Shown one piece after another: positions 1 through 42,579 of a stretch of DNA of 42,579 nt. Positions within the stretch are counted from its first letter, which is position 1. Each line of letters begins with the position of its first letter. A model generated the notes under the pieces. That model searched no databases. It worked only from the letters and a program-made list of their open reading frames with translations, and was not told where the DNA came from. The translations under genes were made by a program, and so were the position numbers. The stretch is taken from the NCBI GenBank assembly GCA_009698745.1, contig WLPO01000002.1, positions 1 to 42,579 of the forward strand, in the 5' to 3' direction. The DNA is from Actinomycetota bacterium. Its GTDB lineage: Bacteria; Actinomycetota; Acidimicrobiia; Acidimicrobiales; Ilumatobacteraceae.

Positions 1-38
1 CAAAATGTCCCGGGTTCCTGGGCTAGTTGAAAAAACCG

Positions 39-2285
39 TCACACAATGAGGTTAGACGCTGGATGCTCCGTTGACATCACACGATACGCGTCATATACAG
101 AATCAATACGTTTGATTGTGTGCAAGACCGATTGCAAATGACCAGGGTCGGCGAACTCGAACTCAAATCGCATCTTTGCCACGCGGTCTGCACCGGTGTG
201 CGTTGTACAGGAAACGATGTTGACATGCTCGTCGGATAACGCATTGGCAACGTCGCGAAGCAGCCGGGATCGATCGAGCGCCACAACTTCAACGGCAGCA
301 ATAAATGTTGCTCCTTGCAAGATGCCTGTCCACTCCGCATCCACTACTCGTTCTAGATTTTGCGAAACGAGCGAAATCGCACTGAGACAGTCTGCGCGGT
401 GAATATTGACGCCCTTGCTTCGATTTTGACCTTGGCCAATGAAACCCAAAATCTCATCGCCCGGCACAGGCGTGCAACATTTGCTCAGCCGCACAACCAC
501 GTCATCCATTCCCTCAACGTGGACACCCGCCTGTTGGTCGCTGCTTTCGTTTTGCACAAAACTGCGCGTACCCACAGACAACTGCTCGCCCCCTGGTGCG
601 CTACGTGTTGCTTTGGCCATTCGCATGGCAATTGCATCCGCCTGCACGTGACCTTCACTAATTGCCAAAAATAGAGCGGGGGCATCGGCGTAATTCATCG
701 ACTCGATTTCTTGGTTAAATATTTCCGAATCGAGAACCTTTTGCACAGCAACACCTTCTCGACGTAATGCCTCGACCAGATCGTCATGGCCATTCTCGAC
801 CAAATCATCAATGCGCTCTCGCGACACCCACTGCTTGATCTTGCTCTTCGCTTTTGGCGACGCTACAAAATTCATCCACTCTTCTGACGGCTCAGCACTC
901 TCGGCGGTGGACGTCAAAATTTCAACAGTGTCACCCGAGTTGAGAACAGTATCGAGAGGTACAAGTCGGCCATTTACTCTCGCGCCCATGCACGAGTGAC
1001 CAATCTCGGTGTGCACGGCGTAAGCGAAGTCGACCGGTGTTGCTTGAACCGGCAAAGCAATCACACGACCTTTGGGCGTGAAAGCAAAAATCTCGTCTTG
1101 ATCTAGATCGCTCTTCAGGCTTTCAAGAAATTGTCGTGGATCTGAAACTTCGTCTTGCCAATCAATGATGCGATTCAGCCAGTCGACATCGGTAGATGGA
1201 ACACCGTCCTTGTAAGACCAGTGAGAAGCAACTCCCCACTCTGCACGTTGGTGCATATCCCTCGACCGAATCTGCACTTCAATTGCTTTACCGCTCGGAC
1301 CGATCACCGTTGTGTGCAGCGACTGATACAAATTAAATTTCGGCATGGCGATGTAATCTTTGAACCGACCAACAACTGGCTTCCAATGGCCATGGATGCA
1401 ACCGAGCACTCCGTAGCAGTCCTTCACTGAGTCGACAACAATCCGAATTGCCATCAGGTCAAAGATTTCGTCGAACCCACGGCCCTTCTGGACCATTTTT
1501 TCGTACAAGCTCCAGAGGTGTTTGCCGCGTGATGTCAGTTCGGCTTCGATCTGCACGTCTTTCAGCCATGAGCCAACTTGACCCAAGGCTTTTGCAAGAA
1601 AAATATCTCTCTCTGGTGCACGAGTCGAAACGAGATAATCAAGTTCTGCATAGCGTTTTGGATACAACGCCGCGAAAGACAGATCTTCGAGCTGCTGTTT
1701 TACTTCTTGCATGCCCAACCTATGCGCCAGTGGTGCATAGATATCAAGGGTTTCTTGCGCAACACGACGTTGTTTATCGAGTGGCGCCGATGCGATAGTG
1801 CGCATATTGTGCAACCGATCAGCCAGTTTGATAATCAACACACGCATGTCTTTGGCCATCGCAACAAGCAACTTGCGCATCGTTGCCGCTTGTTGTGCTT
1901 CTCGAGAGTCGAACTGCAATCGTTCAAGCTTCGTGAGACCATCCACGATCCCCGCAACTTCAGCACCGAATGAAGACTCAACATCCGCGAGTGTGATCTC
2001 GGTGTCTTCAACTGCATCGTGCAACAGCGCCGCAACAAGTGATACATCGTCCAAACCGATTTCCGCAACGATGCGAGCTACAGCGATGGGATGGCTGATA
2101 TAGCCCTCTCCGCTCATACGCGACTGATGCTGATGCGCAGCGCGCGCCATTTCGTAGGCCGCAGTAATTTGCGCTACGGAACCTTTTGGATGCCTACTCC
2201 GGTAGGCCGACAACAACGGGACTAATTCTTCAACTACGACCGACTGATTTCGTCTCCAGGGCAAGACACGAGATGTAGCGCTCAT
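39..2285 (-). CDS. rel: Bifunctional (p)ppGpp synthetase/hydrolase, Rel/SpoT family
   Basis: 748 aa ORF; HD hydrolase motif (ALLHDAVEDT), synthetase motif (RFKDYIAMPKFNLYQSLHTTV), TGS domain, Cys-Cys motif (RLSKCCTPVPGDEILGF) and C-terminal ACT-like region. Confidence 0.97.
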   Translation of the reverse strand: MSATSRVLPWRRNQSVVVEELVPLLSAYRSRHPKGSVAQITAAYEMARAAHQHQSRMSGEGYISHPIAVARIVAEIGLDDVSLVAALLHDAVEDTEITLADVESSFGAEVAGIVDGLTKLERLQFDSREAQQAATMRKLLVAMAKDMRVLIIKLADRLHNMRTIASAPLDKQRRVAQETLDIYAPLAHRLGMQEVKQQLEDLSFAALYPKRYAELDYLVSTRAPERDIFLAKALGQVGSWLKDVQIEAELTSRGKHLWSLYEKMVQKGRGFDEIFDLMAIRIVVDSVKDCYGVLGCIHGHWKPVVGRFKDYIAMPKFNLYQSLHTTVIGPSGKAIEVQIRSRDMHQRAEWGVASHWSYKDGVPSTDVDWLNRIIDWQDEVSDPRQFLESLKSDLDQDEIFAFTPKGRVIALPVQATPVDFAYAVHTEIGHSCMGARVNGRLVPLDTVLNSGDTVEILTSTAESAEPSEEWMNFVASPKAKSKIKQWVSRERIDDLVENGHDDLVEALRREGVAVQKVLDSEIFNQEIESMNYADAPALFLAISEGHVQADAIAMRMAKATRSAPGGEQLSVGTRSFVQNESSDQQAGVHVEGMDDVVVRLSKCCTPVPGDEILGFIGQGQNRSKGVNIHRADCLSAISLVSQNLERVVDAEWTGILQGATFIAAVEVVALDRSRLLRDVANALSDEHVNIVSCTTHTGADRVAKMRFEFEFADPGHLQSVLHTIKRIDSVYDAYRVMSTEHPASNLIV

Positions 2286-2342
2286 CTGTCGCCCACTTCG
2301 GGCATCTTTTCCTGACCCATGCCTTCCAGTGTATGGGAAGGA

Positions 2343-3464
2343 TTAACGGCGACGATTTTTACGCGGGCGCGGCGGATGCGACAAAGCCGAACTCGCCATT
2401 ACTGTTTCGCGCTCGATATCGGCTTGAGTGGCGTTCACCGCACTCGTGTCACCAGCTGAGCGAGCAACGACTTTTTTCGAAGTTGCGCCGAGTCGCGCCA
2501 TTTCTTCACCGAGTCGTAGCGTGCCTTGCAACGAGCGGTACTTAGTCTCGCGACCCTTAAATACGGCCAAAAGTGGCGTAGCGATGTAGATCGACGAATA
2601 TGCACCGAGTAACAAGCCAACCAAGAGCGCCAATGCAAACTCCTGCAATGCAATTGCACCCATAACCCACGAGCCGAGTACCAACAATGAAAGAACTGGC
2701 AAAACTGCTGCGATTGATGTGTTGATTGAACGCATCAAAACTTGATTCATTGAAACGTTGATGATGTCACCGTACGAAACCTTGGCAGCCGAGTATCTCG
2801 TTGAGTTCTCGTGTACTTTGTCGAACACCACGATGGTGTCGTACAACGAGAAGCCGAGAATTGTCAAAAATGCAATCACTGTTGCAGGCGTAACAGAAAA
2901 TCCGAACGTCGCATAGACGCCGACCGAGATCAAGACGTCGTGAACCATTGCAAGAATTGCGGCAACAGCCATCTTCCATTCGAAGCGCCAAGCGATGTAC
3001 ATCGACACGATGACAAAGAAAATCAAGAGAGCGCGAACAGCTTTTTCGGTGATGCTTCTGCCCCACGATGAACTCACCGAAGCAACGCTCACTTCTTGTA
3101 TCTCAACGCCAGCTTTGGTGCTCAATGCAGTCTGTACCGCAGTGCGAGTCTCGGTTGAAATTTCTCCAACTTGAGCACGAATACGTTTTCCGTCAGCACC
3201 GTTCAGTATCTGAATCTTTGCATCTGCAGTTGGAATCTTGTTTGCTTCCAAAATTGCTCGCACATCTTCAACTGTGATCGTGGTTGCAGGAACTTCCCAC
3301 GCCACGCCACCCTTGAAGTCGATACCCAAGTTCAGACCCTGGGCAAACAGTGAAATGAAGGTCACGACAACAAATGTGATCGAAATTCCGAAGCCCCACC
3401 AACGACGTCCAACAAAGTTGAAGGTGGTCTCGCCCCTATAGAGCCTGCCGAATAATCCGTTCAT
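2343..3464 (-). CDS. secF: Protein translocase subunit SecF
   Basis: GIDFKGGVAWEV motif and SecF-type TM region (VIAFLTILGFSLYDTIVVFDKVHEN); overlaps secD by 4 bp. Confidence 0.97.
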   Translation of the reverse strand: MNGLFGRLYRGETTFNFVGRRWWGFGISITFVVVTFISLFAQGLNLGIDFKGGVAWEVPATTITVEDVRAILEANKIPTADAKIQILNGADGKRIRAQVGEISTETRTAVQTALSTKAGVEIQEVSVASVSSSWGRSITEKAVRALLIFFVIVSMYIAWRFEWKMAVAAILAMVHDVLISVGVYATFGFSVTPATVIAFLTILGFSLYDTIVVFDKVHENSTRYSAAKVSYGDIINVSMNQVLMRSINTSIAAVLPVLSLLVLGSWVMGAIALQEFALALLVGLLLGAYSSIYIATPLLAVFKGRETKYRSLQGTLRLGEEMARLGATSKKVVARSAGDTSAVNATQADIERETVMASSALSHPPRPRKNRRR

Positions 3465-5038
3465 TGCGCACTCGAATCTGGAAGTGCGACACCCAATACT
3501 TTGCGCCCGCTCAAGAACTTGCTACGTGCGAGCAATAGCACTGCTGGCCTCGTGAAGTAATAAGCAACAATCACGTCGCACAATGTAGACAGTCCAAGGA
3601 AGAATGCGAAACCGCGAACCGATCCGACAGTTAGCCACCACAGCACAAGTGCTCCCAAGAAAGACACCGTGTCAGCAGCCAAGATCGTGCGCCAAGCAAG
3701 CGTGAAGCTGCGCTGAGCAGAACTACGCATCGTCCTCCCAGCGTGCAACTCGTCCTTGATGCGTTCAAAGAACACCACGTATGAGTCGACGGTTACGCCA
3801 ATGGAAACGATGATGCCTGCCACTCCAGAAAGAGTCAGCGCAAGACCATTGGTGCGAGAGATAAATGCGATGATGCTCCACAACAGCGCAATCGACACCA
3901 TCAGTCCACCGAGAACAACAAAGGTCAGCATGCGGTAATAAACGAAGAAGAATGCCATCACCAACAGCACACCGATGAGACCAGAGATAATTGCTGCCCG
4001 CAATGAATCTTTACCAAGTGTTGGAGAAACGGTTTGCACCGTCGCAACTTTAAATTTGACAGGAACAGCACCGAATTCAAGAATCTTTGCCAAGTCGCGA
4101 GCCTCGGATTGCGAAAAGTCTCCGCTGATCTGAACATTGCCGCCAGTAAACACGGCTTCTTGAACAGTCGGTGCCGAAATCACTACGCCGTCCAATGCAA
4201 TGGCAATGCGCGCTGTTGGACATGTCTCATCGCGATTAAAGCATTTTGTCGTGAGTGCGTTCCACAGGTCAGCACCATCTGCACCTTTTCGCAACTCGAC
4301 AGTTACAGTCCAGTTTCCATTATTAATCACTGCCTGTGCATTGTTTGTGAAAACTTTGCCGGTTGCACCTGCTGGGCCAACGAGGTACGCCTCGCCGTTT
4401 TGACCATTCAATAATGCATTGGCATTTGGGTCAGTCGTATCCTCGGAGATCGAAATATTTGATGCAGGCACCGTCGTTGCGGTTGTAGGCACAGTTGTTG
4501 GTGTGCCTGTTGCTGTGAGCATCGGCACGGTTGTGTCGGTAGCCGCAGGAATTGTTGTTGCTGCTCCCCTGCTTCGCACACTGCCAGGTCCACCTTCGGT
4601 CGCGGCAATCGTTGTATCAACTACCGTCGTTTCACTTCCTGCGATAGTCGTTGGCGATCCCGGAATCGTCGTAGTCGTATCGGTGTTAAGAGTTCCTGCT
4701 TGCAGAACCGGACGCAACAACAGCTCTCCTTGGCGACCGATGATGTCGAGCGCTTTTTGCTGATCGTTTACACCAGGCAAGTTGACTACGACGTTGTTAC
4801 CTTGGCGAGTAATTTCTGGTTCAGAAACTCCAAGTGCATTTACACGCTGGCTAATAATGTCAACTGCTTGCGAAAGAGCACTTGGGGTGAACTCACCTTC
4901 TGGTTGCAACGTGACAGATGCTCCACCTTGCAAGTCGAGCCCGAGCGCTGGCACGTTGCCAGCCAACAGATTGCCAGCCAACAGTGCGCTCACAATCACC
5001 ACAATGCCAACAAGAGAAAAAACGAGACGACGTGCCAT
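3461..5038 (-). CDS. secD: Protein translocase subunit SecD
   Basis: LGLDLQGGASVTLQ motif, C-terminal SecD TM region (GVTVDSYVVFFERIKDEL), adjacent to secF and yajC. Confidence 0.97.
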   Translation of the reverse strand: MARRLVFSLVGIVVIVSALLAGNLLAGNVPALGLDLQGGASVTLQPEGEFTPSALSQAVDIISQRVNALGVSEPEITRQGNNVVVNLPGVNDQQKALDIIGRQGELLLRPVLQAGTLNTDTTTTIPGSPTTIAGSETTVVDTTIAATEGGPGSVRSRGAATTIPAATDTTVPMLTATGTPTTVPTTATTVPASNISISEDTTDPNANALLNGQNGEAYLVGPAGATGKVFTNNAQAVINNGNWTVTVELRKGADGADLWNALTTKCFNRDETCPTARIAIALDGVVISAPTVQEAVFTGGNVQISGDFSQSEARDLAKILEFGAVPVKFKVATVQTVSPTLGKDSLRAAIISGLIGVLLVMAFFFVYYRMLTFVVLGGLMVSIALLWSIIAFISRTNGLALTLSGVAGIIVSIGVTVDSYVVFFERIKDELHAGRTMRSSAQRSFTLAWRTILAADTVSFLGALVLWWLTVGSVRGFAFFLGLSTLCDVIVAYYFTRPAVLLLARSKFLSGRKVLGVALPDSSAQ

Positions 5039-5074
5039 ACAAAAAAGACCCGCAAATGAATGCGCGGTGCTGCC

Positions 5075-5434
5075 CTACTTCTTTTCGTTCTTGTCGGACG
5101 AAGACTGATCGCTCGAACTTGGTGTTGAAACCTTTGTTGCGATTGCGCTGCGCGCTACTCGAATCTCCACCTTTTCGGCAATATCCAGCCAGACGTAACC
5201 ATCCTCAATGGCAGAGATAAACCCATAAATGCCAGAAGCCAAAATGACTTCGTCGCCTTCTTGTAGTGCGCTCTGCAAATTGCGCGTCTCTTTCTGACGC
5301 TTGCGCTGCGGGCGGAGTAACAAAAAGTACATCGCGCCAAAAATCAATACGAGCGGGAGGATCGAAAGGATGCCGCCACTCGATTTGGTGGTGGTGGTTG
5401 TGGCGCCAATTAAGGCGAAAAGACTGATGAACAT
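5075..5434 (-). CDS. yajC: Preprotein translocase subunit YajC
   Basis: Single TM then LLLRPQRKRQKE and GDEVILASGIYGFI motifs; upstream of secD. Confidence 0.93.
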   Translation of the reverse strand: MFISLFALIGATTTTTKSSGGILSILPLVLIFGAMYFLLLRPQRKRQKETRNLQSALQEGDEVILASGIYGFISAIEDGYVWLDIAEKVEIRVARSAIATKVSTPSSSDQSSSDKNEKK

Positions 5435-5461
5435 AAGTCGTAACTCTATCGCTCCACAGAG

Positions 5462-6568
5462 CTAAGCCGCATTGCCCCAAACGGCCAAAATCTCTTGTCG
5501 CAGCGCTTCAAAACGACCCGCGATAATTGCATTTCGCATCTGATCCATCAGTGAAAGCGTCCATGCAATGTTGTGTAGAGAAACCAATCGTGAAGCAGTT
5601 GGCTCTCCAACCTGAAACAAATGTCTGATGTACCCACGCGTATGACGAGCACATACCGAACACGAGCAAGTCGGATCAATCGGATCATTACTCAAGGTGA
5701 ATTCAGAGCGCTTGAGGTTGACACGACCATGCGATGTAAGTGCCGTTCCATGTCTGCCAAGCCGAGTTTGTAAAACACAATCAAACTGATCGACGCCAAG
5801 ATGAACAGCTTCAACGAGAGATGCTGGATCCCCTACACCCATTAAGTAACGAGGTCGATCGACCGGCAGATGAGCGAGTGCGGCTTCCAGAGCTGGAAGC
5901 ATCTCTTCGCGTGACTCGCCCACCGACAATCCTCCGATGCCGTATCCGTCAAAGTTGAGCTCTGCAGTTCTTGCCGCACTCTCGGCTCGCAGATTGACAT
6001 CAATGCCACCTTGCACAATTCCAAACAACGACTGATCGGTACGTGTGTGTGTCGAAATGGCGCGTTTGGCCCATGATGACGTTCGCTCAAGAGCAAGTCG
6101 CACTACGTGTGCAGGTGAAGGAAGTGGCGGACAGACATCGAGCACCATCTGAATGTCGGCTCCGAGTAATTGTTGCGTGTGCACTGCCGACTCCGGCGTG
6201 TAGCGATGACGCGAACCGTCGTATGTCGACTTAAACGTGACACCATCGTCGTCAACATCGGGGTTCAGTGAGAACACTTGAAATCCACCCGAATCGGTCA
6301 GTGTCAAACCTTTCCAACCTGCAAACGCGCCGAGTCCACCCATTGCACTGACTGTCTCTGCACCTGGTCGCAGCATCAGGTGGTACGTATTGCCAAGAAC
6401 GATCTGCGCACCTAATTCCTCGTAGTCGGCAGCGCTCAAATACTTAATCGCACCGCGAGTACCCACCGGCATAAAGCATGGAGTGGTGTAAGAACCACTG
6501 TGGGTTACGGCAGTTCCTGCACGGGCACTGCCCTCAACTGCATCTGTAGTGAACCGAACAGGAAACAT
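5462..6568 (-). CDS. tgt: tRNA-guanine transglycosylase (queuine tRNA-ribosyltransferase)
   Basis: DSGGFQVFSL, GIGGLSVGES, and Zn site CSCSVCARHTRGYIRHL...H. Confidence 0.97.
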   Translation of the reverse strand: MFPVRFTTDAVEGSARAGTAVTHSGSYTTPCFMPVGTRGAIKYLSAADYEELGAQIVLGNTYHLMLRPGAETVSAMGGLGAFAGWKGLTLTDSGGFQVFSLNPDVDDDGVTFKSTYDGSRHRYTPESAVHTQQLLGADIQMVLDVCPPLPSPAHVVRLALERTSSWAKRAISTHTRTDQSLFGIVQGGIDVNLRAESAARTAELNFDGYGIGGLSVGESREEMLPALEAALAHLPVDRPRYLMGVGDPASLVEAVHLGVDQFDCVLQTRLGRHGTALTSHGRVNLKRSEFTLSNDPIDPTCSCSVCARHTRGYIRHLFQVGEPTASRLVSLHNIAWTLSLMDQMRNAIIAGRFEALRQEILAVWGNAA

Positions 6569-6606
6569 TGACTACACGGTAGTGGCATACGCGTGAGAGC
6601 AAGTTG

Positions 6607-7641
6607 CTAATCGGCGCGACGGGCAAGAAGCATTGCATCACCGAATGACAGCATCCGATATTCGCACTCAATAGCCTCTTTGTAAATCTCACGCCAACGA
6701 GTGCCAACAAACGACTGAATCATCAACAGGAGTGTCGTGCGTGGCATGTGAAAATTGGTCATCATCATGTCAACCACCTTCCACTGATAGCCCGGAGTAA
6801 TAAACAAGTTGGTTCGGCCTTCCAATTGCCCAAACTTTGCAGCACTTTCAAGAGCCCGTGTTGCCGTTGTACCGATAGCGATAACTCTCGCACCTCGTGC
6901 ATGTGCGTCGTTGCAAGCCGTCATTGTCGACTGGGGAACCCGATACGACTCGGTGTGAATAAGGTGCTCAAGAGGGTTATCAACCGAAATCGGCTTAAAC
7001 GTGTCTAGACCAACAACCAGTTCCACTTCGCAGATGGAAACACCCGCATCGCGCACACGTTGTAAGAGTTCTGGCGTGAAATGCAATCCCGCCGTTGGTG
7101 CTGCTGAGGATTTTTGGTCGTGTGCAAACACGGTTTGATATCGCTCGGCATCTTGCAAGACCTCAGTGATGTAAGGCGGTAAAGGCATGCTGCCGTATTT
7201 TGCAAGTTGATCGATAACGCTGCCGCCAAGCAACTGCACCAGAAAAGTGTCTCCGGCCTCGGTGCGCTCACCTACTCGCAAAAACTCCGTGTCGTCCGCT
7301 GAATACAAAATTTCGCCAACCTTCAATTTGCCACCCGGACGCAACAAAGATTCCCACACAGAGGATTTTGAATCCTTATCTTCTAACAGCAATGCTTCAA
7401 CGACACCGCCACTCGCTCGATGCAACAGCACCCGTGCGGGCATCACTCGTGTGTGATTCACAACCACAACATCACCAGGTCTCACAAATTCGACGAAGTC
7501 TGAAACATGTCGGTGCATCGGTTTGCTCATCGAATCGTTTAGATCTACATCGACGAGCAATCGCGCAGCATCACGTGGCTCTATTGGGTGCTGCGCAATC
7601 AGATGCTGCGGCAATTCATAATCAATATCCGATAAATGCAT
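6607..7641 (-). CDS. queA: S-adenosylmethionine:tRNA ribosyltransferase-isomerase
   Basis: DYELPQHLIAQHPIEPRDAARLL, AAPTAGLHFTPELL, NFHMPRTTLLLMIQSF; adjacent to tgt. Confidence 0.97.
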   Translation of the reverse strand: MHLSDIDYELPQHLIAQHPIEPRDAARLLVDVDLNDSMSKPMHRHVSDFVEFVRPGDVVVVNHTRVMPARVLLHRASGGVVEALLLEDKDSKSSVWESLLRPGGKLKVGEILYSADDTEFLRVGERTEAGDTFLVQLLGGSVIDQLAKYGSMPLPPYITEVLQDAERYQTVFAHDQKSSAAPTAGLHFTPELLQRVRDAGVSICEVELVVGLDTFKPISVDNPLEHLIHTESYRVPQSTMTACNDAHARGARVIAIGTTATRALESAAKFGQLEGRTNLFITPGYQWKVVDMMMTNFHMPRTTLLLMIQSFVGTRWREIYKEAIECEYRMLSFGDAMLLARRAD

Positions 7642-7656
7642 AGCGACTAAAGGAAC

Positions 7657-8694
7657 TTAGGCGAAAAGGTCTGGCTGTTGCGCAGGTGCCTGCAAACCTA
7701 GATGCGTGTAGGCAAGCGGCATTGCTACGCGACCTCGCGGAGTACGGGCAATCATGCCCTGCTGAATCAAAAATGGCTCATACACATCTTCAATTGTTTC
7801 TGTCTGCTCACTCACACTGATCGCAAGTGTCGACAATCCAACTGGCCCGCCACCAAATTGAACGCAAATAGCACTCAGTACCGCGCGATCAACTTTGTCG
7901 AGACCTAGCTCGTCCACACCAAACACACTGAGGGCCTCATTGGCGGACTTCTTGTCGATGGTGCCGTCTCCTCGCACCTCTGCAAAATCGCGCACTCTGC
8001 GCAACAGACGATTAGCGATGCGCGGTGTTCCCCGCGAGCGACGCGCAATTTCAGCAGCACCTTGAGCGTCAATGTCAACTTGCAAAATGCCGGCCGCACG
8101 ACTGATGATCGACTGCAATTCGTTCTCGTCGTAGTAATCAAGTCTCGCAACAAGACCAAACCGATCACGCAGTGGCCCGGTGATCATGCCAGTGCGAGTT
8201 GTGGCGCCAATCAATGTGAACTTTGGCAGTGTCAAACGTATCGAAGACGCAGATGGACCCTTGCCCACCACAATGTCGATCTGAAAATCTTCCATTGCTG
8301 GATACAAGATCTCTTCGACCGTGCGCGACAAGCGATGAATCTCGTCGATAAACAAGACATCGTTATCTTCGAGCTTGGTCAAAATTGCAGCCAAGTCACC
8401 GGCTCGCTCCAATGCTGGGCCAGAGGTGACATGGAGGTGTGCAGACATCTCGGTTGCAACGATGCCCGCAAGCGTGGTTTTGCCAAGTCCGGGAGGACCA
8501 GCAAACAACAAATGGTCTGCAGCCTGACCTCGGCGCCTCGCAGCCTCAAGCACAATGCTCAGGTGCTCCTTGAGTTCGCGCTGTCCTACAAAATCAGACA
8601 ACGACCGTGGACGCAACCCAACTTCGTCCAACATTTCGCCGTCATCACTCTCGTCTTGCGAGCGCTTGTGCGGGTCCACAAATTCTTCACGCAC
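7657..8694 (-). CDS. ruvB: Holliday junction DNA helicase RuvB
   Basis: Walker [10 protein letters not shown], Walker [23 protein letters not shown]; likely GTG start at 8694 (VREEFVDP) overlapping the ruvA stop, rather than the longer ORF to 8799. Confidence 0.95.
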
Positions 8695-9280
8695 GTTTGA
8701 CCCCCAACGCATTGAGTGCTTGACGCAACAAGTTCTCGGCGGTGTCTGTGGCAGACAATTCTCGCAACACATCGCGAATCTCTTCGTTCGAATACCCAAG
8801 ACCGGTCAATGCCTCACGCACATCTGTCACTGCACGATGACCTTGCGATTGCTCACCTTGGGGTGTGTCCATAATTGGAAGATTCATTCGGCCTTTCAAC
8901 TCAATCAGCAGACGGTCGGCTGTCTTGCGACCGACACCCGACACAAGCGTGAGTGCTCCATGATCGTTAGTGGCAACAATGTCAATCAGCGCGCGAGGTG
9001 TGTGCGTTGCAAGAATTGCCATTGCCATGTTTGGCCCCACTCCGTGAGTAGCAATCAAAATTTCGAATGTGCGTCGTTCGTCTCGTTCTAAAAAACCGTA
9101 CAACGTCTGTGCATCTTCGCGAATGTGCTGATGCACATACACAAATGCCTGCGATGTCGGCTCAAGCTCGCCGAGTGTGCGCGGTGTGACGTGAATGAGG
9201 TAACCAACGCCTGCAACTTCGAGTAGCACTGTCGAATCTTGATTTCGCTCGATCACCACTCCACGCAATGACCCGATCAC
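8687..9280 (-). CDS. ruvA: Holliday junction DNA helicase RuvA
   Basis: [11 protein letters not shown] start from a GTG overlapping the ruvC stop (GTGA); [13 protein letters not shown] and [19 protein letters not shown] helix-hairpin-helix motifs. Confidence 0.95.
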
Positions 9281-9834
9281 TGCGCGCCCACCACGGATTC
9301 GGCGCGCAAGATGCTGTTGCGCAATGGAGCAATGGCCAAGTGACACAACGCAATCGCTGCGGCATCTGCCGCATCGGCTGGCTCGGGCAACGTAGAAAGA
9401 CCAAGTCGCTGTTGCACCATCTTTTGCACCTGCAACTTATTGGCGGTGCCCGAACCGGTCACTGCACTTTTAACTTGGCTTGGTGTGTATTGCACAACAT
9501 CAATTCCTAATCGACTTGCCATCGCCAGCACCAAACCACTCACTTGACCAACACTCATTGCCGTTCGTACGTTGTTCTGAAAAAATACTTGCTCAACTGC
9601 AATCGCATCGGGTCGTGTCTCATCGACAAGTTTTTCTATATCCAATTGCAATGCGCACAACCGATGCTGCAACAACTCAGTTGCGGGAGTCGTCATTACG
9701 CCAAGGGCGACAACTGCTGGATTTAATGAGTGAGTCGTCTGTCGAGATGTTTGCGACCGAAGCACCGCGTACCCACAACGGGTGAGACCGGGGTCAATTC
9801 CGAGGACCACGAGAGCTGACTTGTGGGCGAACAT
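9277..9834 (-). CDS. ruvC: Crossover junction endodeoxyribonuclease RuvC
   Basis: GIDPGLTRCGYAVL, VEQVFFQNN, ADAADAAAIALCH catalytic motifs. Confidence 0.96.
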   Translation of the reverse strand: MFAHKSALVVLGIDPGLTRCGYAVLRSQTSRQTTHSLNPAVVALGVMTTPATELLQHRLCALQLDIEKLVDETRPDAIAVEQVFFQNNVRTAMSVGQVSGLVLAMASRLGIDVVQYTPSQVKSAVTGSGTANKLQVQKMVQQRLGLSTLPEPADAADAAAIALCHLAIAPLRNSILRAESVVGAQ

Positions 9835-9874
9835 ATGTTCTACCTTAGTGCCAAAACACGGACTAGGTAAGGAT

Positions 9875-10327
9875 TTAGACCGCCGAACGCAGTGCCGCTA
9901 CCAGCTCGTCCACTGGACGAAAGGTAAGACCGACTGCAGATCTGTGTACGTACCGCAGCACGCCTTGAGCATCCAGCACAAAAATACTGCGCCTCACCAT
10001 GCCCAAGAGACCTACGACTCCATATGCCCCTGCCACCACTTTTTCGGTGTCAGCCAATAATGGGAATCCGAAACCATGCTTGGCAGAAAATGCATCGTGA
10101 CTAGCAACATCTTGGGCCGAGATACCGAGCACCTGTGCTCCAATGTTATTGAATTGTGCAAGCTCATTGTTATATGAACACAATTGCTTTGTGCACACCG
10201 CAGTGTTGTCGCCTGGATAAAAAACTAGGACAACAGGTTTACCTGCAAAGTCCGAAAGTGAATATGACTTGCCACCACTTCCAAGCAGCGTGAACCCCGG
10301 TGCCTTATCGCCTACTGAAACACTCAT
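9875..10327 (-). CDS. Peroxiredoxin, AhpC/TSA Bcp-like
   Basis: KPVVLVFYPGDNTAVCTKQLCSYN active-site region. Confidence 0.9.
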   Translation of the reverse strand: MSVSVGDKAPGFTLLGSGGKSYSLSDFAGKPVVLVFYPGDNTAVCTKQLCSYNNELAQFNNIGAQVLGISAQDVASHDAFSAKHGFGFPLLADTEKVVAGAYGVVGLLGMVRRSIFVLDAQGVLRYVHRSAVGLTFRPVDELVAALRSAV

Positions 10328-11073
10328 GACGCAGCCTCCTCGAGAATCGCATCGCTCATATCAAAATTTGCATACACGTCTTGCACGTCATCGTTATCTT
10401 CCAAATCGTCCATGATGCGAAGAATTTTTTTGGCGTCGGCTATGTCGGTCACCGGAACCTGAAGAGACGAAACCATTGTCGACACCGCAGACACAACGGT
10501 CATGCCAGCGGTTTCCAGTGATGCTTTGAGTTCGTACAACGAATGAGAATCACATGTCACGCGCCAGGTATCACCGTCGTCCACCACATCTTCCGCGCCA
10601 TGTTCAAGCGAGACCATCATCACTTCGTCTTCGGATACTGATTTATCAATCTGCACGACACCTTTGCGCGAAAACTGCCAACCAACTGCGCCGGGTTCTG
10701 CCATTGCGCCACCTGATTTGCTGAACGCAAGGCGCACATCTGACGCAGTGCGATTGCGATTGTCGGTGAGCGCATCAATCAACATGGCAACACCTCCCGG
10801 CGCATACGCCTCATATGTAATCGATTCGAAAGCCGCACCAGTGTGCTCGCCCATTCCGCGCTTAATTGCACGATCGATTGCGTCGTTTGTCATCTGTGCA
10901 GCTTTTGCTTTGAGCACGATTGTGCGCAATGACGCATTAGAGGCAGGGTCGCCTCCGCCTTCTCTCGTACTGACTTCGAGTTGTCGTGCGAGTTTTGCAA
11001 ACGTCTTGCCACGCGCCTTGTCGGCTTTACCCTTTTTGTGTTTGATTGTTGCCCATTTGGAATGGCCTGACAT
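10324..11073 (-). CDS. YebC/PmpR-family probable transcriptional regulator
   Basis: MSGHSKWATIKHKKGKADKARGKTFAKL N-terminus, diagnostic of the family. Confidence 0.96.
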   Translation of the reverse strand: MSGHSKWATIKHKKGKADKARGKTFAKLARQLEVSTREGGGDPASNASLRTIVLKAKAAQMTNDAIDRAIKRGMGEHTGAAFESITYEAYAPGGVAMLIDALTDNRNRTASDVRLAFSKSGGAMAEPGAVGWQFSRKGVVQIDKSVSEDEVMMVSLEHGAEDVVDDGDTWRVTCDSHSLYELKASLETAGMTVVSAVSTMVSSLQVPVTDIADAKKILRIMDDLEDNDDVQDVYANFDMSDAILEEAAS

Positions 11074-11075
11074 CT

Positions 11076-11642
11076 CTACACCTCCTGCAAAAACAATGAA
11101 TGAATACGATTATCGCTGGTCAATTCTGGATGAAACGACGCCACCATAACTGGACCCTGACGCGCCAACACCACTTTGTCCTCGTGCGTCGAAAGTACCT
11201 CAACGTCTCCACCCAGGCGAACCACCTGCGGAGCACGTATAAACATGGCGTGAAAAGGCGTTTGCAAGCCTGCAACCTGTAGCTCAGTCTCAAAGCTTTC
11301 CACCTGACGACCATAGGCGTTGCGCTGCACGTCAATATCTATTGCGCCATAGAAACGCTGATCTGGTCGCCCGTCAGCGATGCTTTTTGCCAACAAGATC
11401 ATGCCCGCGCAAGTTCCGAAAACCGGCATTGCATTATTGATCCGTTCTGCAATCGGATCAAACAATTGAGATGTAGTGAGCAGGTGCGACATCGTTGTCG
11501 ACTCTCCACCTGGCATCACGAGTGCGTCCACCAATTCGAGATCCTGAGTCGTTCTTACTTGCACCGTTTCGGCGCCGAGGCTCTGCAACATTTCTTCATG
11601 CACAGCAAATGCACCTTGCAATGCCAAGATGCCAACTTTCAT
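11076..11642 (-). CDS. pdxT: Pyridoxal 5'-phosphate synthase glutaminase subunit PdxT
   Basis: MKVGILALQGAFAVHEEML, MPGGESTTM, GTCAGMILLA, SFHPELTSD. Confidence 0.97.
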   Translation of the reverse strand: MKVGILALQGAFAVHEEMLQSLGAETVQVRTTQDLELVDALVMPGGESTTMSHLLTTSQLFDPIAERINNAMPVFGTCAGMILLAKSIADGRPDQRFYGAIDIDVQRNAYGRQVESFETELQVAGLQTPFHAMFIRAPQVVRLGGDVEVLSTHEDKVVLARQGPVMVASFHPELTSDNRIHSLFLQEV

Positions 11643-11691
11643 TTTCTATACCAGACTGTCAACGCGTCAAACTCAATGTTGTTGAGTTTGA

Positions 11692-12594
11692 TTACCAACC
11701 GCGCTCGGCGTAACGCTCGTTGATCTGATCCATTCCGATACCTGTCATCGGTGCACCAAGGTTGCGACTGACCTTTGCCAAAATGTCTGCGTCCATAAAG
11801 TGCGTCGTTGCTTCAACAATGGCTTTTGCTCGCGGCGACGGGTCATCACTTTTAAAAATTCCTGAGCCGACAAATACCGATTGTGCGCCGAGCTGCATTG
11901 CCAATGCTGCGTCTGCTGGTGTAGCGATGCCACCTGCACAAAACAATGGAACCTGAAGTGAACCGGTCTCGGCAATTTCCTGCACGAGAGGCAATGGCGC
12001 GCCAAGTTTTTTGGCCCAGTCAAACAACTCAGCCGAGTCGGCTTGAGTGATTTTGCGAATGTCACCAAAGATATTGCGCAAGTGGCGCACTGCTTCAACA
12101 ACGTTTCCAGTGCCTGCTTCGCCCTTTGAACGAATAAGTGCAGCACCCTCGCTGATGCGACGAAGGGCTTCACCCAAGTTGGTCGCTCCACAAACAAACG
12201 GAGTATCGAAAACCATCTTGTCGATGTGATGCGTTTCGTCGGCTGGAGTGAGTACTTCTGACTCGTCGATGAAGTCGACACCTAGCGATTGCAAAATTTG
12301 AGCTTCAACAAAATGACCGATGCGTGCTTTAGCCATCACCGGAATAGTGCAGCATGCCTGAATTGCCATAATCATTTCTGGGTCGCTCATTCGTGCAACG
12401 CCACCGTCGCGACGGATGTCGGCAGGAACGCGCTCGAGTGCCATCACTGCTACTGCGCCAGCATCTTCTGCGATCTTCGCTTGTTCAGAGTTGACGACGT
12501 CCATAATGACGCCACCCTTGAGCATCTCGGCCAAACCGCGCTTGACCTGCATTGATCCAGTTGTGCGTGCAGCATTCTTTGTCATGAGATCCAT
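11692..12594 (-). CDS. pdxS: Pyridoxal 5'-phosphate synthase subunit PdxS
   Basis: [44 protein letters not shown]; upstream of pdxT. Confidence 0.97.
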
Positions 12595-12645
12595 CGTACC
12601 CAGAGCGTTACCGACACAAACGGTCGTGTATTTGTGACTGTTTTC

Positions 12646-13692
12646 TTAGAGAAACTTCACGTCGTCTGGGTTCGTGCCCACTGGCACCACGGCCGTTTTT
12701 GCTGCTCGGGCAACCTCAACAAACGTTTGGCCAGGAGTGAGTTTGATCACTGCCCCACTCGAATCTTTCAACACGAACGGTGTCAAGCGATCGGTTCGTT
12801 CCCATGTGCCCTCAATCAGGGTGCCGTTAGTAAATACGTACACTTTTCCGCTGCCCAGGGTCTTAGAAGTTGGGCTGTAACCCTTGGTGTATTCAACTTC
12901 GAGCACGATCACATTGGGCACTGCAAGTTGAACGCCCGCTGCATCAACGTCTGGTGTTTTTTCTTGAATACGCAAAAATTCACTTGTGGTTGCGTCCCAA
13001 TCCCATTGAACCTTCACACCGTCCATCGAAACTTTGAGGCCTGCAATCGGTTGTGCAGTTGTGGCGGCGGCATCGCTCGCGCTTCGATACGAAAACTGCG
13101 CTGATGGTGCAGCCGAACCCTCAGGGCTGAGTGTCCACAACTTTGTCGTTTCTGCAAACAAGTTGTGTGGTGCTGAGCGATCATTGTCGCGATGGAAACC
13201 ACCAGCTTTATTGGCCACCGAGTAACTCAAGTCAACAAGATCTGATTTCTTAATTGCAGCCGCTACCTGTGCGTTGCCACCGCTCCAGACGAACAACGGT
13301 TTCATGAGCGAACCGAGCAAATCAATATCTTGAAAGCGACCGCTGCGGATTGGGCCAACGGGGTCTGAACCCTCACTTTGAAATACTGCGGCCAGCCGTG
13401 TCAGTTTTTCGACATTCTCTTCAAAAATAATGTCTGCCTGATTAATGCCCAGTTGTGGACGAGCAGAAGGATGATTGTCGATCTTGACCACCATTGCCGG
13501 CCTATTCAACGTGGCCGAATCAGTATTTGGCAATCCAGTCAGTGGATTGACAACAACCGCATTTGTTGTCTCGGTTACAACCGTGCTTTCTGCTGCGGTG
13601 CCATCCGTTGAACTTGACGAGCCTCCACAGTTAGCAAGCGCCAGCAACGAAACTGCAACGATAGAACTTCGTACCACTATTCGATTGTTCAT
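12646..13692 (-). CDS. DUF3048 (YerB-like) putative lipoprotein
   Basis: Lipobox-like LLALANCGG; RPAMVVKIDNHPSARPQLGINQADIIFEE and PVGPIRSGRFQDIDLL motifs. Confidence 0.88.
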   Translation of the reverse strand: MNNRIVVRSSIVAVSLLALANCGGSSSSTDGTAAESTVVTETTNAVVVNPLTGLPNTDSATLNRPAMVVKIDNHPSARPQLGINQADIIFEENVEKLTRLAAVFQSEGSDPVGPIRSGRFQDIDLLGSLMKPLFVWSGGNAQVAAAIKKSDLVDLSYSVANKAGGFHRDNDRSAPHNLFAETTKLWTLSPEGSAAPSAQFSYRSASDAAATTAQPIAGLKVSMDGVKVQWDWDATTSEFLRIQEKTPDVDAAGVQLAVPNVIVLEVEYTKGYSPTSKTLGSGKVYVFTNGTLIEGTWERTDRLTPFVLKDSSGAVIKLTPGQTFVEVARAAKTAVVPVGTNPDDVKFL

Positions 13693-13694
13693 GA

Positions 13695-14600
13695 TTAGAT
13701 CTCTCTGAGCAGCGCAATTCGTTCTGCTAATGGGGGGTGCGTATTGAAAAGTTTATGCCACATGCTCAATCGGCCCGAGTCATTCACACCAGACATCGGC
13801 TGCTCAATCCACATGTGAGCCGTTGCCATGCTGGCCGAATGGGTGACAGTGCTATCTGCCTGAAGTTTTTCGAGTGCAGAGATCAAACCTGGTGGATACC
13901 TTGTCATTTTGCATGCCGATACATCAGCCAACGTTTCGCGTCTTCGACTGACAGCGGCTTGCATGATCTTGGCAAGGATCGGTGCGAGTATCAAGAGTGC
14001 GATACCGATGAATGCAAGTGGATTGTTGCTGTCGCGACGATCATTGCCACGGCTCACTCGCCCGCCGTTCCACCACATCATTCGAATAGTGATGTCAGTG
14101 ATAAGAGCAATAGTGCCCACCAATGTCACTGCCAATGTGCTCACCAAAATGTCATAGTTCTTAATATGCGAAAGTTCGTGGGCAACAACACCCTCCAACT
14201 CGACGCGATTCATTTTCTCGAGCAGACCCGTGGTGACCGCGATTGCAGCATGCTTGGGGTTTCTGCCGGTTGCAAATGCATTGGGCGCTTCATCTCGAAT
14301 AACAAACACGCGCGGTTTTGGCAATCCGCTCGCGATACATAAGCCTTCAACCAGGTTGTGCAAGCGACGAAATTCAACAGGGTCGGCTGGCACTGCACGA
14401 CTGACCGCCAGCGCTACCGCATCAGATTTCCAATATGAGCCAAATGCAAACACAGCCGAAAACACCAACGCGATAATTGTTCCAGTAGCCCCATTGCCGA
14501 TAAGTACACCGACAGCCATACCAACCAACACGGTGATGATGACAAATCCGGTGAGCAAGAAAAATGTGCGTCGCTTATTAGACGCGATGAGGTCATTCAT
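13695..14600 (-). CDS. htpX: M48 family (HtpX-like) membrane metalloprotease
   Basis: VVAHELSHIKNYD zinc motif, AVSRRRETLADVSA, multiple TM segments. Confidence 0.92.
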   Translation of the reverse strand: MNDLIASNKRRTFFLLTGFVIITVLVGMAVGVLIGNGATGTIIALVFSAVFAFGSYWKSDAVALAVSRAVPADPVEFRRLHNLVEGLCIASGLPKPRVFVIRDEAPNAFATGRNPKHAAIAVTTGLLEKMNRVELEGVVAHELSHIKNYDILVSTLAVTLVGTIALITDITIRMMWWNGGRVSRGNDRRDSNNPLAFIGIALLILAPILAKIMQAAVSRRRETLADVSACKMTRYPPGLISALEKLQADSTVTHSASMATAHMWIEQPMSGVNDSGRLSMWHKLFNTHPPLAERIALLREI

Positions 14601-14623
14601 GAAACTTTTGATTTCCGATCTAG

Positions 14624-15175
14624 CTAAAACTTGACTTCGGGTGTGGTGCGTGCGACAGCTTCGGCCTCGAAATATTCACGCTTCGAGAACTTAAAGGAAC
14701 TCGCAACGAGTGAGCCAGGAAACTTTTGTATTGCTGTGTTGTACGACAAAACAGCATCGCCATAAAACTGTCGCGCATATGCAATGCGGCTTTCCGTGTT
14801 GGAAAGTTCTTCTTGCAGCGAAACAAAACCTTGGTTGGCCTTGAGGTCGGGATACGCCTCTGAAAGGGCAAACAACTGACGCAGTGCCCCAGATATCGCG
14901 GTGTCGGCAGCGGCCTGAGCACTTGGTGTCGCCGATGCACTCATTGCCGAGTTGCGCGCCGAGATTACAGCATCCAACGTGGCACGCTCGTGAGTTGCGT
15001 AGCCCTTCACGGTCTCGACCAGATTCGGTATGAGATCAAGTCGGCGTTTCAATTGCACATCAATCTGCGACCATGCATTGTCAACCTCGTTGCGGCGACC
15101 AACGAGCGAGTTATACATCAAGACCAACGCCAGCAGCACAACTGCAATGGCGGCAAAAGCAATCAGAATGTTCAT
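14624..15175 (-). CDS. LemA family protein
   Basis: NSLVGRRNEVDNAWSQIDVQLKRRLDLIPNLVETVKGYATHE; next to htpX. Confidence 0.95.
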   Translation of the reverse strand: MNILIAFAAIAVVLLALVLMYNSLVGRRNEVDNAWSQIDVQLKRRLDLIPNLVETVKGYATHERATLDAVISARNSAMSASATPSAQAAADTAISGALRQLFALSEAYPDLKANQGFVSLQEELSNTESRIAYARQFYGDAVLSYNTAIQKFPGSLVASSFKFSKREYFEAEAVARTTPEVKF

Positions 15176-15225
15176 GATGCTCAGTCTAGTTCAGTCTTTT
15201 GATATCGCGTCCCCACTTGCATGCA

Positions 15226-16392
15226 TCAGCTTTGGCCAACTTGAGGTCGGCGGAGTACACGGTGCTCAAACATTGAAAGAAGTTTGTTGGGTTGCACCAC
15301 GATCTCTTCATTCTTTTCAGCCGCTAAAAGTCTTTCGTAAATCGATACATATTCTTTTGCTAGACGTTGCATCGAGAAATCCTCTGCACGCTTGAGACCG
15401 CCAGCCACCAAACGCTCCGACAACTTGGTGTCGTTAACGATCTGCGTGATTGATTTTGCAAGCAGTTCCTCGTTGCCTGGAGCCACGAGCAGCGCATTCA
15501 CTTCGTGCGTCGCGACATTGCGGTAGCCATCAATATCGGTAGTAACCAGCGGTGCTGCTGCGGCCATTGCCTCGAGCAGAACGATGCCGAACGATTCTCC
15601 CCTCAATGACGGCGCGCAAAATACGGTGCAACGAGAAAGTCGATCGAGCTTGTCTGTTTCGGTGATTCGTCCGAGCCACAAGATGCGCTTGTCGTTTTCA
15701 TACAGTCTGCGCATCTCGTCTATGCCTGGTCCATCTGCTGCTATCCAGAGTGCATAATTCTGTGGCAAGTACTTCATCGCACCAAGTAACACTTCTAAAC
15801 CTTTTCTGGGTTCGAAACGCCCGCAGAAAAAGATTGTTGGTTGAGTCTCACGCATCGCACCAGGCTTCAAGTAGCGAGAAGTTTCTATGCCGTTAAACAG
15901 CACCTGGTAGTCGCCATCGAGATACCTCGATGCAAGCTCTTTTGCAGCTTCCGATACCGCAACGCGCGCGCTCAAGTGATTGGCTGCCCAACGCGCGGTT
16001 TTGTTGAGAACCCGATACGAAGATGAATCACCAGCGGCATGAAATGTTCCCACCGTCGGTGCAAGCCGCAACAGCAATGAGGTGACCGTGGGACCAGGCA
16101 CGATGGGTTCGTGTAAGTGAATGACGTCGAACGCCTCATCGTTGAGTGCACGAATCGTGCGCAATGCTGCCGATGGATCTGGCGCGAGCGGTGCAACAGA
16201 ACCGTTGGCAGAAGTAGGCAGGCTCTGACCCAAGGGTGTCACAAAGGGTTCAGGTGGCGGACCATCACATGGCGCGAGCACTCGAACTTCGTGGCCGATG
16301 CGGCGAAGCTCGCGCGCAAGACCCATAACTTGGGCTTGAACGCCGCCAGGGACTGACACGCTGTAGGGACTCACCATTGCAACCCGCAACAT
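15226..16392 (-). CDS. pimA: GT4 glycosyltransferase, PimA-like phosphatidylinositol mannosyltransferase
   Basis: MLRVAMVSPYSVSVPGGVQAQVMGLARELRRIGHEVRVLAP and HLHEPIVPGP; start taken at internal ATG 16392. Confidence 0.82.
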   Translation of the reverse strand: MLRVAMVSPYSVSVPGGVQAQVMGLARELRRIGHEVRVLAPCDGPPPEPFVTPLGQSLPTSANGSVAPLAPDPSAALRTIRALNDEAFDVIHLHEPIVPGPTVTSLLLRLAPTVGTFHAAGDSSSYRVLNKTARWAANHLSARVAVSEAAKELASRYLDGDYQVLFNGIETSRYLKPGAMRETQPTIFFCGRFEPRKGLEVLLGAMKYLPQNYALWIAADGPGIDEMRRLYENDKRILWLGRITETDKLDRLSRCTVFCAPSLRGESFGIVLLEAMAAAAPLVTTDIDGYRNVATHEVNALLVAPGNEELLAKSITQIVNDTKLSERLVAGGLKRAEDFSMQRLAKEYVSIYERLLAAEKNEEIVVQPNKLLSMFEHRVLRRPQVGQS

Positions 16393-16481
16393 GTTCACGC
16401 CGTATACGGTAGACCGTCTAGAAGCTATTTGAGCGATAACAAACGAAAACAAATCAAAGTCAGCACGAAAGTAGTGAGACC

Positions 16482-17414
16482 ATGACGCAATTCCCTACAA
16501 ATCCGTATTCCAAACCAGCAATTTCGATCGTTGCAACACCCACCAAACGCAATGCAATTTTGGAGCTGGCGCAAAAAGCCGAACAACTCGGCTTTGAAGG
16601 CCTTGCCTGCCCAAGCCTCGGCGGCACGATGGCACTCTGCACATCACTCGCCCATTCCACAAACACGATTCATTTCTGGACATCAATACAACCGATGTAT
16701 TACAGCCACCCAGTAGAGACGGCAAATACCGCAGCACACATTCACGAAATTTCACGCGGACGATTTGGTCTCGGCATTGGCGTCAGCCATGGACCAGTTG
16801 TGCAACGTCTCGGCGTCGAGACCGGCAAGCCTTTGAGCGACATTTCCAATTACGTTGCAGCGATGCGTGCCAATGAGCGATTTTCGGGCGAACTACCGCC
16901 GATCTATTTGGCCACTCTTCGAGACAAGATGTTCGCACTTTCGCACCAAATTTCCGAAGGCGCTATTTGGGCCAATGCGTCGTTGCGCGATATAGGGCGC
17001 CAGGTTGCGACTCTTCCCGCAGAAAAACAATCCACATTCTTTATGTCCAACATGGTTCCGACCATCATCAGCGAAGATGTCGACGCAGCCTTGGCATTGC
17101 ATCGAAAGACATTGACTGGCTATGTCTCGCTCCCCAACTATCGGAATTATTGGCGCACCGCTGGCTACGTCGATGAAATGGATGCAATCGAACATGTCCT
17201 CGCCACAACTCCAAAAGAATCTATGGCAGAGACATTGCAAGCCAAGATGAGCGACTCATGGCTACGCGACTGCACTATTTCCGGTTCGGTATCTCAAGTG
17301 CGCGATCAATTTGCCGCTTGGGCCAACGCTGGTGTTTTGCCAATTGCGGTGATGTCATCCACCACTGGTGGTCAGGCAAAGGCAATCAGCGAACTCTTTG
17401 ACGCTTTCGCTTAA
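16482..17414 (+). CDS. LLM-class flavin-dependent (possibly F420-dependent) oxidoreductase
   Basis: Luciferase-like fold motifs (AEQLGFEGLACPSLGG, ISRGRFGLGIGVSHGP). Confidence 0.75.
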   Translation: MTQFPTNPYSKPAISIVATPTKRNAILELAQKAEQLGFEGLACPSLGGTMALCTSLAHSTNTIHFWTSIQPMYYSHPVETANTAAHIHEISRGRFGLGIGVSHGPVVQRLGVETGKPLSDISNYVAAMRANERFSGELPPIYLATLRDKMFALSHQISEGAIWANASLRDIGRQVATLPAEKQSTFFMSNMVPTIISEDVDAALALHRKTLTGYVSLPNYRNYWRTAGYVDEMDAIEHVLATTPKESMAETLQAKMSDSWLRDCTISGSVSQVRDQFAAWANAGVLPIAVMSSTTGGQAKAISELFDAFA

Positions 17415-17429
17415 CGCAAATAATTCGAT

Positions 17430-17819
17430 TTAGGCAATTTGCGCAAGCAAGTCTTCAACAAGTTTTTGAATTTCATCACGGATCGGACGCACAGCTTCTA
17501 TTCCCTTGCCGGCGGGGTCATTAAGCGGCCAATCCACATATTTCTTGCCCGGCAAAAACGGACACGCATCACCACAGCCCATAGTCACAACAACGTCAAC
17601 TGCTTCCAACATTTCCATTGTCCACAATTGCGGTTGAGCAGATGCAATGTCGATTCCAACTTCCTTCATCACCGCAACTGCAGATGGGTTAATTGAATTT
17701 GCTGGCTCCGAGCCGGCCGAATAGACCGATACCCGACCCGCACCGAGGTGGCGCATAAACCCTGCCGCCATTTGCGAACGACCAGAGTTGTGGATGCACA
17801 AAAACAAAACACCTTTCAT
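17430..17819 (-). CDS. arsC: Low-Mr phosphatase-like arsenate reductase, mycothiol-dependent type likely
   Basis: CIHNSGRSQMAAGF P-loop and TMGCGDACPFLPGKKYVDWPLNDPAGK; overlaps MIP gene by 4 bp. Confidence 0.88.
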   Translation of the reverse strand: MKGVLFLCIHNSGRSQMAAGFMRHLGAGRVSVYSAGSEPANSINPSAVAVMKEVGIDIASAQPQLWTMEMLEAVDVVVTMGCGDACPFLPGKKYVDWPLNDPAGKGIEAVRPIRDEIQKLVEDLLAQIA

Positions 17820-18505
17820 GAGCGCGGCTCGCCAAATACAAACTTGATGATTGCAACTGCCAATGTGGCGCCGATCAATTGCATCAGCACAAACATCGGT
17901 ACAGACTCAGGAGCAATTCCGGCAAATGTGTTACTCAGACTTCGCGCAACAGTTACCGCCGGGTTTGCTAATGAAGTTGACGAAGTAAAAAAATATGCTC
18001 CCGTTATCCAAGCCGCAACCGTAAACGGAACCAAATTTGCACGCTTGGCACGAATAGTCCCATAGATCACCACAAGCAGACCGATAGTCGCAATAACTTC
18101 AGAGAAGAGAATCCCCGAACCAGAGCGAACTTTTTGCGAAATGTTGATGGCATCCAAATCAAACATTAAGTTCGCGATGACTGCGCCAATGCACCCACCA
18201 ATTGTCTGCGCCACCGCGTATAAGGCCGTGTCCCGAATCGTTGCCTCGCCGGTAAAAATTCCGACAATGCCAACAACCGGATTAAAAGACGCTCCCGACA
18301 CAGGTGCAAAAATCAAAATGAGAGCAACCAACGCCCCACCAGTAGCGACGGCATTGCACAGTAATTGCAGCGCCACGATGTCAGTCAGTCTCTCGGCCAT
18401 GATGCCCGAACCAATGACCGCGACTATTAACAACCCTGTGCCAATTGCTTCAGCCAATAACCTTCGCGACATCGTTACCTGTGTAGCCGACATATTCAGC
18501 AGCAC
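17816..18505 (-). CDS. MIP/aquaporin family channel of the ars-operon type
   Basis: Paired half-helix motifs SGASFNPVVG and SLANPAVTVAR; six hydrophobic segments; sits between arsI and arsC. Confidence 0.87.
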   Translation of the reverse strand: MLLNMSATQVTMSRRLLAEAIGTGLLIVAVIGSGIMAERLTDIVALQLLCNAVATGGALVALILIFAPVSGASFNPVVGIVGIFTGEATIRDTALYAVAQTIGGCIGAVIANLMFDLDAINISQKVRSGSGILFSEVIATIGLLVVIYGTIRAKRANLVPFTVAAWITGAYFFTSSTSLANPAVTVARSLSNTFAGIAPESVPMFVLMQLIGATLAVAIIKFVFGEPRS

Positions 18506-18909
18506 TTCTGATCGATGGTCGCATGAAATGTCGACGCATCAGACAACACGGTGTAGTACTCCCACGGTGCCCCATCAGGACTTTGCATCCACACTTTGTC
18601 TTGCACCGCATAACAGCAGGTTGAATCCTTTTCCACAGACTCAACCAAACCAAGTTGTTCGAATCTTGCAATAGATTTTTCAACAAGTTCACTTGACTCA
18701 AGCTCAACCCCAAGATGATTGATGTGTTGATACTCGGCGTGTTCGTCACGTGGTGTTTCGATCAGCACCAACTTCAATGGTGGATCAGCGATTGCGAAGT
18801 TTGCATAGCCATCGCGAACCTTGGCGGGAGTTGCGTTAAACATCTTTGAGTAGAACTCAATTGCATCATCCAAATTCGAAACATTGAGCGCTAGTTGGAC
18901 CCGTGACAT
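18496..18909 (-). CDS. arsI: ArsI/CadI-family vicinal-oxygen-chelate protein (putative organoarsenical C-As lyase)
   Basis: MSRVQLALNVSNLDDAIEFYSKMF, YANFAIADPPLKLVL, NHLGVE, STCCYAVQDKVWMQSPDGAPWEYY; vicinal Cys pair; SD-like AAAGGA before ATG. Confidence 0.88.
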   Translation of the reverse strand: MSRVQLALNVSNLDDAIEFYSKMFNATPAKVRDGYANFAIADPPLKLVLIETPRDEHAEYQHINHLGVELESSELVEKSIARFEQLGLVESVEKDSTCCYAVQDKVWMQSPDGAPWEYYTVLSDASTFHATIDQKCC

Positions 18910-18936
18910 ATAAATCCTTTTGGTTGGCTAATCTGC

Positions 18937-18958
18937 TATATTGATAGTTATCAATATA
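18937..18958. promoter_or_regulatory. Putative ArsR operator: perfect inverted repeat TATATTGATA-GT-TATCAATATA
   Basis: Read directly: 10-bp perfect arms with 2-bp spacer in the divergent arsI/arsR intergenic region; TTGAT/ATCAA half sites are typical of ArsR operators. Confidence 0.85.
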
Positions 18959-19276
18959 ACACGCACCCTCAACTGCTGTTCGCCAGTCACCGAAGCATCG
19001 CTTTCGACGCGCGATGCCGATAATTTAGCCCGAGGCTTCGCCGCACTCGCAGACCCGACGCGACTCAAATTGTTTAGCCTCATCGCTGCATCCGAAGATG
19101 CAGAAACTTGTGCGTGCTCCCTCGTCAAACCGACTGGTCGATCGCAACCTACTGTGAGTCACCACCTGAAGGTCTTGCGCGAGGCCGGTCTCATTACCGG
19201 CACTAAGCGCGGAACATGGATTTGGTATCGAGTGAACCGCGATCGGTTACACGTGTTGCAGGACGTACTCGGCTAA
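18941..19276 (+). CDS. arsR: ArsR/SmtB-family metalloregulator
   Basis: CC near N-terminus, FAALADPTRLKLFSLIAASEDAETCACSL, SQPTVSHHLKVLREAGLI; TTG start; divergent from arsI. Confidence 0.92.
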   Translation: MIVINITRTLNCCSPVTEASLSTRDADNLARGFAALADPTRLKLFSLIAASEDAETCACSLVKPTGRSQPTVSHHLKVLREAGLITGTKRGTWIWYRVNRDRLHVLQDVLG

Positions 19277-20208
19277 TCAGCAGTCGGGTCTAGGTAGCCA
19301 GGATCACTCGGCCAATTCGGTTGAAATAAGTGCCACTGTTCTGGCGCTTGTCGAATGAGATTTTCAATCTCCGTAGTCAACACTTGTGTAATGCGTGCAA
19401 CATCTTCGCGCAATGAACCTTGTCGCTCGACAACAAGCGCTGGTCTGATAACCGACTTATGACCGTTTGCGCCTGGAGTAAAAAAGGTGGCCATCGGTAA
19501 GAGTTGAGCACCAGTCCGCAGTGCAAAAAAAGCTGGTCCTGCTGGCACTGTCGTCGTTTCGCCAAAAAACTGCACCTCTACCCCAGTGCGCTGGCCATCT
19601 TTAGGGATATCGCGATCGCACAGCAACGACACGACGTGGTTGTCTCGCAACGCTTTACCAACAGCAACGCCGGCATCATCGGAGAGTGGGATGACATTCA
19701 CCCCATATCTCGATCGCAGCTCAACAAACCATTCGAACAGCTCGGTATTTTCCAGACGCTCAACCACTGCGGTCAATTGATAACCCTGGTCGATCAACCA
19801 CCGTCCAGACCACTCCCACCCGCCCATGTGAGGCAACGCAAGAATTGTGCCCTTGCCTTTGGCTGCAGAATCTTCGATGTGCTCAAACCCTTCAACGTGA
19901 TGCCCATCTGCAATTTGCTGCCTCGAGAGCGAAGGCAAACGAAATGTCTCCAAGTAATAACGCGTGTAACTCACAAATGATCGTTGTATTGCGTCGTGCA
20001 ATTGCTTGCCAGTCAAACTCGGATCAACTCTTTGTAAATGTCGCTTCACCATTGCCTTGTTTTGCTTCATCGCTCTTGCAAGAGAACCACCAATGGTTGT
20101 AGCAGCGCCAGACAACACTGGTGATGGAGCAAGACGAGCAACCAGGGATGCGAACCTGTATCCGCTTACAGAGATTTTTTCTGCTGCGTTGTGATGCGCT
20201 TGCGGCAT
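19273..20208 (-). CDS. Lysophospholipid acyltransferase, LpxL/HtrB superfamily, PatA-like (PIM acyltransferase)
   Basis: HMGGWEWSGRW (HX4E), CDRDIPKDGQRTGVEVQFFGETTTVPAGPAFFALRTGA; next to pgsA-like gene. Confidence 0.87.
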   Translation of the reverse strand: MPQAHHNAAEKISVSGYRFASLVARLAPSPVLSGAATTIGGSLARAMKQNKAMVKRHLQRVDPSLTGKQLHDAIQRSFVSYTRYYLETFRLPSLSRQQIADGHHVEGFEHIEDSAAKGKGTILALPHMGGWEWSGRWLIDQGYQLTAVVERLENTELFEWFVELRSRYGVNVIPLSDDAGVAVGKALRDNHVVSLLCDRDIPKDGQRTGVEVQFFGETTTVPAGPAFFALRTGAQLLPMATFFTPGANGHKSVIRPALVVERQGSLREDVARITQVLTTEIENLIRQAPEQWHLFQPNWPSDPGYLDPTAD

Positions 20209-20214
20209 GCAGAA

Positions 20215-20904
20215 TTATTGCATTCGGCGACGGCGCGAAAATCGTTCGCGATAATCATCACGACGCACACGCCGAGAAGCTCGACGCGAACGTCGCACTT
20301 CTTGTTTTTGTGCTGTAACAGGAGCAACTGCAGCCTGCTTCCAAACCTTTGCAAAACGTTGCACCGCGGTCATCGTGGTGAGTACAAGCATCGCCCACAT
20401 CACCCACCACAGCAATGAAGCAAACAACAATCCGACGCACAACACAATGATGCGCTCTGCTCGTTCCATCAAACCACCCTTGGCATGAAGTCCGAGCGAT
20501 TCGGCTTTAGCGCGCTGATACGAAATCAGTGATGACACCGCCATCACCGCAAACGGCAACACTGCTGCCGTGGCACCACGAGTATCGGCCAGATACCACG
20601 CCACGCCACCGAGCAAGAACGAATCACTTACTCGGTCTATGACTGAGTCAAAAAATGCTCCACGTTGACTTGCCGAGTTTGATGCCTTAGCGAGTGCCCC
20701 ATCAAACATGTCTGGAAGAGCCGACAAAATGACGAGCGCGAGACCGAGCGGCAATGACCCAAGGCCAATGGCAATCGATGCGCCAATTGCAATACACAAA
20801 CCCAGGATCGTGATGTGATCAGGCGATAAACCTGTGCGAAGCAAGAGCTTTCCGACGGGGCGCACGACACGCTCGATCTCCACACGAAACCGACCGTCAA
20901 ACAT
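20215..20904 (-). CDS. CDP-alcohol phosphatidyltransferase (phosphatidylinositol phosphate synthase-like)
   Basis: DMFDGALAKASNSASQRGAFFDSVIDRVSD, matching DX2DGX2A(R/K)X8-9GX3DX3D; genomic context with PatA/PimA. Confidence 0.88.
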   Translation of the reverse strand: MFDGRFRVEIERVVRPVGKLLLRTGLSPDHITILGLCIAIGASIAIGLGSLPLGLALVILSALPDMFDGALAKASNSASQRGAFFDSVIDRVSDSFLLGGVAWYLADTRGATAAVLPFAVMAVSSLISYQRAKAESLGLHAKGGLMERAERIIVLCVGLLFASLLWWVMWAMLVLTTMTAVQRFAKVWKQAAVAPVTAQKQEVRRSRRASRRVRRDDYRERFSRRRRMQ

Positions 20905-20914
20905 ATGCGAGAGC

Positions 20915-21409
20915 CTACTTGTCGGGGTTGGCTTCAACTAAACATTCGACAATGGACGCATCAATTGCGTCCACCAAGACCAATCCCCGCTGTGCAGGGG
21001 GTTCCTCTGCGCTATAACAAAAAACTCGCCAAGTAGGTCGACTACGAAAACCTCGCCACACCTGCTGAGCCGAAGAATGACCGACTGCAAAGCCAACCGC
21101 TCGACTTGCGAAAACGAGGGCAGTCTTTTCGTCAACTGTCATTTTCCAGGATGAACTCAACACAAATAAACCGAACACACTGAGCGCAACCGCAACGATG
21201 AGCATGCCGTCATTTACAAGACCACTACTTCCGAGTGATGAATCTGCAGATCGCGCTGCAAGCCACAATCCGAAACACGCGACTGCTATGCCGAGATAAA
21301 TAAATCCTGGAATCCTTCGCCGGTTGTTGTCGGGGAATTGGTATGGCCCAACAAATGCCGAAATATCCAGATCATCTGGCAGTGCATCACGTATCTCATT
21401 GCTCGACAT
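20915..21409 (-). CDS. Hypothetical protein with two predicted TM segments
   Basis: Uninterrupted 164 aa ORF in operon between HIT and pgsA genes; two hydrophobic stretches; no family recognised. Confidence 0.7.
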   Translation of the reverse strand: MSSNEIRDALPDDLDISAFVGPYQFPDNNRRRIPGFIYLGIAVACFGLWLAARSADSSLGSSGLVNDGMLIVAVALSVFGLFVLSSSWKMTVDEKTALVFASRAVGFAVGHSSAQQVWRGFRSRPTWRVFCYSAEEPPAQRGLVLVDAIDASIVECLVEANPDK

Positions 21410-21424
21410 TGATTACTTCCCTTG

Positions 21425-21943
21425 TTAGTTGTTTTGCGCTTCGAGTGACTTCCACGCAGATCTCACACGCTCAGCCGTCACGTCCAAAGCTTCTGGCAAA
21501 ATTTTGGTGTTGGCAACTGCAACCATGAAGTTAGTGTCGCCACCCCATCGTGGCACAATGTGCACGTGTAAATGCTGAGCAATGCTCCCACCGGCCGACG
21601 CGCCCATATTGATGCCGACATTGATGCCCTGCGGGTTGTATTCGGCTTTTAACACTTGCACGCCAAACGTAACCGTCGACCAAATCTCGTTGTGCTCATC
21701 TGGTGTGAGGTTTTCGAGTTCGGCAACTTCGCGATACGGCAACACCAACAAGTGTCCAGGAGAATATGGGAACGCGTTGAGAATCACAAACGAATGCGCA
21801 CCACGATGCACGATATGCGACTCTTCGTCTTTCATATCCGACTCAAGGATCTCGGTAAACACCGACTTGCCCGAAACATTCTTCTTTGCATCGCCCTGCA
21901 CATACTGCGCACGCCAACCATTCCAAAGTCGCTCTAGGCGCAT
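21425..21943 (-). CDS. HIT-family hydrolase/AP4A phosphorylase-like
   Basis: FVILNAFPYSPGHLLVLPYREVAELENL and QHLHVHIVPRWGGDTNFM (HXHXHX). Confidence 0.94.
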   Translation of the reverse strand: MRLERLWNGWRAQYVQGDAKKNVSGKSVFTEILESDMKDEESHIVHRGAHSFVILNAFPYSPGHLLVLPYREVAELENLTPDEHNEIWSTVTFGVQVLKAEYNPQGINVGINMGASAGGSIAQHLHVHIVPRWGGDTNFMVAVANTKILPEALDVTAERVRSAWKSLEAQNN

Positions 21944-21948
21944 TTCTG

Positions 21949-23934
21949 CTACAACACCATTTCGGATGCATCGGCAGTTTCGTCTTGTAACTGCTTCACG
22001 AAGTCTGCAAACTTCACATCGCGTATCACTTCGCCACCACGAGGATTGACGCCAACTGTTTCGTTTGCAACATCGTCATCACCAACGACGAGCACATACG
22101 GAATGCGCTCCAGTTTTGCCGAACGAATTCGCTTGCCTAACTGCTCATCAGCGACACTTGTGTCGACCCTGAATCCAGCTCGAAGAAGTTGTGTGATGAG
22201 TTTTGTTGCATACGGCTCGTGACCACTCGTCACCGGAAGTACGCGCACTTGCACTGGTGCCAGCCAAGTTGGGAACGCTCCGCCGTAATGCTCAAGCAGC
22301 ACACCAAAGAATCGTTCGACCGAGCCGAACAACGCACGGTGCAACATGATCGGCTGATGACGGCCGTTGTCTGACCCGATGTACTCCAACTTGAATCGCT
22401 CAGGAAGATTGAAGTCGCATTGAATTGTGCTCAATTGCCATTTACGACCGATTGCATCGCGTACATCAATGTCAATCTTTGGACCATAGAAAGCAGCGTC
22501 GCCCTCTTTGACCGAATAGTCAACTCCATGTCGATGAAGCGCTTCACGCAATGCTGTGGTCGCCTTCTCCCAGATTTCGTCGCTACCAACCGATTTCTCT
22601 GGATCGCGTGTTGAGAGTTTGAATTCGAAATCCTCAAAACCAAACTTGCGCAACACCGAGATAACAAAATCAAGCAACGAAGTAATCTCGTCGGCCATCT
22701 GGTCTTCTGTGCAAAAAATGTGGCTGTCATCCTGAGTGAAACCACGGATTCGCAACAAACCATGCAAGGTTCCGGCGCGCTCGTATCGGTACACAGTGCC
22801 AAGCTCGAATAAGCGCAATGGCAATTCGCGATAACTGCGCTGCCTGTCGCGATAGATCAAGCAATGCATCGGACAGTTCATCGGCTTCGGGTAATACGTG
22901 CCGTTGTCCATCTCCATCGGCGGATACATGCCGTCTTTGTAGAAGTGCAAGTGGCCAGAAGTTTCAAACAATTCTGCGTTGGCCAGATGCGGCGTAAATA
23001 CAAATTGGTATCCACCGTTTTGATGGCGGTGACGGCTGTAATCCTCCATCAGTTTGCGAACAATTCCACCCTTTGGATGCCACACGGCAAGACCACCACC
23101 GAGTTCGGACGGAAACGACAACAAATCCATTTCGACAGCGAGTCGACGATGATCACGCTTTTCGGCTTCTGCCAAACGTGTGATGTGTTCTTCAAGTGCA
23201 GCCTTTGACTCCCACGCTGTTCCATAGATCCGCTGCAGCATCGGACCTTTCTCATTGCCCCGCCAATACGCGCCGGCAACTTTCATCAACGCAAAGTGCC
23301 CGAGTTTGCCAGTTGTTGGCACGTGAGGACCACGACACAAGTCAACGAATGAATCGGTGTTGCGATACACGCTCACGACATCGCCACCCTGCACTTCGGA
23401 TGCGTCGGTGCCATCTGCGGAACCACTCGTCACCCGCGTGATGATTTCGCATTTGTAAGGCTGATCGGCAAACAATTCAAGTGCGGCCTTGACCGACATC
23501 TCATCGCGAGTAAACGATTGGTCTGCTTTGATGATCTCGCGCATCTTTTCTGTTATTGCTGCAAGGTCGGTGTCACTGAACGTTTTGCCACCAGGCAATT
23601 CGAAGTCATAGTAAAAGCCGTCTTCAATTGCAGGACCAATTGTAAATTTTGCGCCAACAAACAACTGCACAACTGCTTGGGCCATCACATGTGCCGTTGA
23701 GTGCCGCAGCACATGACGACCGGCATCACTCTCTGCCGTGATGATCGAAACCTGCGCACCCGAACCCAATGCGGCCGTAAGGTCGGTTTCTTTGCCATCG
23801 ACAACCGCAGCTACTGCAGCTTTGGCCAATCGGGATCCAATTCCTTGAGCCAGGTCAAGCGACGTTGAGCCAGCGGGAAGGGATTTACGAGTGCCGTCAG
23901 GAAGGCTGACTTCAATAGTTTCTACGGCACTCAT
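21949..23934 (-). CDS. thrS: Threonyl-tRNA synthetase
   Basis: TGS domain, HSTAHVMAQAV, MNCPMHCLIYRDRQRSYRELPLR, class II motifs. Confidence 0.98.
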   Translation of the reverse strand: MSAVETIEVSLPDGTRKSLPAGSTSLDLAQGIGSRLAKAAVAAVVDGKETDLTAALGSGAQVSIITAESDAGRHVLRHSTAHVMAQAVVQLFVGAKFTIGPAIEDGFYYDFELPGGKTFSDTDLAAITEKMREIIKADQSFTRDEMSVKAALELFADQPYKCEIITRVTSGSADGTDASEVQGGDVVSVYRNTDSFVDLCRGPHVPTTGKLGHFALMKVAGAYWRGNEKGPMLQRIYGTAWESKAALEEHITRLAEAEKRDHRRLAVEMDLLSFPSELGGGLAVWHPKGGIVRKLMEDYSRHRHQNGGYQFVFTPHLANAELFETSGHLHFYKDGMYPPMEMDNGTYYPKPMNCPMHCLIYRDRQRSYRELPLRLFELGTVYRYERAGTLHGLLRIRGFTQDDSHIFCTEDQMADEITSLLDFVISVLRKFGFEDFEFKLSTRDPEKSVGSDEIWEKATTALREALHRHGVDYSVKEGDAAFYGPKIDIDVRDAIGRKWQLSTIQCDFNLPERFKLEYIGSDNGRHQPIMLHRALFGSVERFFGVLLEHYGGAFPTWLAPVQVRVLPVTSGHEPYATKLITQLLRAGFRVDTSVADEQLGKRIRSAKLERIPYVLVVGDDDVANETVGVNPRGGEVIRDVKFADFVKQLQDETADASEMVL

Positions 23935-23990
23935 CGTGCCCTTTAGTCTAGTTTCTCAAATTTGCTTGGAACGGCACAATTATTCGGTGT

Positions 23991-25118
23991 TCAGGAGAGT
24001 GCGAGATTGACCCCAAGTAAGTTTGCTGCAGTTGAAACATCAATGCCTTTTGTCGCAGCAGCATCGATGAGCTTCACAGCGCGAGGTGTATCAAGATCAT
24101 CGTCGAGGGCCTCGCGCACCATGCCAAGCAACTCACCAGCATCGGATTTTGTTCCGGTGCCCCACAGTGCGAGTCGCTCAATATTGCGAGCAAACATGTC
24201 TTCGTCCCACTCCCACTCAAATCGGTAGTGATGCTCGATCAATCCGAGTCGGATAACCCGTGGGTCGAAACGTGTGCGTAGCTTGTCGACGAACACCAAG
24301 TTTCCACGACTCTTCGACATCTTGTGACCATCCATCGACACCATTGCAACATGCATCCAGTGCTTAACAAACTGTTCCCCCGTCGCCGCTTCTGACTGGG
24401 CACGTTCGCATTCGTGATGTGGGAATATTAAATCGCTACCGCCACCGTGCAAGTCGATTGTTGTTCCCAATTCGCGCAATGCAAGTGCCGAACATTCGAT
24501 GTGCCAACCAGGCCTGCCGGCCCCCCACAGAGTTTCCCACGAAGGTTCATCTACCGCCGATGAATGCCACAGAACGAAATCGAGTGGATGACGCTTATGT
24601 GGGTCCTCCACATTTCCTCCGCGTTCGCGAGCGAGTTCAATCATCGTCTCTTGTGAATAATGAGAAATCTCTCCAAACGTTTTGGATTGAGTGACATCGA
24701 AGTACACGGAACCACCCGACTGATAAGCGAAGCCTTTGTCAATCACCATGCCGATGAATCCACGAATGTCAGAAATTGCTGATGACGCACGCGGTGTTGA
24801 ATACATCGGCAACGCTCCGAGCGCTTCCATGTCGGCGGTGAAGCGAGCTTCTTCGCCTGCCGCCAGGTCCAAATAGTGAACACCCAACTCGCGCGCTTTA
24901 GCAAACAATGGGTCGTCGACATCAGTGACGTTGCGTACGCATTTCACTTCATGACCGAGGTCGATCAACCGTCGAATCAAAATGTCGTAACTAATGAAAG
25001 TAAACGCATGACCTAGATGCGTTGCGTCATACGGTGTGATTCCGCATGTGTACATCAATACGGTTTGTCCGGGTTCGAATGGAACCACCGATTGTTTGGC
25101 GGTGTCGTAGAGACGCAT
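23991..25118 (-). CDS. mshC: L-cysteine:1D-myo-inositol 2-amino-2-deoxy-alpha-D-glucopyranoside ligase (mycothiol biosynthesis)
   Basis: MYTCGITPYDATHLGHAFTF (MshC-type rather than CysS-type CGPTVYD), GWHIECSALAL, HGGGSDLIFPHHECE, HKMSKSRGN. Confidence 0.88.
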   Translation of the reverse strand: MRLYDTAKQSVVPFEPGQTVLMYTCGITPYDATHLGHAFTFISYDILIRRLIDLGHEVKCVRNVTDVDDPLFAKARELGVHYLDLAAGEEARFTADMEALGALPMYSTPRASSAISDIRGFIGMVIDKGFAYQSGGSVYFDVTQSKTFGEISHYSQETMIELARERGGNVEDPHKRHPLDFVLWHSSAVDEPSWETLWGAGRPGWHIECSALALRELGTTIDLHGGGSDLIFPHHECERAQSEAATGEQFVKHWMHVAMVSMDGHKMSKSRGNLVFVDKLRTRFDPRVIRLGLIEHHYRFEWEWDEDMFARNIERLALWGTGTKSDAGELLGMVREALDDDLDTPRAVKLIDAAATKGIDVSTAANLLGVNLALS

Positions 25119-25810
25119 TACGAGATCTTCAAATTCCGTCCGCTTACTGGATCTACATCGGGCAATCCTGTCATGCGCGGTGCGACTCGAGTTTTATATC
25201 GAACATTCATTTGCAGCATGACTGCAGTGAAAGCCTCAAGCGCAAGCGCGTTTGACAACCTTCCCGTATTGAGCGGTCTGCATCCAGGAATTTTTTCAAC
25301 GATGTCACTTACTGTCTCGATTGCTTCGGGATGATCTGAACAAATCAACACATCGCTGTCTACGTGGTGATTGAGATTTCCAAGCTCTTTTGCCGGCAGA
25401 TGTTGCAATGCCGCAACAACTTTGCTCAGCGGAATTTCGGCTTGCACGTGGGCAGCAATGCTTCCGCGTGGCGGCACAAGCGGTTGAAACTCTTTACCCA
25501 CCTTGACCAATGCGTTAGCCATCGTGATTACAATTTTGCCAGCCAGTTGACTCGCATAATCCCCGACGATCGTTGCGGTGGAATCCCAAGGTGTAGCGAC
25601 CACAACGAGGTCGCAGTTCACTGCGTCAGCGTTGTCTCCACCAACAATGGTCAGATTGTGGCTCGGCCACAGCGCTTGCAATTCTTTGACCTTCTCAACT
25701 GACCTCGCCTTGTCTCGCGAACCAATCACCACGTCGTAGCCAGCCACGTTGAGGCGAAGCGCAAGTCCACTACCCGCAGGTCCGGTGCCACCAATTATTC
25801 CTATTTTCAT
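25118..25810 (-). CDS. npdG: NADPH-dependent F420 reductase (NpdG/Fno family)
   Basis: MKIGIIGGTGPAGSGLALRLNVAGYDVVIGSRD nucleotide-binding motif; AALQHLPAKELGN; start taken at ATG 25810. Confidence 0.85.
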   Translation of the reverse strand: MKIGIIGGTGPAGSGLALRLNVAGYDVVIGSRDKARSVEKVKELQALWPSHNLTIVGGDNADAVNCDLVVVATPWDSTATIVGDYASQLAGKIVITMANALVKVGKEFQPLVPPRGSIAAHVQAEIPLSKVVAALQHLPAKELGNLNHHVDSDVLICSDHPEAIETVSDIVEKIPGCRPLNTGRLSNALALEAFTAVMLQMNVRYKTRVAPRMTGLPDVDPVSGRNLKIS

Positions 25811-25856
25811 CCAACGAGCCTGCCACAAACACCCCCCAACAACTACCGTTGACGGC

Positions 25857-26624
25857 ATGGGAATATTGGATGGCAAGAAGATAGTGGTCACAGGGGTTCT
25901 CACCGATGCTTCATTGGCCTTCGGGGTCGCCCAACTTGCTCAGCGCGAAGGCGCCACGGTGCTCTTGACCGGCGCAGGTCGTGGTCTGTCAATCACTGAG
26001 CGAACCGCCCGCAAGCTCGATACCCCAGCTGAAGTCATTGAGTTTGATGTAACAGTCGATGAACATGTTGAGACTGCACGTGCCGGCGCAAAGAAACACC
26101 TCGGAAGCGTTGATGGCGTACTGCACGCCATCGGATTCGCTCCCGCTGTGTGCCTGGGCGACGACTTCATGGCTGCCCAATGGAACGACGTTGCCGTTGC
26201 GATGCAGATCTCTGCCTACTCGCTCAAGACGCTTGCCGATGCTTTTGTGCCGCTGATGTCGACAGGCGGAAGTTTTGTTGGACTCGATTTCGACAACACT
26301 GTTGCATGGCCCGCGTACAACTGGATGGGCGTCGCCAAAGCTGCGCTCGAATCGACTAGCCGATATCTCGCCAAAGAACTGGGTGGAAAGAATATTCGTT
26401 GCAACCTCGTTGCTGCTGGGCCAATTAAAACCATGGCCGCAAAATCGATTCCGGGTTTTCAGACTTTTGAAGATGTGTGGAGCGACCGCGCACCGCTCGG
26501 ATGGGACGTCAACGATTCGACTGCTGTTGCACGCGCATGTGTTGCACTGCTTTCCGATTGGTTTCCAGCCACCACCGCAGAAGTAATTCATGTGGATGGC
26601 GGCTACCACGCAATGGGCGTGTAA
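25857..26624 (+). CDS. fabI: Enoyl-[acyl-carrier-protein] reductase, FabI/InhA-like
   Basis: MGILDGKKIVVTGVLTDASLAFGVAQLAQREGA; PAYNWMGVAKAALESTSRYLAKELG; CNLVAAGPIKTMAAKSI. Confidence 0.93.
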   Translation: MGILDGKKIVVTGVLTDASLAFGVAQLAQREGATVLLTGAGRGLSITERTARKLDTPAEVIEFDVTVDEHVETARAGAKKHLGSVDGVLHAIGFAPAVCLGDDFMAAQWNDVAVAMQISAYSLKTLADAFVPLMSTGGSFVGLDFDNTVAWPAYNWMGVAKAALESTSRYLAKELGGKNIRCNLVAAGPIKTMAAKSIPGFQTFEDVWSDRAPLGWDVNDSTAVARACVALLSDWFPATTAEVIHVDGGYHAMGV

Positions 26625-28139
26625 GTGCCAGTGTTGTCAAAGCGCTTCGCGGCGAATCTACTTGCAATCTTTCTTGTTGCGTCGTTGACAACCGCGACCC
26701 TTGTTGCATCCGACGCAAGTACAACCTATGCAAATCCAGGCAGTGACCCGTTGCTCGATCAGCAGTGGGGTTTGACGGCAATCGGTGCCCCCTCCGTTTG
26801 GAGCATTACTCGTGGTGTTGGAGTCACCGTTGCAGTGATCGATAGCGGTAGCGGACCGCATCCCGACCTAGATGCGAACATGGAAGTGGGTCGCACAATT
26901 TTCGGATTGATCGACAGCGAGGGAATGGTTGATGTCGATGTGGACAAAGGTCATGGCACACACGTCGCAGGGATTATCGGTGCAGCCGCAGACAACGGCA
27001 TAGGTGGCGCTGGTGTTGCACCACAAGTTCGAATATTGCCTATCAGAGCGTTGGATTCACTCGGATCGGGCGACTCAAAAGATGTCTCGAAGTCAGTTCG
27101 TTTTGCTGTGGATTCCGGCGCAAAGGTGATCAACCTTTCACTTGGTGGCGACATTGAGAGCCCAACACTCACTGCAGCAATTCAATACGCGGTCGATCAC
27201 AACGTGCTGGTAGTTGCAGCCGCAGGCAATGGTGCTGCGAACTCGACACCAAAATGGCCCGCAGCAAGCGATCTCACACTGGCAGTAACTGCTGTAGACC
27301 GCAGTAACAATGTCACTTCATTTGATCAACGAGGCGACTACATCGACGTTGCTGCCCCAGGGACATCAATTCTTTCGACCGCCAAAAACGACTACGCATT
27401 TCAAAGCGGCACCAGCATGGCGGCAGCATTCGTCTCTGGTGCCGCAGCGTTGCTGTTTGCGGCACAACCTTCTATCACTGCGGCCCAAGTGCGCGATATT
27501 CTGCAACGAACCGCCACTGACATCGGCTCGCCTGGTCGCGACACAACATTTGGTTTTGGTCTAGTCAACCTGGTTGCTGCCTTCGCCGAACTTGACGTAC
27601 TGTTTCCAAAAATAGTCGCAGTAGCACACACCACGCTGGGACATGTAGGCGCGTTTGCATCAGGAACTTCATCCACTGCAATAGCCACCGCCACAAGTCA
27701 GTGGTATCGATGCACTCAAGCAGGAGACGCGACCAACACCAAACCAGAAGACTGCAAGATAATCACCAACGCAGTAGCCACCGAGTACCAGTCCACTGTC
27801 AAAGACCTACGCAAGTTTCTTCGCTACTCGCTCACCATCACAAGCGGTCTCGATAATTCGATCTCGACTACATATTTTTCGGCGACAACCATTCGCGAAA
27901 CTGGTGCATGGATCACTACATCCACTCTTCTTTCAAAGACAAGGATCAAGTTCAACGAAATGCTTCGAAGCACTTCGAAGGGCCAAAGGACAATGAAGGT
28001 CCTTAAAGGTGCGTGCAAGGTGCGCAATTCCGTACTCGTTGCCCCCGCCAAACCCGGAGTGTGCACTATTGCGTTTTCTATTGCCGCAAAAGCACCGTTC
28101 CCAAAACTGGGATTCACATCCGTTATCACCATTTCCTAA
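26625..28139 (+). CDS. Secreted subtilisin-like (S8) serine peptidase
   Basis: N-terminal signal peptide; VAVIDSGSG (D), GHGTHVAGIIGA (H), SGTSMAAAFVSGAAALL (S); GTG start directly after the fabI stop. Confidence 0.93.
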   Translation: MPVLSKRFAANLLAIFLVASLTTATLVASDASTTYANPGSDPLLDQQWGLTAIGAPSVWSITRGVGVTVAVIDSGSGPHPDLDANMEVGRTIFGLIDSEGMVDVDVDKGHGTHVAGIIGAAADNGIGGAGVAPQVRILPIRALDSLGSGDSKDVSKSVRFAVDSGAKVINLSLGGDIESPTLTAAIQYAVDHNVLVVAAAGNGAANSTPKWPAASDLTLAVTAVDRSNNVTSFDQRGDYIDVAAPGTSILSTAKNDYAFQSGTSMAAAFVSGAAALLFAAQPSITAAQVRDILQRTATDIGSPGRDTTFGFGLVNLVAAFAELDVLFPKIVAVAHTTLGHVGAFASGTSSTAIATATSQWYRCTQAGDATNTKPEDCKIITNAVATEYQSTVKDLRKFLRYSLTITSGLDNSISTTYFSATTIRETGAWITTSTLLSKTRIKFNEMLRSTSKGQRTMKVLKGACKVRNSVLVAPAKPGVCTIAFSIAAKAPFPKLGFTSVITIS

Positions 28140-28140
28140 C

Positions 28141-30177
28141 ATGCCTAATCGTCTCAGTCGCGAAATCAGTCCATACCTTCGCCAACATCGCGACAATCCA
28201 GTTGATTGGTACCCGTGGGGTGACGAAGCGTTTGCTCTCGCACGCACAACCGGTAAGCCAATTCTTCTTTCGGTCGGCTACTCGGCATGTCACTGGTGCC
28301 ATGTAATGGCCCACGAATGTTTTGAAGACATCGAGACTGCTTCGATCATGAATGAGTTGTTCGTAAATATCAAAGTGGATCGCGAAGAACGACCAGATGT
28401 TGATGCCATTTACATGGATGCCGTCCAAGCAATGACAGGTCGTGGCGGATGGCCAATGACCGTGTTTCTTACGCCAGATGCCAAGCCGTTTTATGGTGGC
28501 ACATATTTTCCTAAGCCAACATTTATTCAATTGATGAATGCGATTACTGATGCTTGGCTTAACCGCCGAGACGATATCGAGAACAATGTTGCAGCGCTCA
28601 TGGAGAGCTTGAGTCGTACAAGTCGAATCACGAGCAATGCAGGCGATTCAAGTACTACCCAACCGGAGCTGATCAGCCCACAGCATCTCAATGCGGCAGT
28701 CGAACAAATGCGTAAATCATTTGATGCTGCATGGGGTGGGTTCGGCTCTGCTCCAAAATTTCCAAGCACCATGAATCTTGATTTGTTGTTGCGCGTCTAT
28801 CTCGATAACCCGAGTCCAGATCTTCTACAGATTCTGACCACCTCGCTCGACGCAATGGCCTCTGGCGGAATGTACGACCACCTCGGCGGTGGGTTCGCTC
28901 GTTACAGCGTTGACGCTCAATGGCTTGTGCCTCACTTCGAAAAAATGTTGTACGACCAGGCTTTACTCGCTCGCATCTATCTTCATGCAGGTGTTGCCCT
29001 CAACGAGCCACGTTGGCTGCAGATTGCCTCCGAAACCATTGACTACGTGTTGCGTGATCTACGCCATCCAGACGGTGGATTTTTCTGTGCTCAAGATGCC
29101 GATTCAGTTAACGAACAAGGCCACAGTGTCGAAGGCCATTTTTATGTGTGGTCAAAGCAACAGCTCGTAGATGCTCTTCCCCAAGATCTGCACGATGTTG
29201 CACTCGACTGGTACGAAGTGACTGAAGAAGGCAACTTCGAAGGCACAAACATCTTGAGCCGTCTGCATCATCGTGGAGATTTTTTAAGAAACCCCGAAGT
29301 TGAACGCGCTCGAGTGCTGTTGCTTGAATCTCGCAACACGCGCCCATGGCCAGGGCTAGACGACAAAGTTCTCACCGAATGGAATGGAATGATGCTTGCG
29401 ACACTTACCGAAGCAGCATCCCTGCTACAGCGACCGGATTGGCTTGCTGCTGCTGTCCAAAACGGAGAATTTCTCATCAATCAACTGTGCACCGAATCTG
29501 GTGCCACAACAATCAGACGCAGTTGGCATCAAGATGGAAACCCACGAGCACAACACGCAGCGCTTGGAGCCGATCTCGCACAACTCATCGATGGCTTCAC
29601 CAGACTTGCCGAGGCAACCGGCCAAGCCTCGTGGATCACGCACGCCAAGGCCATCGCAGACAAACTGCTCACCGATTACTGGGATACCGAAAATGGTGGA
29701 GTTTTCACAACGCCACACGACGGTGAACAATTGATTGTGCGTCAAAAAGATGTAATGGACAACGCGACTCCATCAGCCAATTCAACAGCAGCGTTAGCGC
29801 TGTATCGACTTGCAGGTCTTACTGGCGAGGAACGGTTCACCCTTCACGCCGACCAGATTTCGCAATTGCTCTCTCACATTGCGGCCAGCGCACCAACAGC
29901 ATTTGGAAATCTTCTCAGTGCCGCACACTTACGAAATCATGGACTTGTCGAGATTGCAATTACTGGCAATCGCCCCGACCTGGTTACCCAACTACACAAG
30001 CAATGGCTGCCCACCGTGGTGAGTGCCTGGGGTGAACGCTACGACTCACCCATCTGGCTAGACCGCAAAGATGATCTTGCCTACGTGTGCCGTCAATACA
30101 CGTGCATGACACCTGCTCATGACGCCAAAACTTTTGATGAGGCAATTCGCATGGCCCTGCAATCAACAACTGGCTAA
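28141..30177 (+). CDS. DUF255/YyaL-SSP411-like thioredoxin-fold protein
   Basis: MPNRLSREISPYLRQHRDNPVDWYPWGDEAF, SVGYSACHWCHVMAHECFED, GGWPMTVFLTPDAKPFYGGTYFP; start placed at ATG 28141 after the subtilase stop. Confidence 0.95.
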   Translation: MPNRLSREISPYLRQHRDNPVDWYPWGDEAFALARTTGKPILLSVGYSACHWCHVMAHECFEDIETASIMNELFVNIKVDREERPDVDAIYMDAVQAMTGRGGWPMTVFLTPDAKPFYGGTYFPKPTFIQLMNAITDAWLNRRDDIENNVAALMESLSRTSRITSNAGDSSTTQPELISPQHLNAAVEQMRKSFDAAWGGFGSAPKFPSTMNLDLLLRVYLDNPSPDLLQILTTSLDAMASGGMYDHLGGGFARYSVDAQWLVPHFEKMLYDQALLARIYLHAGVALNEPRWLQIASETIDYVLRDLRHPDGGFFCAQDADSVNEQGHSVEGHFYVWSKQQLVDALPQDLHDVALDWYEVTEEGNFEGTNILSRLHHRGDFLRNPEVERARVLLLESRNTRPWPGLDDKVLTEWNGMMLATLTEAASLLQRPDWLAAAVQNGEFLINQLCTESGATTIRRSWHQDGNPRAQHAALGADLAQLIDGFTRLAEATGQASWITHAKAIADKLLTDYWDTENGGVFTTPHDGEQLIVRQKDVMDNATPSANSTAALALYRLAGLTGEERFTLHADQISQLLSHIAASAPTAFGNLLSAAHLRNHGLVEIAITGNRPDLVTQLHKQWLPTVVSAWGERYDSPIWLDRKDDLAYVCRQYTCMTPAHDAKTFDEAIRMALQSTTG

Positions 30178-30178
30178 T

Positions 30179-30790
30179 TCACCAACCGTTGAGGTGAATA
30201 ATTTTGTCGGCGATGCGTCGAGCCCGACCCGCACTTGCACCTGCACCTGCATTCTTCTCATCTTTCTCGAGTGGCCAACCCAAAGCGATTGCTCCAATCA
30301 ATTGCATCGCTTCAGGAACACACAGCCTGGTTCGTAACTGTTGTTCTCCATGAAACACTGCAAAAAACAACGCTCCCAATCCTGCATCCTCGGCAGCAAG
30401 CAGCATTGTCATCGCTGCGAATGAAGCATCAACGGTCCAATACGGAGTCGGCCACACATCCGCACTTGCGCCAAAACCTGTATGAGCCTTGTCGTTCTCT
30501 GAGTAACGCTCCACATACGACACGGGATCTGCAAATACCAACGCAATAACTGGTGCGTCGAGCAATTGCTTCCAGCGAAAACTCTCTCGCTTCTCCGCCG
30601 CAAGTGTGTCGTCCCAAAATTTGTCGGTGTCACTTGCGGTGATGACGAGGGTATGCCATCCCTGTGTCTTGCCTGCAGATGGTGCTCGAGATGCAAGGTC
30701 TACGATCTGCGAAACAAGTTGCAAGTCAACTGGCTGAGTAGAGAACGCGCGCGTCATGCGCCGACCGCGTACAACGTCGGCGAACTCCAA
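30179..30790 (-). CDS. Nitroreductase family protein
   Basis: RRMTRAFSTQPVD, LASRAPSAGKTQGW, FAAMTMLLAAEDAGLGALFF; TTG start at 30790 preferred. Confidence 0.85.
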   Translation of the reverse strand: MEFADVVRGRRMTRAFSTQPVDLQLVSQIVDLASRAPSAGKTQGWHTLVITASDTDKFWDDTLAAEKRESFRWKQLLDAPVIALVFADPVSYVERYSENDKAHTGFGASADVWPTPYWTVDASFAAMTMLLAAEDAGLGALFFAVFHGEQQLRTRLCVPEAMQLIGAIALGWPLEKDEKNAGAGASAGRARRIADKIIHLNGW

Positions 30791-30800
30791 AGTTGACCGC

Positions 30801-31457
30801 TTAGTGTTTGCCGAGTTTGGCCAAAGACTCGGCCATTGTCCAACCGTGCACAATCACAACACCACTCTTGGCTTTTGTGGCGGTTGCAAACTGCGCAGCA
30901 ACATCGGCATCAATTTTTTCTGGCTTCAAAGTCTCATGATCAAGAAAGCCGCTTTGTGCGTTGACCTTGACCGTGAAGCTCTGGTCGTCATACGAAGACT
31001 CAACTCCGAAGCGACGTGCCAAGCGCTTGCCCCAGGCACGCTCTTCACCAACTGCGCGGTGGCTTGGTCGAGGAATCAATTCGGTCAGTGACTTAAAAGC
31101 TTCGAGTCCGGCCGCAGAAGCAAACCGTGAACCGACGACGACATCTTCATCGGGGAATGCCATGAGCGCTCGGTGATAGGCCTCGCCCATCAAACCCTTC
31201 AATACCATGTCACGCTTTGCGGTCTTTTTAACACTCATCATTCCGAGCAACACGCAAGGCGTGCCACCGATGCGCTCGAGCGTAGAGAAGGTGAAACCAT
31301 GTATTTTGCCGTCGATACGAGCACTAGTGAACAAGACCCATTCATCTTTTGCCTTCGATACTGGGCCGATTCCAAAGGCCCCACCCATCGCCGCCAACTC
31401 ATCGAGCTCGGCATCGGTCAGAGACCCACAATCACGCGTCTCAACCTCAAGTGACAT
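30801..31457 (-). CDS. Conserved-looking hypothetical protein
   Basis: Long ORF in operon context; start probably ATG 31457 (MSLEVETRDCGSLTD); no confident family. Confidence 0.7.
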   Translation of the reverse strand: MSLEVETRDCGSLTDAELDELAAMGGAFGIGPVSKAKDEWVLFTSARIDGKIHGFTFSTLERIGGTPCVLLGMMSVKKTAKRDMVLKGLMGEAYHRALMAFPDEDVVVGSRFASAAGLEAFKSLTELIPRPSHRAVGEERAWGKRLARRFGVESSYDDQSFTVKVNAQSGFLDHETLKPEKIDADVAAQFATATKAKSGVVIVHGWTMAESLAKLGKH

Positions 31458-31499
31458 ACCTACAGTCTGCCAGCAAAACTTCGGTTTCGGCAGGGGCAT

Positions 31500-34400
31500 C
31501 TATGCAATCGATGCGGCATCCCCGAACGACGCTCGTAATTGACCCATCACTCGATCAAGGTTGACCGTGTATTCGGCTCCAAGACTCACTGCTTTGTCGT
31601 CCGAGAGGTGAAGAAAGACAGGTGAATCTCCTGGATGTTCCTTCAGCACCGCCTGCAAATCAGAAATCAATGTTTCAGTAATCGCTTGCGCACTAAAGCG
31701 AAGATGCAATGAATCTTGCGATGAACGTAATCCTTCAAGGACAATGATCTCGGTGGCCATAAAGCCCACCTTGGTGTCGTCTCGAGCATCCATTCTGCCC
31801 CGCACCGAGATCAGCATGTCATCAGCGAGTTGATGCCCATACTTCTCGAGAGTCTTTGGGAAAACAGTTACTTCAATTGCACCTTGCAAATCTTCCAACA
31901 TGAACGTTGCCATCTGATCGCCGCGCTTTGTGTAGCGCCTATTGACTTGATTGACGATGCCACCGATGGTCATAAAGGCACCATCTGCCGACTCGAGTGC
32001 TTCAGGAATTGTGCAATCGACTCGACGTCGAAGTGCGCCTTCAATGCCCATCAATGGGTGGTCAGAAACATAGAGCCCCAACATTTCTTTTTCAAACTTC
32101 AACTGTTCAGCTTTTTCAAAATGCAGGTCTGGAATCAGTTGACGTTCACTAAACCCACCTTCGGTTTCTTCCATTTCACCGAAGAGGCTCATTACACCCT
32201 GATCTTTTTCTTCGCGACGTTTCAAAGTGGTATCGATGATCGGCATGAAAGATGCAAGCAAGCCTTTGCGTGGGTGACCAAGCTTGTCAAATGCTCCAGC
32301 TTTAATCAGTGACTCAATCGCCCTTTTGTTCAGTACGTCTGTCGGAACTCGTTCAGCAAAGTCGTAGAAGGATTCAAATGGGCCATAGGCGTTGCGATGC
32401 TCGACAATTTTTGTACTCAACCCCTCGCCTACGTTGCGAATAGCAGAGAGACCAAATGTGATCTTACGAACATCGCCATCGAGTACTGGCTCAAAATTAA
32501 CTCCAGAAAGATTGATGTCTGGCGTGAGCACGACAATGTTGTTCATACGCGCATCGGATAGATACACAGCGGCTTTGTCGTAATTGGTCTTGACGCTCGT
32601 GAGCAAACATGCAAGATACTCAACCGGAAAATGCGTCTTGAGATATGCGGTTTGGTACGAGATCAATCCGTAGCCATATGCGTGACTCTTCGCAAACGCA
32701 TAGTCGGCAAACTTTTCGATCATGTTGAAAATAGTTGTTCCCAACTCTTTTCCGTAGCCCAGCTTGACACAACCAGATTCAATTCCGGCGCGTTGTTCGG
32801 CCATTGCAGCTTTATCTTTTTTGCCACAGGCTTTTCGCAGTGTGTCGGCTTCGGCTAGTGAGTACCCGGCAAACTTCTGAGCAACTCGCATCACGCTCTC
32901 TTGGTAAATCATGAGCCCGTACGTATCACCCAATAATTCGGCAGCATCAGGGTGGAAATACTCGTTCTTTTTGCGATTGTTCTTGTAGTCGGCAAAGTCA
33001 TTGTGCATGTTCTCGCCCATTGGCCCAGGTCGATACAAAGCAAGCACTGCCGAGAGATGCTCAAACGTTTCTGGCATCAAAGAACGCAACAACGCCCGCA
33101 TTGGTGTGCTCTCCAACTGGAAAACTCCGATGGTGTCACCGCGCGCAAGCAACTCAAACGTCAACTTGTCGTCAATAGGCAGTTTGTCTACGTCGAATTC
33201 GCTATCGCGGAATTGGCGGATCATGGCATTGGCATCACTCAACACGTCGAGGTTGCGAAGACCCAATATGTCCATCTTGAGCAGGCCAAGTGCCTCGACA
33301 CCATGCATTTCAAACTGCGTGACAACCGGTGCATCCTCCGGATTCTGACCCTGTTCGGTTTTGCGTTGAATCGGTAGATACTCGGTCAATTTTTCTTTGG
33401 TAATCACCACAGCAGCTGCGTGGATGCCAACGTTTCGCTTGAGACCTTCGAGTCCACGAGCAACGTCCACCACTTCTTTGACTTCGCTGTCGGATTCGTA
33501 CAATGCCCGCAACTCTGCGGCGGCGCGATATCCGTCTTTGTGCTCGCCTTTCGGATCTGGCTCTAAACAAAACTTGAGCGGAGTGTCACGACCCATCACC
33601 ACGGGTGGCATGAGCTTGGCAATCTTGTCACCAACGACATACGGCTTGCCAAGCACTCTCGCAGCATCACGCACTGCGTTACGAGCCTTAATGGTGCCAA
33701 ACGTAATGATTTGCGCAACGTGGTCGCGTCCATATTTGTCTGACGCATATCGAATCATCTGATCTCGGTAGCGCGAGTCAAAGTCCATGTCGATGTCGGG
33801 CATAGTGACACGACTTGGATTCAAGAATCGCTCGAACAGCAAGTCGTACTTGATTGGGTCGAGATCGGTAATTCGCAAGCAATACGCAACAGCGCACCCA
33901 GCGGCAGAGCCACGACCAGGACCAACGCGTATCGAATGGTCGCGCGCGTAGCGAATCATGTCCCACACGATCAAGAAATACGAACTGAAACCCATCTGTT
34001 CAATAGTTTGCAACTCAAAGTTGAGTCGCTCGACTACTGCTGGTGGAAGTTTTTGACCCCATCGCTCCTTGGCTCCCTCCATGGCGAGGTGATGCAGATA
34101 CTCGCCGTCGGTCTTGAAACCATCTGGAAGCTCAAAGTTTGGAAGCACCGGTTTTCCAAACTCGATTTCGATGTTTGCCCGTTCGGCAATCCAAAGCGTG
34201 TTACTGCACGCTTCTGGCACGTCCCGAAACAACCACTGCATCTCTTGAGCGCTCTTCAAATAATGTTCGGTTCCTTCAAACTTGAACCGGTTTGGATCCG
34301 ACATTGTGCATCCCGTTTGCACACACAACAAAGCATCGTGAGCAGCATGATCGTCTCGATGCGTGTAGTGAGTGTCATTTGTTGCAAGCAACGGCGCGCC

Positions 34401-35033
34401 AATTTTGCGTGAGAGTTCAATCAGAAGCGGATTCGTTCGCTTTTGATCCGCAAGTCCGTGATCTTGCAATTCAATAAAGAAATTGTCTTTCCCAAAAATA
34501 TCTTGCAATCTTCCAGCGCAATCATGTGCGCCAGTGATATCACCCTTCATCAGACGTTGCAGCACGTGCCCACCCAAGCATCCGCTCGTTGCAATCAAGC
34601 CTTCATGATGCTCATGGAGTAATTCCCAGTCGATACGCGGTTGGTAGTAGTAGCCCTCCAAAAACGCGCGGCTTGATAGCTGAATCAAATTCTTGTAGCC
34701 AACATTGTTTTCTGCAAGGAGCGTGAGGTGGTAATAGACCTTGCCGCCAGATTCGGTTTCACCACCCGAATCATCCACCCTGCCTCGTCGAGACGGCCTC
34801 TCAGAGCGATGCTCATGAGCCATGTATGCCTCAGTGCCAATAATTGGCTTAATGCCCTGCTCTTTGCACTGTCGATAAAAATCGAGAGTTCCGTACATAT
34901 TGCCGTGATCGGTCATTCCCAACGCGGGTTGACCATCGGCGACGGCTGCGGCAACCAATTCGTCAAGTCGCGACGCACCATCCAACATCGAAAACTCGGT
35001 GTGGACATGCAAGTGGGTAAACGAATCGCCCAC
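31500..35033 (-). CDS. dnaE: DNA polymerase III subunit alpha
   Basis: PHP domain (FTHLHVHTEFSMLDGA), polymerase motifs (PDIDMDFDSRYRDQMIRY), C-terminal OB fold; GTG 35033 preceded by AAAGGAG is a better start than ATG 35072. Confidence 0.97.
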   Translation of the reverse strand: MGDSFTHLHVHTEFSMLDGASRLDELVAAAVADGQPALGMTDHGNMYGTLDFYRQCKEQGIKPIIGTEAYMAHEHRSERPSRRGRVDDSGGETESGGKVYYHLTLLAENNVGYKNLIQLSSRAFLEGYYYQPRIDWELLHEHHEGLIATSGCLGGHVLQRLMKGDITGAHDCAGRLQDIFGKDNFFIELQDHGLADQKRTNPLLIELSRKIGAPLLATNDTHYTHRDDHAAHDALLCVQTGCTMSDPNRFKFEGTEHYLKSAQEMQWLFRDVPEACSNTLWIAERANIEIEFGKPVLPNFELPDGFKTDGEYLHHLAMEGAKERWGQKLPPAVVERLNFELQTIEQMGFSSYFLIVWDMIRYARDHSIRVGPGRGSAAGCAVAYCLRITDLDPIKYDLLFERFLNPSRVTMPDIDMDFDSRYRDQMIRYASDKYGRDHVAQIITFGTIKARNAVRDAARVLGKPYVVGDKIAKLMPPVVMGRDTPLKFCLEPDPKGEHKDGYRAAAELRALYESDSEVKEVVDVARGLEGLKRNVGIHAAAVVITKEKLTEYLPIQRKTEQGQNPEDAPVVTQFEMHGVEALGLLKMDILGLRNLDVLSDANAMIRQFRDSEFDVDKLPIDDKLTFELLARGDTIGVFQLESTPMRALLRSLMPETFEHLSAVLALYRPGPMGENMHNDFADYKNNRKKNEYFHPDAAELLGDTYGLMIYQESVMRVAQKFAGYSLAEADTLRKACGKKDKAAMAEQRAGIESGCVKLGYGKELGTTIFNMIEKFADYAFAKSHAYGYGLISYQTAYLKTHFPVEYLACLLTSVKTNYDKAAVYLSDARMNNIVVLTPDINLSGVNFEPVLDGDVRKITFGLSAIRNVGEGLSTKIVEHRNAYGPFESFYDFAERVPTDVLNKRAIESLIKAGAFDKLGHPRKGLLASFMPIIDTTLKRREEKDQGVMSLFGEMEETEGGFSERQLIPDLHFEKAEQLKFEKEMLGLYVSDHPLMGIEGALRRRVDCTIPEALESADGAFMTIGGIVNQVNRRYTKRGDQMATFMLEDLQGAIEVTVFPKTLEKYGHQLADDMLISVRGRMDARDDTKVGFMATEIIVLEGLRSSQDSLHLRFSAQAITETLISDLQAVLKEHPGDSPVFLHLSDDKAVSLGAEYTVNLDRVMGQLRASFGDAASIA

Positions 35034-35110
35034 TGGAATCTCCTTTCGTTTTTCGATTGATGTTTTTGGCAAAAAGCCGTGTTGGAGGAGAGAGATTATC
35101 AGTGGGGTGT

Positions 35111-35149
35111 TTACCCGTGTTGCTTACCCCTGTTGTTTGCCCGGGATTT
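35111..35149. repeat. Short 13-bp phased tandem repeats upstream of dnaE
   Basis: TTACCCGTGTTGC / TTACCCCTGTTGT / TTGCCCGGGATTT at 35111, 35124, 35137; first two 11/13 identical, third degenerate. Confidence 0.6.
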
Positions 35150-35173
35150 TCACCATACCGAATTCGCTACTGG

Positions 35174-35650
35174 CTAAAGATACGTGCCGGGGCGATCCGA
35201 GATTTCTGGGGCAGTCGCTCCGCCGGGACCGCTGGGCAATTGGCGCATCTGATTAAGTTGCTGATTTGCCGCCAATTGCTGTGCAAACAAAGTCGCCTGT
35301 ATCCCGTGGAACAGACCTTCAAGCCAACCCACCAATTGGGCCTTGGCGACTCTCAGCTCGCTATCCGATGGGGTCACTCCATCGCGAAATGGCAGCGACA
35401 ACATGCGCAACTCTTCCGCCAGGTCGGGTGAAAGGGCTTCAGTCAATTCGACAATAGATCGTTCGTAAATTTCGGCCAGACGCTCTCGGGCTGGTCCATC
35501 CATCGTCATTGAATGCACTTCGTCTAGCAACTGCTTAATCATCGAACCGATGCGCATCACTTTGGCTGGTGCGGTCACCGTTTCATTGGGAATTTCTGGT
35601 GGAATTACAGGTGGATTTTCTGGGGATTCTTCTTGTACTACTTCAGTCAT
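35174..35650 (-). CDS. Bacterial proteasome activator (Bpa/PafE, DUF2587)
   Basis: RIGSMIKQLLDEVHSMTMDGPARERLAEIYERSIVELTEALSPDL and SDSELRVAKAQLVGWLEGLFHGIQATLFAQQLAA; C-terminal GTYL. Confidence 0.9.
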   Translation of the reverse strand: MTEVVQEESPENPPVIPPEIPNETVTAPAKVMRIGSMIKQLLDEVHSMTMDGPARERLAEIYERSIVELTEALSPDLAEELRMLSLPFRDGVTPSDSELRVAKAQLVGWLEGLFHGIQATLFAQQLAANQQLNQMRQLPSGPGGATAPEISDRPGTYL

Positions 35651-35662
35651 AGTTGCATTATC

Positions 35663-36772
35663 TCACGGCTGTTGAGCAAATGCCAACAACGGAACATGCA
35701 TTTCGGCTTCTGTCAGCGAGCCGTGCCTGCAAATCAGCTGATACGGACCAGTGTCAAACGGCTCATGAAAACTGATGTCGGTAAACGGCACGAGTGCAAC
35801 GTCTCCGAGGCGCTTGCGCGCGGCATCGGTCACTCGCGGACCAAACCATCCATTGTCAATTACCTCATCGCGAGTGACAACCCAGGCAACATCGCCATAC
35901 AACTCCTTTGCGGTTGCATGCAGCGACTGCATTGCTCCACTTCGTGCATGAAGCCATCGGAATCTGCCCTCGCCAGATTGATATGCAACTTGATCAAGCA
36001 CATCGCGGTGCGGAGTTATTGATGCATCACCGATATGTACTTGGCCATGATCCGCAGTCACGATCAACACGCTCCCGGGTGTCAGTTGTTCAAGAACATC
36101 TGCGACCAATCGATCTGTTTGGCGCAGCTCTGCTTGGTAGTACTCACCGAATCCGCGCTCGTGGGCGATCTTGTCGATTCCGTCGTAATAGGCATAAATA
36201 AATTTCTGACCCGACTGCAACAAGAGACCAACCTGTACCGCAATGCTCGACGACGATCTCCAACCCATCGGACGAGATCCACGCAAGTGCGCTTCGGTAA
36301 ATGCCGAACCTTCAAGTTCTGCTTTGCTGAGCACTGGCACCGAGGCTCCCATGAACGGTGGGCATGGTTGCACCATCTCGGGTGGATACGTCGTACGCAG
36401 ATCTCCCTTTTCATCTCCCCAGCGCAACATCTGCATCACATGACGCCCCATGTCCATGCGATAACCCATCAAGCCGTGTTCTCCAGGGGTCAGACCTGTT
36501 GCAATAGACGTCAACGCCGTGACCGTTGTTGACGGTGCGACCGTGGTGATCGACCCACCCTGCATCGACGCAATTGTTGGAGCATGAGCAATGTTGCTTT
36601 GCAGTTGATGCCAACCAAGGCCATCGATCACGAGCAATACAACTTGGTTTGCACCCTCTACTGCCCGAGGCATCCAAGCAGGCACCGAATCAGTGCCCCG
36701 CGGACCGAGCAGGCTTGGAATAATGCTGGAGATACAACCCCCTGAATACTGAGGAAGCGTTGGATCAAGCAC
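35663..36772 (-). CDS. Type I phosphodiesterase/nucleotide pyrophosphatase (alkaline phosphatase superfamily)
   Basis: LLVIDGLGWHQLQ, STTVTALTSIATGLTPGEHGLMGY, VTADHGQVHIGD; start probably GTG 36772 (MLDPTLPQYSGG). Confidence 0.87.
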   Translation of the reverse strand: MLDPTLPQYSGGCISSIIPSLLGPRGTDSVPAWMPRAVEGANQVVLLVIDGLGWHQLQSNIAHAPTIASMQGGSITTVAPSTTVTALTSIATGLTPGEHGLMGYRMDMGRHVMQMLRWGDEKGDLRTTYPPEMVQPCPPFMGASVPVLSKAELEGSAFTEAHLRGSRPMGWRSSSSIAVQVGLLLQSGQKFIYAYYDGIDKIAHERGFGEYYQAELRQTDRLVADVLEQLTPGSVLIVTADHGQVHIGDASITPHRDVLDQVAYQSGEGRFRWLHARSGAMQSLHATAKELYGDVAWVVTRDEVIDNGWFGPRVTDAARKRLGDVALVPFTDISFHEPFDTGPYQLICRHGSLTEAEMHVPLLAFAQQP

Positions 36773-36790
36773 GCGATCTACACTACAACC

Positions 36791-37237
36791 GTGCGTGTAT
36801 CTACTCGGGGTGACTATGCGTGTCGTGCCCTCCTCTCTCTCGCTCTGCACGAAGGCGAGCCAGGCCCAACCTCGGTTCGCGATATTGCAACGCGCACGGC
36901 ACTGCCGCAGCCGTATCTTGAGCAAATTCTTTTGGTGCTCAAAGGCGCTGGCCTAGTGAAATCAAAACGCGGAGTAGGCGGTGGATACACACTTGCTCGA
37001 CCGCCAGAAGAGATCTTGCTCTCGCAAATAATTGCAGCAGCTGACGGCCCAATCAGTCTTGGAGATTTTGGTAAGCCACACCAAGATGGTTCATGTGACC
37101 ATGAAGGGCACTGCGTCTTGCTAGCGATTTGGAATGTTGCTGGTGAACATATGCGCGAACATCTCGAAGATTACACGTTGGCAAAAATTGCCTCTGCGGC
37201 CAGAGGCACATCGCCTTGGCCACAACTCCATCACTAA
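36791..37237 (+). CDS. Rrf2-family transcriptional regulator
   Basis: MRVSTRGDYACRALLSLA, PQPYLEQILLVLKGAGLVKSKRGVGGGYTLAR, CDHEGHCVLLAIW; GTG start. Confidence 0.92.
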   Translation: MRVSTRGDYACRALLSLALHEGEPGPTSVRDIATRTALPQPYLEQILLVLKGAGLVKSKRGVGGGYTLARPPEEILLSQIIAAADGPISLGDFGKPHQDGSCDHEGHCVLLAIWNVAGEHMREHLEDYTLAKIASAARGTSPWPQLHH

Positions 37238-37257
37238 CTCATTCGGTAACGAAGCAT

Positions 37258-38172
37258 TTAGCTACAACGAGCAAGCAATGCTTTCATGCCATCAGGCATT
37301 TCGGCTTCAAACGACATTGCTTGCCCGCTGATCGGATGTAAAAAAGCCAACTGTGCGGCGTGCAACATCGGACGCGGAGCCGAAAGAGAACTTCGCGCAC
37401 CACCATATGTCGAGTCCCCCACCACGGGATGCCCAATGGATTCGAGATGAACTCTGATTTGATGAGTTCGTCCAGTTTCAAGATTGCACTCAACCAACGA
37501 ACTTGGCAGTGGCAGATCAAACTTTGATTTCACCTCAAATCGTGTGCGAGCGGCTTTGCCGTCGACAACGACTCCCATGCGAGTTGGATCTTTCTGATCT
37601 CTGCCGATGGGGGCATCGATCGTGCCGGACAAAACGGTTGGGTGTCCCCATACGAGTGCCAAGTAGGTGCGCTTCACCTCGCGCTTTGACAACGCGTCTA
37701 CCAGTGCTTCGTAGGCTGCTTGTGTTTTCGCCATCACCATCAAGCCAGTCGTGCCGGCATCTAGGCGATGCACAACACCGGGACGCAAGGGGTCGCCGGC
37801 AGATGCCATTTCGGGAAACATCGCAAGAGCCCCATTGACCATCGTGCCTGTTGGGTTTCCGGCACCGGGATGCACAACCAAACCTGCACTCTTATTTATC
37901 ACCACGACATCAGTGTCTTCATAGACAACGTCCAAGATCACCGATGCATCAGCTGTTGGCAATTCTTTTTTAGGCAACAAAGCAGTGTCAATTGCGATCG
38001 TCTGGCCTTCAGCGATTTTGGTTTTGCCAGTCTCGGCACACACACCGTCGACCACCACTCCACCTGCCTGAATCAAAGAAGCCGCAGATGCACGACTGAC
38101 ATCGGCGATCAGAGCAACAATACGGTCGAGACGTTGGTCGTTGAGCGCCGCTGGAATAATTTCATTCAGCAC
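37258..38172 (-). CDS. rluD: 23S rRNA pseudouridine synthase, RluD/RluA family
   Basis: N-terminal S4-like domain; VHRLDAGTTGLMVMAKT catalytic motif; GRTHQIRVHLESIGHPVVGD. Confidence 0.93.
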   Translation of the reverse strand: MLNEIIPAALNDQRLDRIVALIADVSRASAASLIQAGGVVVDGVCAETGKTKIAEGQTIAIDTALLPKKELPTADASVILDVVYEDTDVVVINKSAGLVVHPGAGNPTGTMVNGALAMFPEMASAGDPLRPGVVHRLDAGTTGLMVMAKTQAAYEALVDALSKREVKRTYLALVWGHPTVLSGTIDAPIGRDQKDPTRMGVVVDGKAARTRFEVKSKFDLPLPSSLVECNLETGRTHQIRVHLESIGHPVVGDSTYGGARSSLSAPRPMLHAAQLAFLHPISGQAMSFEAEMPDGMKALLARCS

Positions 38173-38711
38173 TAGTGGCCGTCCGTTCGTTCGATCTGAG
38201 AGTTGTACTTGAGCATTGCCACGATCATTGTCGCGGCTCCAATCATGATTGCCATGTCGGCGACATTAAACACTGGCCACCATTGAAAATCTATGAAGTC
38301 AATAACGGCTCCACGCATCCACCCGGAATCTCGAAAGAGGCGATCCAAGATGTTCCCCATCGCCCCACCGATGATCAAACCTGTTGCAAGGCGTGTCAAA
38401 ACATTGTCGGCTCGACGCAGTGACAACAACAGCATCACCACAACGACAAGTCCAATTACACCGATTATTGGTCCTACTCCTGTTCCGCGTGAGAATGCCA
38501 TCCCACGGTTGTACGTCAAATTAAATTGCAGTGTCCAGATCACATGAATGACGCGACCATCAACGAGGTCTCGAAGAGCCCAGGCTTTGGACATCTGATC
38601 GAGCACCGCAATAACGACGGCAACGAACACACTCGTGCGCATTGATCGAACCAGCGTCATTCGGTTACCTGTTGGCGTTGTATGAGTTGCGTCTGGTGCA
38701 GCGTCGATCAT
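38172..38711 (-). CDS. lspA: Lipoprotein signal peptidase (signal peptidase II)
   Basis: GGAMGNILDRL and VIDFIDFQWWPVFNVADMAI catalytic Asp motifs; multiple TM segments. Confidence 0.95.
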   Translation of the reverse strand: MIDAAPDATHTTPTGNRMTLVRSMRTSVFVAVVIAVLDQMSKAWALRDLVDGRVIHVIWTLQFNLTYNRGMAFSRGTGVGPIIGVIGLVVVVMLLLSLRRADNVLTRLATGLIIGGAMGNILDRLFRDSGWMRGAVIDFIDFQWWPVFNVADMAIMIGAATMIVAMLKYNSQIERTDGH

Positions 38712-39817
38712 CGACGGCCAATGCCACCGACACGCTCAAGAACCGATTCTGTTGTCTCCGGAATCGCTTTGAGACGCTCGCGAGGAATCGCCAATCCGCT
38801 GTGTATGGAATATCCATACTCACCGGTCTTGATTCGCTCGAGTGCAGCATCCAACTCTTCGATGATCTGCCTAGCTTGTGCCGACAACATGAGGTCACGA
38901 GAGCGCTCAACCACCATGGTGTCGCCTTCGCCGCCTTCTTCGTCAAACTGCACATCGCCCATTTCGACATCTTGAATGAGTGAATTTGCCTCATCGTCAA
39001 GACGAAGTGCCTGTCGCAGCAATACTGCTTTCTTTTCGAGCATCAACTCGCGTTGACCGGCCAAGAACTTGAGGTCAAACTCTTTCGTTGCTTGAATGCC
39101 GTCGGCGAATTCGGTTTTGATAATTGGTGGACGCGGTGGTGGCTCTGGCTTTCGCTTTGCTCGCAATGCGGCCTCGCGTGCAGCTTCTTTTTCTGCTGCA
39201 AGTGCAAGTCGAGCTGCTTCTTTCTCTTCTCGGATACGAGCCTTCTCGGCTTCCTGTGCTGCCTTCAGCGCCAACTTTTCTGCAGCAATGCGCGCCTTTT
39301 CCTTAGCTGCCTCTTTTGCAGCCAATGCCTTCAGCTTTTGCTGCAGCGCCAAATCTTTCTTGCGCTGTGCTGCAATCTTTTTGCGCTCCATCTCTTTTTC
39401 GCGCATTGCCTTTTTGCGTGCAACTTCAAGTGCTTTTTTAGCAGCGACCTTCTTGGCTAACTCGGCCTTTTTAAGTGCAAGAGCTTTCTGGTCAGCGAGC
39501 TTCTTCTGCGCAGCGAGCTTCTTCTGCGCAGCTACTTTCTTTGCAAGATCGGCCTTTTTCTTGGCTAGTGCTTTTTGTGCAGCGAGCTTTTTTTGCCCAG
39601 CGAGCTTCTTAGCAAGATCAGCCTTTTTCTTGGCAAGTGCTTTTTGTGCAGCGAGCTTCTTCTGCGCAGCCAGTTTTTTCGCCAGTTCAACTTTCTTCTT
39701 TGCCGCGAGTTTCTTGGCCAGATCGGACTTCTTCTTGGCGAGTGCTTTTTGCGCCGCCGCCTTCTTGGCCTGGTTCTTTTTAACTAAGGCCTTTTTCTTT
39801 GCTGATGCTGATGGCAT
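38708..39817 (-). CDS. DksA/TraR-like protein with long Lys/Ala-rich N-terminal domain and no zinc-finger cysteines
   Basis: C-terminal coiled-coil plus ALERIKTGEYGYSIHSGLAIPRERLKAIPE resembles DksA/TraR; about 220 aa of KKLAAQKALAKKKADLA-type repeats; start ATG 39817. Confidence 0.82.
   Translation of the reverse strand: MPSASAKKKALVKKNQAKKAAAQKALAKKKSDLAKKLAAKKKVELAKKLAAQKKLAAQKALAKKKADLAKKLAGQKKLAAQKALAKKKADLAKKVAAQKKLAAQKKLADQKALALKKAELAKKVAAKKALEVARKKAMREKEMERKKIAAQRKKDLALQQKLKALAAKEAAKEKARIAAEKLALKAAQEAEKARIREEKEAARLALAAEKEAAREAALRAKRKPEPPPRPPIIKTEFADGIQATKEFDLKFLAGQRELMLEKKAVLLRQALRLDDEANSLIQDVEMGDVQFDEEGGEGDTMVVERSRDLMLSAQARQIIEELDAALERIKTGEYGYSIHSGLAIPRERLKAIPETTESVLERVGGIGRR
39493..39530. 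repeat. Perfect tandem duplication of an 18-bp unit (AGCGAGCTTCTTCTGCGC x2)
   Basis: Read directly; encodes AQKKLA repeats on the minus strand. Confidence 0.92.
39543..39680. repeat. Near-identical 69-bp tandem repeat (two copies, 39543-39611 and 39612-39680)
   Basis: GCAAGATC(G/A)GCCTTTTTCTTGGC(T/A)AGTGCTTTTTGTGCAGCGAGCTT recurs with 69-bp offset; encodes a 23-aa repeat. Confidence 0.85.
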
Positions 39818-39840
39818 GTTTCCCTCTCGAACTTGGCGCT

Positions 39841-42579
39841 TTACCGTACTTGATCGACGCCTATGTGGACGGGATTCCCATCCAGATCCCCCGTTGGATC
39901 GAGCCCTTGAACCCAATCAATGCGCTGTGCAAGGGTTTCAGAGGCAATATAAGACTCAAATTGGGACACTTGTGACTGCAGCGACTCTGGCAAACCGAGC
40001 GTTAACACAATGCGATCAGAAACGGCCAGGCCAGCTTCGCGCCGAGCTTGTTGCACCATGCGCACAATGTCGCGTGCGGCACCTTCTGCAAGTAGCGCAT
40101 CGGTTAATTCGATATTCAGCAACACGATCCCCTGGCCATCGGCAAGAGCAGCGCTTGCGACCGTTTCGGTATCGCCCGCAGCGGCAACCAGACGAACCTG
40201 AAACTCGTGTGGTTCAAGTACCACCCCACCAGCAATGACTACGTCACCGTTGATGGACCAATCGCCTTTCTTCACCGCAACAATCACTTTTTGGGTATTG
40301 GCGCCAAGGCGCGGACCAAGAGCAGCCGGTATGAGTTGCAATTCGTGTTTGGCCACTTGGCCGAGCTCCGTTGTGAGTGTCACTTTGTGCACATTCACTT
40401 CGTCGGTGATAATTGAGACAAACGATTGCAGTGCGTTAGCCAACGGTGATGCAACGGTGAGTTCACCAAGTGGCAGTCGAACACGGCGCGAATGCACCTT
40501 GCGCAATGACAACGTTGTCGAACACACATCACGAACTTGATCCATTACTTTTTCAAGCTCGTCATCGCTCGGCACAATGCTGGCGTCTGGCCAGTCCTCT
40601 AAATGCACACTTCGCTCGCCGGTGAGTTCTTTGTAAATCTTTTCGGTGGTCAGCGGCAGCAGAGGCGCGGCAATGCGGGTCAATACTTGCAACACCGTGT
40701 GCAACGTATCGATTGCATCCTTGTCGCCTTTCCAGAATCGATCCCGGCTGCGACGGATATACCAATTTGTCAGAACATCCAAAAACGTTCGCACTTGCTG
40801 GCATGCATTGAAGATGTCATATTGATCCATCGAAATCGTCGTGTCTTCAATGAGACGCTTCAATTTTGAAAACACGTAACGATCCAACACATTTGTTGAG
40901 TCGTAGCGAACCTCGCCTGTCATTGACTCGGCATTGGCATACAGTGACAAAAAATACCAGCTGTTCCACAATGGCAACATCACTTGACGCACTGTGTCGC
41001 GAATACCTTCTTCGGTTACCGCAAAATCCGATCCACGCAAAATTGATGAAGACAACAGATACCAACGCATTGCATCAGCACCATATGTATCAAACACGTT
41101 CATAGGGTCTGGATAGTTGCGCAGACTCTTGGACATCTTTGCTCCGTCATCACCCAGCACAATGCCGTGACTGACGCATGTAGAAAAAGCGGGACGATCA
41201 AACAACGCTGTTGCCAAAACATGCAGCGTGTAAAACCAACCGCGCGTCTGACCGATGTACTCAACGATGAAGTCACCTGGGTAGTGCTGATCAAACCATT
41301 CCTGATTTTCAAACGGATAATGCACCTGGGCAAACGGCATTGAGCCACTCTCAAACCAGCAATCAAGAACCTCGGGAACCCTGCGCATCATCGACTTTCC
41401 AGTCGGATCATCAGGGTTTGGTCGCACTAAGTCATCTACGACCGGGCGATGCAATTCGGTAACCGTGACACCAAAGTCGCGCTCGAGGTCGGCAAGACTT
41501 CCATACACATCGATACGCGGATACGCCGGATCATCACTACGCCAAACAGGGATCGGTGAGCCCCAAAAACGATTGCGGCTGATCGTCCAATCGCGAGCAT
41601 TTTCAAGCCACTTACCAAAACTTCCATGCTGCAAGTGATCGGGTACCCAAGTGATCTCTTCGTTCAACGCAACCATGCGCTCTTTTACGGCAGTCACATT
41701 GACAAACCATGAGCTCACGGCTTTATAGATGAGTGGCTTTCCAGTGCGCCAACAATGTGGATAAGCGTGATCGTATGTTTCATGACGCAATACGACGCCA
41801 CGCGACTTGAGTTCACGGATAATGAGTGGGTTGGCGTCAAACACCAACATTCCAAAGAAGTCTGGAACTTCACTTGTAAACAACCCACGGCTATCGACCG
41901 GCACAACAAGCCCAATGCCATTTTCGCTACATACACGTTGGTCGTCTTCACCAAAGCCAGGGGCAAGATGCACTACTCCAGTGCCGTCTTCGGTTGTAAC
42001 GAAGTCACCCGCAATGATTCGAAATGCATCTGGCTGATCGGCAAAGTACGAAAACATCGGCGTGTATGTGCGGCCAACCAATGTCGAGCCGAGCACAGTG
42101 TCCAACACCTCGGCGCCTTCCAACTCTTTTTCATATGCACCAAGACGGGCTTCGGCCAAGATGTACACAGTTCCGTTATGGCGCACTCGCACATAACTCA
42201 CGTCTGGCGCAACTGCGAGAGCCAAGTTGCTCGGCAAGGTCCATGGTGTGGTCGTCCATGCAAGTAGTGATTCGCCAGTCTCGAGCACAAACGCGACAGT
42301 GAGTGCAGGATCTTGCACTTGCTTATACGCGTCGTCCATACGCGTTTCTGTGTTCGACAATGGAGTCTCAAGCGCCCACGAATACGGAAGTACGCGAAAC
42401 CCTTCGTAAATCAGACCCTTGTCCCACAGAGTCTTAAATGCCCACATCACACTTTCCATGTAGGAGACATCGAGAGTTTTGTAATCGTTGGCAAAATCAA
42501 CCCAGCGAGCTTGGCGAGTTACATAACGCTCCCAGTCACTGGTGTAACGCAACACTGATTCTTTGCAGTACTCATTAAA
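39841..42579 (-). CDS. ileS: Isoleucyl-tRNA synthetase, 5' end truncated by window boundary
   Basis: [52 protein letters not shown]; reading frame stays open to 42579 ([14 protein letters not shown]), so the HIGH-motif N-terminus is outside. Confidence 0.96.

Follow-up and report, generated by a model that had tools for sequence, protein, structure and literature searches.

A cysteine-free DdbA-type DksA homologue with a lysine-rich tail encoded between ileS and lspA in Ilumatobacteraceae

A gene in the window (the whole stretch of DNA analysed, 42,579 nucleotides) encodes a 369-aa protein that combines a long lysine-rich N-terminal tail with a C-terminal DksA-type domain and contains no cysteine. 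On balance, we regard this protein as the probable Ilumatobacteraceae orthologue of DdbA, in which the tail would bind DNA, the metal-free DksA-type domain would be held on the nucleoid and a family-specific beta-hairpin would aid its fold. What is apparently new is the cysteine-free state of a DdbA-type protein throughout a family, the graded distribution of that state and the hairpin.

Aldridge et al. reportedly presented DdbA in 2013 as a bifunctional histone H1-like/DksA-like nucleoid protein. According to four later reports, DdbA (SCO2075) of Streptomyces coelicolor is a nucleoid protein whose N-terminal domain resembles histone H1 and whose C-terminal domain resembles DksA; it is expressed in sporulation and compacts spore nucleoids, and its absence alters both chromosome compaction and resistance to stress (PMC11942623, PMC9043899, PMC7985256, PMC11229371). 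An earlier sequence-only reading of this DNA hypothesised a protein that binds the nucleoid and interacts with RNA polymerase as well; this is plausible by analogy, but it is already the published description of DdbA and therefore not new.

The features considered are collected in Table 1. The boundaries of the gene are exactly those given by the sequence-only reading, which had also correctly placed it between lspA and ileS and seen no cysteine anywhere in the protein (0 Cys in the translation of the open reading frame).

Table 1. Features of the cysteine-free DksA-type gene and its neighbours (positions in the window)
Feature	Residues	Position	Strand	Details
CDS, cysteine-free DdbA-type DksA homologue	369 aa	38708..39817	(-)	ATG at 39817, stop at 38708
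Lys/Ala array	1-145	39383..39817	(-)	K48, A42, net +41
Mixed-charge K/E/R/A segment	146-225	39143..39382	(-)	net +11; helix-forming
Beta-hairpin DG-I-x-x-T-K	234-244	39086..39118	(-)	AlphaFold2 model; orthologue comparison
Antiparallel coiled coil, two long helices (249-285, 297-331)	249-331	38825..39073	(-)	AlphaFold2; Foldseek to DksA
Acidic glycine-rich coiled-coil tip DVQFDEEGGEGD	288-299	38921..38956	(-)	nearly invariant across orthologues
Degenerate zinc-finger region YGYSIHSG...RERLKAIP...SVLER	334-369	38711..38818	(-)	alignment
ileS, runs off the window		39841..42579	(-)	stop 39841, 23 bp upstream of the DksA-type gene; similarity across loci
lspA		38172..38711	(-)	overlaps stop codon of the DksA-type gene (ATGA, 38708-38711); similarity across loci
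rluD-type pseudouridine synthase gene		37258..38172	(-)	overlaps the end of lspA; similarity across loci

Judging by these spacings, ileS, the DksA-type gene, lspA and the rluD-type gene read as a single tight operon. The start of the protein, M-P-[ST], is kept in relatives in the alignment, and the C-terminal domain occurs in 20 of 22 further genomes of the same genus and in 56 of 61 relatives overall. In a phylum-wide sample of 247 genomes, 164 have a match at 1e-12, some of these matches being paralogues. Records of the close relatives belong to Ilumatobacteraceae/Acidimicrobiia and are mostly metagenome-assembled, but also include Ilumatobacter itself. At most loci read, lspA and the rluD-type gene come next on the same strand; ileS upstream is co-directional in Ilumatobacteraceae and several other families and divergent elsewhere. 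The position adjoining ileS and ahead of lspA-rluD holds across Actinomycetota. In S. coelicolor, lsp is SCO2074 (PMC4941574) and DdbA is SCO2075, matching this synteny.

Other DksA-like genes were encountered as well. A separate set (L210, L211, L212, L213 and L216), not adjoining lspA or ileS within the stretches read, carries one cysteine in a YGxCDDTGEPIPRGRLEA motif, except that L212 has none, a likely further zinc loss. A second, short DksA/yteA-like match in genome G000 (contig C42, 12448-12582; 5e-6, one internal stop) is possibly a remnant paralogue.

The C-terminal ~150 aa had been described as DksA/TraR-like, and comparisons of both the sequence and the predicted structure uphold this. 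Residues 226-369 are acidic (net -8), and their homology to DksA and yteA is well above chance: residues 256-359 match NCBIfam yteA (3e-13) and DksA TIGR02420 (4e-7), both under the curated equivalog/subfamily cut-offs, and a 14-row profile matches 6ptg, 2kq9, 4ijj, 1tjl and also TraR in the PDB. The single Pfam match, to the unrelated family BssS (0.028), is weak, lies below the cut-off and was judged to be chance. The sequence-only reading had called for a structure prediction. AlphaFold2 models two long helices and a small globular domain (C-domain pLDDT 83.8), and a Foldseek search with the modelled domain returns DksA2 (4ijj, E 1.2e-4) as the best match and E. coli DksA (1tjl) as the next, with probability 1.00; the predicted fold of the C-terminal domain is that of DksA. 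No viral fold match was obtained at E <= 0.001, and a viral origin or a phage TraR was rejected.

Purifying selection on the DksA core is strong. Comparisons among species of the genus give the core a dN of 0.02-0.16 and a dS of 0.65-2.7 (dN/dS about 0.02-0.1); the Lys/Ala array changes more quickly (dN 0.10-0.40), and between the nearest species core dN is about 0.02 versus 0.10-0.40 for the array.

Features linked to RNA polymerase are partly retained. DksA and TraR share a DxxDxA motif at the coiled-coil tip and an arginine contacting the RNA polymerase rim helices, equivalent to TraR R48 (PMC9239242). The DxxDxA motif is absent from the tip of the 369-aa protein, which reads DEEGGEGDT where the alignment is ambiguous by 2-3 residues; across orthologues the tip follows the almost invariant pattern DVQF-D-[DE]-E-[GS]-GEGD. 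The rim-helix arginine is kept in the profile alignment as R348, which is invariant and aligns with the R of RRLEARP in 1tjl. For the second ppGpp site of E. coli DksA, we take the contacts to be K98, R129 and K139, whose equivalents in the profile alignment are Glu, Ile and Arg, the last alone being conservative. Since K98 and R129 align to Glu and Ile, an E. coli-style DksA-ppGpp site or synergy is not supported by the alignment. Production of ppGpp itself is probable, because relA/spoT is present in the genus and also within the window, where the homologue (84-2159, (-) strand; TIGR00691, 3.7e-229) lies ~36 kb from the DksA-type gene on the same contig.

Two other readings of the domain turn on these residues. 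The protein may be chiefly a nucleoid-compacting, H1-like protein whose DksA-type domain is a folded cap or protein-protein module and has ceased to enter the secondary channel of RNA polymerase, as the loss of all zinc ligands, a tip without DxxDxA, the change of two of the three ppGpp-contact residues and the large basic tail would suggest. However, the core is the most constrained part of the protein, the tip is nearly invariant and R348 is invariant, which is more than a mere cap would need, and we consider this reading unlikely. Alternatively, the acidic, near-invariant tip DEEGGEGD might sit near the catalytic Mg of RNA polymerase and rescue backtracked complexes in the manner of a Gre factor, with the tail keeping the protein near DNA; GreA and GreB tips do carry a DxxExA-type motif (PMC9239242). 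A separate GreA is nevertheless encoded in 21 of 23 genus genomes, on which ground replacement of a Gre-type factor was rejected, and family and fold searches give DksA, not Gre, making such a role quite improbable.

The feature that sets the Ilumatobacteraceae protein apart is the loss of the zinc ligands. As had been seen from the motif YGYSIHSG, the zinc-finger cysteines are replaced, the C4 positions being held by S337, S340, S358 and E361 (SSSE). The count of cysteines covered 173 distinct orthologue cores, all from genes adjoining lspA or rluD: three or four are present in 66 cores, one or two in 13, and 94 lack them altogether. The ligands form a series from CCCC through CSRY, with one cysteine, in other families of the order to SSLE/SSSE in Ilumatobacteraceae. 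An orthologue survey had been proposed as a check for a local sequence problem: all four cysteines are missing in every family-level relative examined, and C4 is confined to the order's other families and to lineages outside the order. We rejected a local sequence error or pseudogene, given that the cysteine-free state is common to relatives and that purifying selection acts strongly on the core. At six loci in scattered families of actinobacterial orthologues, the fourth cysteine is replaced by Asp (CCCD for CCCC).

In a tree from which the four ligand columns had been left out (123 columns, many open forks), cysteine-free rows form one clade with support 100/99, and this clade is the family Ilumatobacteraceae. 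Three changes suffice to account for the overall loss of zinc competence; the four ligands were perhaps lost through a one-cysteine intermediate, the order of the C4 and C1 families not being fixed by the tree. Functional DksA proteins without zinc have been described (PMC9213440, PMC9239242), and the C4 zinc finger is not strictly needed for DksA-like function (PMC9239242).

Loss of the ligands coincides with the beta-hairpin, which is predicted with a pLDDT of about 94. A DG[IV]xxTKxF-type hairpin is found in 94 of 94 cysteine-free cores (5 of them degenerate) versus 0 of 79 cysteine-bearing ones. It immediately precedes the first coiled-coil helix, a point that the DksA topology places at the foot of the coiled coil, next to the globular domain, and thus lies beside the former zinc site. 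The hairpin may stand in for zinc as a structural staple; because hairpin and ligand loss each arose once, their association counts as a single event and is no proof by itself.

The tail is ~220 residues long with a total net charge of +52. The earlier description of a ~220-residue Lys/Ala repeat domain was right about the length, but the Lys/Ala array spans just the first ~145 residues and the remainder is a charged K/E/R/A segment. The array holds recent tandem units of 69 bp and 18 bp, seen as DNA repeats, and its length varies between species; residues 146-225 show no gaps within the genus in the alignment. A DNA-level repeat artefact was rejected as a full account of the tail, as the array uses a mixture of Lys and Ala codons and different genera share the tail composition, although tandem units do exist. 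AlphaFold2 predicts a single continuous helix over residues 29-221, with pLDDT ~85-94 for residues 90-210 and <50 for most of the initial 30, bearing in mind that AlphaFold-type models tend to over-predict helix in low-complexity charged sequence. Of the 50 tree rows at order, family and genus level, 47 have a Lys-rich tail, defined by a 40-residue stretch with a Lys content of at least 20%. Its style shifts between genera and the core remains constant; at two loci from other Ilumatobacteraceae genera, nearly perfect (KKELAR)n or charged-helix tails take the place of PAKKA tails. Two HU proteins from the genus are without a Lys/Ala tail, so the tail encoded by the DksA-type gene may be among the main H1-like ones in these cells.

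Binding by Lys-rich tails is not limited to DNA and can extend to RNA. The tail might hence bind RNA instead of the chromosome, with a role in translation or RNA metabolism that would fit the translation-related operon partners ileS and rluD. Those neighbours are, however, unrelated housekeeping genes, and deletion of ddbA in Streptomyces alters chromosome compaction (PMC11942623, PMC11229371); we hold an RNA-directed role to be very improbable.

In the DdbA-like mechanism that we favour, the +52 tail would bind DNA without sequence preference, as its composition and DdbA suggest, and would keep the DksA-type domain on the nucleoid. The globular domain in Ilumatobacteraceae would no longer use zinc and would keep its fold metal-free, like DksA2, probably with help from the family-specific hairpin; binding to RNA polymerase would then couple DNA compaction to transcription. 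A bolder version, which we put forward tentatively and think somewhat doubtful, is that the whole family rebuilt the globular domain as metal-free, the newly gained hairpin taking over the structural role of zinc, to give a redox- and zinc-independent regulator of RNA polymerase that is tethered to the nucleoid by a rigid basic helix of ~190 residues.

DdbA-type proteins thus reach beyond Streptomyces sporulation. Their gene is an old one in actinobacteria, with a fixed place next to ileS-lspA, and it also occurs in bacteria with small genomes that are known mostly through metagenomes of aquatic origin. Furthermore, the graded C4, C1 and C0 series in one operon context amounts to a natural experiment on why DksA-type proteins use zinc, be it for fold, zinc sensing or a thiol switch, and the hairpin is a concrete, testable candidate for a zinc-finger replacement.

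Compared with known systems, the 369-aa protein shares with E. coli DksA (1tjl, 5vsw) the coiled coil, the globular domain and the equivalent of the rim-helix arginine; it differs in lacking both C4 and the DxxDxA tip, in having changed two of the three ppGpp contacts and in its long basic tail. Its best sequence-profile match is Chlamydia trachomatis Dks (6ptg), whose finger starts with Cys-x-x-Ser and has the second Cys pair absent in the aligned part, as in the one-cysteine sister families; unlike our protein, 6ptg is a 132-residue chain without a Lys/Ala tail and retains one finger cysteine. Pseudomonas aeruginosa DksA2 (4ijj), the top Foldseek match, likewise has the DksA fold without zinc, but it keeps two cysteines (PMC9213440) where the 369-aa protein has none, and its solved chain has no Lys/Ala tail. 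DksA2 is moreover a paralogue induced by zinc starvation, whereas the 369-aa protein is the product of the main DksA-type gene of its genome, in a housekeeping operon. There is also a likeness to DdbA, compared by description: both have a Lys-rich N-terminal tail and a DksA-type C-terminal domain, encoded beside lsp. Lys/Ala-tailed homologues beside lspA and ileS in 7-10 Mb genomes of the phylum sample, standing in for SCO2075, show the same arrangement. Unlike these homologues, which are CCCC or CCCD and whose ileS is divergent, the Ilumatobacteraceae protein has lost all ligands, carries the hairpin ahead of the coiled coil, has a proline-poor tail predicted as a single long helix and is encoded co-directionally with ileS.
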